Origin: Betaproteobacteria bacterium
Lineage (GTDB): Bacteria; Pseudomonadota; Gammaproteobacteria; Burkholderiales; SG8-41
Reading direction: 5' to 3'
Assembly: GCA_021732605.1 (NCBI GenBank)
Contig: JAKFUS010000021.1
Span: forward strand, 74,186 to 138,185
Length of the DNA: 64,000 bases
Shown: positions 1-64,000 of the stretch, piece after piece
Numbering within the stretch: position 1 is the first letter of the stretch
How the letters are laid out: each line of letters opens with the position of its first letter
Program-made: the position numbers and the translations under genes
The notes under the pieces: generated by a model
Seen by the model: the letters and a program-made list of their open reading frames with translations, nothing else
What the model was told of the DNA's origin: nothing
Database searches by the model: none

Positions 1-128
1 TGCCTCGTCGCCTGCTTGCCACCCGGCTTGGCGTTTTCATCCGGCCGGGTCACCACAGCGACCGCCACTGCGGCGCCGCCGACACCCGCGGCAGCGAGGA
101 ATTTTCTGCGACTCATTTTGGCGTTCAT
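1..128 (-). CDS. Tat-signal small protein, C-terminus beyond window edge (formate dehydrogenase-associated)
   Basis: The readable part is about 42 residues. It starts at an ATG at 128 preceded by a strong GAAGGAGG ribosome binding site. It has a twin-arginine signal, SRRKFLAAAG, followed by an Ala/Gly/Val-rich hydrophobic stretch. Short Tat-signal proteins of this kind are commonly encoded next to formate dehydrogenase subunits, and the downstream TorD-type chaperone and the fdhD/moaA/mobA cluster fit that. The gene runs off the left edge, so its length and C-terminal half are unknown. It could also be the start of a larger Tat-exported enzyme, although the charged, proline-containing sequence right after the hydrophobic stretch favours the small accessory type. 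Confidence 0.6.
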   Translation of the reverse strand, partial: MNAKMSRRKFLAAAGVGGAAVAVAVVTRPDENAKPGGKQATR

Positions 129-142
129 GGACAGGGCCTCCT

Positions 143-778
143 TCAGTTGAGCTCGAAATATTCGGATTCGTTGATGAAAAATGCATGGGCGAATGCGGCA
201 ACCGGACGATAAAACGCGACCTGCTCGCAATCGTTGATCGCTGTGCACACCTTGCCGTACCAGGGCGCAAGGTAATGGCGGAAAAAAACCTGCTGCGCGG
301 CAAAGGCCGACGCCGGTTCGGCTTCGTCAACAATCAGGCCGCGCATCACATCGCACAGCGCCGACAGGTGATCCTCGTATTCGGTACTCTCTTCAGAACG
401 CGCGTAGCCGATCTGTGCCAGGTCTCCACGCAGCTCGGCGAGCAACTGGCCACGCAGCCGCCCCGCCATGTAACTCGAGGCATACAGCGAAACCGGCGGC
501 TTGCCGGTGCTGACAAACACGGTGTCGAATTCGCTGCGCAGGGCTGCGACATCAGCAGCACCCGCAGCAGCACAGAGTGCGCGCCATGCGATCGACAACG
601 GCGATGCGTCATCCGCGACGGTAGTGTGCGCGTCGGCAATCTGCTGCAAAAAGGGTTGGGATGGCGCTGAAAAAAACAGATGACTGAGGACGCCGTATAA
701 AGCGGCGCGTGCCCCCTGCTCCTCAGTGCCAACTGCCGGAGCAATGTGCGCGGAATGATTTTCTGCCGTTGCTATCAT
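143..778 (-). CDS. TorD/DmsD-family molecular chaperone
   Basis: 211 residues, all-helical in character. Family hallmarks are visible: EFDTVFVSTGKPPVSLYAS at about 83-101, YEDHLSALCDVM at about 134-145 and FFRHYLAPW at about 165-173. Proteins of this family bind the Tat signal peptide and the apo-form of molybdoenzymes in the cytoplasm and hold back export until the cofactor is inserted. It lies 14 nt upstream of the Tat-signal gene at 1-128 on the same strand and downstream of the iron-sulfur gene, so the likely client is a formate dehydrogenase catalytic subunit to the left of the window. No strong Shine-Dalgarno is seen before the ATG at 778. The family assignment is firm; the client enzyme is inferred. 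Confidence 0.85.
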   Translation of the reverse strand: MIATAENHSAHIAPAVGTEEQGARAALYGVLSHLFFSAPSQPFLQQIADAHTTVADDASPLSIAWRALCAAAGAADVAALRSEFDTVFVSTGKPPVSLYASSYMAGRLRGQLLAELRGDLAQIGYARSEESTEYEDHLSALCDVMRGLIVDEAEPASAFAAQQVFFRHYLAPWYGKVCTAINDCEQVAFYRPVAAFAHAFFINESEYFELN

Positions 779-884
779 TTTCAGCCGTCGCAGCCAATAT
801 GTGAAATCTTCCCTATCTTAGGTGGCTTTTCACGAAAACTCCACATTGTCGTGCACAAAAAAAGGGCGTTGCCCAGTACGAAGA

Positions 885-2963
885 TCAGACGTCGTTTATG
901 TTGCCATGCCGCGAAGTCTGCAGCAGATCAATCACGCGGCAATCGGCGCACATCTTGATTCGGTCCAATGCGCCCGCTTCGGCAAACATCGAATGCTTGC
1001 CCAATTTGGCCAGCATCCCGTCAACCATCTGCTTGGTTCCAAAGGGTTTTCCGCACTTGATGCAGCCGAAAGCCTGGGCTTCGTTGATCGTCCGCGCGGT
1101 TTTGGCCTGCGGTGTCAGCAACAACCGCGGACTCAATGCCAATGCCTGCTCCGGGCATGTGCGTACGCACAATCCGCATTGCACGCAGTTCTTTTCAATG
1201 AAACGCAGCGCCGGTGCTTCCTTGGAATCAAGCAGTGCACCTTCAGGACACGCGCCGACGCAGGCCATGCACAAGGTGCACTTGGCAGCATCGACGACGA
1301 TGTCACCAAACGGCGCGCCGCTGTGCAGCGCGATTGCATCCACCTTCTTCGGGGCATGGCTGTACAAATGGTCAAACACGAAATCCAGCGTGCTGCGTTT
1401 TTCGTTGCTCAGGTTGAATCCAGCCGCCGGCAAGGAAGACGGCGCTTTCAGCGCCCACAGCGCCTGCTCCGCCTGCTGTACGTTGGCAGCACTGACCCAG
1501 TGCAGGCGGCCCGCGTCATAACCAAAGCCCTGCAACAGGTCTTCGCCCAGCGCGATCTGGCGGCCCGTTGCTTCGGCATAACCGGGTGCCTCTGATCCCG
1601 CAGCCAGAATCGCTACCTGCGCCGCACCCAGCGCCACGCTGCCCAGCAGCAGGTCAATGCCGATCGCCGCGACGTGCATGACCTCAATCGGGATCATGTC
1701 CGCAGGCAATCCTCTGCCCTGACGACCCAACCGGGTGATCAGCGCGCGGCCGTCGCTGTTGTTATGGAACAGCAGGCGCGGATTGCGTCCGCCCGCTGTC
1801 GTATACGCTTTTAATGCGGCCTTCAAACGCGCGCCGACATCAGCGACACGCGGATAGGCATAAGTCATCGCGCCTGAAGGGCATACCGTCGCGCAGCCGC
1901 CGCAGCCCATGCACAGATGGGGCTCAATGCTGACCCGGTTTTCCTTGAGCAGGCTGCTGATGGCGCCGGTGGAACAGACCTCAATACAGGCCGTGCAGCC
2001 GGTGATGCCGGATCGGCCGTGGGCGCAGATTTTTTCCTTGTAGACGAAAAACTTCGGTTTTTCGAAAACCCCCGTCAGTTGCGTCAGCTTCGCCACGGCC
2101 AAAGCCTGCTCCAGCGGATCGCCTCCGGGGGCCAGATAACCCTGCGGCGGCTGGTGCAGGCGGATCTGCGGCACTGCCGACAGATCCAGTACCAGGTCAA
2201 AACGATCCTCGCGCGCGACCGCCGGCCGCTCAAAATCAATCGCGCCGACGCTGCCACAGGCGGTGACGCACTTGCGATGGCTTTTACATTTGTCGAGATC
2301 AATCTGATAACTGAAATCGATCGCCTGCTCCGGGCAGACCTCAATGCAGGCGCCGCAGCGGGTGCAGGCGTCGAGATCAATCGGATTGCGCTGTTCCCAT
2401 TGCGCGGTGAATGCGCCGAGGTAACCGTCGAGCGCGGTAATGCGTCCCGAGTACACCGGATAACGGCGTTCGGAAGGCAATTCCGCTCCCCGCGCCTCGT
2501 CGGTCATCAATACTGTGACCGACAGTTGTTCCGCAAGGCGTTCGGCCCACGGCAAGATCGCGGCGCCGGGCCCGATGATCAGCAGTTCGCTGCCCGCCTC
2601 ATAACTGACTGTTGGCACCGGCTCCGGCGCGGGCATATCGGCTGCCGCCAGCAAAGCCGCCATTTTCGGCGCAGCCTGATTGCCTTCATCCGACCAGCCC
2701 GCGGTTTCGCGCACATTGACGAAATTGATCCCGCCGGCACCGCCCAGTTCGGCATGCAGCGCGGAAAACAGCGGCGCCTCCTGGGTGCAGGCCACCAGCA
2801 GATCGTCGCCGGACTTCACCGCGGCCTCGAACGCCGCCAGATGCTGCCGGCACATTTCGCTTTGCACGTTCGGTGTATCCGACATGCCGAGGGCACCAGC
2901 GAGTTTTTTGCCGTCGACCTGCATGGTCAGGTTGCAGTTGCACAACAGAATCTTTTGGCGCAT
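885..2963 (-). CDS. Large multi-[4Fe-4S] cluster protein of the formate dehydrogenase locus
   Basis: 692 residues, soluble, no signal peptide. Six cysteine clusters are visible: C200/203/206/210, an incomplete one at C226/232/236, C313/323/326/330, C351/354/357/361, C562/565/568/572 and C593/596/599/603. Two further CxxC pairs near the C-terminus (C634/637 and C672/675) look like a zinc ribbon or another metal site. The N-terminal 190 residues carry a CNC motif and a nucleotide-binding-like segment (ELLIIGPGAAILP). AGGAAAG before the ATG at 2963 supports the start. The cluster pattern fits an electron-transfer protein passing electrons to or from the formate dehydrogenase, but which partner it uses cannot be read from sequence. 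Confidence 0.75.
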   Translation of the reverse strand: MRQKILLCNCNLTMQVDGKKLAGALGMSDTPNVQSEMCRQHLAAFEAAVKSGDDLLVACTQEAPLFSALHAELGGAGGINFVNVRETAGWSDEGNQAAPKMAALLAAADMPAPEPVPTVSYEAGSELLIIGPGAAILPWAERLAEQLSVTVLMTDEARGAELPSERRYPVYSGRITALDGYLGAFTAQWEQRNPIDLDACTRCGACIEVCPEQAIDFSYQIDLDKCKSHRKCVTACGSVGAIDFERPAVAREDRFDLVLDLSAVPQIRLHQPPQGYLAPGGDPLEQALAVAKLTQLTGVFEKPKFFVYKEKICAHGRSGITGCTACIEVCSTGAISSLLKENRVSIEPHLCMGCGGCATVCPSGAMTYAYPRVADVGARLKAALKAYTTAGGRNPRLLFHNNSDGRALITRLGRQGRGLPADMIPIEVMHVAAIGIDLLLGSVALGAAQVAILAAGSEAPGYAEATGRQIALGEDLLQGFGYDAGRLHWVSAANVQQAEQALWALKAPSSLPAAGFNLSNEKRSTLDFVFDHLYSHAPKKVDAIALHSGAPFGDIVVDAAKCTLCMACVGACPEGALLDSKEAPALRFIEKNCVQCGLCVRTCPEQALALSPRLLLTPQAKTARTINEAQAFGCIKCGKPFGTKQMVDGMLAKLGKHSMFAEAGALDRIKMCADCRVIDLLQTSRHGNINDV

Positions 2964-3021
2964 GGCTTTCCTGCAAAAAATGATTGGTGCGGAGTTTACG
3001 CGCGCAGTTTACGCGATGCGT

Positions 3022-3591
3022 CTACGCGTTGCGCTTATCGTCATCGGATGCAGGCTGGGTCGGCTCCGGCTCCGACTTGGACTCCAACTTCGGCTCAGCA
3101 GCATCCGCTGCAGGCGAGGTCTCCACCGTATTCGTCTTGTCAGCGATGACCGGCTTTTCATCCACCGGCGGCGGATTGCGGCGCAGCTCCGCCTCCTTTT
3201 CCGTCTCCCGGGACCAGGCCAGTATGTCCTGCGCCGATTTCATTTGAGCCAGCATTGCGGCCGGGATGGGATCGGAAATGGAATAGTCATCAATATAGGT
3301 ATCGAGGCCATCCATGATGTTGAAATGCGGATCGCTGAAGAGTTTTTTCAGCGCCTTGCGGCGCAGCGCCTCATCCACCTTGGGATGGAAAAAACCGCTG
3401 TAATCCGAATCCATGTTGAGCTTGTCCACCGGCGGCAGCTCCGGCGCCGGCGTAGTTGCCGACCCTGCCGGGGCTGCAGGCTGCACCGGACGCGGTGCCT
3501 GCGCTTCCGCACGCAGCTCCTGCTTGCGCTTTGACCAGCGCGACAGGAACTCTTCGGCGGTCTCTTTCGGTTTTTGCTCGGGTGCCGTCAT
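3022..3591 (-). CDS. DUF3306 domain-containing protein
   Basis: 189 residues, hydrophilic, no signal peptide or membrane span. The N-terminus has the family's opening (EEFLSRWSKRKQE), and the middle contains a conserved-looking stretch around FFHPKVDEALRRKALKKLF and LDTYIDDYS. The C-terminal 50 residues are low-complexity, rich in Pro, Glu, Ala and Ser, and probably disordered. Its function is unknown. DUF3306 and DUF3305 genes are known to travel with formate dehydrogenase accessory genes in proteobacteria, and here they sit side by side, 27 nt apart, upstream of the iron-sulfur gene. A role in assembly or maturation is inferred from context only. Confidence 0.75.
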   Translation of the reverse strand: MTAPEQKPKETAEEFLSRWSKRKQELRAEAQAPRPVQPAAPAGSATTPAPELPPVDKLNMDSDYSGFFHPKVDEALRRKALKKLFSDPHFNIMDGLDTYIDDYSISDPIPAAMLAQMKSAQDILAWSRETEKEAELRRNPPPVDEKPVIADKTNTVETSPAADAAEPKLESKSEPEPTQPASDDDKRNA

Positions 3592-3618
3592 GATTTCATG
3601 TGGAGCATGGGCTGCGAT

Positions 3619-4122
3619 CTACTTATCAGGCCGCCAGTTGCCCATGCGCCCCTTGTCCTTGCTGCTGGCGTATTTTTTCTTTTTTGGCGGCTCCGGGCGG
3701 TAGTGTTCTTCGCAGTAAGCCGCCATCCACGGCACCAGCTCCACCGGCAGCGGTACTCCATCCACATTTTCGCTGCTGTCCAGCCAGCGCGCGCCTTCGT
3801 TGTAACTCACGGTCAGGAAATGCGGCTCAGCCCAGGTTTCGCCCATCCGCCACAACACAAACACCTTGGGCTGCGGCGACGTGATATTCATGTAATAACC
3901 CTCGGCCTCGTCGCGCTGCAGCTTGATCTCCAGACCGGAAAACAGAACCTGCAGGTGGCCGGCATTGTCCAGCAGCACGCGCGGTGGCGCAGCCGGATCA
4001 AGGTCAGGCACCACGTTTTTGCTTTCCCACTTTTCGCTGGCCCAGCGGTTGCTGAGCGGTGTGCGCTCCATGACCACGGCAGCGGCCCAGCGTTGAGTTA
4101 CGGATATTGGCATTTCGGACAT
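3619..4122 (-). CDS. DUF3305 domain-containing protein
   Basis: About 167 residues from the ATG at 4122 (MSEMPISVTQRWAAAVVMER). ATGs at 4131 and 4113 are alternatives. The frame stays open upstream to 4206 but that would run into the divergent moaA. The protein is soluble. The family motif area RWAAAVVMERTP near the N-terminus and an EGYYMNITSPQPKVFVLWRM stretch in the middle are visible, and the C-terminus is basic (PPKKKKYASSKDKGRMG). Its function is unknown. It is the first gene of the minus-strand run towards the formate dehydrogenase and is divergent from moaA, leaving only about 74 bp between the two starts for both promoters. Confidence 0.75.
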   Translation of the reverse strand: MSEMPISVTQRWAAAVVMERTPLSNRWASEKWESKNVVPDLDPAAPPRVLLDNAGHLQVLFSGLEIKLQRDEAEGYYMNITSPQPKVFVLWRMGETWAEPHFLTVSYNEGARWLDSSENVDGVPLPVELVPWMAAYCEEHYRPEPPKKKKYASSKDKGRMGNWRPDK

Positions 4123-4149
4123 GAGGGGCATTCTGCGGGAGAAGCCTGC

Positions 4150-4178
4150 GGGAAACAATCCTGCAGCGCAGCTATAAT
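4150..4178 (+). promoter_or_regulatory. Candidate moaA promoter (-10 TATAAT at 4173-4178)
   Basis: A perfect TATAAT lies at 4173-4178. The -35 region at about 4150-4155 is poor. Transcription would start near 4185, only about 12 nt before the moaA ATG at 4197, implying a very short leader. Confidence 0.4.
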
Positions 4179-4196
4179 CGTTCATTGAGCTTGCCC

Positions 4197-5231
4197 ATGA
4201 ACACACTCCCGCCCACCAGCCCTGCCACTGCGACCCGCGATCGCCTGGGACGGCCTTTGCGCGACCTGCGCATCTCGATCACCGATCGCTGCAATTTCCG
4301 CTGCATCTATTGCATGCCCAAGGAAACCTTCGGAGCCGATTACCAGTTCCTCGAACGTTCCGCCTTGCTGAGCTTTGAGGAAATCGCGCGGCTGGCGCGG
4401 CTATTCACGCAACACGGCATCGAAAAAATCCGCCTTACCGGCGGCGAACCATTGGTGCGCCGTGGCGTTGAACGGCTGATCGGCATGCTCGCCGAAATTC
4501 CCGATCTCGACCTGACGCTGACCACCAACGGTTCGCTGCTGGTGAAAAAAGCCGAAGCCCTGTACGCCGCCGGCCTGAAACGCATCACCGTCAGCCTCGA
4601 CTCACTGGACGACGCCATATTCAAACAGATGAACGACGTCGACTACCCGGTGGCCAAAGTACTGGAAGGCATAGACGCCGCTGCAGCCGCCGGTTTCGCA
4701 CCAATCAAGATCAACATGGTGGTCAAGCGCGGCCTCAACGAAGACAGCATCCTGCCGATGGCGCGCTTTTTCCGCGAACGCGGCCACATCCTGCGTTTCA
4801 TCGAATACATGGATGTCGGCGCCACCAACGGCTGGCGCATGGATGATGTGGTCAGCGCGCGTGAAATCGTCGAACGGATTTCCGCGGAAATGCCGCTGGT
4901 GCCCGCCGATCCCAACTACACCGGCGAAGTCGCCAACCGCTGGCGCTACAAGGATGGCCCGGGCGAAATCGGCGTCATCGCCTCCGTGACCCAGGCCTTC
5001 TGCCGCGACTGCACCCGCGCCCGCATTTCCACCGAAGGCCAGCTCTACACCTGCCTGTTCGCCACCGCCGGCCATGACCTGCGCGCGCTGCTGCGCGGCG
5101 GCGCCAGCGATGAAGTCATCCATGCCGCGATCGGCAAAGTCTGGACGCAGCGCGAAGACCGTTATTCGGAAATCCGCGGTGAACAGACTGTGCCGCTGAA
5201 AAAAATTGAGATGTCTTACATCGGTGGCTGA
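4197..5231 (+). CDS. moaA: GTP 3',8-cyclase MoaA
   Basis: 344 residues from the ATG at 4197; an in-frame TTG at 4185 would add four residues. It is a radical SAM enzyme that starts molybdopterin synthesis by converting GTP to 3',8-cyclo-GTP. The N-terminal SAM-binding cluster CNFRCIYC (C32/C36/C39) and the second, C-terminal cluster ligands in [11 protein letters not shown] and YTCLF are present, and the chain ends with the conserved Gly-Gly (MSYIGG). [10 protein letters not shown] is the expected SAM-contact motif. It is the first plus-strand gene of moaA-fdhD-mobA, consistent with production of cofactor for a molybdenum formate dehydrogenase. No moaC, moaD or moaE is nearby. Confidence 0.96.
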
Positions 5232-5243
5232 GCCTGACCTCCC

Positions 5244-5273
5244 CCCTCTCCCCGCCGCTTGGCGGGGAGAGGG
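5244..5273. repeat. REP-like palindrome between moaA and fdhD
   Basis: A perfect 13-bp inverted repeat (CCCTCTCCCCGCC at 5244-5256, its complement at 5261-5273) with a 4-nt loop, flanked by more pyrimidine and purine tracts. Palindromes of this CCTCTCCCC type are dispersed intergenic elements in many proteobacteria. No T-run follows, so intrinsic termination is not supported. It may still shape the moaA-fdhD transcript. Confidence 0.7.
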
Positions 5274-5312
5274 TTGGGGTGAGGGGCTGCAAAAGCTGTA
5301 ACCATTAAACCC

Positions 5313-6158
5313 ATGTCCAAACTCAAAATCTCCAAAGCCACCCGCCTACTCACCGTCGAAGTCGATGCGCTGAACGAGAACGGCGAAGTCCTAGCCACCC
5401 CCATCGCCGGCGAACATCCGCTGACTATTTATGTCGATAAGCGCGAGATTGTCACGCTGATGACCCTCGGCCAGGCACCGGAAGCACTGGTTATCGGTTA
5501 TCTGCGCAACCAGCGCCTGGTGCGCGCAGTGGCCGACATCGCCGAAGTGCAGGTCGACTGGGAAACCGATTCCGCCGCAGTCACCACGCACAAAGCGATC
5601 AAGAACCTGACCCAGCGCATGAAAAAACGCACCGTGACCACAGGCTGCGGCCAGGGCACGGTGTTCGGCGATCTGATGGAAGAAATCGACAGCATCAAGC
5701 TGCGCGACGACGTCAGCTTGAGCGAAAGCGGCCTCTACAACCTGCTCGACGCCGTACGCCGCCATGAAACCATCTACAAATCAGCCGGCGCCGTACACGG
5801 CTGCGCGCTGGCCCAACTCAGCGGTGACCACGCCGAGATCCTGCATTTTGTGGAAGACGTCGGCCGGCACAATGCCGTCGATGCCATCGCCGGCCTGATG
5901 TGGCTCAACGACATCGACGGCTCGGACAAGGTGTTCTACACGACGGGCCGCCTGACTTCGGAAATGGTGATCAAGGCCGCGCAGATGCAGATCCCCTTCC
6001 TGGTATCGCGCTCGGGCCTGACGCAGATGGGCTACGAAATCGCGCAGCGCACCGGCATCACCATGCTCGGCCGCGCAGTCAACAAACACTACCTGCTGTT
6101 CACCGGACGCAAGCGTTTCATCAAGCAGTCGTCCCCGACCATGCTCGCTTCGGCATGA
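5313..6158 (+). CDS. fdhD: Formate dehydrogenase accessory sulfurtransferase FdhD
   Basis: 281 residues. FdhD transfers sulfur from the cysteine desulfurase IscS to the molybdenum cofactor of formate dehydrogenase before insertion. The signature region RTVTTGCGQG is at about 106-115, and the C-terminal cofactor-binding half is intact (VEDVGRHNAVDAI, FYTTGRLTSEMV, VSRSGLT). The E. coli protein has two cysteines spaced CGVC in the signature loop. Here only the first (C112) remains and the second position is glycine (G115). The stop overlaps the mobA start as ATGA, so the two are translationally coupled. Confidence 0.93.
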   Translation: MSKLKISKATRLLTVEVDALNENGEVLATPIAGEHPLTIYVDKREIVTLMTLGQAPEALVIGYLRNQRLVRAVADIAEVQVDWETDSAAVTTHKAIKNLTQRMKKRTVTTGCGQGTVFGDLMEEIDSIKLRDDVSLSESGLYNLLDAVRRHETIYKSAGAVHGCALAQLSGDHAEILHFVEDVGRHNAVDAIAGLMWLNDIDGSDKVFYTTGRLTSEMVIKAAQMQIPFLVSRSGLTQMGYEIAQRTGITMLGRAVNKHYLLFTGRKRFIKQSSPTMLASA

Positions 6159-6724
6159 TTACCGGCGTCGTACTCGCCGGCGGCCAGGGCCGGCGCATGG
6201 GCACGGTCGACAAGGGCCTGCAGTTGTTGCGCGGCAAGGCGATGGTTGAATGGGTGGTCGAACGTTTCGCGCCGCAGGTCGATGAACTGCTGATCAACGC
6301 CAATAAAAATATTGAACAATATCAATCACTTAAATACCGCGTCATCCCTGACGCCATCGGCGGCTTTGCCGGCCCGCTGGCCGGACTGCACCGGGGACTG
6401 AGCGAAGCTGCGCATCCGCTGGTGGTCACCGCGCCCTGTGACTCACCCTTCCTGCCGCTGGATCTGGTGGCGCAACTCAAAGCGGCGCTGGACGCGAACA
6501 ATGCCGACCTCGCTGTCGCCAAGACCGGTGATCAGCCGCATCCGGTGTTCAGCTTGTGCCGCGTATCAGTATTGCCGAGCCTGACCGCGTTTCTGGAATC
6601 CGGCGGACGCAAGATCGATTTGTGGTACTCGCAACTGAAGGTGGTGGAAGTGCAGTTTGCGGATGAGGCGGCGTTTCGGAATATCAATACGCGGGAAGAG
6701 TTGTCACAAAACGAACTGCGGTAA
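6155..6724 (+). CDS. mobA: Molybdenum cofactor guanylyltransferase MobA
   Basis: 189 residues from the ATG at 6155, which overlaps the fdhD stop by 4 nt. It links GMP to molybdopterin to give the guanine dinucleotide form used by DMSO-reductase-family enzymes such as formate dehydrogenase. The nucleotide-binding signature LAGGQGRRMG at residues 7-16, followed by DKGLQLLRGK, is clear, as is the TAPCDSPFLP metal/nucleotide motif in the middle. A longer upstream reading frame exists inside fdhD but the homologous part begins at this ATG. It completes a three-gene cofactor operon with moaA and fdhD. Confidence 0.94.
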   Translation: MITGVVLAGGQGRRMGTVDKGLQLLRGKAMVEWVVERFAPQVDELLINANKNIEQYQSLKYRVIPDAIGGFAGPLAGLHRGLSEAAHPLVVTAPCDSPFLPLDLVAQLKAALDANNADLAVAKTGDQPHPVFSLCRVSVLPSLTAFLESGGRKIDLWYSQLKVVEVQFADEAAFRNINTREELSQNELR

Positions 6725-6730
6725 TAACGG

Positions 6731-7042
6731 TTATTCGTTTTGTATACGCCCTGAAAACGGTGCGAAATCCTGTCGTCCGTGTATCACCGCCACAATCAAA
6801 ACCCTTGCTTGGCCCAGCTCATAGATGACCCGATAACGGTGAGCAAAACGCTCCCGAATCGCTGCTTCGCCAACCTCGGGAACCATCCGTCCCATTTCTG
6901 GAAATTCGGGGATGCTCTCGGCAACTTCGATGATCTTTGAAACAACCGCCGTCGCATACCAAGGCGAGTCACGTTCGATATAACTGGCGATTGCCGCGAC
7001 GTCTTCGACAGCCTCAGCAGACCAGACTAAGATCCGAGCCAT
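6731..7042 (-). CDS. RelE/ParE-family toxin
   Basis: 103 residues. The ParE/RelE fold pattern is visible: W-S-x-E-A-V-x-D at the N-terminus, SYIERDSPWYA, FPEMGRMVPEVGE, the RYRVIYEL strand and a C-terminal VIHGRQDF. ParE-type toxins poison DNA gyrase, while RelE-type toxins cleave mRNA on the ribosome; the sequence alone does not settle which. It overlaps the end of the upstream small gene at 7027-7215 by 16 nt, the normal antitoxin-first layout. It converges on mobA with only 6 nt between stops. Confidence 0.85.
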   Translation of the reverse strand: MARILVWSAEAVEDVAAIASYIERDSPWYATAVVSKIIEVAESIPEFPEMGRMVPEVGEAAIRERFAHRYRVIYELGQARVLIVAVIHGRQDFAPFSGRIQNE

Positions 7043-7215
7043 TTGCCGAGGCGAGACTTTGCTTCTCCATGAGAAACAACTGCTTCAGTCTCAGCCCGCC
7101 GCAATCCGCGCTGGACTTTCTCCAGCACGTACAGGTGATACTGAATATCCTCGTAACTCGCATCCTCCGGAAGCTTCGCCAGAAGCGAGTGAACTTCATC
7201 CTTTGGGTTGCCCAT
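7027..7215 (-). CDS. Probable antitoxin of the ParE-type pair
   Basis: About 62 residues from the ATG at 7215 (MGNPKDEVHSLLAKLPEDAS). An upstream in-frame start at 7239 would add eight unlikely residues. It is a small, charged, helical protein with the stretch EDIQYHLYVLEKVQRGL, a composition often seen in antitoxins paired with ParE-like toxins. It lacks a recognisable ribbon-helix-helix or Phd DNA-binding region, so autoregulation is not evident from the sequence. Identification rests on size, order and the 16-nt overlap with the toxin gene. Confidence 0.7.
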   Translation of the reverse strand: MGNPKDEVHSLLAKLPEDASYEDIQYHLYVLEKVQRGLRRAETEAVVSHGEAKSRLGKWLGS

Positions 7216-7304
7216 TTTCTCTCCACAGCAATGGCTCAAGATTGCAGTGTATCACCAGAGAAATCAGGGATAGCATTCGGCGGATAACGCCACTGCGTGG
7301 CTAA

Positions 7305-7378
7305 TCTGCCCTACGGCCCTTCATATGTAACTCCGCAGTTCTGCCCTACGGCCCTTCATATGTAACTCCGCAGTTCTG
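7305..7378. repeat. 35-bp tandem duplication (about 2.1 copies)
   Basis: The 35-bp unit starting TCTGCCCTACGGCCCTTCAT occurs at 7305-7339 and again at 7340-7374, with the first bases of a third copy. The second copy contains the last codons and stop of the minus-strand gene ending at 7346, so that gene's 3' end has been duplicated downstream of its stop. Confidence 0.9.
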
Positions 7379-7684
7379 GCACTTGGCGTGCCGCATAAAG
7401 AAGTGGGCGTGAGAGAACGCTTTGTTACCACAATGAAAGCACTTCATGTCCGTAAGGCGCTTCCCAACCCAGAAGCAAAATGCCGCCCAAGTTACTAGAG
7501 CAGCAATACCAGGAAAGCTTGAGTTTTCCGATACTGGCAAAATGGATGAATAGAGCCAGATCAATGGGAAACCTGCAACAAGCCAACCGAAAGCTACCCA
7601 GAAGAAATGATTTCGTCGTCGTCGGACCTCTTCCCAAAACTGAGAAGCACTAATAGCTTGCCGATTGTCCTCGTCAATATTCAT
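7346..7684 (-). CDS. Small membrane protein with C-terminal zinc ribbon
   Basis: 112 residues. The N-terminus is charged and cytoplasmic (EEVRRRRNHF), followed by two predicted membrane spans at about 26-48 and 56-75. A four-cysteine ribbon (C82/C85 and C102/C105) has the spacing of a structural zinc site. I do not recognise a family with a known function. It lies alone between the toxin-antitoxin pair and glk, and its base composition is less GC-rich than its neighbours, which with the adjacent duplication hints at an accessory gene. Confidence 0.65.
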   Translation of the reverse strand: MNIDEDNRQAISASQFWEEVRRRRNHFFWVAFGWLVAGFPLIWLYSSILPVSENSSFPGIAALVTWAAFCFWVGKRLTDMKCFHCGNKAFSHAHFFMRHAKCQNCGVTYEGP

Positions 7685-7691
7685 GGTTTTA

Positions 7692-8726
7692 TCACTGATC
7701 TATAGTCCCGCCTGCTACCCGCAACGCCCCCCGCAAGCCCACCTGCGCATCCATCACCACCCGCACCGGTATACCCGACAGCAGCGGTGCAAACGCACCC
7801 TTGGCGCTGAAGGACCGCATGAAGCCGCCGTCCTTCAGTCGATTGACGATCTTCGGCGCAATGCCGCCGGCGATGTAAACCCCGCCGCGCGCGAGCGCGG
7901 TCAGCGCGATGTTGCCGGCGAACGAGCCGTAGGCGTTGATGAACAGGTCCAGCGCCCGTGTCGCCAGCTGATCGCGCTTGTGCAGGCCGAAATCGGCAAT
8001 GACGTCGGCGTAGTCGATGATCGAGCGTTGCGTCGCCTCCTGCAGTTGCTTCGTCGGAATGCCGTAGCCGGAATCCTGCAGGAAGCTGAAGATGCGCATC
8101 AGCCCCGGCCCCGAGATCACGCGCTCCCAGGACACGCGGCCATAGGTGCGGCGCAGGTGGATCATCAGCTGGTCCTGCAGCTCGTCGATGGGCGCGAAAT
8201 CGGCATTGCCCGCTTCCGACGGCAGTACACGATAACCCTGCCCTTCACGCTCGAGGATCGCCACGCCCAGCCCGGTGCCCGCGCCGATGACGACAATGGT
8301 GCCGTCGGTGTCTGCCTCTGCGGACTGCAGAGCCAGCAGCTTGCTTTCATCAAGGGTCATCACGCCATGGCCGGCAGCATGAAAATCATTGATCAGGCGC
8401 AGTGACTTCAGTGCGTATTTTTCTGCAACTGCGGCGGCATCCACGGTCCAGCCGAGGTTGGTCAGCGTCGCGGTGTTGTGTTTCACCGGCCCCGCGACCG
8501 CCAGGCAGGTGGCGACCAGCCGCGACCGGGCGGCGAGCGTGTCGCTGCTGCTGAACAGGCGGTTCATCAGGCTGTCGAAATTCTCGAAGTCGCGGCTTAG
8601 GTATGATTTTTCAATCACAGTTTCATGGCTGCCGTCGGGCCGCAACTCGCTGATTCGGAACACGGCATTGGTGCCGCCGATGTCGGCAGCCAGCACCAGC
8701 GGCGCCACGGATAATCCTTGACTCAT
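7692..8726 (-). CDS. glk: Glucokinase
   Basis: 344 residues. It phosphorylates glucose to glucose 6-phosphate with ATP in the cytoplasm. The ROK/Glk-type phosphate-binding start LVLAADIGGTNAVFRI (about 10-25), LTNLGWTVDA, LINDFHAAGHGV with the catalytic Asp, and VIGAGTGLGVA are all present, and the length suits bacterial group A glucokinases. Its ATG overlaps the stop of mtfA (TCAT at 8723-8726 on the plus strand), so it is the last gene of rmuC-mtfA-glk. In enterobacteria MtfA (Mlc titration factor) is linked to glucose uptake control, which makes this coupling biologically sensible. Confidence 0.93.
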   Translation of the reverse strand: MSQGLSVAPLVLAADIGGTNAVFRISELRPDGSHETVIEKSYLSRDFENFDSLMNRLFSSSDTLAARSRLVATCLAVAGPVKHNTATLTNLGWTVDAAAVAEKYALKSLRLINDFHAAGHGVMTLDESKLLALQSAEADTDGTIVVIGAGTGLGVAILEREGQGYRVLPSEAGNADFAPIDELQDQLMIHLRRTYGRVSWERVISGPGLMRIFSFLQDSGYGIPTKQLQEATQRSIIDYADVIADFGLHKRDQLATRALDLFINAYGSFAGNIALTALARGGVYIAGGIAPKIVNRLKDGGFMRSFSAKGAFAPLLSGIPVRVVMDAQVGLRGALRVAGGTIDQ

Positions 8727-9499
8727 GCCTTCATCCTCTCCAGGGGATCCTGCCGGTAAAACGCCGCCAGTTGTCCGTAGACCTCGGGGTAAGCCCTGTG
8801 TAGCGCATCGGGTTTTTCAAAAAACAGTTCGCTGAGCACCGCAAAAAATTCCGCAGGATCCTCTGCAGCGTATTCGTCAAGCGGGGTTTCCTCGCGGCGC
8901 TCAAGGCGCTGCTCGAAATCGGCATAAGCGGCACTGAAAATGTCGGTCCACGCCTTGCGATCCATGTCCGCATGCAGCGGCGGAAAACCATCGGCATCGC
9001 CGTTCAGCATGTCGATTTTGTGCGCGAACTCGTGCATCACCACGTTATACCCGAATCCCCCGTCAGCCGCCGCCGCATCCTGCCATGACAAAATGACAGG
9101 GCCCTGTTCCCAGGCTTCGCCGCTGATCGCGCCGCGGACACGGTGCACGACACCGTCTTCATCGGTGTATTCGTAATCGGTGATGAACTCGTCCGGGTAG
9201 ACGATGACCTCCACCCAGTCACCGTAAAAATCAAGATCAAGGTTCAGCACCAGCAGACAGGCCTGCGCGGCGATAACGAGTTGCATGTCGCGCGTCATCT
9301 GCAGGCCGCCGGCGCCGATGACCGTTTTACGGTCGAGGAACAGCGCAGTCAGTTCGCGCAGCTTCTGCTGATCGGCCGCAGGCAAGGTGCGGAAAAAGGA
9401 AAACCGGCCCATGGTGCGATGCCACTGTGCACCGCCGATGTCCTGCCGCTTCAGCGCACGTGCCTTGCGCCAGCGGCTGAACCAACCCGGCCCAGCCAT
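8723..9499 (-). CDS. mtfA: MtfA-type zinc metallopeptidase (DUF980)
   Basis: 258 residues from the ATG at 9499, close to the 265 of E. coli MtfA. The gluzincin motif HEFAH is at 156-160, followed by the KIDML helix, and a downstream acidic stretch (YAAEDPAEFFAV) can supply the third zinc ligand. E. coli MtfA binds the glucose-system repressor Mlc and has aminopeptidase activity; whether an Mlc homologue exists here cannot be seen. Its stop overlaps the glk start by 4 nt, and the gene begins 5 nt beyond the rmuC stop. A longer frame upstream lies inside rmuC and is not credible. Confidence 0.9.
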   Translation of the reverse strand: MAGPGWFSRWRKARALKRQDIGGAQWHRTMGRFSFFRTLPAADQQKLRELTALFLDRKTVIGAGGLQMTRDMQLVIAAQACLLVLNLDLDFYGDWVEVIVYPDEFITDYEYTDEDGVVHRVRGAISGEAWEQGPVILSWQDAAAADGGFGYNVVMHEFAHKIDMLNGDADGFPPLHADMDRKAWTDIFSAAYADFEQRLERREETPLDEYAAEDPAEFFAVLSELFFEKPDALHRAYPEVYGQLAAFYRQDPLERMKA

Positions 9500-9503
9500 C
9501 AGA

Positions 9504-10772
9504 TCAGTTACCACCCTCGCGACCATCGCGCAGCGCGATGACTTTCGCCGGCTCGGATTCTTCGTCGAGCTCCACGCCTTCGATCTGCGCAAACCGCTGG
9601 GAGATCTTGCCGCTGGTGACCTGCACCCTCTCCACATCTTCGGAGGCCTGGCGGATGTGTTTGGCCAGATCCTTCATGCGTTCGTCGAAACGGCCAAACT
9701 CCACCGCCAGCCGCGACAGCGCATCCTTGATGACATGGATCTGCTGGCGGGTCTCGACATCCTTCAGTACGGCGCGTGCAGTGTTCAACACCGCCATCAG
9801 CGTCGTCGGCGACACGATCCACACCCGTTTGGCGCTGGCGTATTCGGCGATCTCGGCATGGTGGCCATGGATTTCCGCGAACACCGCCTCCGCCGGCACG
9901 AACATCACCGCGCCATCGGCGGTTTCACCGGGGATGATGTATTTGCGCGCGATGTCATCGACGTGCTTTTTGATGTCGGCACGGAACTGTTTCTGCGCCA
10001 GCGTGCGATCCACGGCATTGGCGGCAGGCTCGAACATGCGGTGGTAGTTTTCCAGCGGGAATTTGGAGTCGACTGCGACCATGCCCGTCGGCGCCGGCAG
10101 CCGGATCACGCAGTCGGCGCGGGTACCATTGGACAGCGTCGCCTGCATTTCGAAGGCGCTGGTCGGCAGCACATTGCGCACCAGTGCTTCCAACTGCACT
10201 TCACCGAAAGCGCCGCGCGCACGTTTGTCGCCCAGCAGTTCCTGCAGGCTGACCACGCTGCCGGTCAGGCTGTCGATTTTTTTCTGCGCTTCGTCGATGG
10301 TCGCCAGCCGCGTCATCACGTTGATGAAGGTTTCGTTGGTTTTTTTGAAGCCTTCGTCGAGGCGTTCATTGACCTTGCCGGCGATTTCACCGAGGCGCGC
10401 GTCGATTTTGGTATTGAGGATTTCCGTGGTGGCCGACAGGCGCTCCAGCATCGCTTCGCGCTGAGTGCCCATTTCCTGGGTCAGGGTCAGGCGCAGCGCA
10501 TGCAATACATCACGCGTTTGCTTCAATTCTTCAGCCACGCTCAGGCGCTGGCGATCGCTGGACTCGGCGACCTGTGTGCCGAGGCGATCTCCCTGACGGG
10601 TCAGGCCTTCATGCAGGTCGCCGAGCATGGCGCGGTGTTTGTCCTCCAGCGCCTGCTGCAGATTGCGCACCGTCAATGCCACAGCACGGCTTTGCGCCAT
10701 CATCACGCCGATGACAATGCACAAAAAAACCAATAAAATCAATAAGATATATATAGATGCGGATTCAGTCAT
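9504..10772 (-). CDS. rmuC: DNA recombination protein RmuC
   Basis: 422 residues. An N-terminal membrane anchor (IYILLILLVFLCIVIGVMMA, about 7-26) is followed by a long coiled coil (about 30-150) and the RmuC nuclease-like domain, with the family stretch GTRADCVIRLP, VAVDSKFPLENY and IIPGETADGAVMFVPAEAVF. RmuC limits certain inversions and recombination events; the mechanism is only partly known. It is the first gene of a tight three-gene unit with mtfA and glk. Confidence 0.93.
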   Translation of the reverse strand: MTESASIYILLILLVFLCIVIGVMMAQSRAVALTVRNLQQALEDKHRAMLGDLHEGLTRQGDRLGTQVAESSDRQRLSVAEELKQTRDVLHALRLTLTQEMGTQREAMLERLSATTEILNTKIDARLGEIAGKVNERLDEGFKKTNETFINVMTRLATIDEAQKKIDSLTGSVVSLQELLGDKRARGAFGEVQLEALVRNVLPTSAFEMQATLSNGTRADCVIRLPAPTGMVAVDSKFPLENYHRMFEPAANAVDRTLAQKQFRADIKKHVDDIARKYIIPGETADGAVMFVPAEAVFAEIHGHHAEIAEYASAKRVWIVSPTTLMAVLNTARAVLKDVETRQQIHVIKDALSRLAVEFGRFDERMKDLAKHIRQASEDVERVQVTSGKISQRFAQIEGVELDEESEPAKVIALRDGREGGN

Positions 10773-10829
10773 GAGCTTGGCCCAGCGCTTTTACCAATTC
10801 GCCGGAAGTATATCGCCGACGACCGCTGC

Positions 10830-13328
10830 TTAGGACAATTGACGCAAGACTCGCAGCGGCGAAATCTGCAATACCTGCCGGGTGCCGAGATAACCGGCCG
10901 CCGCGATGCCGACAATGCTGCAGGCAATACCGACAGCCCACACCGTCAGGCTGAAGCTGTAGCCGACGTTGACGATGCGGCTGGCCAGCGCATACCCCAG
11001 CGCATTGGCGCCGGCCGCTGCGATCAATCCGGCCAGCGCGCCGATCACCGCGAATTCGGCGATGTTGGCCCGCGCCAGTTGCGCGCGGCTGGCGCCCAGG
11101 GTGCGCATGATGGTGGCCTGATACAGGCGTTCATCCTGGGTGCTGGCAATCGCGGCATACAGCACCACCAGTCCCGCGAGCAGCGTGAACAGGAATACAA
11201 ACTGCACCGCACGCGACACCTGGGTGATCATCGCCTGCACCTGGGCCAGCACCTGCGCGACATCGATCAGCAGGAAATTGGGAAACTCCTTGACCAGCGC
11301 ATTCAGCAGTTGCACGTTACCCGGCGGCAAGTAAAAACTGGTGACAAAGCTGACCGGCTGCTGTTCGAGCAATCCCGGCGGCGCGACCAGGAAAAAATTG
11401 ACGTTGAACGAATCCCAGTCCACCTTGCGCAGACTGGTGACTTCGGCGGCGAAGCTGCTGCCGGCAGAATCAAAGGTCAGCACATCGCCGAGCTTGATGC
11501 CCAGCGAGCGCGCGATGCCGTCTTCCATTGAAAACTGGTCGCTGCGCTGTGGTTTCTCGTTCCAGAACTTGCCGGCGACCAGCAGATTGTCCTTCTGCAT
11601 GTGTGTGGTCCACGACAGATTGAATTCGCGGTCTGCCAGGCGACGCGCGCGATCATCCGCGTAATCGGCAGACGATACCGAACGATCATTGATCCGTGTC
11701 AGCCGCGCCCGCACCATCGGATGCAGCTCGGGCATGGCGATTTTTTGTGCGGCAAAAAACTTCTCCAGCGCCGGGATCTGGTCTTTCTGGATATTGACGA
11801 TAAATCGGTTGGGCGCATCCGGCGGCAGACTGTCCTGCCACAGTTGCAGCAATTCGCCGCGGATGATGGTCAGCGTCAGCAGCGCCATCACGCCGACCCC
11901 CAGGGCTGCGACCTGCAACACACTGGCCAGACGGCGACGGCGCAGGTTGGCAATGCCGAAACGCCAGGACACGCCCGTTGAGCGCATCTGCGACACGGCC
12001 ACGATCACACCCCAGGCCAGCAGGCCGGCAACCAGCATTGCCGCGGCAAAACCGCCGAACACCAGCAGCCCCAGGCGCAGCTCGCCGGCTTTCCAGATGA
12101 TCAGGCCACCGATGACCGCAGCGCCCAGTGCATAAGCCAGCCAGCCCATGCCCTCGGGTGCGCCGATGTCACGGCGCAGCACGCGCAGCGGCGGCACATT
12201 GCCCAATGCCAGCAGCGGCGGCAGCGAGAATCCCAGCAGCAGGGACAGGCCAGTGACAAAGCCATGGATGGCCGGCATCGGTCCGGCCGCCGGCAATTCG
12301 ACAGTGACCAGACTGCCCAGCCACAGCGCCAGTGCATGCTGCGCCAGCAATCCGGCAATGCAACCGACCACACTGGCCGCGCAACCGAGTGCGATGAATT
12401 GGATCACATACAAACGCAGCACCCGCCCCCGCGACGCGCCATGGCAGCGCATCACCGCGCAGGCATCGAGATGACGCTGCAGGAAACGCCGCGCCGCGAG
12501 CGCCACCGCGACGGCGGCGAGCACCACGCTGAACAAGGCTGCAAGGTTGAGGAATTTTTCCGCGCGGTCGAGCGCCGAGCGGATTTCAGGACGCGCATCC
12601 TGAATGCTTTCCACGCGCTGCCCCGGTTGCAGCCTTGCATCCACCCAAGCGCGATAGGTATCAACCGCACTGGGGGTGCCCGCGACCTGCACGCGATAAC
12701 GGATGCGGCTGCCGACCTGCACCAAGCCAGTGGCCGCGATGTCGGCTTGGTTCATCATCACCCGCGGCCCGGCATTGATGAAACCGATGGCGCTGTCCGG
12801 TTCCTGGGTGATGATCGCGGCCACCGGCAGGCGGCTCTGCCCGACTTCCACGACATCGCCGGGTTTCAGTTGCAGGCGGGTATAGAGTTTTTCATCCACC
12901 CAAACCGTGCCGGGAGCCGGAATCGTGGTCGCGCGGCGATCCGGTGTGTACAACTCATCCGTGATGCGCAGTTCACCGCGCTGCGGGTATCCCGCGGTCA
13001 CCGCCTTGATCTCGGCCAGCACGTTTTGATTGTTTCCAGCAGCCATGCTCGGGAAACGCAGCATGTTCGTCACTGACAAACCGAGGCGCTTGGCCTCAAC
13101 AGCAAACTGCGCATCCAGCGGCCGGTCGGCGGACACCACCAGATCAGCGCCGAGCAATTGATTGGCCTGGCGACTCAGCGCCTGATTCACGCGGTCAGTG
13201 AAAAACCCCACCGTGGTCACACCGGCCACGGCCACCACCACGGCCATCGCCAACAGGGTCAGTTCACCGGCGCGCCAGTCTCGCGCCAAGAGGCGCAGCG
13301 CGAGCCCGATTTCGCCAAACAGACCCAC
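10830..13328 (-). CDS. ybbP: ABC transporter permease, YbbP/FtsX type
   Basis: 832 residues. One membrane span near the N-terminus (about 22-44) is followed by a large periplasmic domain, two FtsX-like blocks of membrane spans in the middle (about 265-480), a second periplasmic domain and three C-terminal spans. This is the usual ten-span MacB/FtsX-superfamily layout of YbbP. It abuts the ATPase gene (shared base at 13328), so the two form one exporter or mechanotransmission complex. In E. coli ybbAP is also divergent from tesA, exactly as here, so the synteny supports the assignment. The substrate is unknown; lipid-related roles have been proposed because of tesA. Confidence 0.88.
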   Translation of the reverse strand: MGLFGEIGLALRLLARDWRAGELTLLAMAVVVAVAGVTTVGFFTDRVNQALSRQANQLLGADLVVSADRPLDAQFAVEAKRLGLSVTNMLRFPSMAAGNNQNVLAEIKAVTAGYPQRGELRITDELYTPDRRATTIPAPGTVWVDEKLYTRLQLKPGDVVEVGQSRLPVAAIITQEPDSAIGFINAGPRVMMNQADIAATGLVQVGSRIRYRVQVAGTPSAVDTYRAWVDARLQPGQRVESIQDARPEIRSALDRAEKFLNLAALFSVVLAAVAVALAARRFLQRHLDACAVMRCHGASRGRVLRLYVIQFIALGCAASVVGCIAGLLAQHALALWLGSLVTVELPAAGPMPAIHGFVTGLSLLLGFSLPPLLALGNVPPLRVLRRDIGAPEGMGWLAYALGAAVIGGLIIWKAGELRLGLLVFGGFAAAMLVAGLLAWGVIVAVSQMRSTGVSWRFGIANLRRRRLASVLQVAALGVGVMALLTLTIIRGELLQLWQDSLPPDAPNRFIVNIQKDQIPALEKFFAAQKIAMPELHPMVRARLTRINDRSVSSADYADDRARRLADREFNLSWTTHMQKDNLLVAGKFWNEKPQRSDQFSMEDGIARSLGIKLGDVLTFDSAGSSFAAEVTSLRKVDWDSFNVNFFLVAPPGLLEQQPVSFVTSFYLPPGNVQLLNALVKEFPNFLLIDVAQVLAQVQAMITQVSRAVQFVFLFTLLAGLVVLYAAIASTQDERLYQATIMRTLGASRAQLARANIAEFAVIGALAGLIAAAGANALGYALASRIVNVGYSFSLTVWAVGIACSIVGIAAAGYLGTRQVLQISPLRVLRQLS

Positions 13329-14044
13329 TATTGAAGAATCCCGCCGGCCAGTTGCAGCACGCGGCCGCAGCGTTGCGACAATTCGGCATCGTGGGTGACC
13401 AGAATCAGCGTCGCACCCTGCTCACGATTGAGCTCAAACATCAGTTTGATGATTTCGGCACCAGTGGCGGCGTCAAGGTTGCCGGTGGGCTCATCGGCGA
13501 GCAGCAGCGACGGCCGGGTCACAAAGGCGCGGGCAATGGCCACGCGCTGCTGTTCGCCGCCGGAGAGTTGTTTCGGGTAATGCTTGAGCCGCGCCGCGAG
13601 GCCGACACGGCCGAGCAGTTCGCGCGCGGATTCAGCCGCATTCGCAGTACCGGCCAGTTCCAGCGGCAGCATCACGTTTTCCAGCGCGGTCATTGACGGC
13701 AGCAGGTTGAACGACTGGAACACGAAACCGAGGAGGCGCGCGCGCAGCGCGGCGCGGCCGTCTTCATCCAGCGCAAACAGATCCTGCCCGTCAACGTGGA
13801 TGGTGCCTGAGCTTGGCGTGTCGAGTCCGGCCAGCAAACCGAGCAAAGTCGACTTGCCGGAACCGGACGCGCCGACCACAGCCACTGCTTCGCCGGCGGC
13901 AATGCTGAAACTCACATCGCGCAAAATGGTCAATGTGGAATCGCCGGTGTTAACCTGCTTGGTCAGGTTTGCCACGCGCACCGCTGCATCCGGATTTTTT
14001 GCCGCAGTTTTGTCTGAGGGTTTTTCTGAAAGTTGAGCACTCAT
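13328..14044 (-). CDS. ybbA: ABC transporter ATP-binding protein, YbbA/LolD type
   Basis: 238 residues from the ATG at 14044 (MSAQLSEKPS). Walker A GASGSGKST is at 58-66, the signature LSGGEQQRVAIARAF and Walker B LLLADEPTGNLD follow, and the His switch is in LVTHDAEL. The frame stays open upstream to 14122 but those residues are antisense to the tesA signal peptide and have no family resemblance. Its ATG overlaps the divergent tesA ATG (CATG at 14042-14045), so neither gene has an untranslated leader outside the other's coding region if both starts are right. Confidence 0.92.
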   Translation of the reverse strand: MSAQLSEKPSDKTAAKNPDAAVRVANLTKQVNTGDSTLTILRDVSFSIAAGEAVAVVGASGSGKSTLLGLLAGLDTPSSGTIHVDGQDLFALDEDGRAALRARLLGFVFQSFNLLPSMTALENVMLPLELAGTANAAESARELLGRVGLAARLKHYPKQLSGGEQQRVAIARAFVTRPSLLLADEPTGNLDAATGAEIIKLMFELNREQGATLILVTHDAELSQRCGRVLQLAGGILQ

Positions 14045-14666
14045 GCTGATTCGTCTGCCGTCTCTGATTATTGTACTGATGATTGCCCTGTTTGCTGCTC
14101 CGGCCGCGAGTGCTGCGATCATACTGGTGTTCGGCGACAGCCTTTCTGCAGGCTACGGACTCGCGCGCGGCGAAGACTGGCCGCAACTGCTGGCGCAGCG
14201 CCTGCAACAGAAAAAAACGGATTATACGGTCGCCAATGCCAGCATCAGCGGTGAAACGACCCTGGGCGGCGCCAATCGCATCGACAATGCACTGCGCACC
14301 CACCGCCCAGCCATCGTCATCCTTGCGCTCGGTGCCAACGATGCCTTGCGCGGCACGGATCTCGCCGCAATGCGGCGCAATCTCGAACGCATGATCGATG
14401 CCGCACAACGCACGCATGCGCGCGTCATTCTGGTCGGCATGCGCATCCCACCCAACTACGGCCCCGTGTACACCGAAAAGTTCCAGGCCACCTTTCGTGA
14501 AGTGGCCAAGACCCGGCGCGTGCCGCTGGTGCCTTTCCTGCTTGAGGGTTTCGCCGACAAGCGCGACTATTTCCTGCCCGACAACCTGCATCCCACAGCA
14601 GCGGCACAGCCGGTGATCCTGGAAACGATCTGGAAACCGCTGACGCCCTTACTAAAAATTAAATAA
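14043..14666 (+). CDS. tesA: TesA-like SGNH esterase / lysophospholipase
   Basis: 207 residues. A signal peptide (about 1-24, ending ASA) directs it to the periplasm. The SGNH blocks are visible: GDSLSAG at 31-37 with the nucleophile Ser33, the block II Gly in NASISGETT, LGANDALRG with Asn in block III, and DNLHPTAAA with the Asp-His pair near the C-terminus. TesA in E. coli acts as acyl-CoA thioesterase, arylesterase and lysophospholipase. It is divergent from ybbAP with overlapping start codons, an arrangement conserved in synteny with E. coli. Confidence 0.92.
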   Translation: MLIRLPSLIIVLMIALFAAPAASAAIILVFGDSLSAGYGLARGEDWPQLLAQRLQQKKTDYTVANASISGETTLGGANRIDNALRTHRPAIVILALGANDALRGTDLAAMRRNLERMIDAAQRTHARVILVGMRIPPNYGPVYTEKFQATFREVAKTRRVPLVPFLLEGFADKRDYFLPDNLHPTAAAQPVILETIWKPLTPLLKIK

Positions 14667-14676
14667 AATAAAATAC

Positions 14677-15732
14677 TTATGTAATATTCACCGCGGGCGC
14701 CCCGGTAGCCAGCCGGCCGATGATGGCGGCATCGGCAAAACCCTGAGCCCTGAAAATGTCCAGGACGGCAGGCGCCGCGTCCGCCGAGCAAGCCACCAGC
14801 AAACCGCCGCTGGTCTGCGGATCGGTCAGCATCCGGCGCTGCAAGGTCGTGTCGCCCGCGGGCATGCTCACCTGATGGCTGTAACTGCTCCAGTTGCGCT
14901 CCGAAGCACCGGTGACAAAGCCGGCCTCCAGCAAGGGCCGCGCTTCCGACAATATGGGAATCTTCGACCACTGCACTTCCGCCGCCAGTTTTGAACCGCG
15001 GCAGATTTCGAGCAGATGGCCCAACAAGCCAAAACCGGTGACGTCGGTCAGCGCATGCACGGCCGGCATGTCCGCGAGTTCCACGCCGGGCGTATTCAGT
15101 TTGGTCGTGCTGGCGATCATCTGCGCATAAGCCGCGTCACCCAGCTCGCCCTTTTTCATCGCAGCGCTCATGATGCCGACGCCCAGCCCTTTGCCAAGGA
15201 TCAGCACGTTGCCGGCCTGCGCGCGATCGTTGCGCTTGATCTTGTCCGGATGGATCAGGCCCAGTGCGACCAGACCGTAAATCGGTTCCGGCGAATCGAT
15301 GGAATGGCCGCCTGCTATGGGGATGCCAGCCGCCGCGCATACGGCGTGGCCGCCGGCGGTGATGCGTTGCGCGACTTCCATCGGCATCTTGCCGACTGGA
15401 ATGCCGAGCAATGCCAGCGCCATGAACGGTTTGCCGCCCATTGCATAGACATCGGAGATCGCGTTGGTTGCCGCGATGCGGCCGAAATCGTACGGGTCGT
15501 CAACGATGGGCATGAAAAAATCCGTCGTTGCGATGATCGCCTGCGTATCGTTGATGCGATACACCGCCGCGTCGTCACTCGACTCCGTGCCGACCAGCAG
15601 ATCCTTGAACACCTGCACCGGCGAATTCGCCAAAACCTCGCTCAGCAACGCTGGCGTCAGTTTGCAGCCTCACCCACCGCCGTGGGAAAACTGGGTCAGG
15701 CGCAGGGCGGCGGGGTCGATTGATTTATTCAT
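14677..15732 (-). CDS. selD: Selenide, water dikinase SelD containing an in-frame UGA (selenocysteine)
   Basis: 351 residues if the UGA at 15670-15672 is read as selenocysteine (residue 21). Starting at the ATG at 15732 the chain reads LTQFSHGGG-Sec-GCKLTP, matching the family's glycine-rich active-site loop, where E. coli has Cys17, followed by the catalytic Lys (K24). After the UGA the frame runs open to 14677 with standard SelD features: DDAAVYRIN, TTDFFMPIVDDPYDFG, GGHSIDSPEPIYG, TDVTGFGLLGH. A standard caller would start at a downstream TTG (15648) and lose the active site. SelD makes selenophosphate from selenide and ATP. It is divergent from selU. Sec-containing SelD is known in other bacteria. 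Confidence 0.93.
15640..15672 (-). promoter_or_regulatory. UGA selenocysteine codon and SECIS-like hairpin in selD
   Basis: The UGA (15672-15670) is followed after 16 nt on the mRNA by a short hairpin. CAGC (15653-15650) pairs with GCUG (15646-15643) around a GUU loop, extended by two pairs (15655/15640 and 15654/15641) below a single bulged A. A loop starting with G at this distance fits bacterial SECIS elements read by SelB. No folding calculation was run. Confidence 0.6.
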
Positions 15733-15750
15733 GATGGGCTTTGTAAGAAT

Positions 15751-15794
15751 GGTGATTGGTAACTGGTAACTGGTGATTAAGTAATTAGGTGATT
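15751..15794. repeat. Short tandem repeat between selD and selU (7- and 8-bp units)
   Basis: Four 7-bp units of the form GGTGATT/GGTAACT (15751-15778) are followed by two 8-bp units, AAGTAATT and AGGTGATT (15779-15794). The array begins 18 nt upstream of the selD start. It resembles the arrays at 29731-29842 and 33614-33661. Confidence 0.8.
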
Positions 15795-15848
15795 AAGGAT
15801 GCCGGGTTGGGCTTGGGCGGCGCGCTGGGGATGCGATAATGTCGCATC

Positions 15849-16958
15849 ATGCCTGAAGCAACGGATCATCACGTCAACAAAGTGCGCACGACCACCACGG
15901 TCACCGTAGCACAAGTCGACCAGTTTGACGAGATCATCGACGTTCGCTCCGAGGACGAATTCGCCGAGGACCACATTCCCGGTGCGGTCAATTATCCCGT
16001 CCTGAACAACGCCGAACGCGCCGAGGTCGGCACCATCTACAAACAGGTTTCTTCCTTCGACGCCAAAAAAATCGGCGCCGCAATGGTCAGCGCCAATATC
16101 GCGCGACACCTGCGCGAACAGTTGCTCGCGCGCCCGCGCGACTGGCGCCCTCTGGTGTATTGCTGGCGCGGCGGCGGCCGCAGCGGCGCCCTCGCCCATG
16201 TGCTGACGCAGATCGGCTGGCGCACCGGCCAGCTGGAGGGCGGCTACAAAACCTACAGGCGCACGGTCATTGATGAACTGCAGACTTTGCCGTCACGATT
16301 CGACTGGCGCGTGGTCTGCGGCATGACCGGCACCGGCAAAAGCCGGCTGCTGCGCGCGCTGCACGACCAGGGCGCCCAAGTCCTCGACCTCGAAGAACTC
16401 GCCCAGCACCGCGGTTCGGTGCTCGGTAACCTGCCCGACGCGCCGCAACCGGCGCAGAAAATGTTCGAAAGTCTGGTGTGGCATGCGCTGCGGCACTTCG
16501 ATCCCGAACGTCCGGTGTTCGTCGAATCAGAAAGCAAAAAAGTCGGCAACCTGCGCGTCCCGGAGAAGCTGATCGAAGCGATGTGGCAAAGCGCCTGCGT
16601 GGTCATCGAAGCCGACATGGCAGTACGGGTCGCGCTGCTGAAGGACGAATACGCGCATTTCCTCAGCGATACCGCCCTGCTCAACACCCAGCTCGACTGC
16701 CTGCGCCAGCTCTACGGCGGTACGGTCATCGATGATTGGCAGGCTCTCGCCCGCAATCAGTCCTGGGATCAGCTCACCGCGGAACTGCTGATCAGGCATT
16801 ACGATCCTGCTTATACGCGCGCCATCAACAGCCACTATCCGCGACTGCCGCTGGCCTCGCGTTTTGTACTCACCGCTCATTCAGAGGCGGCCATGACGCA
16901 ACTCGCCTGCGATGTGCTGGCAGAAACGACTGCAATGACCGGAACCGCCGCCCGGTAG
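15849..16958 (+). CDS. selU: tRNA 2-selenouridine synthase SelU (MnmH)
   Basis: 369 residues. The N-terminal rhodanese domain (about 20-135) has the catalytic cysteine in YCWRGGGRSG (C105), and the second half has a P-loop GMTGTGKS near residue 160. The enzyme replaces sulfur with selenium in 2-thiouridine at the tRNA wobble position, using selenophosphate from SelD and a geranylated intermediate. It is divergent from selD, so the selenophosphate donor and user are linked. It converges with ugd, with only 11 nt between the stops. Confidence 0.96.
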   Translation: MPEATDHHVNKVRTTTTVTVAQVDQFDEIIDVRSEDEFAEDHIPGAVNYPVLNNAERAEVGTIYKQVSSFDAKKIGAAMVSANIARHLREQLLARPRDWRPLVYCWRGGGRSGALAHVLTQIGWRTGQLEGGYKTYRRTVIDELQTLPSRFDWRVVCGMTGTGKSRLLRALHDQGAQVLDLEELAQHRGSVLGNLPDAPQPAQKMFESLVWHALRHFDPERPVFVESESKKVGNLRVPEKLIEAMWQSACVVIEADMAVRVALLKDEYAHFLSDTALLNTQLDCLRQLYGGTVIDDWQALARNQSWDQLTAELLIRHYDPAYTRAINSHYPRLPLASRFVLTAHSEAAMTQLACDVLAETTAMTGTAAR

Positions 16959-16969
16959 CAGTCCGCCGG

Positions 16970-18379
16970 CTAAACTGTCGCGACGCCGGCTTTCTCCGCG
17001 CAGCGCACCGGCCAGGCGGTGGTTTCCGGGACTTGCGCCAGCGCCGCGCCGCGGCCTACCCCGCAATACTCAAAACCCAGCGCGCGCATCTGCTGCGGTT
17101 CGTACTGATTGCGCCCGTCAACGATCAGGCGGCCGCGCATGCGGGCTTTCATGGCGTCGAAATCGGGCGAGCGGAAGGGTTTCCATTCCGTCGCCAGCAC
17201 CAGCGCATCTACGCCGTCGAGCGCCAGATAGGGATCATCCGCGAATTGCAGTGCCCCCGAGACCAGCCACGCCGCCGGCAACTCCTCACGCGCCCGCGGC
17301 ATGGCCACCGGATCATAGGCCAGCACCCGTGCACCAGCAGCCAGCAGATCACCAATGATCGCAATGGCCGGCGCTTCGCGAAGGTCATCCGTGTTGGGCT
17401 TGAACGACAGACCCCAGACGGCAAAGCGCCGGCCCTGCAGGCGGTGTCCATAGCGCTCGGCGATGACTTCGGATGCCCATTGTTTCTGCGCTTCATTGGT
17501 GCGGGTCACTGCGGCCAGGATATTGGGCTCGACTTTGGCCTGCCGCGCCATGTCGATCAGCGCGCGCACATCTTTGGGAAAACACGAACCGCCGTAGCCG
17601 CAGCCGGCGTAGAGGTAGGAATAACCGATGCGCGTGTCGGAACCGATGCCGCGCCGCACGTTTTCGATATCCGCACCCAGCGCGTCGCACAGCTTTGCCA
17701 TCTCGTTCATGAACGAAATCCGTGTCGCCAGCATCGCATTGGCTGCGTATTTGGTCAGTTCGGCATCGCGCACACCCATCACGATCAGCCGCTCATGGTT
17801 GCGCACGAACGGCGCATACAGTCCGCGCATCACGCGCTCGGCGCGTTCGCCATCGGATCCGATGATGACGCGGTCCGGGTTCATGAAATCATGCACTGCC
17901 GTACCTTCGCGCAGGAATTCGGGATTGGCCACCACATCGTGCGAGTACGTCAGGCCGCGCTGCGCTGCTGCGCGGTCGAGAACATCGCGGATACGCTGCA
18001 CAGTGCCCACCGGCGCCGTGGACTTGTTGACCACGACGCAGCCGGGCGGCATGTGCTGTCCGATTTCGACTGCCGAGGCCATCACATGACGGGTGTCGGC
18101 ACCGCCATGCGCCAGTGGCGGCGTGCCCACGGCAATAAACACCACCTCGGCGTCGGCCAGGGCTGCGCGTGGATCGCTGGTGAAGGACAGGCGGCGCTGT
18201 TGTGAATTGCGCTGTGCCAGCGACTCGAGACCGGGCTCGAAAAAAGGCAGGATGCCCAGCCGCAGTTGCGCCACTTTTCGCGCATCACTGTCGACACAAG
18301 TGACCAGATTGCCCATCTCGGCCAGACACGCCCCCGTGACCAGGCCCACATACCCGCATCCCATCACCACGATATTCAT
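16970..18379 (-). CDS. ugd: UDP-glucose 6-dehydrogenase
   Basis: 469 residues from the ATG at 18379. The Rossmann motif MGCGYVGLVTG is at 6-16, NPEFLREGTA and the central dimer helix are intact, and the catalytic cysteine is C266 in GYGGSCFPKD. It oxidises UDP-glucose to UDP-glucuronate with two NAD+, feeding capsule, exopolysaccharide or lipid A sugar synthesis. The frame is open upstream to 18697 but that extension covers the repeat region and part of the divergent peroxiredoxin gene and is not conserved in character. No glycosyltransferase genes are adjacent. Confidence 0.95.
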   Translation of the reverse strand: MNIVVMGCGYVGLVTGACLAEMGNLVTCVDSDARKVAQLRLGILPFFEPGLESLAQRNSQQRRLSFTSDPRAALADAEVVFIAVGTPPLAHGGADTRHVMASAVEIGQHMPPGCVVVNKSTAPVGTVQRIRDVLDRAAAQRGLTYSHDVVANPEFLREGTAVHDFMNPDRVIIGSDGERAERVMRGLYAPFVRNHERLIVMGVRDAELTKYAANAMLATRISFMNEMAKLCDALGADIENVRRGIGSDTRIGYSYLYAGCGYGGSCFPKDVRALIDMARQAKVEPNILAAVTRTNEAQKQWASEVIAERYGHRLQGRRFAVWGLSFKPNTDDLREAPAIAIIGDLLAAGARVLAYDPVAMPRAREELPAAWLVSGALQFADDPYLALDGVDALVLATEWKPFRSPDFDAMKARMRGRLIVDGRNQYEPQQMRALGFEYCGVGRGAALAQVPETTAWPVRCAEKAGVATV

Positions 18380-18415
18380 GATATCCGCTCCGGTGCAATT
18401 AAAAATTCCGGGCCG

Positions 18416-18450
18416 CAGCCCCGGGTCACAGCCCCGGGTCACAGCCCCGA
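18416..18450. repeat. 13-bp tandem repeat upstream of ugd
   Basis: Two full copies of CAGCCCCGGGTCA (18416-18428 and 18429-18441) and a 9-base partial third. They lie in the 247-bp gap between the divergent ugd and peroxiredoxin genes, which must hold both promoters. Apart from this repeat I see no clear site in the gap. Confidence 0.85.
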
Positions 18451-18626
18451 TTGCACCGATGATCGTCAAGCGACGTTGCCGCAATAAGTCAAGCACATGA
18501 CATATTGGCTGCAATGCGTCGCGGCAATGCCGTCGCGACCGGCTCCGGCAACAAGCTGTTGCGCGACGCAAAGAATTGAGCCAAGATATCTGCAAGTTCA
18601 CTACCGTAGCCCACAGACTCATCAGC

Positions 18627-19097
18627 GTGCCGGATAAATCTGCAACTGCGCCCGCACCGGATTTCGAGCTCCCTGCCACGGGAGGCAAGACTTTCAAGCT
18701 TGGCGCCCTGCGCGGCCAGACGGTAGTCCTCTACTTCTACCCCAAAGACAACACTCCCGGCTGCACCACCGAAGGCCAGCAGTTCCGCGACCTCTATCCG
18801 CAGTTCATCAAGGCCGGCTGCGCGGTATACGGCATTTCACGCGACACCCTGAAGTCGCACGAAAACTTCAAGGCCAAGATGTCTTTCCCGTTCGAGCTGC
18901 TGAGCGACGCCGATGAAATCGCCTGCAAGCTGTTCGACGTGATCAAGATGAAAAACATGTATGGCAAACAAGTGCGCGGCATCCAGCGCAGCACGTTTGT
19001 CATCGACAGTAACGGCATGATTCGCCGCGAGTGGCGCGGCGTGAAAGTGCCCGGGCATGCGCAGGAGGTGCTGGAATTCGTAAAAACCCTGACCTGA
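18627..19097 (+). CDS. bcp: Peroxiredoxin, Bcp/PrxQ type
   Basis: 156 residues from the GTG at 18627, matching the family's usual length; an open frame back to a TTG at 18576 adds residues unlike the family. It reduces hydrogen peroxide and organic hydroperoxides with thioredoxin-type donors. The active-site segment FYPKDNTPGCTTEGQQFRD carries the peroxidatic Cys46. E. coli Bcp has a resolving cysteine five residues later; here that position is not cysteine, leaving C65 or an external thiol as possible resolver. It is divergent from ugd and 76 nt upstream of the PhoH-like gene. Confidence 0.92.
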   Translation: MPDKSATAPAPDFELPATGGKTFKLGALRGQTVVLYFYPKDNTPGCTTEGQQFRDLYPQFIKAGCAVYGISRDTLKSHENFKAKMSFPFELLSDADEIACKLFDVIKMKNMYGKQVRGIQRSTFVIDSNGMIRREWRGVKVPGHAQEVLEFVKTLT

Positions 19098-19173
19098 CCT
19101 CCCGGGCATCCGTTTCCGCAGTACTCGTATTGCGTTTCATTCGTTTTCCTTCACCCCGACCCCCTGGAGGCCC

Positions 19174-20613
19174 ATGATTCAGCGCAACAAGGCTGCACCC
19201 TCGTCTGCCGTTGTCACCCGTATCTCCAGCGCCGCCACCAAGCTGTTCGTGCTCGACACCAACGTGATGATGCACGATCCGACCAGCCTGTTCCGTTTCG
19301 AGGAACATGACATCTTCATCCCGATGGCGACCCTCGAGGAACTCGACGGCAACAAAAAGGGCATGTCGGAGGTGTCGCGCAACGCGCGCCAGGCCAGCCG
19401 TTACCTCGACGAACTGGTCGGTGCGCTGCAGGGCGACATCACCGGTGGCATTCCGCTGGAATTGCACGGCGACAAGGCAGCGACCGGCCGGGTGTTCCTG
19501 CAGACCGAGGCCATCAACAGCCAGTTGCCGGCCAGCCTGCCCAGCGGCAAGGCCGACAATCAGATCATCGGCGTGGTCAAACACCTGCAGGAAATTCACG
19601 CCAAGCGGCAGGTCATCCTGGTGTCGAAAGACATCAACATGCGCATCAAGGCCCGCGCGCTGGGTCTGGCCGCCGAGGATTATTTCAACGACAAGGTTCT
19701 CGAAGACACCGACCTGCTCTACACCGGCATCTGCGCGCTGCCGGCGGATTTCTGGGACACCCATGGCAAGGACATGGAATCCTGGCAGCAGGCCGGACAC
19801 ACCTATTACCGGGTGCACGGCCCGCTGTGCCGCAGCCTGCTGGTCAACCAGTTTGTTTATCTCGAGGGCGACCAGCCGTTCCAGGCCCAGGTGCGCGAGG
19901 TCAGCGGCAAAACCGCGATCCTGCAGACGCTGAAGGACCACAGTCACCAGCGCAATAATGTCTGGGGGATTACCGCGCGCAACCGCGAGCAGAATTTCGC
20001 GCTGAATGCACTGATGAATCCTGACATCGACTTCATCACCCTGCTCGGCCAGGCCGGCAGCGGCAAGACGCTGATGACGCTGGCAGCCGGACTTGCACAA
20101 ACCCTGGATGAAAAACTGTTCTCGGAAATCATCTTCACCCGCGTCACCGTGCCGGTGGGCGAAGACATTGGCTTCCTGCCCGGGACCGAAGAGGAAAAAA
20201 TGAATCCGTGGATGGGCGCGCTGGAAGACAACCTCGACGTGCTCAACAAGACCGATGACGAGGCCGGCGAATGGGGGCGTGCGGCAACCCGCGACCTGAT
20301 CCGCTCGCGGATCAAGGTCAAGTCGCTGAATTTCATGCGCGGCCGCACTTTCCTCAACAAGTTCCTGGTCATCGACGAGGCACAGAATCTGACACCGAAA
20401 CAGATGAAAACCCTGATCACCCGCGCCGGGCCCGGCACCAAGGTCATCTGCCTCGGCAACATTTCGCAGATTGACACGCCGTACCTGACCGAGGGCAGTT
20501 CAGGACTGACTTATGTGGTGGACAGGATGAAGGGCTGGCAGCACGGCGGCCATATCACGCTGATGCGCGGCGAACGCTCGCGGCTGGCCGATCACGCGTC
20601 CGAGGCGCTGTGA
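19174..20613 (+). CDS. PIN-PhoH fusion protein (YlaK-like ATPase)
   Basis: 479 residues, preceded by TGGAGGCCC as ribosome binding site. The N-terminal PIN nuclease domain starts with VLDTNVMMHD (about 26-35) and contains EELDGNKKG. The C-terminal PhoH ATPase domain has Walker A GQAGSGKT near residue 292 and Walker B FLVIDEAQNLTPKQ. PIN-PhoH proteins are proposed RNA helicase-nucleases and occur in PIN-PhoH toxin-antitoxin-like loci in mycobacteria; no partner gene is adjacent here. It ends 63 bp from the convergent dnaB stop. Confidence 0.9.
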   Translation: MIQRNKAAPSSAVVTRISSAATKLFVLDTNVMMHDPTSLFRFEEHDIFIPMATLEELDGNKKGMSEVSRNARQASRYLDELVGALQGDITGGIPLELHGDKAATGRVFLQTEAINSQLPASLPSGKADNQIIGVVKHLQEIHAKRQVILVSKDINMRIKARALGLAAEDYFNDKVLEDTDLLYTGICALPADFWDTHGKDMESWQQAGHTYYRVHGPLCRSLLVNQFVYLEGDQPFQAQVREVSGKTAILQTLKDHSHQRNNVWGITARNREQNFALNALMNPDIDFITLLGQAGSGKTLMTLAAGLAQTLDEKLFSEIIFTRVTVPVGEDIGFLPGTEEEKMNPWMGALEDNLDVLNKTDDEAGEWGRAATRDLIRSRIKVKSLNFMRGRTFLNKFLVIDEAQNLTPKQMKTLITRAGPGTKVICLGNISQIDTPYLTEGSSGLTYVVDRMKGWQHGGHITLMRGERSRLADHASEAL

Positions 20614-20676
20614 TGCAAGGAAGGGATTAGCTGAGATGCGCTGAATGCGCGCTGAATGTACGCCGGGGGCGACCGG

Positions 20677-22074
20677 TCAGAACGAACTGTCGCCGCCGGC
20701 GTAACTCTCGAAGCGGGTATGGCGCCCGAGGAAGGTCAGGTCGATTTTTCCGACCGGGCCGTTACGCTGCTTGGCGATGATGATTTCGGCGATGCCCTTG
20801 CGCGGCGTGTCCTGGTTGTAGACTTCGTCGCGGTAGATGAACAGGATTACGTCGGCGTCCTGCTCAATGGCGCCGGACTCGCGCAGATCCGACATCATCG
20901 GCCGTTTGTCCTGACGTGAATCGACACTGCGGTTCAATTGCGACAGCGCGATCACCGGCACCTTGAGTTCCTTGGCCAGACCCTTCAATCCCCGCGATAT
21001 CTCGGCGATCTCGGTGGCGCGGTTCTCTTCACGGCCGCCCGAGGTGCCCGACATCAGTTGCAGGTAGTCGATCACGATCAGCGACAAGCCGCCGCACTGG
21101 CGGTGCAACCGGCGCGCGCGTGAGCGCACTTCCAGTGCATTCAGCCCGGCAGTATCGTCGATGAAAATCTGCGCATCATTGAGCTTGCCTACCGCATCCA
21201 CCAGCCGCGGCCAGTCCTCTTCCTTGAACGTGCCGGTACGCAACTGGTGCTGGTCCACACGCCCCACGGAACCGATCATCCGCATCGCCAGCTGTGGACC
21301 CGACATCTCCATGCTGAACACGGCGACGGCTTTTTTGCTCTCCAGCGCAGCGTGCTCCACCATGTTCATCGCCAGCGCGGTCTTGCCCATCGACGGCCGC
21401 CCGGCAATGATGATCAGCTCGCCCTGCTGCAGGCCCGAGGTGTAACGATCAAGATCGACATAACCCGTCGACAGGCCGATCACATCATTCTTGTTTTCGC
21501 GGCTGTAGAGCATGTCGATGCGCTCTACGGTCTCTGTCAGCAAGGGATCAATCTTGACGAAACCCTGCTTGGTCTTGGCCCCCGCCTCGGCGATCTGGAA
21601 CACCTTGCCCTCGGCTTCGTCGATCAACACCAGCGCGTCCTTGCCGCTGGGCGTGTAAGCAGAATCGGCAATCGCAGTACCGACAGCAGCCAGGTTGCGC
21701 AGGATGGAGCGCTCACGCACGATCTCGCCGTAACGGCGGATGTTGGCCGCACTCGGCGTGTTCAGCGCCAGTGAGCCGATGTATGCCTGCCCACCGACAT
21801 CTGCCAGCTTGCCGCTGCGCTCGAGGCTCTCGGCGACAGTCAGTGCATCCGCCGGTTTGTTGTGGTCAACGAGCTGCGCGATGTGCTGGAAAATCGTGCG
21901 GTGATCGGCACGGTAAAAATCGGCTTCGTTGACGACATCGGCAATACGTTCCCATGCCGCGTTATCGAGCAGCAGTCCACCGAGCACCGACTGCTCGGCT
22001 TCGACGGAATGCGGCGGTGTGCGCACGGCATCCAGCTGCGCATCTTTGGTAATCGGGGTGACGAGCTGAACCAT
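20677..22074 (-). CDS. dnaB: Replicative DNA helicase DnaB
   Basis: 465 residues. The N-terminal primase-interacting domain (PHSVEAEQSVLGGLLLDN onward, about 20-125) and the RecA-like motor with Walker A GRPSMGKTA near residue 210, VIDYLQLM, and the arginine-finger region RSGAIEQDAD are all present. The hexameric helicase unwinds DNA 5' to 3' at the fork. It lies downstream of rplI in the conserved rpsF-priB-rpsR-rplI-dnaB order but is separated from rplI by a strong terminator and 231 bp, so it likely has its own promoter. Confidence 0.97.
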   Translation of the reverse strand: MVQLVTPITKDAQLDAVRTPPHSVEAEQSVLGGLLLDNAAWERIADVVNEADFYRADHRTIFQHIAQLVDHNKPADALTVAESLERSGKLADVGGQAYIGSLALNTPSAANIRRYGEIVRERSILRNLAAVGTAIADSAYTPSGKDALVLIDEAEGKVFQIAEAGAKTKQGFVKIDPLLTETVERIDMLYSRENKNDVIGLSTGYVDLDRYTSGLQQGELIIIAGRPSMGKTALAMNMVEHAALESKKAVAVFSMEMSGPQLAMRMIGSVGRVDQHQLRTGTFKEEDWPRLVDAVGKLNDAQIFIDDTAGLNALEVRSRARRLHRQCGGLSLIVIDYLQLMSGTSGGREENRATEIAEISRGLKGLAKELKVPVIALSQLNRSVDSRQDKRPMMSDLRESGAIEQDADVILFIYRDEVYNQDTPRKGIAEIIIAKQRNGPVGKIDLTFLGRHTRFESYAGGDSSF

Positions 22075-22084
22075 CTGGATGGAT

Positions 22085-22114
22085 ATTATATAACCTATTG
22101 TTTTTAAAGGTTAA
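22085..22114 (-). promoter_or_regulatory. Candidate dnaB promoter
   Basis: On the minus strand a perfect TATAAT (22090-22085) follows TTAACC (22114-22109) with an 18-bp spacer. Transcription would start only a few bases before the dnaB ATG at 22074, giving an almost leaderless mRNA. The region is strikingly AT-rich for this genome. Confidence 0.4.
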
Positions 22115-22237
22115 TTTAATTGCCGTCGATGATAAGTAAATGTGGCGGAAACGTGGCAATAACGCAGCAAAAAAAGTGGAAAACGCAGCAAAACGTTCTT
22201 GAAATCGTATTATCAGCCTGCGATCAATTCAATGTAC

Positions 22238-22271
22238 AGAAAAAAAAGGGCTGTCGCCAGCCCTTTTTCTG
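22238..22271 (-). terminator. Intrinsic terminator after rplI
   Basis: Stem GGGCTG/CAGCCC (22248-22253 with 22258-22263) with a 4-nt loop, flanked by an A-run (plus strand) on one side and a T-run on the other. It ends the rpsF-priB-rpsR-rplI transcript. The symmetrical A and T tracts would let it work in both directions. Confidence 0.88.
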
Positions 22272-22305
22272 TACCGCAAAAAACCGTTTTGATTCAGTGA
22301 CGTGA

Positions 22306-22758
22306 CTACGCGGCATCCCCGAGCACCGACACGGTGATCGACACGATCACATCGGTATGCAGCGCCACTTTCAGCGGAAAGTCACCGATCGTTTTCAGTG
22401 AGCCTTCCGGCATGCGAATCGACGCCTTCTGCACTTCGAAACCGAGGGTTTTCAGCGCGTCTGAAATGTCGGAATTGGTGACTGAGCCGAACAGCTTGCC
22501 ATCGACGCCGGCCTTTTGCGTGATCTGCACCATCAGGCCTTCCAGCTTGGCCGATTTTTCCTGCGCCTGCGACAGAATTTCGGCCTGCGCCTTTTCGAGC
22601 TCGGCACGGCGCTTTTCGAATTCCGCCATGTTGACGGTCGTCGCGCGCTTGGCCTTGCCCTGCGGGATCAGGAAATTGCGGGCATAGCCGTCCTTGACGC
22701 GAACCACATCACCCAGCGTGCCCAGGTTCGTAACTTTTTCAAGCAGTATGACTTGCAT
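22306..22758 (-). CDS. rplI: Ribosomal protein bL9
   Basis: 150 residues, the standard length. The N-terminal domain begins [19 protein letters not shown] and contains the expected [16 protein letters not shown] motif, which binds 23S rRNA. The long connecting helix and the C-terminal domain ([13 protein letters not shown]) are intact. It is the last gene before the terminator at 22238-22271, ten bases after rpsR. Confidence 0.97.
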
Positions 22759-22768
22759 GTCTGGCCTC

Positions 22769-23068
22769 TCAGTGCAGGTCGGTGTACGGCAGCAGCGCCA
22801 GGAAGCGCGCGCGTTTCACCGCAATCGACAACTGGCGCTGGAAACGCGCCTTGGTGCCCGTGATCCGGGCCGGGATGATCCTGCCGTTTTCGTTGATGAA
22901 GTCCTTCAGGATGTTGATGTCCTTGTAGTCCACCTGCTTGATGCCTTCAGCAGTGAACCGGCAGAACTTGCGGCGACGAAAAAGGGCATTGCCTTTTTTG
23001 CGGCCGTCCTTGCCCTTGCCTTTACCCTTGAACTTCCCTTTACCACCACTTCCGCCCAATCTAGGCAT
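22769..23068 (-). CDS. rpsR: Ribosomal protein bS18 with basic N-terminal extension
   Basis: 99 residues, longer than the 75-90 typical of the family. The core from about residue 29 ([10 protein letters not shown], then [13 protein letters not shown] and the [12 protein letters not shown] end) is canonical. The first 27 residues are Gly- and Lys-rich ([13 protein letters not shown]) and unusual. AGGAAACG just before the ATG at 23068 supports the long start, and no other ATG precedes the core. bS18 binds the small subunit platform next to bS6, whose gene is two upstream. Confidence 0.95.
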
Positions 23069-23143
23069 ATCGTTTCCTTTTTTAACTTATCGATTTTTTC
23101 CAAAAACATGACAGCCTCGGCAGAGGCATGTTTGTGTCATTAT

Positions 23144-23449
23144 TTATGAAACTTTCAATAATTCCATGTTCGTGACATGAAGGACCACTTGCCTGCTCAT
23201 GCGATGCTTGCGATTCAGGAACCCCTGCACCGTGACCTGACAACCCTGGCGCATTTGCGCAATGCGAGTGGCCATGTCTCCCGTGGCCTTGGCCGGCATG
23301 TCGAATTCAACCTGGCGCTGGTTACCTGCCTCGGTCTGACTGGAGGCATGGGCCAGGGTGAAATCTACAACCGGCAGTCCGGCGGGCGTGTGGCGCAGCG
23401 GATCAATCGCGGTCAGAGTTGCACTCAAGCTGACCGTATTTCCGCTCAC
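23144..23449 (-). CDS. priB: Primosomal replication protein PriB
   Basis: 101 residues, a single OB fold related to single-stranded DNA-binding protein. It has the N-terminal LSATLTAIDPLRHTPAGLPV, the strand VDFTLAHASSQ, and the C-terminal MSRQVVLHVTNMELL. PriB helps PriA restart stalled forks. Its place between rpsF and rpsR is conserved in beta- and gammaproteobacteria. It begins 14 nt after the rpsF stop. The start codon at 23449 gives the expected length. Confidence 0.93.
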   Translation of the reverse strand: MSGNTVSLSATLTAIDPLRHTPAGLPVVDFTLAHASSQTEAGNQRQVEFDMPAKATGDMATRIAQMRQGCQVTVQGFLNRKHRMSRQVVLHVTNMELLKVS

Positions 23450-23463
23450 TTATTGCAGCCTGC

Positions 23464-23862
23464 TCAGGCAGCACTCTCCACGACGGCAGGCGCAGCAGCA
23501 GGCACCGGTTTGACCGCATCGTCAGTGCTGACCGGACGCGATTTCTCTTCGCGCATCATCACCGACGGGCCGGTGACGGCTTCGTCCATGGTGACCGTCA
23601 GGTGGCGCAGCACGGCATCGTTGAACTTGAACGCGTGTTCCAGTTCGAGCAGCGTTTCATTGTCGCACTCGATGTTCATGAGTACGTAATGCGCCTTGTG
23701 CAGTTTCTGGATCGGGTAGGTCAGCTGGCGGCGGCCCCAGTCTTCGAGGCGATGCATCGTGCCCTTGTGGGCGGCAATCATCTGGCGATAACGTTCAATC
23801 ATCGCCGGCACTTGTTCGCTTTGGTCCGGATGGACGATCAAAACGATCTCGTAATGTCGCAT
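23464..23862 (-). CDS. rpsF: Ribosomal protein bS6
   Basis: 132 residues. The fold begins [18 protein letters not shown] and includes [21 protein letters not shown] and [10 protein letters not shown], all standard. The C-terminal 35 residues are an Ala/Val/Pro-rich tail, of the kind modified by RimK in some bacteria, though no poly-glutamate acceptor end is visible. It is the first gene of the rpsF-priB-rpsR-rplI operon, with AAGGAG just upstream of the start at 23862. In other bacteria the bS6:bS18 complex can bind this leader. Confidence 0.96.
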
Positions 23863-23945
23863 TTATAGTCTCCTTATGGGCTAGTTGGGCCGCCCGTGAT
23901 GCGAGCACGGTGCGGCAAGGATGGTGTTTCTCAAAACGTTTTTAC

Positions 23946-23973
23946 AAAAAACCAGCGCGGCCTGAAGCCGCGC
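23946..23973 (-). terminator. Intrinsic terminator after the TpsB gene
   Basis: A 7-bp GC stem (23955-23961 with 23967-23973, loop CTGAA) is followed on the minus strand by TGGTTTTTTG. It lies about 75 nt past the stop at 24046 and insulates the rpsF operon, whose promoter must lie between 23863 and 23945. Confidence 0.8.
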
Positions 23974-24045
23974 GGGAGGGCGGATTATACCGGAACCGCT
24001 TCAGGAATCAAGGGCTTGTACAGCCCTGAAAACGATGCGCAGGGA

Positions 24046-25617
24046 TCAGTAAATGACTGCCAGGCTGGCGTTCATGCGCTGCTCGTTGGTCTGGCGGGTG
24101 CCATGGGCCTTGAGGATCTGCGCCACATCGACCCGCAGGCTGACCGATTTGCCGAAGGCCATGCGCAATCCGACACCGGTGCTGGCCAGATATTTACCCG
24201 CCTGCTCACCCGCCAGCGCATCGTTGCGGGATACCGAACCGAAGTCATAGAACCCGACCAGCCGTGAGCGCCATTTATCGTTCAGACCCACCTTGTCGGA
24301 AAAATTGGGGGTGTAGAGCTCGACCTGGGTTGCATAACCGCGATCATTGGAGGCTTCGCGCGGCAGGTAACCACGCACGGTATCCACTCCGCCGACACCA
24401 AATTGTTCGCCGGGAATCAGTGCATCCTGGGTGTATTGCCCTATGTAGGCAATTCGTCCCTGCCATTCGTTGCGGAAGGCATGACTGAAACTCGTGCCGT
24501 AACGCAGGATTGTATAGTCCTTGTTGGCGCCGAACCGGGTGGCCTGAAAGTCGGCCGCCCTGCCGTCATTGCCGCCGGGGAGACTGCGCGCCAGTGAGGC
24601 ATTAAACGACCACTCGCTGGCGGTCATTCGCTTCAAACCGGCATAGCCGATGGAAACCGGGTGCACGGTAATGTCCGGAACAATACCGATACCCGCCAGC
24701 GTGACGTTGTTCTGATAGGCGCGGTAATCGATACTCGCGTACACCTTGTGCTCGATGTCCCCCGACTTGGGCAAATAATAGTTCCAGCGCGCGCCGTAAA
24801 TCGAGCCCTTGCCGCTGACGGCAAATAACCCGCCCACCGTCCCTGAATCCACATCCGAGTAACCGGCGAAGAGGTCGAGCGAACTGTTCAGGTGGTAATA
24901 AGGGATCCGGTAGCCAACGCCGTAGATCGCCACATCATTGAAATGACCCGGCGAAGAAATATATTGCAGTGACAGCGTATGGTCGCGGTCAAAGAGATTG
25001 GTGTGCTGGTAACCCACGCCGAGGCGCCAGTATCCGGTGTCGGCCGTGCCGGTATTATCCAGTGTGCCCACCAACCGCCACGGTCGGTCATCCGTCACCC
25101 GCACGTTGACATCCACCAGGCCTTCGCTGGCACCCGAGCGCAGCAGCACGTTGGTTTGTTTGACCGGGTGTTCAGCCGCAATCTGCAGATTGCGCGCAAT
25201 GTCGTTGGAATTGGGGGTTTCGCCTTCCTTCACGCTGGGCAAGGCGCGGCGTATGTTGGCCGAGCTGAAATGTTCATTGCCCTCGACTACAACCTTGCCG
25301 ATTTTCGGCTGGATGATGTTGAAGCGCACTACCCCCTTGGTGATGTCCTGTTCCGGCAACGCCACCTGGATCACGCCGTAACCGCGCTCGCGATAGGCAC
25401 CCTCCAGGGCTTCCAGCGCACGCTGGACATCGCTGAAATCCTTGTCCTTGCCGGTATAGGGCGTGACCAGACGCTGGATGAGATCGGCGCCCAGCACCGA
25501 GTCACCGCTGACTTCAAAGCTCTGGATGGTAAATTTGGGCGCGGGCGTCACCACATCCTGCGCCACGGCATGCCCGAAGAGCCCCAGCAGGGCCAGCACG
25601 AAATACCAGCGACGCAT
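24046..25617 (-). CDS. Two-partner secretion outer-membrane transporter (TpsB, FhaC/ShlB type)
   Basis: 523 residues from the ATG at 25617 (MRRWYFVLALLGLFG); an ATG at 25638 adds seven. A signal peptide ends near AVAQD. Two POTRA domains (about 35-190) precede a 16-strand beta barrel, with the family stretch VGGVDTVRGYLPREASNDRG near residue 415 (the VRGY/F motif of the loop that enters the pore). The C-terminus ends in an aromatic beta-signal (NASLAVIY). It should export the large protein encoded just upstream at 25847-28810. A terminator lies between the two genes, and another follows this one. Confidence 0.92.
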   Translation of the reverse strand: MRRWYFVLALLGLFGHAVAQDVVTPAPKFTIQSFEVSGDSVLGADLIQRLVTPYTGKDKDFSDVQRALEALEGAYRERGYGVIQVALPEQDITKGVVRFNIIQPKIGKVVVEGNEHFSSANIRRALPSVKEGETPNSNDIARNLQIAAEHPVKQTNVLLRSGASEGLVDVNVRVTDDRPWRLVGTLDNTGTADTGYWRLGVGYQHTNLFDRDHTLSLQYISSPGHFNDVAIYGVGYRIPYYHLNSSLDLFAGYSDVDSGTVGGLFAVSGKGSIYGARWNYYLPKSGDIEHKVYASIDYRAYQNNVTLAGIGIVPDITVHPVSIGYAGLKRMTASEWSFNASLARSLPGGNDGRAADFQATRFGANKDYTILRYGTSFSHAFRNEWQGRIAYIGQYTQDALIPGEQFGVGGVDTVRGYLPREASNDRGYATQVELYTPNFSDKVGLNDKWRSRLVGFYDFGSVSRNDALAGEQAGKYLASTGVGLRMAFGKSVSLRVDVAQILKAHGTRQTNEQRMNASLAVIY

Positions 25618-25801
25618 CACAATTGATATATAAATCATTGTTTTATAAATCTTATTAATGAATTTCGCCGTATCCCTGACTGCGTCACCCCACATTTTTC
25701 AGGCGCACGCCAGACGCACGCATACCCCTGTTTAGGCGTTGAATTATCGCAGATTTCCGTGTTTTTTCCATGTTTTCAGACCCAGGGGCGCCTTTTCAAC
25801 A

Positions 25802-25835
25802 CAAAAAAACCCGGCGCCTTTCGCCGGGTTTTTTG
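25802..25835 (-). terminator. Intrinsic terminator after the TpsA gene
   Basis: Stem CCCGGCG/CGCCGGG (25810-25816 with 25822-25828) with A-tract and T-tract on either side, 11 nt past the stop codon at 25847. It would end most tpsA transcripts before tpsB and is symmetrical enough to act in both directions. Confidence 0.9.
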
Positions 25836-25846
25836 TCGATCAAAGG

Positions 25847-28810
25847 CTACCTGCAAACTGGCGCCTCCTTGTCCTTGCTCTTTTTGGTGTCTTCGAACAC
25901 GTCCTTGTCCTTTTCGGGGTCGGGCAGCTTGGTGGATTCACCCAAGGCCACGATGAGGGTGTCGGTGGGTGGTGATGGCGCGGTTGTGTTGGTGCCACTG
26001 TAAGTGACGAACAGACCGTTGCCGATACTGGCCGGGCTGCCGTTGGAAAAAAAGCCGGTGTTGGTCACCGGATCGTAGACCACGCCGGCAATGCCGTTGA
26101 TGGAAAAACCCCCGCCGTTCAGACCCGTGAAATCGATACGAATGGTGGTTGGTGAAGAGGCTTCGATGCGTCCGCCATAACTCATGGTGCCGTTGATATT
26201 GATCACACCGCCTACTGCCATCAGCACGTCAGGACTGCCGAGTATCCGGCTCTGGTCCACCAGCACATTGCCGCCGGTAACGACAGAAGTGAGGCCGTTA
26301 AAGGAACCCAGGGTGGAATATCCGCCGTAAGTACCGGGGAGCACGCTTAAATTCCCCCCCGCAACAGCGGTAGTACTGACATTGCCCCGCACATTGACGC
26401 CGTAGTTGATCGCTTGAGGGCCGGCAATCGTCAGATTTCCACCGGCACCGAGCAATAAATTGCCGGAGGCATACACATTCTGGCGAATGTTCAAATCGCC
26501 ACCCGCCAGCATCACAACATCAGCACTGGAACTGACACCCTCGCCGCCATCAACCGTCAGCGCACCAGTCGCCTGTACTGCTGCAACAACGCCGGCAGTC
26601 TGCATGCTCCTGAGCTTCAAGTCGCCGGTATTGAAAATGCCCGCGCCGCCGTTAGATGAATAAACGTCCAGGTTATTTGAAATCTGGGTTTCCAGCGGAT
26701 TGGCTGCTGTGCCTACACCGCTCCAGCCTGACAGATAGGCTCGCGCCGCACTTATATTCAGCCCAGTATTGCCGTCAATGATGGCACCGTTATTGCTGAC
26801 AATCTGGAGATCATAGTTGCTGCTGACCAAGCCCAGCGTAACGTCCCCGCCCGCAGACAAATTGATATCAGAGTAAGGCCCGTTCGCAATGACAGTGCTG
26901 GTGGCCGTGTTCAGCAAGCCCTTTGCATAAATAGTGACATAACCTTCACCACCGTCGGCGCCGAGCCCCGAGATCACGCTGTTGTTGACATTGATGCTAC
27001 CGCCATAACTCGCGTCATCGGCCCGAATTACAACGTGCCCGTCATTCCCCGAACTACCCTGAGCAGTGATGTTGTTGTTGATCGTAAGATTGGCAACGGG
27101 GTTACCAGAGTTGCCTCTCGCCGTAATCTCAATCCTCGCATCGCCCGCAGGATTGTTCACGGAAATCCCATCGACACCACCGACCGTTCCGACGGTCAGT
27201 GATTTGCTGTTCAGGAACTTGAAATTCTGGACAGCCTTGCCTGCAATCGTATTCACTGCATTTGGCGTGGAGCTATTATCCAGATAAATACTGCCAAAAT
27301 TGCTGACGGCAAGCAATCGATCGGCTGCAATCGGCCCCCCGTTTGCAGTGAATTGAGTGATATTACCGCCAGCAATCAGACGCACCTCACCCAGAGTCGA
27401 GATTGGACCATTCAGCAGAATTGAAGCCGCCGAATTTGTAATCATCGGCGTCGCTGGCGCACTTATGCCGTCCCAGCCTGCGTAAAGATTGACGCCGCCA
27501 ATACCGCTATTAGTAATAGAGGCATTGACCTCAATATTATTACGCGCAACGAGCGTCAGAATACCTGCACTGCTCCAAGTTACGCTGTCATCCACAAAGA
27601 TATTACCAACACCAACAGCAGTACCGTTGTCTGAAACATAGGTCACGTTAGTGCCGCCGTAGGCGTCCAGTTGCAAAGCCAAAGTAGCGCCGCTGATGTC
27701 GCCGCCGTACGAGGATGAGATATAAAAATCATTGACCGGATCAATCAACCAGGTACCCAATTGCCCGCCGCCACTGGCTGCCGCTGTAATGCGGGCGCTG
27801 TCGGCCACCTTCACCGTGGCCGCCGAGGTTTCAATAAACCCGCCATTACCGGGATTCGCGGACGCAATCGCCGACGCGTCCAGCTTGCCGGCAACCTGGG
27901 TCAAGCCATCGGTCATATCGGACAGTGCGAAAATCTGGCCCCCGTTGGTGCCACGCGCGCTTGTAACACTGCCCGCTTCCAACGTAGTGCTCTTGGTGGA
28001 CTTCAGTATGATGCGACCGCCTTCAGCCACCGCGCTGTCGGCGCTGATGACGCCGCTCTGCTTGATCAGCCCGGCGTAGATGCCGATGCGCCCCGCTTCC
28101 GCGGTGATTGTGCCAAGGTTGCGCGCTTCGTTATCCGGCGCGACGATTTCCACGCGCAGGTTGGGCGTGCCCGGATTGACCAGTTCCACGCTGTTGCCCG
28201 CCGCCAGCACCACTTCGCCGTTCGGGCTGGTGATCAGGCCTTGATTGCTCACTGCCTTGCCGACCAGATACACGCTGCCGCCGGTGATGCTGCCCTGATT
28301 CACCACGCTGCCGGCGCCGGCACCGTCGGTGAAGCGCATGCGGTTGTTGAGGAAATCGTCGTTGCTCAGGTTCAGGGTCGAGGCCACCAAGCCGGCGACG
28401 TTGATCTGCGCCCCGGCGCCGAACACGATGCCGTTGGGATTGAGCAGGAACACGCGGCCGTTGGATTGCAATGCGCCGAGAATCGCCGAGGGATCCTGAC
28501 CGATCACGCGGTTCAGCACCGCTGACAAGGCCGAGGGCTGGATGAACCGCGTCAGTTCATTGACGCCGATCGAGAACGAGCCCCAGTTGATGATCGCGTT
28601 GTGGCTGTTTGTGATGTTGAGGATGTTGCCGGCGGTGGCGAAGGTCGCGGTGCCGTTAACCACCGTGGGATTGACCGGATTGGCCAGCGCAATACTGCCG
28701 GAGAAGCAGGTGGCCACGGCGAGTGCGACGGCGGTAGGTTTGATTCGGTGATAAAGCGCGCTTGTTGATTGTGTTCGCACTGAATCGTATCGCAACGTCG
28801 ATTTACGCAT
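25847..28810 (-). CDS. Two-partner secretion exoprotein with filamentous hemagglutinin N-terminal domain (TpsA)
   Basis: 987 residues from the ATG at 28810 (MRKSTLRYDS); a start at 28843 adds 11. A long signal peptide with a charged n-region ends near SIALANPV. The TPS secretion domain (about 50-170) has the hallmarks NRVIGQDPSAILGALQSNG and FLLNPNGIVFG. The rest is a Gly/Asn/Val-rich beta-helix of repeated short strands. The C-terminus is charged (PDPEKDKDVFEDTKKSKDK) and has no recognisable toxin or peptidase domain. It is short for the class, which often exceeds 2,000 residues. The partner transporter is just downstream. The middle part is less GC-rich than the ends. Confidence 0.92.
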   Translation of the reverse strand: MRKSTLRYDSVRTQSTSALYHRIKPTAVALAVATCFSGSIALANPVNPTVVNGTATFATAGNILNITNSHNAIINWGSFSIGVNELTRFIQPSALSAVLNRVIGQDPSAILGALQSNGRVFLLNPNGIVFGAGAQINVAGLVASTLNLSNDDFLNNRMRFTDGAGAGSVVNQGSITGGSVYLVGKAVSNQGLITSPNGEVVLAAGNSVELVNPGTPNLRVEIVAPDNEARNLGTITAEAGRIGIYAGLIKQSGVISADSAVAEGGRIILKSTKSTTLEAGSVTSARGTNGGQIFALSDMTDGLTQVAGKLDASAIASANPGNGGFIETSAATVKVADSARITAAASGGGQLGTWLIDPVNDFYISSSYGGDISGATLALQLDAYGGTNVTYVSDNGTAVGVGNIFVDDSVTWSSAGILTLVARNNIEVNASITNSGIGGVNLYAGWDGISAPATPMITNSAASILLNGPISTLGEVRLIAGGNITQFTANGGPIAADRLLAVSNFGSIYLDNSSTPNAVNTIAGKAVQNFKFLNSKSLTVGTVGGVDGISVNNPAGDARIEITARGNSGNPVANLTINNNITAQGSSGNDGHVVIRADDASYGGSINVNNSVISGLGADGGEGYVTIYAKGLLNTATSTVIANGPYSDINLSAGGDVTLGLVSSNYDLQIVSNNGAIIDGNTGLNISAARAYLSGWSGVGTAANPLETQISNNLDVYSSNGGAGIFNTGDLKLRSMQTAGVVAAVQATGALTVDGGEGVSSSADVVMLAGGDLNIRQNVYASGNLLLGAGGNLTIAGPQAINYGVNVRGNVSTTAVAGGNLSVLPGTYGGYSTLGSFNGLTSVVTGGNVLVDQSRILGSPDVLMAVGGVININGTMSYGGRIEASSPTTIRIDFTGLNGGGFSINGIAGVVYDPVTNTGFFSNGSPASIGNGLFVTYSGTNTTAPSPPTDTLIVALGESTKLPDPEKDKDVFEDTKKSKDKEAPVCR

Positions 28811-28982
28811 GGTGGCCCCTGTTATCTTTTGCCGCCGATACACAACTGCCCCGATGATCGGCGGTCGCTAATCTCCATGAATTCTAAGCGGTTATTGCGT
28901 ATTTTGGCGAACATTTTGCGGCTGAATCACTGCGGGACGTGACTTATTTCACGCCAGGAGTCACGCCAGGAAACGGGTACGT

Positions 28983-29723
28983 TCAGCGCTTGCGCCGCTG
29001 CCGCCGCGCCTCGGCCAGACAGATCCCCGCTGACACCGAGACATTCAGGCTTTCGACGCTGCCCAGCATGGGAATCCGCGCCAATTCATCGCAGGTTTCG
29101 CGGGTCAGCCGGCGCATGCCCTCACCCTCGGCGCCGAGTACCCAGCCCAGCGCGCCTTCGAGTTTGACACCGTACAGATCGTGTTCAGCGCGTTCGTCGG
29201 CTCCGACCAGCCAGATATTGCGTTCTTTCAATTCGCGCATGGTACGCGCGAGGTTGGTGACCATGATGTAGGGCACGGTGTCCGCAGCGCCGCTGGCCAC
29301 CTTGGCCACCGTGGCATTGAGTCCTACCGCGTGGTCCTTGGGCGCAATCACCGCATGCACACCCATGCCGTCGGCCACGCGCAGGCAGGCACCGAGGTTG
29401 TGCGGATCGGTGACGCCGTCGAGCAGCAACAGCAGCGGCGCTTCGGTCAGTTCATCAAGCACGTCTTCGATATGGGTCGGCATGCGCACCGCTTCCACTC
29501 GCGCCGCGACACCCTGATGCCGCGCCTGCCCGGTCATGCCGTCGAGACGCTTGGCATCGACCAGCATCACCCGCGCACCACGTGTTTCGGCCAGTGCCAG
29601 CAAATCTTTCGCCCGTCGGTCATTACGACTGCCGTCGAGATAAATCTCGCGCACCACGCCGTCACGCTGGCGCAGGCTGCTGGTGACCGCGTGAAAGCCG
29701 TGGATCAGGCGCAATTCGCTCAT
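28983..29723 (-). CDS. rlmB: 23S rRNA (guanosine-2251-2'-O)-methyltransferase RlmB
   Basis: 246 residues from the ATG at 29723 ([13 protein letters not shown]), the usual length. The N-terminal substrate-binding domain and the SPOUT knot motifs [29 protein letters not shown] and [17 protein letters not shown] are present. It methylates G2251 in the peptidyl-transferase P loop. The frame remains open upstream through a heptanucleotide array up to a TTG at 29846, which would add 41 residues made of a repeated PVTSYQL. It follows rnr, the usual order. Confidence 0.96.
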
Positions 29724-29730
29724 GGCTCTG

Positions 29731-29842
29731 GTGACTGGTGACTGGTAACTGGTGACTGGTGACTGGTAACTGGTAACTGGTAACTGGTAACTGGTAACTG
29801 GTAACTGGTAACTGGTAACTGGTAACTGGTAACTGGTAACTG
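29731..29842. repeat. Heptanucleotide tandem repeat, 16 copies
   Basis: Sixteen contiguous 7-bp units, GTAACTG or GTGACTG, fill nearly the whole gap between the rnr stop and the rlmB start; 12 units are GTAACTG and the GTGACTG variants sit at the rlmB end. The nearest unit is 7 bp from the rlmB ATG. Read towards rlmB on the minus strand the array is free of stops in the rlmB frame. Confidence 0.95.
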
Positions 29843-29876
29843 GCAACTAATTGATTTTATTTAATATTTTATTGTT

Positions 29877-32060
29877 TCATCCGGCCAGCACAAAATCGAT
29901 GCGCGCGGCATTCAGGTCAACCTTGGCAATTTTCACCCGCACCCTGTCACCGAGGCGATAGCGCTGCTTGGTCCGTTCGCCCATCAGCTCGTGTTTGCCG
30001 GCGTCGTACTTGAAGTAATCCTTGCCCAGATCGGAAATGTGCACCAGTCCCTCGACATAAATGCCGTCGAGCGCGACAAAGGCGCCGAAGGCGGCGACTC
30101 CGGCAACGCTGCCCATGAACACTTCACCGACGCGATCACGCATGTAATAACACTTCAGCCACGCCGTCACATCGCGCGTGGCCTCGTCGGCCCGGCGTTC
30201 AGTCTTGGAACACTGCCCACCCAGTTCATTCCAGTCACCGGGCTCGTATTTTTTGCCGTTGAGCACCGCCTTGATCGCGCGATGCACCAGCAGATCCGGA
30301 TAACGGCGGATCGGCGAGGTGAAATGGGTGTACGACTCATAAGCGAGGCCGAAATGACCGTTGTTTTTCGGCGTGTACACCGCCTGCTTCAGTGAACGCA
30401 GCATCACCGTCTGCAGCAGTTGCTCATCAGGGCGGCCTTTGACCTTGGTCAGCAGCTTGGCGTAATCGGAGGCGTGGGGTGTCTCACCGCCGCTCAACTG
30501 CAGCCCGAAACCTTTGAGGAAATCGCGCAGGGCTTCGAGTTTCTCCGGTGTCGGACCCTCATGGACACGGTACAGCATCGGATGTTCATGGCCATGCAGG
30601 AACGCCGAGGTGCACACATTCGCCGCCAGCATGCATTCCTCGATCACGCGATGCGCATCATTGCGCACCACCGCGACAATGTTTTCGATCTTGCCTTTGT
30701 CATCGAAAATCATCTGGGTTTCGGTGGTTTCGAAATCGATGGCGCCGCGTTTTTTACGCGCCTTTGCCAGCTGGTGATACAGCCGGTACAGCGTTTCGAG
30801 GTGCGGCACCAGCGCCTTGCGTTTCTTCGCTGCAGTGCCCTTGGGATCTTCGAGAATGGCGGCAACTTCGGTATAAGTGAAGCGCGCATGTGACAGCATC
30901 ACCGCCGGGAAAAACTTGAATTTTTTGATATTGCCATGGGCATCGATCTGCATGTCGCAGACCATCGCCAGCCGCTCGACATCGGGATTGATCGAACACA
31001 AACCGTTCGAGATCGCTTCCGGCAGCATCGGGATCACCCGCCGCGGGAAATAAACTGAATTACCCCGTTCCCGTGCTTCCTCGTCCAGCGCATCACCAGC
31101 CTGCACGTAATGGCTGACGTCAGCGATCGCCACCACCAGGCGGAAACCGCTGCCTTCCGGCTCGCAATACACCGCATCGTCGAAATCCCGCGCGGTCTCG
31201 CCGTCGATGGTCACCAGCGGCATGTCGCGCAGATCCACCCGGCCGCGATGATCCGTACTGCGCACCGTCTTCGGCAGCTTGGCCGCAACGGCTTCGGCTT
31301 CCGGCGAAAAAATCCACGGCAGCGCGTGTTTCCTGAGCGCGATTTCGATTTCCATGCCCGGATCGGCATAGTTGCCGAGAATCTCGACCACCCGCGCCAG
31401 CGGCTGCGCATGACGCCCCGGCTGGTTGATGATTTCAACCGTCACCACCTGCCCGACCTTGGCCTTGCCCGCCTCACCCGCCGGCACCACAAATTCCTGG
31501 CTTATACGTTTGTCTTCGGCGGCGACAAAAGTCACGCCGTGTTCGACATGCAAGCGGCCGACAAAACGCGTCTGGCCATGTTCCAGCACTTCGACGATTT
31601 TGCCTTCCGGCCGGCCGCGGCGGTCGAGGCCGCTGATGCGCGCCATGACCCGGTCGCCGTGCAGCACTTTCTGCATTTCACCCGGCGCGAGGAACAGATC
31701 CGGGCCGTCGTCTTCGCGCTGCATGAAGCCGAATCCGTCCTTGTGGCCCAGCACGCGGCCGCGGATCAGATCCAGCTTTTCGACCACGCACAAGTCACCG
31801 CGCCGGTTGCGCATGATCTGGCCGTCGCGTTCCATCGCGCCGATGCGGCGACTGAAGGCATCGCCATCACGTTTGCCGATGTCGAGTTGCTTGACCAGGT
31901 CTTTTTCGTCCATCGGCACGCCGGCCTCGACCAGGACTTCGAGGATCAGTTCGCGGCTCGGCACCGGGTGTTCATAACGTTCGGCTTCACGCGCCATGAA
32001 CGGGTCACGGGTGCGTCTGGGGGCTTGCCCGGAGGAGGAGGTTTTTTTAGGTTTTTTCAT
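29877..32060 (-). CDS. rnr: Ribonuclease R
   Basis: 727 residues. An N-terminal helix-turn-helix region, two cold-shock domains (about 75-230), the RNB catalytic domain with the metal-binding RDFDDAVYCE motif near residue 293 and RVHEGPTPEKLE, and a C-terminal S1 domain (FVALDGIYVEGLVHISDLG) are in the family order. It degrades structured RNA 3' to 5'. The C-terminal Lys-rich tail seen in E. coli is missing. The first 20 residues are basic (MKKPKKTSSSGQAPRRTRD). It is followed by rlmB, as in E. coli. Confidence 0.97.
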   Translation of the reverse strand: MKKPKKTSSSGQAPRRTRDPFMAREAERYEHPVPSRELILEVLVEAGVPMDEKDLVKQLDIGKRDGDAFSRRIGAMERDGQIMRNRRGDLCVVEKLDLIRGRVLGHKDGFGFMQREDDGPDLFLAPGEMQKVLHGDRVMARISGLDRRGRPEGKIVEVLEHGQTRFVGRLHVEHGVTFVAAEDKRISQEFVVPAGEAGKAKVGQVVTVEIINQPGRHAQPLARVVEILGNYADPGMEIEIALRKHALPWIFSPEAEAVAAKLPKTVRSTDHRGRVDLRDMPLVTIDGETARDFDDAVYCEPEGSGFRLVVAIADVSHYVQAGDALDEEARERGNSVYFPRRVIPMLPEAISNGLCSINPDVERLAMVCDMQIDAHGNIKKFKFFPAVMLSHARFTYTEVAAILEDPKGTAAKKRKALVPHLETLYRLYHQLAKARKKRGAIDFETTETQMIFDDKGKIENIVAVVRNDAHRVIEECMLAANVCTSAFLHGHEHPMLYRVHEGPTPEKLEALRDFLKGFGLQLSGGETPHASDYAKLLTKVKGRPDEQLLQTVMLRSLKQAVYTPKNNGHFGLAYESYTHFTSPIRRYPDLLVHRAIKAVLNGKKYEPGDWNELGGQCSKTERRADEATRDVTAWLKCYYMRDRVGEVFMGSVAGVAAFGAFVALDGIYVEGLVHISDLGKDYFKYDAGKHELMGERTKQRYRLGDRVRVKIAKVDLNAARIDFVLAG

Positions 32061-32089
32061 TTGAATTAATAGCTTTCATGGGCTAGAAT
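32061..32089 (+). promoter_or_regulatory. Promoter of tRNA-Leu
   Basis: TTGAAT at 32061-32066 and TAGAAT at 32084-32089 are separated by exactly 17 bp, and the predicted start near 32096 is just before the tRNA. The promoter abuts the rnr start codon on the other strand. Confidence 0.75.
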
Positions 32090-32098
32090 CCCGCCCTC

Positions 32099-32183
32099 GC
32101 CCAGATGGCGGAATTGGTAGACGCACCAGCTTCAGGTGCTGGCGGGTAATACCGTGGAGGTTCGAGTCCTCTTCTGGGCACCA
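32099..32183 (+). tRNA. tRNA-Leu (anticodon CAG)
   Basis: 85 nt including an encoded CCA (32181-32183). The acceptor stem GCCCAGA/TCTGGGC pairs perfectly with discriminator A. The D-arm GGCGGAATTGGTAGACGC, the anticodon loop TTCAGGT, a class II variable arm (GGCGGGTAATACCGT) and the T-loop GGTTCGAGTCC are all as in tRNA-Leu. It reads CUG codons, the commonest leucine codon in this genome. It has its own promoter and terminator and is the only plus-strand gene between 20.7 and 57.7 kb. Confidence 0.98.
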
Positions 32184-32195
32184 AAGTAGTTAGTG

Positions 32196-32252
32196 ATGAG
32201 CGCGAAGTGATGAGTGCTGAGTTGGGCACTCATTGCTCCGCGCTCATTTTTG
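32196..32252 (+). terminator. Intrinsic terminator of tRNA-Leu
   Basis: A long two-part hairpin: outer stem ATGAGCGCG/CGCGCTCAT (32196-32204 with 32239-32247) and inner stem ATGAGTGC/GCACTCAT (32210-32217 with 32226-32233), followed by TTTTTG. It begins 13 nt after the tRNA 3' end. Confidence 0.82.
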
Positions 32253-32266
32253 TTTCAATTTTGGTT

Positions 32267-33574
<1,308 letters not shown>

Positions 33575-33613
33575 TTATCTGTAAAATTTACCAATAAAAT
33601 CATATACTTATAA

Positions 33614-33661
33614 TTACTTATTCACCTGGTTACTTAATCACTTAATTACTTAATTACTCGA
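33614..33661. repeat. Octanucleotide tandem repeat upstream of purA
   Basis: Six 8-bp units related to TTACTTAA (TTACTTAT, TCACCTGG, TTACTTAA, TCACTTAA, TTACTTAA, TTACTCGA) lie between the hisZ stop and the purA start, ending 54 nt before the purA ATG. The units are the reverse complement of those beside selD (AAGTAATT, AGGTGATT). Confidence 0.75.
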
Positions 33662-33671
33662 TCCCGGATTA

Positions 33672-34838
33672 CTAGATTTTCTGTATCACCCAGCGTCCGG
33701 CGCGGCGCACCAGAGCCCGTTCGCAAGCCAGTTCACCGCGAAACCGGGTATGACCCGGCAGGTCTTCAATAACCACTGTGCCCCGCCCCCGCAACGCGGC
33801 GATGGAGCGCTGCAATGCGCCGTCCCGGGGCCGATACGGCGCCAGCACCCGCGACTCGCGCAGCACGCCGGCGCCGGCCGCCAATTCGCGCAGGTCCATG
33901 CTGAATCCCGTTGCCGGCCGGGCACGGCCGAAGGCCTTGCCCACCTCGTCGTAACGCCCACCCTGCGCCAGCGCATTGGGCCGGGCGTTGGCGTAAGCCG
34001 CGAACACGACACCACTGTGATAGTGGTAACCGCGCAGCTCGCCCAGATCAAAACTGCGCGCAGTTACCAAACCGGGCACCAGATCGGCCAGTTGTTTCGA
34101 CAGTGCGGACAGGTCGCGCAATGCCGCGCGGATATCCGGAAGCGCCGGCAGCACCTTGCGCGCGCGCAGCAGCACTTCGGGACCGCCATAGAGTTCCGGC
34201 AAAACCGCCAGCGCGGCACGGGTGCTGCGATCGAGCTTGCGTGCCAGTGTCGTAATCGCCGGCGCATCCTTGGCCTGCATCGCCTGGAACAGTTCAGCTT
34301 CCAGCCCGCGCGACACTTTCGCACGGCGCAGTAAAGCCCGGAAAATGGCAACGTGGCCGATATCCAGCGACACCTCGCGCACCCCCGCCAACTGCAATGC
34401 GCGCAGCATCAGGCGCTGCACCTCGACATCGCTTTCAATGCCGCGATGGCCGTAGATTTCCGCGCCGATCTGCAGCGGCTCGCGCGTCCGGTTCATGCCG
34501 TCGGGCAAGGTGCGCAGCACGCTGCCGGCGTAACACAGCCGGGTAATCCCGTCGCGGTTCAGCAGGTGCGCGTCGATGCGGGCGACCTGCGGCGTGATGT
34601 CCGCGCGCACCCCCAGCATGCGTCCCGACAACTGGTCGACCAGCTTGAAAGTCTGCAGGTCGAGGTCGTGCCCGGTGCCGGTCAGCAGCGAATCAACGTA
34701 TTCGAGCAGCGGCGGCATCACCAGTTCATAACCATGCACCGCGAAATCATCAAGAATACGGCGGCGCACCTGCTCGATGCGGCGGGCCTCGCCGGGCAGG
34801 ATATCTTCAATGTATTCAGGCAGCAGCCAGGTTCTCAT
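33672..34838 (-). CDS. hisZ: ATP phosphoribosyltransferase regulatory subunit HisZ
   Basis: 388 residues. It is a catalytically inactive histidyl-tRNA-synthetase-like subunit that pairs with the short HisG to allow feedback control of histidine synthesis. The class II synthetase-like core is visible: VMPPLLEYVDSLL, QLSGRMLGVRADITPQVARI (motif 2 region) and GGRYDEVGKAFGRARPATGFSM. It is found with short-form HisG, which is not in this window. Length and placement upstream of purA match betaproteobacteria. The C-terminal part is degenerate, as usual for HisZ. Confidence 0.95.
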   Translation of the reverse strand: MRTWLLPEYIEDILPGEARRIEQVRRRILDDFAVHGYELVMPPLLEYVDSLLTGTGHDLDLQTFKLVDQLSGRMLGVRADITPQVARIDAHLLNRDGITRLCYAGSVLRTLPDGMNRTREPLQIGAEIYGHRGIESDVEVQRLMLRALQLAGVREVSLDIGHVAIFRALLRRAKVSRGLEAELFQAMQAKDAPAITTLARKLDRSTRAALAVLPELYGGPEVLLRARKVLPALPDIRAALRDLSALSKQLADLVPGLVTARSFDLGELRGYHYHSGVVFAAYANARPNALAQGGRYDEVGKAFGRARPATGFSMDLRELAAGAGVLRESRVLAPYRPRDGALQRSIAALRGRGTVVIEDLPGHTRFRGELACERALVRRAGRWVIQKI

Positions 34839-34907
34839 CGGACTGTTCAGGGACTGTCAGCAGGCACCGGATTGGCGCAAAGACGCATTATAGAATGCTT
34901 GTCAGGC

Positions 34908-35096
34908 TCAGCGGCCCGCGATGTACAGCAGCGCGAGTCCCGCCAGCAGCGAAGCCAAACCGATAAAGCGCAGTTGACCATCACTCAGCTCGATCAGGCG
35001 ACGGAAGGTCTCCCGCCAGGCCGCCGGCAGCAGAAACGGCAGCAGCCCTTCGATCATCAGCATCAGGGCAACAGCCGTCAGCAGGTTTTCAGCCAT
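34908..35096 (-). CDS. DUF2065 small membrane protein
   Basis: 62 residues from the ATG at 35096 (MAENLLTAVALMLMIEGLLP). Two membrane spans at about 4-27 and 45-60 are linked by the amphipathic segment AWRETFRRLIELSD. The family is found next to hflKC and hisZ/purA in many proteobacteria and has no known biochemical role; an accessory function for HflKC is a context guess. It begins 46 nt after the hflC stop. Confidence 0.88.
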   Translation of the reverse strand: MAENLLTAVALMLMIEGLLPFLLPAAWRETFRRLIELSDGQLRFIGLASLLAGLALLYIAGR

Positions 35097-35142
35097 GAAT
35101 GCAGCCAAGACCACTGGAAAACCGGCGCGGATCGCGCCGGGA

Positions 35143-36024
35143 TCACTTGCCGCCGGTCTTGCCGCCGGATTTCAGGTACTTGAAGAATTCCGAGTTCGGC
35201 TCGAGCACCAGCACGTCGTTTTTGCTCTTGAAACTCGCGCGGTAGGCCTCAAGGCTGCGGTAGAACGCGTAGAACTCGGGATTGATCTCGTAGGCTTTCG
35301 CGTAATTCGCGGAGGCCTTGGCATCGCCCTCACCCTTGATGCGCTGGGCTTCGCGATAGGCTTCGGCGAGTATCACTTCCTTCTGCTTGTCGGCATCGGC
35401 GCGGATTTTCTCCGACTCCGCCGCACCGGTTGAACGCAGTTCGTTGGCCACGCGTTTGCGCTCCGCCTCCATCCGCCCGTAAACCGAGCCGCTGACTTCC
35501 TGCGGCAGATCGACACGCTTCAGGCGCACGTCCAGCACTTCGACGCCGATCTTCGAGGCATCTTCGTTGGCCTTTTTGCGCATCAGATCCATGATCTTGT
35601 CGCGCTCACCGGACACCACGTCATGTACCGTGCGATTGCCGAACTCGGCGCGCAATCCGTCATTGATGGTCTGCAGCAAGCGCGTCTGCGCGCGCATCTC
35701 GTCGCCGCCCACGGAGGTGTAATAGTTGCGCACATCGGTAATGCGCCATTTGACGAACAGGTCCACCAGCACGTTTTTCTTTTCCGAAGTCAGAAAACGC
35801 TCGGGCTCTGCCGTATCAATGGTCAGGATGCGCACGTCAAAGAAGCGCACGTTGTCGAGCAGCGGCACCTTGAAATAAAGGCCCGGCGTTTTCTGAATGG
35901 CAACCACCTCGCCCAAGCGGAACACGATCGAGTTCTGCCTCTGATCAACCACGAACATCGACATCGACAGGATCAGCAACAGCGCGGCCACGCCGATCAG
36001 GATGGGACCGAAATTGCGTTTCAT
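35143..36024 (-). CDS. hflC: Membrane-protease regulator HflC
   Basis: 293 residues. One N-terminal membrane anchor (about 9-27) is followed by the SPFH/band-7 domain (SMFVVDQRQNSIVFRLGEVV through about 210) and a coiled-coil tail with AYREAQRIKGEGDAKAS. HflC and HflK form a large cage around FtsH in the inner membrane and modulate its proteolysis. It starts at the base where hflK ends, so the two are tightly coupled. Confidence 0.97.
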   Translation of the reverse strand: MKRNFGPILIGVAALLLILSMSMFVVDQRQNSIVFRLGEVVAIQKTPGLYFKVPLLDNVRFFDVRILTIDTAEPERFLTSEKKNVLVDLFVKWRITDVRNYYTSVGGDEMRAQTRLLQTINDGLRAEFGNRTVHDVVSGERDKIMDLMRKKANEDASKIGVEVLDVRLKRVDLPQEVSGSVYGRMEAERKRVANELRSTGAAESEKIRADADKQKEVILAEAYREAQRIKGEGDAKASANYAKAYEINPEFYAFYRSLEAYRASFKSKNDVLVLEPNSEFFKYLKSGGKTGGK

Positions 36025-37286
36025 CAGCGGGCCTCCCGTTCACGGCTGCGGAAAGCTTCGCGACCGCGCGCCCCGGTGTCGGCTGCCGCCGGCTCGGCTG
36101 ATTTGGTCTGCGGCACCGCCTCGGCAGCAACCACGCCCGCCGTCGACATCTGCATCAGTTTGTCGAGCGGCAGATAGAGAATGTTGCCGCCGCTTTTCTG
36201 GTCAATCAGGATTTTGCTGGTATTGCTCATGATCTGTTGCATGGCATCGAGATAAAGCCGATCGCGCGTGACCTGCGGCGCCTTGGTGTATTCGGCAACG
36301 ACCTGACGGAAGCGTGACGCATCACCCTGGGACTGTTCGATCACCCGGCTGCGATAACCTTCGGCTTCCTGCATCAGTCGCGCGGCCATGCCGCGTGCCC
36401 GCGGAATCACATCGTTGGCGTAGGCTTCGCCTTCATTTTTCTGGCGCTCGCGGTCCTGGCTGGCCTTCACCGCGTCGTCAAAAGATGCCTGCACCTGCTC
36501 CGGCGGCTGCGCGTTCTGCATGGTGACTTTGCTGATGCTGATTCCTGTGCCGTAACGGTCGAGGATTTCCTGCATCAGCTTCTGTGCGCGCGCAGCGACT
36601 TCCGCACGGCCTTCAAAAATGACAAAGTCCATGCTGTTACGGCCGACGATTTCACGGATCGATGTTTCCGCGGCCTGCAGCACGGAATCCTCCGGTGCAC
36701 GACCGTTGAACAGGTAATCGCTCGGGCTCTTCAGGATGTATTGCACCGCGAACTGGACGTCGATGATGTTTTCATCATCGGTCAGCATCAGCGATTCCTT
36801 CAGCACCTTGCTCTTGACGTTGTTGCGGTAACCAACCTCGACAGTGCGAACCTGCGCCACATTGACCACTTCGGCCGACTCCACCGGATACGGCAGATGC
36901 CAGCGCGGTCCCGGCATGGTTGTTTCGATGAATTTGCCGAAACGCAGCACTACGCCACGCTGACCCTCGTTGACGATGTAGAAGCCACTGGCGATCCACA
37001 CCACGACGATCAGCAACGCCAGCAGACCGGCACCGCCGCCGATGGCGCCTGCGCTGGGACCGCCGCCCGGCGTTTCACCATTGCTGCCTCCACCGCCCTT
37101 GCCGCCAAGCAGGCGGTTCAATTTGCGATTGAGGTTGCGCCAGATCTCGTCGAGGTCGGGCGGTCCCTGGTTGCCGCCGCCGGGACGACGTCCCCACTGC
37201 GGATCATTCAATGACAACAGCGGCGCCAGCATTCTGGCAACGCCGGCACTCAGACGCTCGCGTAAGGACTTGGAAGTTTCAATCAT
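36024..37286 (-). CDS. hflK: Membrane-protease regulator HflK
   Basis: 420 residues. A Gly/Pro/Asn-rich N-terminal segment (WGRRPGGGNQGPPDLDEI, also a GGKGGGGSNGETPGGG stretch) precedes a membrane span at about 84-106 and the SPFH domain (IVNEGQRGVVLRFGKF), then a helical region rich in Glu and Arg. The final 50 residues are low-complexity. It is the partner of HflC in the FtsH-containing complex. Upstream is hflX, as in the classic hfq-hflX-hflK-hflC operon. Confidence 0.97.
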   Translation of the reverse strand: MIETSKSLRERLSAGVARMLAPLLSLNDPQWGRRPGGGNQGPPDLDEIWRNLNRKLNRLLGGKGGGGSNGETPGGGPSAGAIGGGAGLLALLIVVVWIASGFYIVNEGQRGVVLRFGKFIETTMPGPRWHLPYPVESAEVVNVAQVRTVEVGYRNNVKSKVLKESLMLTDDENIIDVQFAVQYILKSPSDYLFNGRAPEDSVLQAAETSIREIVGRNSMDFVIFEGRAEVAARAQKLMQEILDRYGTGISISKVTMQNAQPPEQVQASFDDAVKASQDRERQKNEGEAYANDVIPRARGMAARLMQEAEGYRSRVIEQSQGDASRFRQVVAEYTKAPQVTRDRLYLDAMQQIMSNTSKILIDQKSGGNILYLPLDKLMQMSTAGVVAAEAVPQTKSAEPAAADTGARGREAFRSREREAR

Positions 37287-37344
37287 TGGCTTGAATAATG
37301 AAAAATCGGACAGCAGGAAATTCGAACGGCATCAGGCGAAAAAA

Positions 37345-38505
37345 TCAGGCGGCAACAGGTTGGCTTGGGCTTCTGGCTTCCAGTGCATGCTCCCCGATGG
37401 CTTTGCGCAACAGATCGACACCATCACCGGTCAGCGCACTCAACCAAAGGCGGGAAATTCTAGCACACTCATCGCGCTCGTCCCGGGCCGGAAGGCTGCC
37501 GCGGTCGATCTTGTTATAGACCATGATCTGCGGCACTTTGTCAGCGCCGATTTCGGCGAGCACGGTGTTCACGGCGACGATCTGGGCATCGCGATCGGCG
37601 CTGCTTGCATCAACGACATGCAGCAGCAAATCGGCCTGTATGGTTTCTTCCAGCGTGGACTGAAAGGCCTCGACGAGGGCATGCGGCAGGTGGCGGATGA
37701 AACCGACGGTATCGGAGATCACCACTTCTGCGCCCGGGACGCCGCTCATGCGACGGGTGGTCGTATCCAGCGTTGCAAACAGCTGGTCCGCGGCATAGGC
37801 ATCTGCCTTGGTGATGCGGTTGAACAGGGTCGATTTGCCGGTGTTGGTATATCCCACCAGCGATACCGAAAACACATGGGCCCGCGCCCGCGAGCGGCGC
37901 TGGGTTGTGTGCTGGGCATGCACCTTGGCCAGTTTTTCCTTCAGCACCTTGACCCGTTTGCCGAGCAGCCGGCGGTCGGTCTCGAGCTGGGTTTCGCCAG
38001 GTCCGCGCATGCCGATGCCACCGCGCTGCCGTTCCAGGTGGGTCCAGCCGCGGACCAGGCGCGTCGACAGATGCTCCAGTTGTGCGAGCTCAACCTGCAG
38101 CTTGCCTTCATGGCTGCGGGCGCGCTGGGCGAAAATATCAAGAATCAGGCTGGTGCGGTCGATGACCCGGCACGACAGCTGGCGTTCGAGGTTGCGTTCC
38201 TGGATCGGGCTCAGCGCATGGTTGAAAATGACCACCGACGCGCCGGTCTCCTGCTGGATTCGGCCGATTTCCTCGACCTTGCCCTTGCCGGCATACAACG
38301 CCGCATCTGGACGGTCACGGCGCCCCTTCACCACCGCACTCACATCGATACCACCGCTGCGCGCGAGCAATTGCAGTTCTTCGAGGCTCTCGGCGTAATC
38401 CGGCTCGCCGAGGTCGAGCGCCACCAGCACCGCCTCGGTACCCTTACCTGGCATACCTGGATTACCGGGACTGCCGCTAACCGGGCTGCCCGGACGCTCA
38501 GACAT
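37345..38505 (-). CDS. hflX: Ribosome-associated GTPase HflX
   Basis: 386 residues. The N-terminal HflX domain includes GRRDRPDAALYAGKGKVEEI and FNHALSPIQERNLE; the GTPase domain has GYTNTGKST (G1), the DTVGFI G3 motif and YNKID (G4). HflX splits or rescues ribosomes after stress. The short linker RGPGETQLETDRR is conserved. The N-terminus has extra Gly-Pro-rich residues (GSPVSGSPGNPGMPGKG) before the family start, and the true start could be a little downstream. Confidence 0.96.
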   Translation of the reverse strand: MSERPGSPVSGSPGNPGMPGKGTEAVLVALDLGEPDYAESLEELQLLARSGGIDVSAVVKGRRDRPDAALYAGKGKVEEIGRIQQETGASVVIFNHALSPIQERNLERQLSCRVIDRTSLILDIFAQRARSHEGKLQVELAQLEHLSTRLVRGWTHLERQRGGIGMRGPGETQLETDRRLLGKRVKVLKEKLAKVHAQHTTQRRSRARAHVFSVSLVGYTNTGKSTLFNRITKADAYAADQLFATLDTTTRRMSGVPGAEVVISDTVGFIRHLPHALVEAFQSTLEETIQADLLLHVVDASSADRDAQIVAVNTVLAEIGADKVPQIMVYNKIDRGSLPARDERDECARISRLWLSALTGDGVDLLRKAIGEHALEARSPSQPVAA

Positions 38506-38530
38506 CTAAAAAATAATTAAATAAAATCAA

Positions 38531-38770
38531 TTACTTATCTTGATCTTCGTCGGGCTGCAGACTGACCGCACGAGCCGGCACCACGGTCGAAATCGCATGC
38601 TTGTAGACCATTTGCGTGACCGTGTTTTTCAACAGCACCACGTATTGGTCGAACGAATCCACCTGTCCCTGCAATTTGATGCCATTGACGAGGTAAATCG
38701 AAACGGGGATATGTTCCTTGCGCAAAGCATTCAGGAACGGGTCTTGTAGCAGCTGCCCTTTATTACTCAT
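38531..38770 (-). CDS. hfq: RNA chaperone Hfq
   Basis: 79 residues. The Sm1 ([33 protein letters not shown]) and Sm2 ([11 protein letters not shown]) regions match the E. coli protein closely, including the proximal-face Gln8, Asp9, Phe42-equivalent and the YKH triad at 56-58. The C-terminal tail is short ([10 protein letters not shown]), as in other betaproteobacteria. The hexamer joins small RNAs to target mRNAs. It is the first gene of the hfq-hflX-hflK-hflC group. It lies 105 bp downstream of der, a gap that contains a 12-bp repeat. Confidence 0.98.
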
Positions 38771-38836
38771 GGCACCCTCTCTGGGTTGTAGTTATTCGAA
38801 AGATCACTCTAGCCTAATTATTCAAGTCTGGCCATA

Positions 38837-38872
38837 GACTTAGATGCAGACTTAGATGCAGACTTAGCTGCG
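38837..38872. repeat. 12-bp tandem repeat between der and hfq
   Basis: Three units of GACTTAGATGCA (the third varies as GACTTAGCTGCG) run from just before the der stop into the hfq upstream region. They lie where the hfq promoter should be. Confidence 0.85.
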
Positions 38873-38875
38873 AAT

Positions 38876-40216
38876 TTACCTGCGTTTTTCATCACTTTTG
38901 GCAAACGGATTGCGCCCTGTCTTGAACTCTACTTTGAGTGGCGTTCCGGTGAGTTTGAACGCGTCGCGGAAAAATCGTTCCAGATAGCGACGGTAGGTAT
39001 CCGGCACCCGATCCAGCGCCGAGCCGTGGATGATGATTCGCGGCGGGTTGTGCCCGCCCTGATGGGCATAACGCAGCTTCGGCCGTACCAGACCGTGGTG
39101 CGGGGGCTGTTGCTGCTGGACGGCCAGCATCAGTATCCGCGTCAGCCGCGGCGTCGACAGCTTGGCCATGGCTGCCGCATAAGCGTCATCCACCGAGCGC
39201 AGCACCGCTGCGACCCCCTGCCCCTGCAGTGCGGAAATGAAATGGAACTTCGCGAAACTGAGGAAGTTCAGCTTGCGCGCGCCGTCGCGCTTCACCTGCT
39301 CGCGCACACCTTCGTCGAGTCCTTCCCATTTATTCACCGCCACCACCAGCGCCCGTCCGGCTTCGAGGATGAAGCCTGCGATATGCGCGTCCTGCTCGGC
39401 GATTTCCTGGCTCGCATCCAGCACCAGGATCACGATGTTGGCATCGGCAATCGACTGCAGGGTCTTGATCACCGAAAATTTTTCCGCGGCCTCATCGACC
39501 TGGCCGCGTTTGCGCATGCCCGCAGTGTCGATCAGCGTGTAACGTTTGCCGGCGCGTTCGAAATCGATATAAATCGAATCCATCGTGGTGCCCGGCTTAT
39601 CGAACACCACCACCCGCTCTTCGCCAAGCAGGGCATTGACCAGCGTCGACTTGCCGACATTCGGTCGTCCGACGATGGCGATTTTCGGCTGCTGCTCCGC
39701 ACTCTCCGACGCCCGCTCGGGCTGCGGAAACTCCTCCAGCACGATATCCATCAGATCGCTGACGTGTTCGCCATGCTCGGCCGAAATCGCCAGAGGATCG
39801 CCCAGGCCCAACGCATGAAAATCCGCGGTTGCCGCCGCATGGTTCATGCCTTCGGACTTGTTGACGATCAGCCAGATCTTGCGGCCGCTGCGCCGCAGTT
39901 CAGCGCTGATTTCGCGGTCCTGTCCGGTCAAGCCGATGCGTGCATCGACGATGAACAGCACCGCATCGGCCTCATCCACGGCCTGCCGGGTCTGGCGCGC
40001 CATCTGATGGTAAATGCCATCCTTGGCCACCGGCTCGAAACCGCCGGTATCGACGACCAGATAGGGCTTGTCGCCGATGCGCCCCTCACCGTAATGGCGG
40101 TCACGCGTGATGCCCGGAACATTGACCACGATCGCATCACGGCTGCGGGTGAGCCGGTTAAACAATGTGGATTTGCCGACGTTGGGCCTGCCGACAATCA
40201 CAACTGTAGGTTTCAT
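38876..40216 (-). CDS. der: Ribosome-assembly GTPase Der (EngA)
   Basis: 446 residues with two GTPase domains in tandem: G1 motifs GRPNVGKS at 9-16 and again at 183-190, G3 motifs DTGGF and DTAGM, and the G4 NKSEG and NKWEG. A C-terminal KH-like domain ends with [13 protein letters not shown] and basic residues. Der is essential for 50S subunit maturation. The tandem layout and length are standard. It follows bamB. Confidence 0.98.
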
Positions 40217-40278
40217 GAAAACATCACATGCGCCACGGCAGGGCCGCGGCGCTTCAAAAGGTTAAGCGGAACGCGCTG

Positions 40279-41448
40279 TTATTGAACGCTGATCGCGAAC
40301 ACGCCGCCGTTGCGCGTCTGCACCAGGAAAGTGGACAGGTCCAGCGCTACCGGCGGCACCTGAATCGCGCTGCCGTCCGTGGCAATGCGCGCGACAAATG
40401 CACCATCTTCGCGCGACAGCACATGCACATATCCCTGAAAATCACCAACGATCACGTAACGGCCCATGGCCAGCGGCGCGCTGACCCAGCGCCCGTTCAA
40501 CTTGTCCTGTTTCCATGCGCTGGCACCGCGACTCCGATCAAGCGCCTGCACCGCGCTGCGGTCATCGGTGATATAGGCATTGCGCGCATCCAGTCCCATG
40601 CCGGCAATGCTCGACGCATCTCGCGCCCACAGGGTTTCACCGCGAATCAGATCAAAGCAGGCCACCCGCCCCTGGAACGCCACCGCGCAGACTTGTGTAC
40701 CGTCCACCACCGGGTAGCTGGTGACATCGGTGACCCGCTCCAGTTCGGTCGCCCCCTTCGGCAATGCCACTACAGCTTCCCAGCCGACATTGCCGGTTTC
40801 CAGCGAAATGGCCACCAGACGCCCGCCGGGAAAACCCGCAAATACCGCGCCACGATACGCCACGATTCCGGCATAACTGCGCAAGGCCAGCGAGGGCAGC
40901 GCACGCTGGTACACCCAGCGCTGCTTGCCGTCGGCCGCATTTAATCCGTAAATACGGCCATCCCCCGTGCGCACCACCACCACGCCATCAGCACCGACCG
41001 GGGGGGACAACACCTCACCCGTCAGTTGGATTTTCCATACCGGTTTGCCGGAGGGCTCAAAGGCCAGCACCTCACCCTTTGCGGTTCCGGCCAGAATCAG
41101 TCCGACCCCGGCACCCACCCCGCCGGACAGCGGCGTCGCGGCATCAAACCGCACCTGGCTGGCGCCGGAATTCGCAGTAAATCCGGCAATCTGCCCGGAT
41201 GCCCCCGTTGCATACACCGTATTGCCAACCACCGCAGGATAAAAAGCACCACGACCGGCTGCACCCACACCTGCCTGCCAGACGATGCGCAGCGTCGCCT
41301 GCGCCTTGAACTGCACCAATTCCGCCGGCTTCTGTTTGGGTGCAGAACCGAACCAGCTATCGTACGTGCTTGATACCGTTTTACAGCCGGTCAGCAGCGT
41401 CGCGGCTGCAGTCACCATGAATAAGCTCAGCTTCATGGAGCCAGTCAC
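40279..41448 (-). CDS. bamB: Outer-membrane assembly lipoprotein BamB
   Basis: 389 residues from the GTG at 41448, whose GTGA overlaps the stop of the upstream gene and is preceded by GGGTGA; an ATG at 41436 is an alternative. The signal peptide ends in a lipobox LLTGC (C22). The rest is an eight-bladed beta-propeller of PQQ-like repeats (for example DGRIYGLNAADGKQRW and VLSREDGAFVARI). BamB assists BamA in folding outer-membrane proteins. The order yfgM-bamB-der is conserved across beta- and gammaproteobacteria. Confidence 0.95.
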   Translation of the reverse strand: MTGSMKLSLFMVTAAATLLTGCKTVSSTYDSWFGSAPKQKPAELVQFKAQATLRIVWQAGVGAAGRGAFYPAVVGNTVYATGASGQIAGFTANSGASQVRFDAATPLSGGVGAGVGLILAGTAKGEVLAFEPSGKPVWKIQLTGEVLSPPVGADGVVVVRTGDGRIYGLNAADGKQRWVYQRALPSLALRSYAGIVAYRGAVFAGFPGGRLVAISLETGNVGWEAVVALPKGATELERVTDVTSYPVVDGTQVCAVAFQGRVACFDLIRGETLWARDASSIAGMGLDARNAYITDDRSAVQALDRSRGASAWKQDKLNGRWVSAPLAMGRYVIVGDFQGYVHVLSREDGAFVARIATDGSAIQVPPVALDLSTFLVQTRNGGVFAISVQ

Positions 41449-42080
41449 TTGGTTTCACCCACAGCGTCGAGTTTCAGTTGAATGATCTGCCGCAGCGGAC
41501 TCGCGGCGTCACTCTTGTCCAGCGCCACCTGATAAGCCGCGCGCGCCTCCGTCCGCTTGCCCTGGGCCAGCAGCACATCGCCTTTGACGTCGGCATAGAG
41601 TCCGCTAAAGCTGTCACTATGTTTGGACTCGAGCAGCTTCAGCGCTTCATCCGGTTTTTTCTCGTCGATCAGCACCCGCGCCAGGCGCAGTCGGGCAACA
41701 TCACGCAATTCATCTTCTTTCGCGTTTTCAATGGTCCATTGCAGACGCGTTTTGGCGGCCGGAAGATCGCCGGTATCAAAATCGCTTTTTGCCGCAGCCA
41801 GATTGGCGGGTGCAGCGTACGCCGTCGCACCATAATGCTCAACAATCTGCGTGGCGATATCGCGAACCTTTTTATGGTCGCTGGCGCGTTCGGCGCCCTG
41901 CAGTTGCGAGAACAAGGCGACCGCCGAGGTGGCCTGCGAGTTGCGGTAGTAGTGCCAGCCGCGAATGCCGCCCACAACCAGCAGCCCGCCGATCACTGTG
42001 ACCATGACCAGCTTGCCATATTGCCCCCACCAGCTCTTGATCGTTGCCAGCTGTTCCTGTTCTTCCAAATCGTATGCCAT
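41445..42080 (-). CDS. yfgM: YfgM-type periplasmic tetratricopeptide protein
   Basis: 211 residues. A short cytoplasmic N-terminus (MAYDLEEQEQLATIKSWW) is followed by one membrane span at about 24-42 and a periplasmic TPR-like domain. In E. coli YfgM is an inner-membrane partner of the chaperone PpiD at the SecYEG translocon. Between hisS and bamB is its conserved place. Its stop overlaps the bamB GTG by 4 nt. Confidence 0.93.
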   Translation of the reverse strand: MAYDLEEQEQLATIKSWWGQYGKLVMVTVIGGLLVVGGIRGWHYYRNSQATSAVALFSQLQGAERASDHKKVRDIATQIVEHYGATAYAAPANLAAAKSDFDTGDLPAAKTRLQWTIENAKEDELRDVARLRLARVLIDEKKPDEALKLLESKHSDSFSGLYADVKGDVLLAQGKRTEARAAYQVALDKSDAASPLRQIIQLKLDAVGETK

Positions 42081-42084
42081 TGAT

Positions 42085-43356
42085 TTACCTTGATTTTATG
42101 ATTTCACATGCTTCCGGCAAAGCCAGCTGCCGTTGTTCCTGCTGCCCAGCAGTCGCACGCAGCGCCTTGACTGCCAACATGCCCGCCTGCGCTTCATCAT
42201 CGCCGAGTATCACGGCGTAACGCGCACCGCTGGCATCGGCTTTTTTCATCTGCGATTTGAAACTGCCACCGCCACAATGCAATAACACAGCGAGACCAGC
42301 ATCACGCAGCCGCTCCGCAACCTGCTCACCCCAGGGCACCGCCGCCTCCCCCTGGCGCACGATATACGCATCGGGCACCGCTTCCGTCACCACAACCCCG
42401 GATTCGGCCATCAAGGCCAGCAAACGTTCCACGCCCATGGCAAAACCGCAGGCCGGCGCCGGTTTGCCGCCAATTTGCTCAATCAGGCTGTCATAACGGC
42501 CACCGGCGCAGACTGTGCCCTGCGCGCCGAGACGATCGGTGATCCACTCGAACACCGTGCCATTGTAATAGTCCAGACCCCTTACCAGCCGCGGATTGAT
42601 GCTGAAAGCGACACCAGCAGCCTGCAGCGAACTCTGCAGCCCGGCAAATGCCGCCGCCGACTCAGCGTCGAGATCGTCAGCGAGCTGCGGGGCTCCGGCA
42701 ATCAAAGCCTGCATTTGCGGATTCTTGCTGTCGAGGACACGCAGCGGATTGCTGTGCAGGCGGCGCTGCGCATCGGCGTCGAGTTCACTGGCATGCTGCT
42801 CGAGGTAAGCCACCAGTTTGCCGCGATAACGCGCCCGCGCCTCCGCCGAACCCAGCGAATTCAGTTCCAGCCGGATGTCCTTGAGCCCGAGTTCCCGCCA
42901 CAGCCGCGCGCACATCACGATATGTTCGGCATCGATATCTGGCCCGGCAAAACCCAGGGCTTCGACGCCAATCTGGTGGAACTGCCGGTAACGCCCCTTC
43001 TGCGGACGCTCATGGCGGAACATCGGGCCCCAGTACCACAGGCGCTGCGGCCCCGGATACAGCAGATTATGCTCAATCACGGCGCGCACGCAGGAGGCGG
43101 TGCCTTCGGGACGCAGGGTTAATTGTTCACCATTCAGCTCATCAGTGAACGTGTACATCTCCTTCTCGACAATGTCGGTCACTTCGCCGATGGAGCGCAC
43201 AAACAGTTCGGTGCGCTCAAGGATCGGCATGCGAATGGCCTGATAACCGTAGGCCTGCACCCAGCGCCGCACCGTCTCTTCAAAAAATGCCCAGCGATGC
43301 GCATCCACCGGAAGCACATCGTTCATGCCGCGCACGCCCTGTACCGTTTTATGCAT
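42085..43356 (-). CDS. hisS: Histidyl-tRNA synthetase
   Basis: 423 residues from the ATG at 43356 ([16 protein letters not shown]). Class II motifs are visible: motif 1 in [18 protein letters not shown], motif 2 [12 protein letters not shown] and [17 protein letters not shown], the histidine-specific [15 protein letters not shown] and [13 protein letters not shown], and motif 3 [12 protein letters not shown]. The C-terminal anticodon-binding domain is present. The open frame upstream belongs to the ispG 3' end. It is 4 nt from yfgM and 16 nt after ispG. Confidence 0.97.
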
Positions 43357-43372
43357 GACTGAACCGGTCCGC

Positions 43373-44671
43373 CTAACGGGCAATGCCGGCCGGTTGTTCA
43401 ACAGCAGGTTTTGCTGCGGCGGCGTAACGGTCGCGCACATACTGGTCAACGATGCGCTGGAATTCCTCGGCGATGTTGTCACCCTTCAGCGTGACCGTTT
43501 TGACGCCGTCAACGAACACCGGCGCCACCGGGTTTTCGCCGGAACCGGGCAGGCTGATGCCGATGTTGGCCTGCTTGCTCTCACCGGGGCCGTTGACCAC
43601 ACAGCCCATTACCGCCACATGCATGTCTTCCACGCCGGGATAACGACCGCGCCATTGCGGCATCTGTTCGCGCAGATAACTTTGAATGCGATTGGCCAGT
43701 TCCTGGAACACGGTGCTGGTGGTGCGCCCGCAGCCCGGACAGGCGATCACCAGCGGTGCAAACGAACGCAGTCCCATGGTCTGCAGCATTTCCTGCGCAA
43801 CGATCACTTCGCGTGTGCGGTCACCATTCGGTTCCGGCGTCAGTGACACGCGGATGGTGTCGCCGATGCCCTCCTGCAACAACACCGCCATCGCCGCGGT
43901 CGACGCGACAATGCCCTTCGATCCCATGCCGGCTTCGGTCAATCCCAAATGCAACGGGTAATCACAGCGCGTCGCGAGATCGCGGTAGACCGCGATCAGA
44001 TCCTGCACGCCGCTGACTTTGCAAGACAGCAGAATGTGATCATGCGGGAGTCCCAGTCCTTCGGCCTGCAGCGCGCTGTCCAGCGCCGACGTCACCAGTG
44101 CTTCGCGCATCACCACCGCGGCATCCTGCGGCTGTGCCAGCCGGCCGTTTTCGTCCATCAGCCGCGCCAGCAGTTCCTGGTCAAGGCTGCCCCAGTTGAC
44201 GCCGATACGCACCGGTTTGTTCAGCCGGCAGGCAAATTCGATCATGGTCGCGAATTGTTCATCGCGCTTCGAACCGCGGCCGACGTTGCCGGGATTGATG
44301 CGCAACTTGGCCAGCGCCTCGGCGCAGGCCGGATGCTGGGTCAGCAGCCGGTGGCCGTTGAAATGAAAATCGCCAACCAGCGGCACATTGACGCCAAGTC
44401 GATCGAGTTGTTCACGGATCACCGGCACCGCAGCCGCGGCCTCGGCGTTGTTGACCGTAATCCGCACCAGTTCAGAGCCCGCCCGCGCCAATGCGGCAAC
44501 CTGCTCTACAGTCCCCGCAACGTCTGCCGTATCGGTATTGGTCATGGACTGTACGACGATCGGTGCACCACCGCCGACGGCGATGTTGCCGACCATCACG
44601 CCAACGCTGTTGCGCCGCTTGGCAGGACCATGGACTGGAAGGCACTGTTTTATTGACGATTCAATCATCAT
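43373..44671 (-). CDS. ispG: 4-hydroxy-3-methylbut-2-enyl diphosphate synthase IspG
   Basis: 432 residues; starts at 44671 or 44668 both fit. The enzyme reduces methylerythritol cyclodiphosphate with a [4Fe-4S] cluster in isoprenoid synthesis. The cysteine ligands are in [11 protein letters not shown] and [10 protein letters not shown], and the TIM-barrel strands [21 protein letters not shown] and [10 protein letters not shown] are clear. The segment between the barrel and the iron-sulfur domain is compact, as in proteobacteria. It sits between rodZ and hisS. Confidence 0.97.
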
Positions 44672-44704
44672 TCAGTCATCGCTCGATCATCGCTCAATTT
44701 TCAG

Positions 44705-45568
44705 TCACTCAAGCGTAAAACGCGCCACTTCAACGCGCGTATGCGGCGTCAGATCAAAAGGCTGTCCGTTGTAGCTCAGCCTCACACCCCGCGCGTTGCC
44801 GATCACCAGGCTTAACGGTGGCCGGCCCTGGATGCGATGCGCAGTACCCACGGGATTAAGCTGGGAAAACAGGATGCGCTCGTTGCGATCCCGCACCTCA
44901 ACCCACGAAGCGGTTTCAAATACAAAATGCAGCTCTGCCATGCCCTTCGACTGCTGCGGCACCGGTGGAGGCACAGGTTTGGCTGCGGGCGTGGCCAGAG
45001 GTTCCACCACAGGAGCGACCGCAAGCACTTCGGTCTGCGGCACTGGCTGCGGTGGTGTGTATACTGCTTCCTGTACCGGCAATGCCGGCTGCACCACATC
45101 CGGTACGGCAACAGGCTTCGGCGCCACGGCGGACACCACGACGTCATTTGGTGCAGAGAAAAAGATCTCAAACAGCATCACGGCGCCGATCACCAGGCCC
45201 AGCGCCGAGACATAAGGCAGCCAGTGGGTCCGGCCCTGTTCGGGAAACGGTATGTTGCGCGACAGCGGGATCGCCCCACTCGCGGACGACGGCACCCGCG
45301 GCAGTTCGACCTTGCCGACCAGCGCGTCGGCATCCAGATCCAGCAGCCTTGCGTAATTACGTACAAAACCCCGGACGAACACGGGCCCCGGAAGCCGGTC
45401 GTACGCATCGGATTCCAGCGCTTCGACCTGTGTCGGAGACAGTTTTAATTGCTGTGCAACCTCGGCGACTGTCAGATTGCGCGCCGCACGCGCCTCAGCC
45501 AGCACGCGACCAGGACGCGGGCTGACGGCGCCAGCCACGGCCTCGGTGGCAGCGTCTGCTTCACTCAT
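44705..45568 (-). CDS. rodZ: RodZ-like cytoskeleton protein (HTH plus membrane span)
   Basis: 287 residues from the ATG at 45568, which overlaps the pilW stop (TGATG). An N-terminal helix-turn-helix (about 18-88, LAEARAARNLTVAEVAQQLK and FVRGFVRNYARLLD) binds MreB in E. coli RodZ. A membrane span lies at 117-138, followed by a Pro/Val-rich periplasmic linker and a C-terminal DUF4115 domain (VEVRDRNERILFSQL). RodZ helps maintain rod shape. The linker is low-complexity, rich in Pro, Val and Ala. Confidence 0.92.
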   Translation of the reverse strand: MSEADAATEAVAGAVSPRPGRVLAEARAARNLTVAEVAQQLKLSPTQVEALESDAYDRLPGPVFVRGFVRNYARLLDLDADALVGKVELPRVPSSASGAIPLSRNIPFPEQGRTHWLPYVSALGLVIGAVMLFEIFFSAPNDVVVSAVAPKPVAVPDVVQPALPVQEAVYTPPQPVPQTEVLAVAPVVEPLATPAAKPVPPPVPQQSKGMAELHFVFETASWVEVRDRNERILFSQLNPVGTAHRIQGRPPLSLVIGNARGVRLSYNGQPFDLTPHTRVEVARFTLE

Positions 45569-46383
45569 CAGAAACGACCGGCCTGCAGCGCAGCCGCCTC
45601 TTTGGATTCCGGAAAATTCTTGCGCAGTTGCTGCGCATAACTGACCTCCGCCAGCGCATTGCCGAGTTTGCGCTCCACACGCAACCCCAGCCACAGCACA
45701 TCCGCTGTTCCGGAAGCCACTTGGGCCAGGCGGCGCAGGTAACCCTGGGCAGCGGCAAAATTATTCGACTGGAAAGAGAGTTCCGCCAGCTGATAGAGGG
45801 CTTGCGGCTGATTGGGACGCAATGTCACTGCCCGCTGGAAAAACTCCAGCGCAGCAGCATCGTCACCCCGCCGGCGCGCGCAGACACCGGCATTGACCAG
45901 CGAGCGCTCCGGCGTCTGATACAGCGGATTCTGCACGGCAATCAGCAGGTGCTTGATGCCTTCTTGTTCGCGTTTGCGCTGGCAAAGGTAGTTGCCGTAA
46001 TTGTTGTTGATATCTGCGTCCCCGGGACTCAGGCGCAAAGCCCGGTTAAAGTTTTCCTCGGCGCGCCGATCATCCTTGAGCGCCGCGTAAATCAGCGCAG
46101 CCACGTTATAGATCGGCGCGTAACCGGGATCAGCCTGTTGCGCGACCGTGACTTCCTCCAGCGCAACACCCATGTTGCCGAGCTCAAAATAACCTGCGGC
46201 CAGTTCGGTATGGATACGCGCACGCGCGCGGGTATCGCTTTCATTGCCGCTGGTGTCGGACATCGGCTGGATTCTGGAATCCACGATGTCGCCGCCGGTT
46301 CCCGCACAGCCGGAAATCACAGCACAAGCCGCCAGCGCCATTGCCATGACGGATCCGCGCACTGTCATCGATAAGCAAGTCAT
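45568..46383 (-). CDS. pilW: Type IV pilus biogenesis lipoprotein PilW (PilF)
   Basis: 271 residues. The signal peptide ends in a lipobox VISGC (C26). Repeated TPR-type pairs are visible ([56 protein letters not shown]). In Pseudomonas PilF and in Neisseria PilW this lipoprotein assists assembly of the outer-membrane secretin or pilus stability. Its start overlaps the rlmN stop by 4 nt, and its end overlaps rodZ. This rlmN-pilW-rodZ coupling is common in betaproteobacteria. Confidence 0.93.
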
Positions 46384-47579
46384 GTCCGCCGCTCCTTCAT
46401 ACCCGCCGCTCCTTCATGCCCGATTTTCTCCATGCGGCGCAGTACGCGCCGGGTCTTGTCCTGCACCTTGCCGGCCAACTGGCCGCAGGCCGCATCTATG
46501 GTATCGCCGCGCGTTTTGCGCACCGTCGCCGTCAGACCAGCCTGCTGCAGCACGTCGCGAAACGCGGCAACTGCCGGCGCCGCCGAACGTTCGTAGCCCG
46601 AATCCGGGAACGGATTGAACGGTATCAGATTGATTTTGCACGGAACAGGTTTCACCGTTTTGACCAGCTCCCGCGCCAGTGCAACGCTGTCGTTGACCCC
46701 GGCCAGCATGACGTATTCAAAGGTCACAAAATCGCGCGGCGCCTTTTCGATATAACGCAGGCACGCCGCCAGCAGTTCGCGAATCGGGTATTTGCGGTTG
46801 ATCGGCACCAGCTGGTCGCGCAAGGCATCGTTCGGCGCGTGCAGCGACACCGCCAGCGCCACCGGACAGGCTTCGCGCAAGCGGTCGATGGCCGGCACCA
46901 GTCCCGAGGTCGACAGCGTCAGGCGGCGGCGCGAAATGCCATACGCGTGGTCATCCAGCATCAACTGCATGGCCGTGACCACGTTGTCGAAATTGGCCAG
47001 CGGTTCGCCCATGCCCATCATCACCACATTGGTAATCGGGCGCTCCACGCCGAGCGTGGCGGACAGGCTGCGACTGGCATGCCAGAGCTGGCCGATGATC
47101 TCAGCGGCACCAAGATTGCGGTTAAAGCCCTGGCGACCGGTCGAGCAAAAAGAACATTCCAGGGCACAACCCGCCTGCGAAGAAATACACAGCGTGCCGC
47201 GGTAACGCTTGGCCTGGACGCCTTCCTCAGACGGCTCATTGTCGACCTCATGATCAACCTCATGATCAACCTCATGTTCAACATTACCTTCCGGGATATA
47301 GACCGCTTCGATGGCATTGCCGGTGCCAACATTGAACAGCCACTTGCGCGTGCCGTCGGCTGCGGTGGTGTCGCGCAGCACCTCGGAACCGGTAATGCCG
47401 GCAATCGCGCCGATCTGCTCGCGGAAGTGTTTCGACACATCGGTCATCAGACCGAAATCGTCGATCCCGGCCTGATGCATCCAGCGCATCATCTGACGCG
47501 CGCGAAAGGGCTTCTCCCCCATGTCCGCACACAGCGTCTCGAACTGGTTGCGGTTCAAGCCCAGCAGATTGAGGGACAT
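46380..47579 (-). CDS. rlmN: 23S rRNA/tRNA adenine-C2 methyltransferase RlmN
   Basis: 399 residues from the ATG at 47579 ([13 protein letters not shown]). It is a radical SAM enzyme that methylates A2503 of 23S rRNA and A37 of some tRNAs. The cluster motif is CALECSFC (C138/C142/C145), [12 protein letters not shown] follows, and the catalytic cysteine partner lies in the C-terminal DAACGQL. An unusual insertion of three EVDH/EVDN repeats at about 100-114, encoded by a 12-bp tandem repeat, separates the N-terminal accessory domain from the SAM domain. A longer frame upstream lies across ndk and is rejected. Confidence 0.96.
47246..47281. repeat. 12-bp in-frame tandem repeat inside rlmN
   Basis: Three units of CCTCATGATCAA (last one CCTCATGTTCAA) encode a repeated four-residue EVDH on the minus strand. 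Because the unit is a multiple of three, copy-number change would keep the frame. Confidence 0.92.
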
Positions 47580-47613
47580 GGGATTAGGGATTACCCTGGG
47601 TTGAGACGCTGGC

Positions 47614-48039
47614 TCAGCGCGAATAAACGTCGAGCGCGGGGAAAAAGTAGGCCACTTCCACCGCGGCGTTCGCTGCTGAATCCGAGCCGTGCACGGCATT
47701 GGCATCGATGCTGTCGGCAAAGTCGGCGCGAATCGTGCCCTTGTCGGCCTTCTTGGGGTCCGTTGCACCCATCAGGTCGCGATTCTTCTGGATCGCGTTA
47801 TCACCTTCCAGCGCCTGGATCATCACCGGCCCTGAAATCATGAAGGCCACCAGTTCGCCAAAAAACGGGCGCGCTTTGTGCACCGCATAAAATCCCTCCG
47901 CCTGCTGGCGCGACAAATGCGTCATTCGCGCTGCAACAACCCGTAAGCCAGCCCCTTCAAATCGGGCGTAAATCTGGCCGATAACGTTTTTCGCGACGGC
48001 GTCGGGTTTGATGATCGAAAGCGTACGTTCAACAGCCAT
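47614..48039 (-). CDS. ndk: Nucleoside diphosphate kinase
   Basis: 141 residues, the standard size. The catalytic histidine is H117 in [12 protein letters not shown]. The N-terminal [18 protein letters not shown] and [17 protein letters not shown] loop are typical. It moves the terminal phosphate from ATP to other nucleoside diphosphates through a phosphohistidine. It is the first gene of the ndk-rlmN-pilW-rodZ group, 34 nt before rlmN. Confidence 0.98.
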
Positions 48040-48171
48040 GAAAATCCCCTAAATTCCAGAGTTAAGAATAACAGGGGAGAATAGCACGATAACATCTTGA
48101 ATAAAAGACGTTTACCGGCAAATTTACCGGCATGACGCTGCGCCGCCTGACAGCAACTCCGATGCGCTGTG

Positions 48172-50301
48172 TCAGGCTGCAGCGCGGCGTAACTGCAGGC
48201 GCTGCCAGAGATAAATCGGCACACCGACCGCCAGTCCGATCAGGTCGGTAATGGTGCCGGGGTGGATCAGGCACAACGCCGCGCCGAACAGCACCACGCG
48301 CAAAGGCATCGCCAACCGGCCGCCAAACCAGCCCTCAGTAGAGCCTGCGAGGAACCAGATACCGATCGCCGCCGAAACAAAGGCCTGGCCGATCGCCGCC
48401 CACTCCCCCTGCATCAGCAACACCGGCGCAAAAAAGAACATGAACGGGATGATAAACGTCGCCAGGCCCATTTTCAGCGCAATCCACGAAGTCTTCCATG
48501 GATCGGCATTGCACATGCCCGCGGCGGCAAATGACGCCAGCGCCACCGGCGGCGTAATTGCCGAGATCACCGCAAAATAGAAAATGAACATGTGCGCAAC
48601 CAGTGGCGCAATCCCGATCTTGGTCAGCCCCGGCGCGATGACGGCAGCTGCAATGGCGTAAGCCGCGGTCGTCGGCATGCCCATGCCGAGAATCAGCGCC
48701 ACCAGTGCCGCAAAGATCATCGCCAGAAACTGGCTGGCTCCAGCGATGCCGAGGATCATTTCGGAAAAGCGGCCGCCGATGCCGGTCAGTGCCACCACGC
48801 CGACAATGATGCCGGCGCAGGCGCACACCGCCACCAGCTGTATCGTGTCGCGCGCCGCAAGATTGAGGGCCTCCAGCGTCTTGCGCCACCCAAACATGAA
48901 GACCAGCCCGAGAATCATCGCGAATACCAGCGCCATGCCCGCCCGGTTGCCGATGATGGAAGCCAGCAACGGCGGAACATAAGTGATGACCAGGCCGGCG
49001 GCGGCACCAATGGCCACCAGTGACAGCACGCGCACCAGCAGCGCGGTGGCGAACGCAAACCGGGGGCCCGCCGGCGTTTTGGCCGCAAGCTGCAGGTCGA
49101 GATCCCCGTAGCGCACCGCCAACCAGCCGACCACCAGCGCGGTAAGGATGCCCAGCCCGCCTGCACGGAATGGTGAATAGCCGTCGAGCAGTGCCCAGAC
49201 CAGTACCACAATCGGCGCAAACAGATAGAGCCGCTTCAGCATCTCCCATAACGGCGGCAGTTCGTCTTTGCGCAGGCCGCGCAAGCCCAGGCGGATGGCA
49301 TGCAGGTCGACGTGGATCCAGCAGGCAATGTAGAACAGCAATGCCGGGATCACCGCGGCCAGCGCAATCTCACCGTAAGGTATCCCGGTAATCTCCGCCA
49401 TCAGGAAGGCGCCGGCGCCCAATACCGGCGGCGTAATCTGGCCGCCAGTGGATGAGGTGGCTTCAATCGCCGCTGCGGTCGGACGGTCATAGCCGACCTT
49501 GCGCATCATCGGAATCGTCACCATGCCGGAAGCAACCACGTTGGCTACGGCAGACCCTGAAATTGCACCGAACAGGATACCGGAGGCCACCGCCGCCTTC
49601 GCCGGGCCGCCGCGCGCCCAGCCGAACAACGCATTACACAGGTCGTTGATGTAATCACCGACCTTGGATACCTGCAGGAATGCGGCGAAAGTAACAAACA
49701 GGATGATGTAGGACGACGAGACTTGGGTGGTCACCCCGAAAATCCCGTATTCGCTATAGATATAGGTAAAAAAACGATCGATCGCAAAACCCTTGTGCTC
49801 CAGCACGCCGGGCATCCATGGCCCGACAAAACAGTAAATGATGAACACACTGGCAATGATCGGCAGCGCCAGACCCGCCGTGCGCCGCGTGAATTCGAGC
49901 ACAAGCAGCGTACCGAGGAATCCCGAAATGACATCGCCGGTGGTGAATTGGGCGCCGGCGCGGAACAGCAGGCCGTCCAGCTCGATGACGATATAAACCG
50001 TACAGGCGATGAAGGCGATGACCAGAATCCAGTCATACCAGGGCACGCCTACCCCGCGTGCGCGCGTTCCCGCCGAATACATCATGAAACCGATCGCCCC
50101 GCCCCAGCCCACGTGAATTGCGCGGAACAGCAGCGGTTCCAGCGAATAAACATTCAGTACATAAAGGTGAAACAGCGTGAAGCCCACGCACAACACGGAC
50201 AGCAGGATGGTCTCCCAGCGGTGCAACAAGCGTTTGTTACCGCCGAACTCCTCATCGGCCACCGGCGGTTTGATGACGTCGTCTGCTGTGGGTGCGCTCA
50301 T
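48172..50301 (-). CDS. TRAP transporter permease, fused 4TM/12TM type
   Basis: 709 residues. The N-terminal part (about 25-130) is the small DctQ-like subunit, and the remainder the large DctM-like subunit with many membrane spans; GAISGSAVANVVASG, SSTGGQITPPVLGAGAFLMAE and ALILGMGMPTTAAYAI are hallmark loops of the fused permease. It works with a TAXI-type binding protein, encoded just upstream on the same strand (50390-51394), to take up an organic acid with a sodium or proton gradient. The substrate cannot be read from sequence. A terminator hairpin lies in the gap between the two genes. Confidence 0.93.
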   Translation of the reverse strand: MSAPTADDVIKPPVADEEFGGNKRLLHRWETILLSVLCVGFTLFHLYVLNVYSLEPLLFRAIHVGWGGAIGFMMYSAGTRARGVGVPWYDWILVIAFIACTVYIVIELDGLLFRAGAQFTTGDVISGFLGTLLVLEFTRRTAGLALPIIASVFIIYCFVGPWMPGVLEHKGFAIDRFFTYIYSEYGIFGVTTQVSSSYIILFVTFAAFLQVSKVGDYINDLCNALFGWARGGPAKAAVASGILFGAISGSAVANVVASGMVTIPMMRKVGYDRPTAAAIEATSSTGGQITPPVLGAGAFLMAEITGIPYGEIALAAVIPALLFYIACWIHVDLHAIRLGLRGLRKDELPPLWEMLKRLYLFAPIVVLVWALLDGYSPFRAGGLGILTALVVGWLAVRYGDLDLQLAAKTPAGPRFAFATALLVRVLSLVAIGAAAGLVITYVPPLLASIIGNRAGMALVFAMILGLVFMFGWRKTLEALNLAARDTIQLVAVCACAGIIVGVVALTGIGGRFSEMILGIAGASQFLAMIFAALVALILGMGMPTTAAYAIAAAVIAPGLTKIGIAPLVAHMFIFYFAVISAITPPVALASFAAAGMCNADPWKTSWIALKMGLATFIIPFMFFFAPVLLMQGEWAAIGQAFVSAAIGIWFLAGSTEGWFGGRLAMPLRVVLFGAALCLIHPGTITDLIGLAVGVPIYLWQRLQLRRAAA

Positions 50302-50322
50302 GCCCGTTTCTTTCTCAAGAAC

Positions 50323-50357
50323 AAAAAAAACCGCACTGTGCTTGCGCGCAGTGCGGG
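50323..50357 (-). terminator. Intrinsic terminator between TAXI binding protein and permease genes
   Basis: Stem CCGCACTG/CAGTGCGG (50331-50338 with 50349-50356) is followed on the minus strand by a run of eight T residues. It lies 33 nt past the binding-protein stop and 22 nt before the permease start, so it would reduce permease transcription relative to the binding protein. Confidence 0.88.
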
Positions 50358-50389
50358 TTATTCAGAAATTAATCCATCAGCCCTTGTAT

Positions 50390-51394
50390 TTAGCCCTTAT
50401 ATTCCGGCGGAATCAGGTGCTTGGGCACGTCAATGCCCTTTTCCCTGAAGTAACGGATCGCGCCCGGATGGAACGGCAGGAAGCCGTTGCGGTTCCAGTT
50501 GACGAGCAGGGTTTCCTTGGACGCGGCGTGGCCCTTGATCATCTGCGGGTTGTTCTCCAGCACCGCCTTGACCACCGCATAAACCAGATCGTCGGCCACG
50601 TCCTTGTTCGCGATAGCGAAGTTATAGAGGCCCACCGTCTTGTGATCTTCGGTCTGCTGCTTGTAGGTGCCCTTCGGGATCACCGAGTCGGACAGCTCCG
50701 GCATCGCCGCCTTCAGCTTTTTGATCTCGTCGGCGCTGAACGTGAAGAAACGTACCTTGTTGGTGGTTTCCAGTTCCGAATACACGGGGATCGGCACACC
50801 CGCACAGAACGGGAAAGCATCAATCAGGCCGTCCTGCAGACCCGCCCCCATGTCAGAGGCCTGGCCGTTCTGGACCGTCGTATTGATGCCCAGCGCCTTG
50901 AACATCAGCGGGAAATAAGTACCGCAGGTACCGGCGCGCGGACCGATGCCGGATTTTTTGCCGTTCAGGTCATTGACCGACTTGATCGGGCTTTTCTCCA
51001 GCGTCACAAAATGGAACGGCGTGTCGTACATCGGGAACATCGCGCGGATGTTGCGGTACTGCTTGCCCTGCGTCCACGCCTCCTTGCCTTCCCATGCCTG
51101 CAGCGCAATGCCCATCGTGGTCATGCCGAAATCGACCTGCTTGGATTCAGTCAGGATGATGTTCTGGTTCGGTCCCTGGGTCTGCTGGGTGCTGATGTTG
51201 GTGCCGATTTTTTCATTCACCAGGCTTGCCCACACCTGGCCATAGACAAAATACAGACCGCCCACCGACGCCGTACCCAGCGTCAGGTTCTTCGGCCAGT
51301 TCGGATTCGGTTTGGCCTGCGCGTATGCGCCGGTCGCCAGCGTCAGGCCGGTCAGGGCCGCCACGGCAAACTTCAATACCTGTGCAATGCTCAT
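50390..51394 (-). CDS. TAXI-family TRAP transporter substrate-binding protein
   Basis: 334 residues with a cleavable signal peptide (about 1-25, ending AYAQA). The TAXI signature LGTASVGGLYFVYGQ appears early, followed by STQQTQGPNQNI, FGMTTMGIA, and GPRAGTCGTYFP. The family binds small organic acids such as glutamate or other carboxylates in the periplasm. The start at 51394 is preceded by GAGGAGAAA as ribosome binding site. It precedes the fused permease. The upstream gene is tilS, 168 bp away. Confidence 0.94.
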   Translation of the reverse strand: MSIAQVLKFAVAALTGLTLATGAYAQAKPNPNWPKNLTLGTASVGGLYFVYGQVWASLVNEKIGTNISTQQTQGPNQNIILTESKQVDFGMTTMGIALQAWEGKEAWTQGKQYRNIRAMFPMYDTPFHFVTLEKSPIKSVNDLNGKKSGIGPRAGTCGTYFPLMFKALGINTTVQNGQASDMGAGLQDGLIDAFPFCAGVPIPVYSELETTNKVRFFTFSADEIKKLKAAMPELSDSVIPKGTYKQQTEDHKTVGLYNFAIANKDVADDLVYAVVKAVLENNPQMIKGHAASKETLLVNWNRNGFLPFHPGAIRYFREKGIDVPKHLIPPEYKG

Positions 51395-51562
51395 CGTTTT
51401 TCTCCTCGCTGCGGGTCGGCTTCAGGTCGTTAATGAATTCAGGATGCGCGCCTGCAGATTGCGACGCGTTATTTTCATCCTTTGAACGAACCAAGCCAGA
51501 TTAACAAAGCCCCCTGTGTTTGGCAAACCAGCGCTGTCGATCAAAACAGGGACTGCATTGCC

Positions 51563-52882
51563 TCAATCCGGGGTCCACACCGGCAGCAATCCGGGACTGC
51601 CTGCCCCGGCCTGAAACTTCGCATCCACACCCAGGCCGGGCACTGCGGCAAGCTCGCCGTCGACGTACAGGAACGGCAGCCGCTCGCGCAACCACGGAGG
51701 CAAAGCCGCCTCCTGCAGCAGGTTGCGCACGGTGCGCTGACGCCCCGCCTCCGCCGGGCGCAGCATTTCCCCGCCACGCCGGACGCGTACCCGCAACGAT
51801 GCCGGGCGCAGCACCCCCGCAGCAATACCCTCGCCTGTGCGCCGCACCAGTCGCAAGGAGCCACCGAGTTGCGGCAACGGCAACGTGCCGCGACCATCCC
51901 AGACCACTTCGAATGACTTTGCCAGCTTCGGCAATGGCCGGACGATGTACAGCGCATCCTGGAAACGCCGCAGCTCGACGCCGCCCAGATCCACGCACAC
52001 CCGCGCATCGCCGCGCGCGGTACCCGCCTGGCGCAGCACTTCATCCAGACGTTCCGCTTCCGGCATCGCGACATCATTGCCGCGCAGGAAATAACGCAAG
52101 GCATTGCGCGCGCGAGATGGTGCGAGCCCTTTCAACAGCACCAGCGGCAATCGGCCTACAGGGTTACCCGCATCGAGATCGCCCGCAGCGAGCACATCGA
52201 GCAATTCCGAACATTCCGCCTGGTGGCGCGCCGCGCGCGCCAGTGTGCCGCGCACGCCGGACAGTTTCGATTCGAGCAGCGGCAGCACATCGTGGCGCAG
52301 GAAATTGCGCAGATAAGCCCGGTCCTGATTACTCTCGTCCTCGACCCAATGCAGATCGTGACGCGATGCATAGGCTTCGATCGCGGCGCGCGGTGTTTCC
52401 AGCAGCGGGCGCAATACCAAGGGCGCTGCGGATGCCCCCGGCCTCAACACCGGCATTGCAGAAAGGCCGCGTGGCCCGGCGCCGCGCAACATTTGCAGCA
52501 GCACGGTCTCCGCCTGGTCATCACGGTTGTGTGCCAGCACGAGCACATCGGCGCCGCTCGCAGCGAACACTGCATAACGGGCGGCACGCGCCGCCGCTTC
52601 GGTGCTGTTGCCGCGCGGCACGTCAACCTTGGCAACATGCAGCTTCATGCCGAATTCGCGGCACAAGCGGCGACAAAACGCCGCCCAGCGCGCCGCATGC
52701 GGACTGATCTGATGATTGACATGGATTGCGGAGATGCGCACGGGCGCAATGCGCAGCTTGCGCACCAGCGCATGCAGCAGCACCACGGAATCAATGCCGC
52801 CGCTGAGACCCACAACAAGGGTCGCGCCACGAGAAATTTCCCGGCGCAGAACGACGCCGACGTCGGCCGCCAGTTTGTCCAT
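51563..52882 (-). CDS. tilS: tRNA(Ile)-lysidine synthase TilS
   Basis: 439 residues from the ATG at 52882 (MDKLAADVGVVLRR); an open frame to a TTG at 52927 adds 15. The N-terminal PP-loop SGGIDS is at 27-32, followed by HVNHQISPHAARW and VLVLAHNRDDQAETVLLQML. The C-terminal TilS substrate domain (RPAEAGRQRTVRNLLQEAALPPW) is present. It converts C34 of the tRNA-Ile CAU anticodon to lysidine, needed to read AUA. It is about 50 nt after accA. Confidence 0.95.
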   Translation of the reverse strand: MDKLAADVGVVLRREISRGATLVVGLSGGIDSVVLLHALVRKLRIAPVRISAIHVNHQISPHAARWAAFCRRLCREFGMKLHVAKVDVPRGNSTEAAARAARYAVFAASGADVLVLAHNRDDQAETVLLQMLRGAGPRGLSAMPVLRPGASAAPLVLRPLLETPRAAIEAYASRHDLHWVEDESNQDRAYLRNFLRHDVLPLLESKLSGVRGTLARAARHQAECSELLDVLAAGDLDAGNPVGRLPLVLLKGLAPSRARNALRYFLRGNDVAMPEAERLDEVLRQAGTARGDARVCVDLGGVELRRFQDALYIVRPLPKLAKSFEVVWDGRGTLPLPQLGGSLRLVRRTGEGIAAGVLRPASLRVRVRRGGEMLRPAEAGRQRTVRNLLQEAALPPWLRERLPFLYVDGELAAVPGLGVDAKFQAGAGSPGLLPVWTPD

Positions 52883-52932
52883 CAATGGGGGAACTGCCAA
52901 TCCACGCCGCGGTTCATGGCACGCCAACCATC

Positions 52933-53901
52933 TCAGCGGCTTTCCGTTTCCTTGAACTGGCCATAACCCATCAGCCGCGCAAAACGCGCCTCGGCCAGCT
53001 TGTCGAGCGGCAGGTCACGCAACTGCCGCCAGCTTTCCTGCAGCGCTTTTTTCAGTGACTGCATCATCGTGTCGTAGTCGCGATGCGCACCACCCAGGGG
53101 TTCGGGAATGATCTTGTCAATCAAGCCCAGCGTTTTCAGCCGGGTCGCAGTAATACCCAGCGTTTCCGCGGCATCCGGTGCCCGCTCGGCACTTTTCCAC
53201 AGGATCGACGCGCAGCCTTCCGGCGAAATCACCGAATAGGTCGAGTACTGCAGCATCAGCGTCACATCGCCGACAGCGATGGCCAGCGCGCCGCCCGAAC
53301 CGCCCTCGCCGATCACCGTGCAGATCACCGGCGTTTTCAGCGCCGCCATCGCAAACAGGTTGCGGCCAATGGCCTCCGACTGGCCACGTTCCTCGGCGCC
53401 GACGCCGGGATAAGCGCCCGGGGTATCGATAAAGGTGAACACCGGTACGCCGAATTTTTCAGCGAGCTTCATCAGGCGCAGCGCCTTGCGATAGCCCTCG
53501 GGCCGCGGCATGCCGAAATTGCGGTAAATCTTGTCCTTGGTATCGCGCCCCTTCTGGTGCCCGATCACCACCACGGTCTGCCCGCCGAAACGCGCCATGC
53601 CGCCGACGATCGCCGGATCATCGGCATACACGCGGTCGCCGTGCATTTCCTCGAAATCGGTAAACAAGGCGTTGATGTAGTCCAGCGTGTACGGTCGCTG
53701 CGGATGGCGCGCGACCTGCGAAATCTGCCAGGCATTGAGCTTGGAATAGATTTCCTTGGTCAGCCCCTGGCTTTTTTTCTGCAACCGCGCGATTTCCTCC
53801 GAAATATCCAGCGCCGAATCGTCCTGCACAAAACGCAGTTCTTCGATCTTGGTTTCCAGATCGGCGATAGGCTGCTCGAATTCGAGGAAAGTCGTTTTCA
53901 T
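52933..53901 (-). CDS. accA: Acetyl-CoA carboxylase carboxyltransferase subunit alpha
   Basis: 322 residues from the ATG at 53901 ([16 protein letters not shown]). The N-terminal helical part and the carboxyltransferase core are as expected: [52 protein letters not shown] and [19 protein letters not shown]. It forms the carboxyltransferase with AccD, which is not in the window, for malonyl-CoA synthesis. The frame is open further upstream through the repeat array and is rejected. tilS follows directly. Confidence 0.97.
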
Positions 53902-53922
53902 GGGGCGAAATGATACAGGACG

Positions 53923-53996
53923 TGATGGGTGATGGGTGATGGGTGATGGAAAATTCTTCCGGGCACCCATCACCCATTACCCTTCACCGATCACCG
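53923..53996. repeat. Two inverted heptanucleotide arrays between accA and ggt
   Basis: Four units of TGATGGG (last varied) at 53923-53950 face four units of ATCACCC/ATTACCC-type at 53969-53996, so the two arrays are inverted relative to each other and could pair. They fill the gap between the ggt stop and the accA start, with the nearest unit 22 nt from the accA ATG. Confidence 0.9.
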
Positions 53997-53999
53997 ATT

Positions 54000-55727
54000 T
54001 CAATACCCGGCCACATCATTGCCCCGCGGATCATTCGCCGCCTGCGCCGCTCCGCTGCCCCGCGGCTGAAACACCGCCTGCAGATTGCCCCACTGGCGAT
54101 TCACTACACGCAACTGGTGGCCCTTGCCTTCCAGCGCGCTGCGCCATGCTGCGGAAAATCCTTCGGGTTCGATTTCAATGTGGTCGGGCCAGTACTGATG
54201 GTGATAACGCGGCATCGCCACCAGTTGCTTTAAATTCACCTGCGGCCTGCGCAGATATTCCAGTGTAGCCAGCAGCACCTGGCTGATGATGCGCGAACCG
54301 CCGGGGGCACCGAGGATCAGCACACCTTTTTCATCTTCAACGAAAGTCGGTGTCATGCTCGACAGCGGGCGTTTGCCCGGCGCCACGCTGTTCGCCGTGC
54401 CGCCGCGCAACTGAAAACTGTTGGCGACATCCGTACGCAGCGAGAAATCATCCATTTCATTATTCAGCAGCACACCGGTGCCGCGCCCGACAATGCCGGA
54501 GCCGAACAGCAGATTGATGGTCAGCGTGGCGGCGACGCGATTGCCGGCGGCATCGACAACGGAAAAATGCGTGGTGTTGACGCTGCCGGCGCCCGTACCG
54601 GTTGCGGCCGGCGGTGGCAGCGGCGTCGCCCGGTCCCGGCGCATATCCATAAAGTATTGTTTTAATTTGTCTTTTTTCAGAAGCTCAGCGACAGGGATTG
54701 CCGTCTGGTCGGGGTCGCCCAGTTGCAGGCGATCGCGGAACGCACGACGCATGGCCTCAATCAAGAGATGCGCATATTCAGCATCCTGCACCTCCCCCAC
54801 CGGAAAATGTTCCAGCATGCCCAGCACCTGCGCCAGCGCAATGCCGCCCGCCGATGGCAGCGCGGCAGTGGTGATATTTGCACCGCGATAACTGAAACGC
54901 ACCGGTGCGCGTTCGACCACGCGATAAGACGCGAGATCGCTCAACTGCCAGACGCCACCTGCGGCATTGATCGCAGCAGTCATACCCTCCGCCACCGGTC
55001 CGCGGTAAAAACCCGCAGCACCCTCGCCTGCAATGCGCTGCAGCGTTGCGGCCAGATCAGGCTGCCGCAGCACATAGCCGGGAGCCGGCGCACGGCCGTT
55101 ATCGAGAAACAGCGCGCTCTCTTTGCTTGCGCGCAGCATCGCCTCGCGCAATTGTGTGATCCGCGCATAACGCCGGTCGGTTTTGAAACCCTCACGCGCG
55201 AGTTCTATGGCCGGCGCCAGCGTTACGCTCAATGGCAAGCTGCCGTACCGCTGCGCCAGGTGTTCCAGTCCCGCCGGCAATCCGGGAATGGCCGCGGCCG
55301 TGCCGCCGCGCGTAGTGGCGCCCGGCAGCGGATTGCCGACCGCATCAAACAAATGCCGCGGCAGGATACCTGAAGGAGCGGTTTCTCGTGCATCGATCAT
55401 CACCTGATGGCCGTCGGACGCACGATGCAGCAGAAAAAAACCACCGCCGCCCAGACCGGATGAATACGGTTCAACCACTGCAAGCGCGGCCGCGACGGCA
55501 ACTGCGGCGTCAAATGCATTCCCGCCGCGCGCCAGCACATCCTCACCCGCCGCAGTGGCCAGCGGATGCGCTGAGGCAATCGCCGCGCGCGCTAAATTGG
55601 GTGCCTGAGCGGCTACATGAGTGGCTGCTTGAGCAGCAACGTGCGCGCCGGCAGTGCAACACAGCACTGCCGTCAGCAATACACCGATCACCCGCTGCAG
55701 ACGGTTGAATATGCCGGAAAAGTTCAT
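54000..55727 (-). CDS. ggt: Gamma-glutamyltransferase
   Basis: 575 residues with a signal peptide (about 1-32). The nucleophile is Thr385 in VNTTHFSVVDAAGNRVA, which becomes the new N-terminus after self-cleavage into two chains. The small-subunit residues GSGIVGRGTGVLLNNEMDDF and MTPTFVEDEKGVLILGAPGGS are conserved. The enzyme hydrolyses glutathione and other gamma-glutamyl compounds in the periplasm. Just after the signal peptide is a repeated HVAAQA stretch (about 29-42). The start overlaps the upstream hydrolase stop by 4 nt. Confidence 0.95.
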   Translation of the reverse strand: MNFSGIFNRLQRVIGVLLTAVLCCTAGAHVAAQAATHVAAQAPNLARAAIASAHPLATAAGEDVLARGGNAFDAAVAVAAALAVVEPYSSGLGGGGFFLLHRASDGHQVMIDARETAPSGILPRHLFDAVGNPLPGATTRGGTAAAIPGLPAGLEHLAQRYGSLPLSVTLAPAIELAREGFKTDRRYARITQLREAMLRASKESALFLDNGRAPAPGYVLRQPDLAATLQRIAGEGAAGFYRGPVAEGMTAAINAAGGVWQLSDLASYRVVERAPVRFSYRGANITTAALPSAGGIALAQVLGMLEHFPVGEVQDAEYAHLLIEAMRRAFRDRLQLGDPDQTAIPVAELLKKDKLKQYFMDMRRDRATPLPPPAATGTGAGSVNTTHFSVVDAAGNRVAATLTINLLFGSGIVGRGTGVLLNNEMDDFSLRTDVANSFQLRGGTANSVAPGKRPLSSMTPTFVEDEKGVLILGAPGGSRIISQVLLATLEYLRRPQVNLKQLVAMPRYHHQYWPDHIEIEPEGFSAAWRSALEGKGHQLRVVNRQWGNLQAVFQPRGSGAAQAANDPRGNDVAGY

Positions 55728-56575
55728 GGTTTCAGATGTAGCGCGAAAAACGCTGCGGCGCGCTGCAGCGTATCCTGCATTGCCAGCTGGTTGGGTTCAT
55801 GACTTTGCTTGGTCTTGCCGGGATCATCATACGAATGGTGTGCGCCGTCATACCAGACGAATTCAAGACTGGCGCCGCGACCGCGGATTTTTTCTGCGAA
55901 CGTCCGGCACACAGCCGGCGACACCTCGTCGTCGTTCTCGGCGACCATGAGCAGCAGCGGCGCATAAGGTGCGTAATCGGCTTGCGCTGAGGGCGCGCTG
56001 CAGCTCGGATACTGCGCAATCGCAGCGCGGAAACCGCTGGCCGGCGTCGGGTCCTGCAATCCTGGAGGCCGTGGTCCGAGCGTGGCCAATACGGTCATGC
56101 CGCCGTTGGACCAACCCTGCACACCGATGCGATCCGCTGCCACATCGCTGCGGCTGCGCAAATACGCCAGCGCGCCATAGGCATCCAATGGACGCACCGT
56201 CTGCTCACTGACGCCCGGTGGTCGGCTGGTGTAGGAGTGTTTGGCAAAACCTTCGCCGAAACCGCGCGGTCCGAAACTGTCGACATGAATGGCGACATAA
56301 CCGCGCGTCGCCCAGAAATCACCCCACATCCGGTGACGCTGGGTCAGCGCCTCAGCGTTGTGCTGACCACGCTTCAGCGTTGAATAGGATCCGGCGCGAC
56401 CATGCAACATCACCACCGCAGGATGGGGCCCCGCAGATGCCGGCGCGAACACATAACCGGTGAGTCTGGTATTGCCGTCGGCGCTCATGAAAGTCACTGT
56501 ATCCGGCGTCGCCGCCATTGCGGCAGCGGTCAACCCCACCCCAAGAAATCCAAGTAACCATTTGTTTTTATTCAT
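55724..56575 (-). CDS. Dienelactone-hydrolase-family protein, secreted
   Basis: 283 residues from the ATG at 56575 (MNKNKWLLGFLGVG); a signal peptide ends near AAMAATP. It is an alpha/beta hydrolase with the nucleophile Ser in GVQGWSNGGMT, the acid in LLLMVAENDDEVSP and the His in YDGAHHSYDDPG. The N-terminal strand VTFMSADGNTRLTGYVFAP is typical. The substrate is unknown. The start overlaps the MFS gene's end by 8 nt, and the stop overlaps ggt, so the three form one operon. Confidence 0.85.
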   Translation of the reverse strand: MNKNKWLLGFLGVGLTAAAMAATPDTVTFMSADGNTRLTGYVFAPASAGPHPAVVMLHGRAGSYSTLKRGQHNAEALTQRHRMWGDFWATRGYVAIHVDSFGPRGFGEGFAKHSYTSRPPGVSEQTVRPLDAYGALAYLRSRSDVAADRIGVQGWSNGGMTVLATLGPRPPGLQDPTPASGFRAAIAQYPSCSAPSAQADYAPYAPLLLMVAENDDEVSPAVCRTFAEKIRGRGASLEFVWYDGAHHSYDDPGKTKQSHEPNQLAMQDTLQRAAAFFALHLKP

Positions 56576-57737
56576 TATTTTTATGAGGCCTGTGTGCGGC
56601 ATTCCGGCGCATCATGGTCGCGGCCATGGCCAGCAGCGCCGCATCCAGCCAGAAAACCGGCACCATACCCAGGGCCGCACTCAGCGAGCCGAAGACAAAA
56701 GGCACCAGCACTTCAGTGCCCTTGTTGACCATTTGCCTCAGCCCCATCGCTTCACCGGAGCGCCCTGCCGGCGCGCGGTTGTAGGCGAGCATCATCGACA
56801 GCGGACTGCCACAACCGAGACCCATGCCCAGCACAAACGAAATCGCGAACAGCGTCGCAAAGCCGGTGACGAACGGGAACACCAGGCAGACACCCGTCGC
56901 CAGCACCAGTGAGGCGGCCAGCAATCGCTCCTCACCCAGACGCTTCACCAGGTACGGCATCAGCGCGCGCACGATCAACAGCGCCAAACCGAAGGCGCCG
57001 AGAATCAGGCCGATTTCAGAAGCACGCATGCCGATGCTGTGGCCGTAAATCGGCAGCAGCAGATTGTAGAGTTCGAGACCGGTTTCGATGATGCCCGCGG
57101 TGATCAGCGCACGCCGCAGCGGCGGGTTACGCACCAGGTCGCCGACACGGTGGGCGGCTTTCTCCGCCTTGCTGACCTTGATCTGCGTGGTTTTTGGCAG
57201 CCACCCTGACCACAGGGCCAGCAGCAGCAACGGCACCACCGGAAGCGCCGCCAACACGGCGAAAGTCGCGCGATGGCCCACGGCATCAATCAGGAAACCC
57301 GCCGAGGTCGGGCCAAGCAGCGCGGTCATGCCGATGCCGAGGCTGAACCAGCTGTAGTTCCTGGTGCGGTCCATGCCGTCAGCCAGCGCGCCGATCAGAT
57401 GTTGTACGGCCACCGTGTAGAAAATGTAGCAAAAGCCGATCAGCGCAGCGGCGACATACAGCGCTTCCAGCCGGAAAAACATAAACGGTATCGCCAGCCC
57501 GGCCAGCAAACCGATCGTGCCGTACAACATCGGTCGGCGAAAACCGATGCGGTCCGAAATCCTGCCGGCATAGACTGACAACAGCAGCGGAAACAGTGCG
57601 TAGGTCGAAAACAGCATGCCGACGAAAAATTCATTGACGCCCAGCTCCAGCGCCGAAAGCGACATCAGCACCTTGCTGCCTTTATAGGCGGTGTGCGTCA
57701 GTACGCTGAGCAGAACAATGCGAAAAATCGGGGGCAC
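56568..57737 (-). CDS. Major facilitator superfamily transporter
   Basis: 389 residues with about twelve membrane spans. The loop between helices 2 and 3 reads SVYAGRISDRIGFRRPML, the MFS signature. A basic central loop with KVSKAEKAAHRVGDL separates the two halves. The start at 57737 is a GTG. Its substrate is unknown; operon linkage with a secreted hydrolase and gamma-glutamyltransferase suggests uptake or export of a peptide-like or aromatic metabolite, but this is only inference. Confidence 0.88.
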   Translation of the reverse strand: MPPIFRIVLLSVLTHTAYKGSKVLMSLSALELGVNEFFVGMLFSTYALFPLLLSVYAGRISDRIGFRRPMLYGTIGLLAGLAIPFMFFRLEALYVAAALIGFCYIFYTVAVQHLIGALADGMDRTRNYSWFSLGIGMTALLGPTSAGFLIDAVGHRATFAVLAALPVVPLLLLALWSGWLPKTTQIKVSKAEKAAHRVGDLVRNPPLRRALITAGIIETGLELYNLLLPIYGHSIGMRASEIGLILGAFGLALLIVRALMPYLVKRLGEERLLAASLVLATGVCLVFPFVTGFATLFAISFVLGMGLGCGSPLSMMLAYNRAPAGRSGEAMGLRQMVNKGTEVLVPFVFGSLSAALGMVPVFWLDAALLAMAATMMRRNAAHRPHKNNE

Positions 57738-57917
57738 GGTCAGCAGTTAAGTCATGTGTTGGTTGTTTCGGCCGCGGATGGAACATGCGGCCGGTGCAGC
57801 CAAATCGGGGAATCCGCATCACGGAATCAGAATCTTACTGGTAGAGGAAAGCAGCGACGTGTATTTTATCGCAACATCCTGCCGCGGCCCTGCATTCACC
57901 CACCGACTGGAATCCAC

Positions 57918-58796
57918 ATGAAAATACAGAACATCGGCATCATCAGCCCCGGCGACATGGGCCAGGCCGTCGCCCAAACCCTCAAGACCAGCGGATTTGC
58001 CGTCCACACCGCGCTCGACGGACGCAGCGCGCGCACCAAGGCCCTCGCCCGCGACGCCGGCCTCAATGACTGCGGTTCAATGCAGAACGTCGTCACCACC
58101 TGCGACATCCTGCTGTCCATCCTCAACCCCGCTGCCGCCGTCGACAATGCGCGCGCGGCGGCCGCCGCGATGCAGGCGACGGGCCGACGCTGCGTGTTCG
58201 TCGATTGCAACGCGATTGCACCGCAAACGGCCCGGGAAATTGACGCCATCATCCGCGCTGCCGGCGGCGAGTGCATCGACGCCGGGATCATCGGTCCCCC
58301 GCCGCGCGGCAAGGCGGGCATGCGCATGTATGTCTCCGGCCCGCAGGCCGCACAACTGATGCCGCTGTCGAGTGCCGGGATCAATATCCGCATACTGAGC
58401 GAGCGCATCGGCGACGCTTCCGCCATCAAGATGTGTTACGCGTCCTACACCAAGGGCGCTGTTGCGCTGGGTGTCGAAATGCTGATGGCGGCGCGCCGTC
58501 TCGGCGTCGATGCCGCGCTCGACCGCGAACTGCAGCAAAGCGCCGCCGACAACCGCCAGTGGGTGCTGAGCCGCACCACGGTGATGCCGCCCAAGGCCCA
58601 CCGCTGGGTGCCGGAAATGCTCGAAATCGCCAAGACCTTTGAAGGCGCTGGCATGACGCCGCGCATCCTGCTCGGTGCTGCGGACATGTATGAAATGATC
58701 GCGCAGACGGCGCTGGGCCAGGAATCCCCCGAGGAAGCCCGCGCCAGGGGCCGTGACGGCCAGACCGTCATCAACGACCTGGCGGACAGGATTTAA
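57918..58796 (+). CDS. NAD(P)-dependent oxidoreductase, beta-hydroxyacid dehydrogenase-like with DUF1932
   Basis: 292 residues from the ATG at 57918 (MKIQNIGIISPGDMGQAVAQ); the longer upstream frame overlaps the MFS gene. The N-terminal Rossmann domain has a modified GxxxPGxMG nucleotide motif (GIISPGDMG at 7-15), a DCNAIAPQT substrate-loop equivalent, and a DUF1932 C-terminal helical domain (KMCYASYTKGAVALGVEML with the catalytic Lys position). Members act on phosphogluconate-like or hydroxyacid substrates. The specific substrate is not evident. Confidence 0.85.
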   Translation: MKIQNIGIISPGDMGQAVAQTLKTSGFAVHTALDGRSARTKALARDAGLNDCGSMQNVVTTCDILLSILNPAAAVDNARAAAAAMQATGRRCVFVDCNAIAPQTAREIDAIIRAAGGECIDAGIIGPPPRGKAGMRMYVSGPQAAQLMPLSSAGINIRILSERIGDASAIKMCYASYTKGAVALGVEMLMAARRLGVDAALDRELQQSAADNRQWVLSRTTVMPPKAHRWVPEMLEIAKTFEGAGMTPRILLGAADMYEMIAQTALGQESPEEARARGRDGQTVINDLADRI

Positions 58797-58816
58797 ACAG
58801 CGTTTAAACAGCAGGT

Positions 58817-59737
58817 CTAGACGCGATACATCGAGCGCCGGTCGCGGCGGAACGCAATGCTGGGCCCGGCACGGCCGGTGCGACTGTAACCGGGACGGAT
58901 TTCGCCCCGCACCTCGAGCATGATTTCACGGCGCACAACGTGAATTTCCTCGCCGCTGGCGCGGGTGACAAACGTGCCGTTGATGCTGTGATCGACCAGA
59001 TAGAACTGGGTGCGCTCGACGCGGATCGTCGCGTGACGTCGTGACACCAGGGTATCGGTGAGCACCAGCCCGGAGTCAGGTGCGCGGCCGATGGTCAGTG
59101 TTGAATTCCAGTAATCGACACGGCACTCACGATCATCCAGGGTCAGCACCAGGCTGCCGATGTCCTGCGGGATCGTGCGCTCGATGTGCAAATTGATTTG
59201 GGTGCGCTCGGTCAGATCATCGCGCCACTGCACTTCGCAAACCGCCGTTTTGGCCAGCGTTGTTTTCAGCATCGCGTCAAAAATCGGCGTCATCGCATCC
59301 TGACGATCGCGGGCCATGTCCTTGGCGGTCGCCTCGGCAATCAGGATCTGCCCTGCGGTGGCGGCATCGGCCAGATAAGCGGCAACGTTGACGGTATCGC
59401 CATAAACGTCTTCGGCGCCGATGACCACCGGACCGGTGTGCAGACCGATGCGAATCTGCATGTCCTCGCCCGCAAAATTCATCCCGACAATCGCGTGCTG
59501 CATCTCGACCGCCGCCTCGACCGCACAATCGGCGTCCGGAAACAGGCACATCACCGCGTCGCCAAGCGTTTTCACCAGCCGCCCCTGGTGATGCGGCAGC
59601 ACCGCCTTCAGTTCGCTGAGCACCGCGTTGATGATATGCAAAGCCTCGACATCACCGAGGCGGCGATAGAGCGCAGTGCTTTCAACAACATCGGCAAACA
59701 TCACTGCCAGGTGATCAGTTTTTTCCTGCATGGCCAT
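58817..59737 (-). CDS. Class III nucleotide cyclase fused to FHA domain
   Basis: 306 residues, soluble. The N-terminal catalytic domain (about 8-180) has the two metal-binding aspartates in FADVVEST (D16) and KTLGDAVMCLF (D60), RIGLHTGPVVIG, and YGDTVNVAAYLADAA. The C-terminal FHA domain (about 215-290) has LTIGRAPDSGLVL, SRRHATI and DHSINGTFV, the standard phosphothreonine-binding residues. Class III cyclases make cAMP or cGMP; base specificity is not obvious. The FHA fusion suggests control by a Ser/Thr kinase, none of which is in the window. Confidence 0.92.
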   Translation of the reverse strand: MAMQEKTDHLAVMFADVVESTALYRRLGDVEALHIINAVLSELKAVLPHHQGRLVKTLGDAVMCLFPDADCAVEAAVEMQHAIVGMNFAGEDMQIRIGLHTGPVVIGAEDVYGDTVNVAAYLADAATAGQILIAEATAKDMARDRQDAMTPIFDAMLKTTLAKTAVCEVQWRDDLTERTQINLHIERTIPQDIGSLVLTLDDRECRVDYWNSTLTIGRAPDSGLVLTDTLVSRRHATIRVERTQFYLVDHSINGTFVTRASGEEIHVVRREIMLEVRGEIRPGYSRTGRAGPSIAFRRDRRSMYRV

Positions 59738-59871
59738 CCACTATTCCGTGAATACCCGTTTTACCACGTTTATTTTACGGTGCCACGCACGGAGTACGGC
59801 GAAACCGGCAACGCATCGACAAATCCCCGGCAAAAGCCCACAATCGAAAGCATTCATCCCAAGGAATTGCA

Positions 59872-60714
59872 GTGAGCACCGCATCCGATACCAAAAACAT
59901 GGCACTGTTCTGCGACTTTGAAAACGTCGCCTTGGGCGTACGCGAAGCCAGTTCCGCCGAATTCGATATCAAGAAAGTCCTGGAGCGCCTGCTGCTCAAA
60001 GGCGACATCGTCGTCAAAAAAGCCTATTGCGACTGGGAGCGTTACCGCGATTTCAAGCGGCCCATGCACGAAGCGGCGTTTGAACTGATCGAAATCCCGC
60101 ATGTGCGCATGTCGGGCAAAAATTCCGCTGACATCCGCATGGTCGTCGATGCACTGGACCTCTGCTACACCAAATCACACGTTGACACCTTCGTCATCAT
60201 CAGCGGCGACTCCGATTTTTCGCCGCTGGTATCCAAGCTGCGCGAGAACAACAAGGTGGTGATCGGTGTCGGCGTCAAGCAGTCGACCTCCGACCTGCTG
60301 GTGGCGAATTGCGACGAATTCATTTTCTATGATGATCTCGCCCGCGAAAAAGCCACGAAGCAGCAAAGCCGGAAAAAACCCGCCGCCGCTCCGGCGGCCA
60401 AAAGCGGTGACAAGGAGTCCGGCGAAAAAGAAGCTACAGACAAGGACGGCAGCGTGAAGAAGGCCGAGGCACTGGACCTGGTCATGGAAACCATCGAAGC
60501 GCTGTTCGCCGAGCGCGGCGCCGAAGACAAGATCTGGCCTTCGATGGTCAAGCAGACACTGAAGCGCCGCCAGCCCGGCTTCAACGAAAGTTATTATGGC
60601 TTCCGCACCTTCGGCAAACTGCTCGAAGAAGCCCAGGCGCGCAAACTGCTGGTGCTTGAGCCCGACGAAAAATCCGGCAGCGTCATCATCAAAAGCTTCA
60701 ACCCGGACTACTGA
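59872..60714 (+). CDS. NYN-domain protein with C-terminal LOTUS-like region
   Basis: 280 residues from the GTG at 59872, preceded by AAGGA. The N-terminal NYN (PIN-like nuclease) domain (about 8-160) has the acidic metal-binding residues in ALFCDFENV, KNSADIRMVVDALDL and VIISGDSDFSPLV. A Lys/Ala/Glu-rich linker (about 160-200) leads to a C-terminal OST-HTH/LOTUS-like domain (SMVKQTLKRRQPGFNESYYGF). LabA-like members are proposed RNA nucleases. It is divergent from the cyclase-FHA gene. Confidence 0.9.
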   Translation: MSTASDTKNMALFCDFENVALGVREASSAEFDIKKVLERLLLKGDIVVKKAYCDWERYRDFKRPMHEAAFELIEIPHVRMSGKNSADIRMVVDALDLCYTKSHVDTFVIISGDSDFSPLVSKLRENNKVVIGVGVKQSTSDLLVANCDEFIFYDDLAREKATKQQSRKKPAAAPAAKSGDKESGEKEATDKDGSVKKAEALDLVMETIEALFAERGAEDKIWPSMVKQTLKRRQPGFNESYYGFRTFGKLLEEAQARKLLVLEPDEKSGSVIIKSFNPDY

Positions 60715-60764
60715 ACGTCCGCAACTGACCGCGGTCTCATGATTTCAAGGAGACCCGCCCCATC

Positions 60765-61058
60765 ATGGACCAGCCGCAAGATCCCCAAAATCCCCATATC
60801 CGCATCACCAGTCGCCCGCAGGCCGGACTGCTGACGCGCATCATGTTTTTTTCACTGGGCCTGGTGGTTCTGGTCGCCGCATTCTTTTTCATCGGCATCG
60901 CGCTGATCGCCGGCGCCATCCTCGCCGGCGTCTTCCTGATCCGCCTGTGGTGGATCAAACGCAAAATGCAGCGCGCGGAGCAGGATACTTATGTCGAGGG
61001 TGAATACACCGTTGTTGAAACCGCGATCACCGACCAGCACACCGCGCCGAAAAAATAG
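60765..61058 (+). CDS. Small membrane protein of unknown function
   Basis: 97 residues. A hydrophobic region at about 26-60 is long enough for two short spans or one long one, followed by basic RLWWIKRKMQRAEQ and a polar tail ending EGEYTVVE...TAPKK. AAGGAGA upstream supports the start. I do not recognise a family with a known function. It is 50 nt downstream of the NYN gene on the same strand, so the two may be co-transcribed. Confidence 0.7.
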   Translation: MDQPQDPQNPHIRITSRPQAGLLTRIMFFSLGLVVLVAAFFFIGIALIAGAILAGVFLIRLWWIKRKMQRAEQDTYVEGEYTVVETAITDQHTAPKK

Positions 61059-61095
61059 CCGCGCCTGCAGAAAACAACTTAAGTATCTGTTTTAA

Positions 61096-61515
61096 TTAAC
61101 TATTTTTTATATCGGCATTCGCCACCTTGGCCTGGGTGCGAATGTCAAAACGTTCGACGTTGACGATGATGCGCTCGTGGCTGCCTTCGCCGATGCGCTC
61201 CACCGCATCTTCGGCCCATACCCGGAACGTCAGCTTGCGACCATCGACCTTGATCACTTCGGCGTGCGCCACCACGCGCATGCCCACCGGCGTTGCCGCG
61301 GTATGACTGACGTCGAGCCGGGTGCCCACCGTCTGGTGACCCGCCGGCAGCAGGCCTTCAACGGCATTCAGCGCCGCCTCTTCCAGCAGCATCACCAGCA
61401 CCGGCGTCGCCAGCACCTTGATCTTGCCGCTGCCGACATGCGGCGCAGTGTCACGCGTGCCGACCATGATTTCGGTGGAGCCGTGCAGGCCCGGTTTCAT
61501 GGCATCAAGACTCAT
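61096..61515 (-). CDS. FlK-like hot-dog thioesterase
   Basis: 139 residues, single hot-dog fold. The N-terminal segment VGTRDTAPHVGSGKIKVLATP and the following helix VLVMLLEEAALNAVEGLLP match the fluoroacetyl-CoA thioesterase-like family, with candidate catalytic Thr, Glu and His (DVSHTAATPVG). Such proteins hydrolyse acyl-CoA thioesters. Most FlK-like genes are not involved in fluoroacetate resistance, so the substrate is uncertain. It is convergent with the small membrane protein gene and divergent from the LLM monooxygenase. Confidence 0.8.
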   Translation of the reverse strand: MSLDAMKPGLHGSTEIMVGTRDTAPHVGSGKIKVLATPVLVMLLEEAALNAVEGLLPAGHQTVGTRLDVSHTAATPVGMRVVAHAEVIKVDGRKLTFRVWAEDAVERIGEGSHERIIVNVERFDIRTQAKVANADIKNS

Positions 61516-61634
61516 GGGGTGCTTTCATTGTGAATGGCTTCATTGCCGGCGACGACAGCACGATGTTACATTGAATCCGAATCGCCACGGGCTGATTACA
61601 GGCGCCGGGCATACACAGAGGAGCGTCACCAGCC

Positions 61635-62753
61635 ATGCGTTTGGGATATTTCACGATGCCGCTGCACCCGGCCGAGCGCCGGCCCGCCGTCACTCTGCAG
61701 GAGGACCGCGAAGCCATCATCCTCGCTGACCGCCTGGGTTTTTACGATGCCTTCGTCGGCGAACACCTGACCGAACCCTCCGAAAACGTCACCAACAGTT
61801 TCATTTTCCTGGCGACGCTGATTCACCACACTCAAAATATAAAACTCGCCACCGGCACCTCCAACCTGTCGCACTCGCACCCGACGCTGATCGCCGCTCA
61901 CGCCGCGATGTTCGACCATCTGGCGCAGGGCCGCTTCATTTTCGGCGTCAGCCCCGGCGCGCTGCCGTCAGACGCCGAAGCACTCGGGATGCTCACGGAA
62001 GACCGCAACAAGCTGTTTGCCGAGTCCATGGACGTGATCCTCGCCATCTGGGAACGCGATGTACCTTATGACATCGACCTGCCCGGCAACCGTTTCAAGG
62101 TCACCACGGCCGTCACACAAAACGCCGCCATCGGCCGCGGGCAAATGTACAAACCGTACCAGCAGCCGCGTCCGGAAATCGTCGGCACCGTGGTCGCACC
62201 CGGCTCGAAGGGCGTCATTGCCATGGGCGAACGCGATTTCCATCCGCTGTCGGCGAATTTCCTGCTGTCAAAATACTTGCCCTCGCACTGGAGCAATTAC
62301 GTTGAGGGCAAACAGCGCGCAGGCCAAGTTGCTGATCCGGCAGACTGGCGCATTGCACGGACGATTTTTGTCGCCGACGATGAAAAAACGGCACGCCGCT
62401 ACGCGCTGCAGGACAGCGCCAGTCCCTATCGCTATTACTGGGATCTGCTGCTTAGAAAAATGCTGATCTCGAAACGCCAGGCCATTTTCAAGACCCATCC
62501 AGAGAAGGATGACCGCGAACTGACCGTCGATTACATGGTCGACCAGTTGGTGATCTGCGGCAATCCGAACCAGGTCGCGGAGAAAATCCTCGCCTTGCGC
62601 GAGGAAGCCGGCGATTTCGGTGAAATCGTCTATGCCGGCATGGACTGGGTGGATCCGGCACTGGCGAAGCGCTCGATGGAGTTGATGGCGGAAAAAGTGA
62701 TGCCGCAGGTCAATGCGGCAATCGGCCGGTCGCAGCAGCAGGCTGCCGCCTGA
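61635..62753 (+). CDS. LLM-class flavin-dependent oxidoreductase
   Basis: 372 residues, a luciferase-like TIM barrel. It begins MRLGYFTMPLHPAERRPAV and has LGFYDAFVGEHLTEP, TGTSNLSHSHPTLIAAHAAM and GRFIFGVSPGALPSDAEALG, all family features of bacterial-luciferase-type monooxygenases using reduced FMN. A C-terminal substrate loop is of average length. Substrate unknown. GAGGAGCG just before the ATG serves as ribosome binding site. A palindromic repeat lies between it and the convergent decarboxylase gene. Confidence 0.9.
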   Translation: MRLGYFTMPLHPAERRPAVTLQEDREAIILADRLGFYDAFVGEHLTEPSENVTNSFIFLATLIHHTQNIKLATGTSNLSHSHPTLIAAHAAMFDHLAQGRFIFGVSPGALPSDAEALGMLTEDRNKLFAESMDVILAIWERDVPYDIDLPGNRFKVTTAVTQNAAIGRGQMYKPYQQPRPEIVGTVVAPGSKGVIAMGERDFHPLSANFLLSKYLPSHWSNYVEGKQRAGQVADPADWRIARTIFVADDEKTARRYALQDSASPYRYYWDLLLRKMLISKRQAIFKTHPEKDDRELTVDYMVDQLVICGNPNQVAEKILALREEAGDFGEIVYAGMDWVDPALAKRSMELMAEKVMPQVNAAIGRSQQQAAA

Positions 62754-62763
62754 TTACGGCCAA

Positions 62764-62868
62764 CCCCGGATTACGCCCCAACGGAAGTCCCCTTGGGGGA
62801 CGCTCCGCTCCATCCGGGCTACAGATGCGTTTGTAGCCCGGATGGAGGCCGCAAGCCGTAATCCGGGG
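62764..62868. repeat. REP-like multi-hairpin element
   Basis: Outer arms CCCCGGATTACG/CGTAATCCGGGG (62764-62775 with 62857-62868) enclose a perfect 16-bp hairpin (CTCCATCCGGGCTACA at 62808-62823 with 62832-62847) and a smaller one at 62787-62801. This GCCCGGAT/ATCCGGG type of palindrome is a dispersed intergenic element in many proteobacteria. It lies between two convergent genes. Confidence 0.85.
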
Positions 62869-62889
62869 AACCCAATCAACATAAACTTA

Positions 62890-63762
62890 TCAACGTAGAA
62901 ACTCGTCCATGTATTTTTTGTAATCTGCAGCGAACACCAGCGCGTCCATGTCTTTCCCTGACGCGATCTTGTCCTTGAGGTCGGCCGCGCTGCCGCCATT
63001 GTAAAAATGCGCATAGACCTCGCGCAGGGCCTTCACTGCAGCCGCCACCGGCTGATGGCCCTGCAGCAGAACACGAGCACCGGCCTTGGCGAATTCCTCG
63101 CGTGTCGCCGTCGTCTTGCCCGGGCCGACGATTACCGGCAGTTTTGACGCTTCACGCACTGCTTTCACCTGCTCCGCGGTTTCAACCCCGATGATGAATA
63201 TGCAGTCGACGCCGCAAGCCGCGTAAGCCTTGACCCGCTCCACGGTTTTTTCGGTACCTTCGACTTTCAGCGCCGCGGTGCGGCCGGCAATCACCGTCGA
63301 CGGGTCACGGCGCGCAGCCACGGCGGCTTTTAATTTGCCGACCATCTCGCCGACGGAAATCAGTTCGTCCTTGCCTTCGGGCTGACCATAACGGATCGGC
63401 AGCGACGTGTCTTCAATGCTCATCGCTGAAACGCCTGCATGTTCCAACTCCTCAATCGTGCGCATCACGTTCAGCGCATTGCCGTAGCCGTGGTCGGCAT
63501 CAACCAGCAGGCTCAGGTCGCTGACCCGCATCATGCGCCGCACCTGGTCGGCGAAATCGGTCAGTGTGAGCACAATGAGATCGGGCGCGGCCAGTGTGGT
63601 ATTGGACGACACGGAACCGGCAAGGATGCCCAGCTTGTAGCCGACGCTTTCCGCGACACGGGCAGACAGCGGGTCATATACGCTGGCCGGAGACAGGCAC
63701 TCGGCTCCGTTAAGGATGGCGCGGAAACGTTTGCGTTGTTCGGTGTGGCGCAGGTGGCTCAA
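62890..63762 (-). CDS. Isocitrate lyase/PEP mutase-family enzyme (oxaloacetate decarboxylase-like)
   Basis: 290 residues from a TTG at 63762, chosen because GGGAG lies 7 nt upstream and the protein then starts SHLRHTEQRKRFRA as relatives do; a TTG at 63780 is the longer option. The TIM barrel has the metal-binding VDADHGYGNALNV, EDTSLPIRYGQPEGK, VIAGRTAAL and the C-terminal lid. It lacks the KKCGH lyase loop of isocitrate lyase and resembles the Pseudomonas oxaloacetate decarboxylase group. The reaction is a family-level inference. Confidence 0.85.
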   Translation of the reverse strand: MSHLRHTEQRKRFRAILNGAECLSPASVYDPLSARVAESVGYKLGILAGSVSSNTTLAAPDLIVLTLTDFADQVRRMMRVSDLSLLVDADHGYGNALNVMRTIEELEHAGVSAMSIEDTSLPIRYGQPEGKDELISVGEMVGKLKAAVAARRDPSTVIAGRTAALKVEGTEKTVERVKAYAACGVDCIFIIGVETAEQVKAVREASKLPVIVGPGKTTATREEFAKAGARVLLQGHQPVAAAVKALREVYAHFYNGGSAADLKDKIASGKDMDALVFAADYKKYMDEFLR

Positions 63763-63859
63763 GTCGGTTCTCCCAGGCAATATTCAGCAGTGTCGAAAAA
63801 TGCGTGGCCGCCACGTTAACAGCAAGCGGGCGTTGCGTAAAATAGAAAGAGGGGAAAAG

Positions 63860-63883
63860 GGCCCGCTATGTGGATCGCGGGCC
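63860..63883 (-). terminator. Probable terminator of the gene at the right edge
   Basis: Stem GGCCCGC/GCGGGCC (63860-63866 with 63877-63883), loop of 10 nt, followed on the minus strand by CTTTTCCCC. It lies 45 nt past the stop of the truncated minus-strand gene at 63928-64000. Confidence 0.55.
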
Positions 63884-63927
63884 TTGGTGCAACCGAGATA
63901 ATCGTTGCCTGAGCTGCCCCCCTGTTG

Positions 63928-64000
63928 TTATTTCTGCGACAACTTTGGGAGAAGAGCCAGAATTTTCAACTTATCAGAAATTTTTTCAGGTGACAGAACG
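63928..64000 (-). CDS. C-terminus of an unidentified protein (start beyond window)
   Basis: The last 23 codons before a TAA at 63930-63928 read VLSPEKISDKLKILALLPKL and end SQK. The stretch is helix-like and its codons are less GC-rich than the neighbours. A likely terminator hairpin lies just downstream at 63860-63883, which supports a real gene end. No family can be assigned from so short a piece. Confidence 0.45.
   Translation of the reverse strand, partial: VLSPEKISDKLKILALLPKLSQK

Follow-up and report, generated by a model that had tools for sequence, protein, structure and literature searches.

The selD gene of a betaproteobacterium, located in a window of 64 kb (the whole stretch of DNA that was analyzed), almost certainly encodes a selenophosphate synthetase that itself contains selenocysteine (Sec), with the UGA at 15672-15670 decoded by SelB and Sec-tRNA-Sec through a SECIS element and the product feeding its own synthesis, MnmH/SelU and other selenoproteins. 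The frame, its UGA, the machinery genes, the conserved downstream hairpin and the family-wide conservation were all observed directly in the DNA, and SelD, the maker of activated selenium, appears to carry its own pathway's product at the active site. The features of the window are as follows.

14677..15732, minus strand: selD, a selenophosphate synthetase of 351 residues with a predicted Sec at position 21 (from the frame and SelD models)
15670..15672, minus strand: UGA codon predicted to encode Sec, equivalent to the catalytic Cys position of Cys-type SelD (from the codon and relatives)
15639..15656, minus strand: predicted bacterial SECIS hairpin CGC-CAGC-GUU-GCUG-A-GCG, with apical loop GUU at 15647-15649 and bulged A at 15642
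15733..15848: 116-bp spacer separating the divergent start codons of selD and selU
15849..16958, plus strand: selU/mnmH, tRNA 2-selenouridine synthase (NF008752, 509.7 bits; TIGR03167, 369.8 bits)

The selD frame and its in-frame UGA

The selD frame runs on the minus strand from the ATG at 15732 through 351 residues to a TAA stop at 14677-14679, with a single TGA at residue 21. It matched the SelD equivalog model NF002098 over its full length with 517.6 bits (cut-off 299) and TIGR00476 with 427.3 bits (cut-off 125), and it contains the Pfam domains AIRS and AIRS_C. A phmmer comparison with PDB chain 3u0o (selenide, water dikinase), which we take to be E. coli SelD, gave an E value of 9.5e-96 and placed residue 21 opposite the first Cys in the motif GAGCGCK. 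The first-pass annotation had described a frame open from this ATG to 14677 past a TGA at the catalytic Cys position, and both points were borne out by the frame reading, the model score and the alignment; the residue number Cys17 of E. coli SelD is that annotation's figure, the alignment itself giving the first Cys of the motif. The catalytic loop reads GGG-U-GCK, with G-C-K directly after the predicted Sec. As had also been anticipated, the mechanical table-11 list starts the ORF at a downstream TTG (15648; 323 aa) and drops the catalytic loop, and a start site placed after the UGA would strip this loop from such SelD genes generally.

The neighboring selU, presumably a second user of selenophosphate, is divergent as first described, with a spacing of 116 bp between the two ATGs instead of 117 bp. 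Among 30 family loci with at most 1.5 kb of flanking sequence, 21 have it divergently upstream of selD, and in the other nine it is not within the available flank. TGA-split frames were sought throughout the window, which gave seven candidates, namely SelD and six others. Reassignment of UGA was rejected, since TGA serves as an ordinary stop and ends 22 of the 40 ORFs of ≥250 aa that were chosen mechanically in the window.

The source genome, a 3.48-Mb draft in 75 contigs, was searched for selA, selB and tRNA-Sec, as the first-pass annotation had advised, and all three were found above their family cut-offs on one contig (C44) within 6 kb: selA at 10007-11344 (571 bits, cut-off 268), selB at 11429-13312 (423 bits, cut-off 242) and a tRNA-Sec with a UCA anticodon at 15602-15692 (75.9 bits, cut-off 47). 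The view that this organism inserts Sec is supported by these genes, by the codons of its relatives and by the constrained hairpin stretch described below, and the organism is probably a Sec inserter.

Residue 21 across relatives

The family of the source organism (f1) is represented by 74 genomes from nine genera, and two further families of the order (f6 and f13) also hold TGA-containing SelD. TGA was observed once per SelD in all 70 informative f1 genomes (71 places), and there was no covering match without it. The four uninformative genomes are G016, which has only a C-terminal part of SelD, and G009, G021 and G071, which have no proper SelD match, while G028 carries two TGA SelD copies and has a listed contamination of 6%. 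SelD matches were obtained from 169 of 250 genomes of the order sample, where TGA, among the matches listed, was seen in f1 (seven genomes), f6 (four) and f13 (seven), the others being free of stops. In the phylum sample of 299 genomes, 68 had a SelD match, with TGA in the source genome and in two genomes of family f54.

Alignment of relatives at residue 21, the comparison first proposed for this codon, revealed TGA or Cys codons throughout the 208 of 210 loci that were read (88 TGA, 99 TGC and 21 TGT), so that all 120 loci read without TGA carry a Cys codon. The two loci outside this reading are L031, which has TGC in a separate pattern reading, and L231. The best-80 loci of a pattern scan and the other fetched loci partly share genomes (for example, L020 and L192 are identical rows). 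Sec-SelD appears to be fixed across this betaproteobacterial family, with near relatives using Cys. Distant SelD-like stretches of 32-35% identity were also noticed in frames of 783 and 870 aa (G036:C417 and G054:C20), which are perhaps of an oxidoreductase-SelD fusion type.

A constrained hairpin downstream of the UGA

The first-pass annotation had reported a hairpin with a G-first loop 16 nt after the UGA; the hairpin and its loop stand, and the distance becomes 13 nt to the stem and 20 nt to the loop G, counted from the last UGA base. Its conservation was assessed in 82 Sec rows (71 f1, four f6 and seven f13), all relatives from three families, and in 104 Cys rows. Over 150 nt, all 82 Sec genes are distinct and the Cys rows comprise 102 distinct sequences, and over the 27-nt hairpin stretch there are 44 distinct Sec and 100 distinct Cys sequences. 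Counting majority residues only, a single codon is used after the UGA for Ala+7 (GCG, 82/82), Leu+8 (TTG, 70/70), Leu+9 (CTG, 82/82) and Ser+10 (AGC, 63/63). Of 262 seven-codon windows in the Sec genes, the one beginning at +5 is lowest in synonymous entropy, at 0.16 of the maximum against a median of 0.67, whereas the Cys rows show no comparable dip, their lowest of 234 windows reaching 0.46 and being located elsewhere.

A 4-bp apical stem closing a 3-nt loop at +23 can be formed in all 82 Sec rows versus 9 of the 104 Cys rows, or 5 of 104 when a G is also required first in the loop (again 82/82 in Sec rows), and this is the sole one of 980 tested stem positions kept in every Sec row. The loop is GTT in 70 rows, GGT in 11 and GGC in one, and 81 of the 82 keep a lower stem of 3 bp or more. 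The bulge lies on the 3′ side in 63 rows, on the 5′ side in 12 and is absent in seven, its side varying with paired changes at codons +5 and +10 (ACG/AGC in 59 rows, CCG/GGG in nine and CCG/GCG in three). The E. coli fdhF element has a bulge unlike the 3′-side bulge of these 63 rows.

Against synonymous nulls, the mean folding z was -1.57 for the 44 distinct Sec stretches versus -0.12 for the 100 distinct Cys stretches, and a median of 6.2% of the nulls were equally stable for the former. Folding of the single sequence 15672-15630 (43 nt), which the first-pass annotation had suggested as a check, gave -12.5 kcal/mol and a z of -0.36, no better than shuffles, and three other lengths gave z values of -1.46, -0.97 and +0.97. 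Because this fold is indistinguishable from shuffles, it was dropped as proof of a SECIS, and it is the comparison of relatives that supports the hairpin. Rfam scans at the hairpin returned no SECIS family and a weak snoRNA match alone.

The bacterial SECIS model, as set out in the accessible part of its source, requires an apical loop of 3-9 nt on an upper stem of 4-16 bp, a G within the first two loop positions that is mostly followed by G or U, a distance of 16-37 nt from UGA to apical loop and an MFE of ≤ -7.5 kcal/mol (PMC13188914). Set beside these values, the selD hairpin has a 3-nt loop on 4 bp with 3 bp below the bulge, a loop of GTT, GGT or GGC in all 82 rows, a distance of 20 nt, and an energy of -12.5 kcal/mol, with a mean of -10.05 kcal/mol over the 44 distinct Sec stretches. 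By its conservation and by this comparison, the hairpin downstream of the selD UGA is a putative bacterial SECIS.

These rows also bear on a stop at the UGA followed by a restart at a TTG or GTG eight codons on, which would give a SelD without its catalytic loop and which we regard as very unlikely. Codon +8 is indeed TTG in 70, GTG in 11 and GCG in one of the 82 Sec rows, and TTG 15648 heads the mechanical ORF; however, the residues upstream of the UGA show conservation and align with SelD, every locus read without TGA has a Cys codon at residue 21, and the frozen codons flank the would-be start on both sides. A sequencing error or a decayed selD copy, conceivable in a window from a 75-contig draft assembly, is so improbable as to be negligible, as the TGA is shared by all 70 informative genomes of the family and by two further families, with protein and hairpin conserved.

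Under the favored reading of a Sec-containing SelD, SelB and Sec-tRNA-Sec would decode the UGA at 15672-15670 under the direction of the SECIS hairpin at +16 to +33 nt. SelD would yield selenophosphate, from which SelA would produce Sec-tRNA, part of it returning into SelD, and MnmH/SelU would produce tRNA selenouridine, while peroxiredoxin/thioredoxin-type selenoproteins would be further Sec users. Insertion of Sec in the cell, a catalytic role for this residue and the resulting dependence loop are suggested by the sequences. A part for SelD in its own supply, as proposed in the first-pass annotation, would be a consequence of this pathway.

Other candidate selenoproteins of the source genome

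A total of eight places in the source genome exceeded the AhpC-TSA family cut-off, and three of them contain one TGA, comprising two peroxiredoxin-like frames (FTGG-U-T and FTDT-U-T) and a ResA/TlpA-like frame (WASW-U-STC) that adjoins the FTDT-U-T frame on contig C14. They fall in two loci:

C26:33742-34119 (L258): thioredoxin-fold frame with in-frame TGA at the expected catalytic Cys
C14:18494-19446 (L259): two adjacent thioredoxin-fold frames with in-frame TGA at the expected catalytic Cys

We take the TGA of the two peroxiredoxin-like frames to stand at the expected peroxidatic Cys, and the ResA/TlpA-like motif was likewise assigned from family knowledge. TGA counterparts of the three frames were found in three genomes of the same genus (G014, G019 and G024). 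The NCBIfam matches of the TGA-containing frames are below the curated cut-offs, and these genes were given one fold each, without a null. SelD as sole selenoprotein was rejected on the TGA in three of eight AhpC-TSA places, and the three peroxiredoxin/thioredoxin-like genes with TGA at the catalytic Cys are predicted to be further selenoproteins of this genome. This set is a minimum, because the search covered the AhpC-TSA and formate dehydrogenase families only. A fourth peroxiredoxin-like TGA frame, RGDW-U-RYC, was seen at L266 (G019 C2) and L267 (G024 C10) and is absent among the TGA matches of the source genome.

Retention of the Sec machinery

The Sec machinery was analyzed in 80 genomes (43 of the 74 f1, four f6, seven f13 and 26 with Cys-SelD); G009, G016, G021 and G071, which have no observed TGA, were excluded from the comparison, leaving 50 TGA-SelD genomes. 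The selA gene was detected in 47 of these 50 versus 10 of the 26 Cys-SelD genomes (Fisher p 2.8e-7, a value that ignores relatedness, the 50 genomes coming from three families). MnmH was found in 48 of the 50 and in all 26 Cys-SelD genomes, 16 of which have no selA. The three TGA-SelD genomes without detected selA (G001, G042 and G214; completeness 92, 91 and 84%) were taken as assembly gaps. One TGA-SelD genome has a selA match with a single internal TAA (G003:C16:2522-3880), possibly through decay or assembly error. G071, which is 95% complete, has selA and a TGA-containing FdhA with no proper SelD and no MnmH match, and the pair may be missing together through an assembly gap.

An FdnG-type Sec-FdhA was not found in the source genome, where one weak match without a stop was obtained, and no TGA was present among the TIGR01591 matches listed. 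TIGR01553 detected TGA-containing FdhA in 20 of the 80 genomes; among selA-positive genomes, it occurs in 9 of 47 with TGA-SelD versus 9 of 10 with Cys-SelD, with G031, which has a C-terminal FdhA piece alone, scored as lacking it. Of 12 loci, 11 had their FdhA context read (L250 left out).

The selA contrast matches what a lock-in of the machinery by Sec in SelD would predict: a Sec SelD would need its own product, so the Sec machinery could not be dropped while selenouridine synthesis is kept. Such a lock-in, if true, would explain the persistence of selA without a Sec formate dehydrogenase and would have given room for peroxiredoxin selenoproteins. The pattern fits a published proposal, in the part of the source available, by which Sec SelD keeps up the Sec trait where organisms lack FdhA (PMC1794560); that idea is already in print, and the family-scale selA contrast is what these sequences may add to it. 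The same source, in the portion accessible, describes betaproteobacteria with Sec-FdhA and neighboring selABC in which fdhA is the only selenoprotein gene (PMC1794560). The clustering of selA, selB and selC is as in the present genome, which differs from that usual trait, as portrayed there, in having no detected FdnG-type Sec-FdhA.

Evolutionary origin of Sec in SelD

The SelD tree was constructed from 84 chosen rows, including 23 of the 71 f1, all four f6 and four of the seven f13 genes, with Sec SelDs drawn from within the phylum. The f1 and f6 rows form one clade (100/97, bootstrap/SH-aLRT), those of f13 make up a second, separate clade (99/97), and in the best tree these Sec clades are nested among Cys forms over a weak backbone, the nodes between Sec clades and Cys rows having 78/25, 81/88, 54/57 and 91/67. 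The trait needs three changes on the quick tree. In a SelA tree of 21 rows, the 12 from the three families all lie to the same side of a weakly supported branch (74/86), and f1 and f6 are grouped (98/92). The trees favor a probable gain of Sec from Cys in SelD, with a weak backbone. We give roughly even chances to a fuller history, in which betaproteobacterial SelD changed from Cys to Sec once or twice, independently of Pasteurellales, with the SECIS built from Pro-Ala-Leu-Leu-Ser codons, followed by lock-in of the machinery and room for peroxiredoxin selenoproteins.

That Sec is instead ancestral in this SelD branch, with the surrounding Cys forms as repeated losses, is possible though rather doubtful. 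The weak backbone nodes leave room for it, a single clade of the three Sec families was not rejected (p-AU 0.447, quick tree), and a 2006 survey, in its accessible part, recorded Sec-to-Cys changes in SelD with no Cys-to-Sec (PMC1794560). However, a Sec ancestor would cost 13 losses over the tree, eight of them on the ingroup side versus two gains there; relic hairpins are few, the apical stem being possible in no more than 9 of the 104 Cys rows; and 65 of the 68 SelD-bearing genomes of the phylum sample have no stop in SelD.

Horizontal transfer of Sec SelD from a distant selenoprotein-rich group is improbable. The f13 SelD does stand apart from f1 and f6, beside rows from genomes outside the class (node 84/88), in a tree limited to Sec SelDs of the phylum; yet the best 80 of at least 587 relatives in the pattern scan are betaproteobacterial by title in all but about seven, the four TGA loci among these 80 belong to three betaproteobacterial MAGs and one 'uncultured bacterium', and the SelA of f1 and f6 is grouped as well.

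Relation to known Sec-containing SelD

Sec-containing SelD is already known, 19% of the SelD genes in a 223-genome reference set encoding Sec according to the accessible part of one study (PMC4561486), and the known SelD-Sec/SPS2-Sec proteins are of the same enzyme family and likewise have Sec in their catalytic loop. What sets the present case apart is its occurrence in a family of betaproteobacteria, where near relatives other than f1, f6 and f13 show Cys codons or no stop. It contributes this lineage, a probable gain of Sec and a set of predicted selenoproteins. Within the literature covered, which included the accessible parts of PMC1794560, PMC4561486, PMC5029168, PMC2398784, PMC12013277, PMC9312934 and PMC13188914, no description of a betaproteobacterial Sec SelD turned up. 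With this lineage, Sec and Cys forms of a single enzyme can be compared as they occur naturally among related genomes. It also allows one to ask whether an enzyme that depends on itself can fix a translation pathway that would otherwise be dispensable.

The Pasteurellales SelD-Sec, described in the available sections of a 2015 study as the first clearly documented Cys-to-Sec conversion, is likewise nested among Cys forms (PMC4561486). TGA SelD was also observed in L226 and L227 (G327 and G422, genomes of about 2 Mb from the same class), which we infer to be Pasteurellales and which lie beside Cys forms in the tree, on a branch separate from f1, f6 and f13. Pairing around a loop is possible there at the same place, +23, but the stretch is weak (-5.2 kcal/mol, z -0.68), and the 3-nt-loop model fits neither of the two, unlike all 82 Sec rows.
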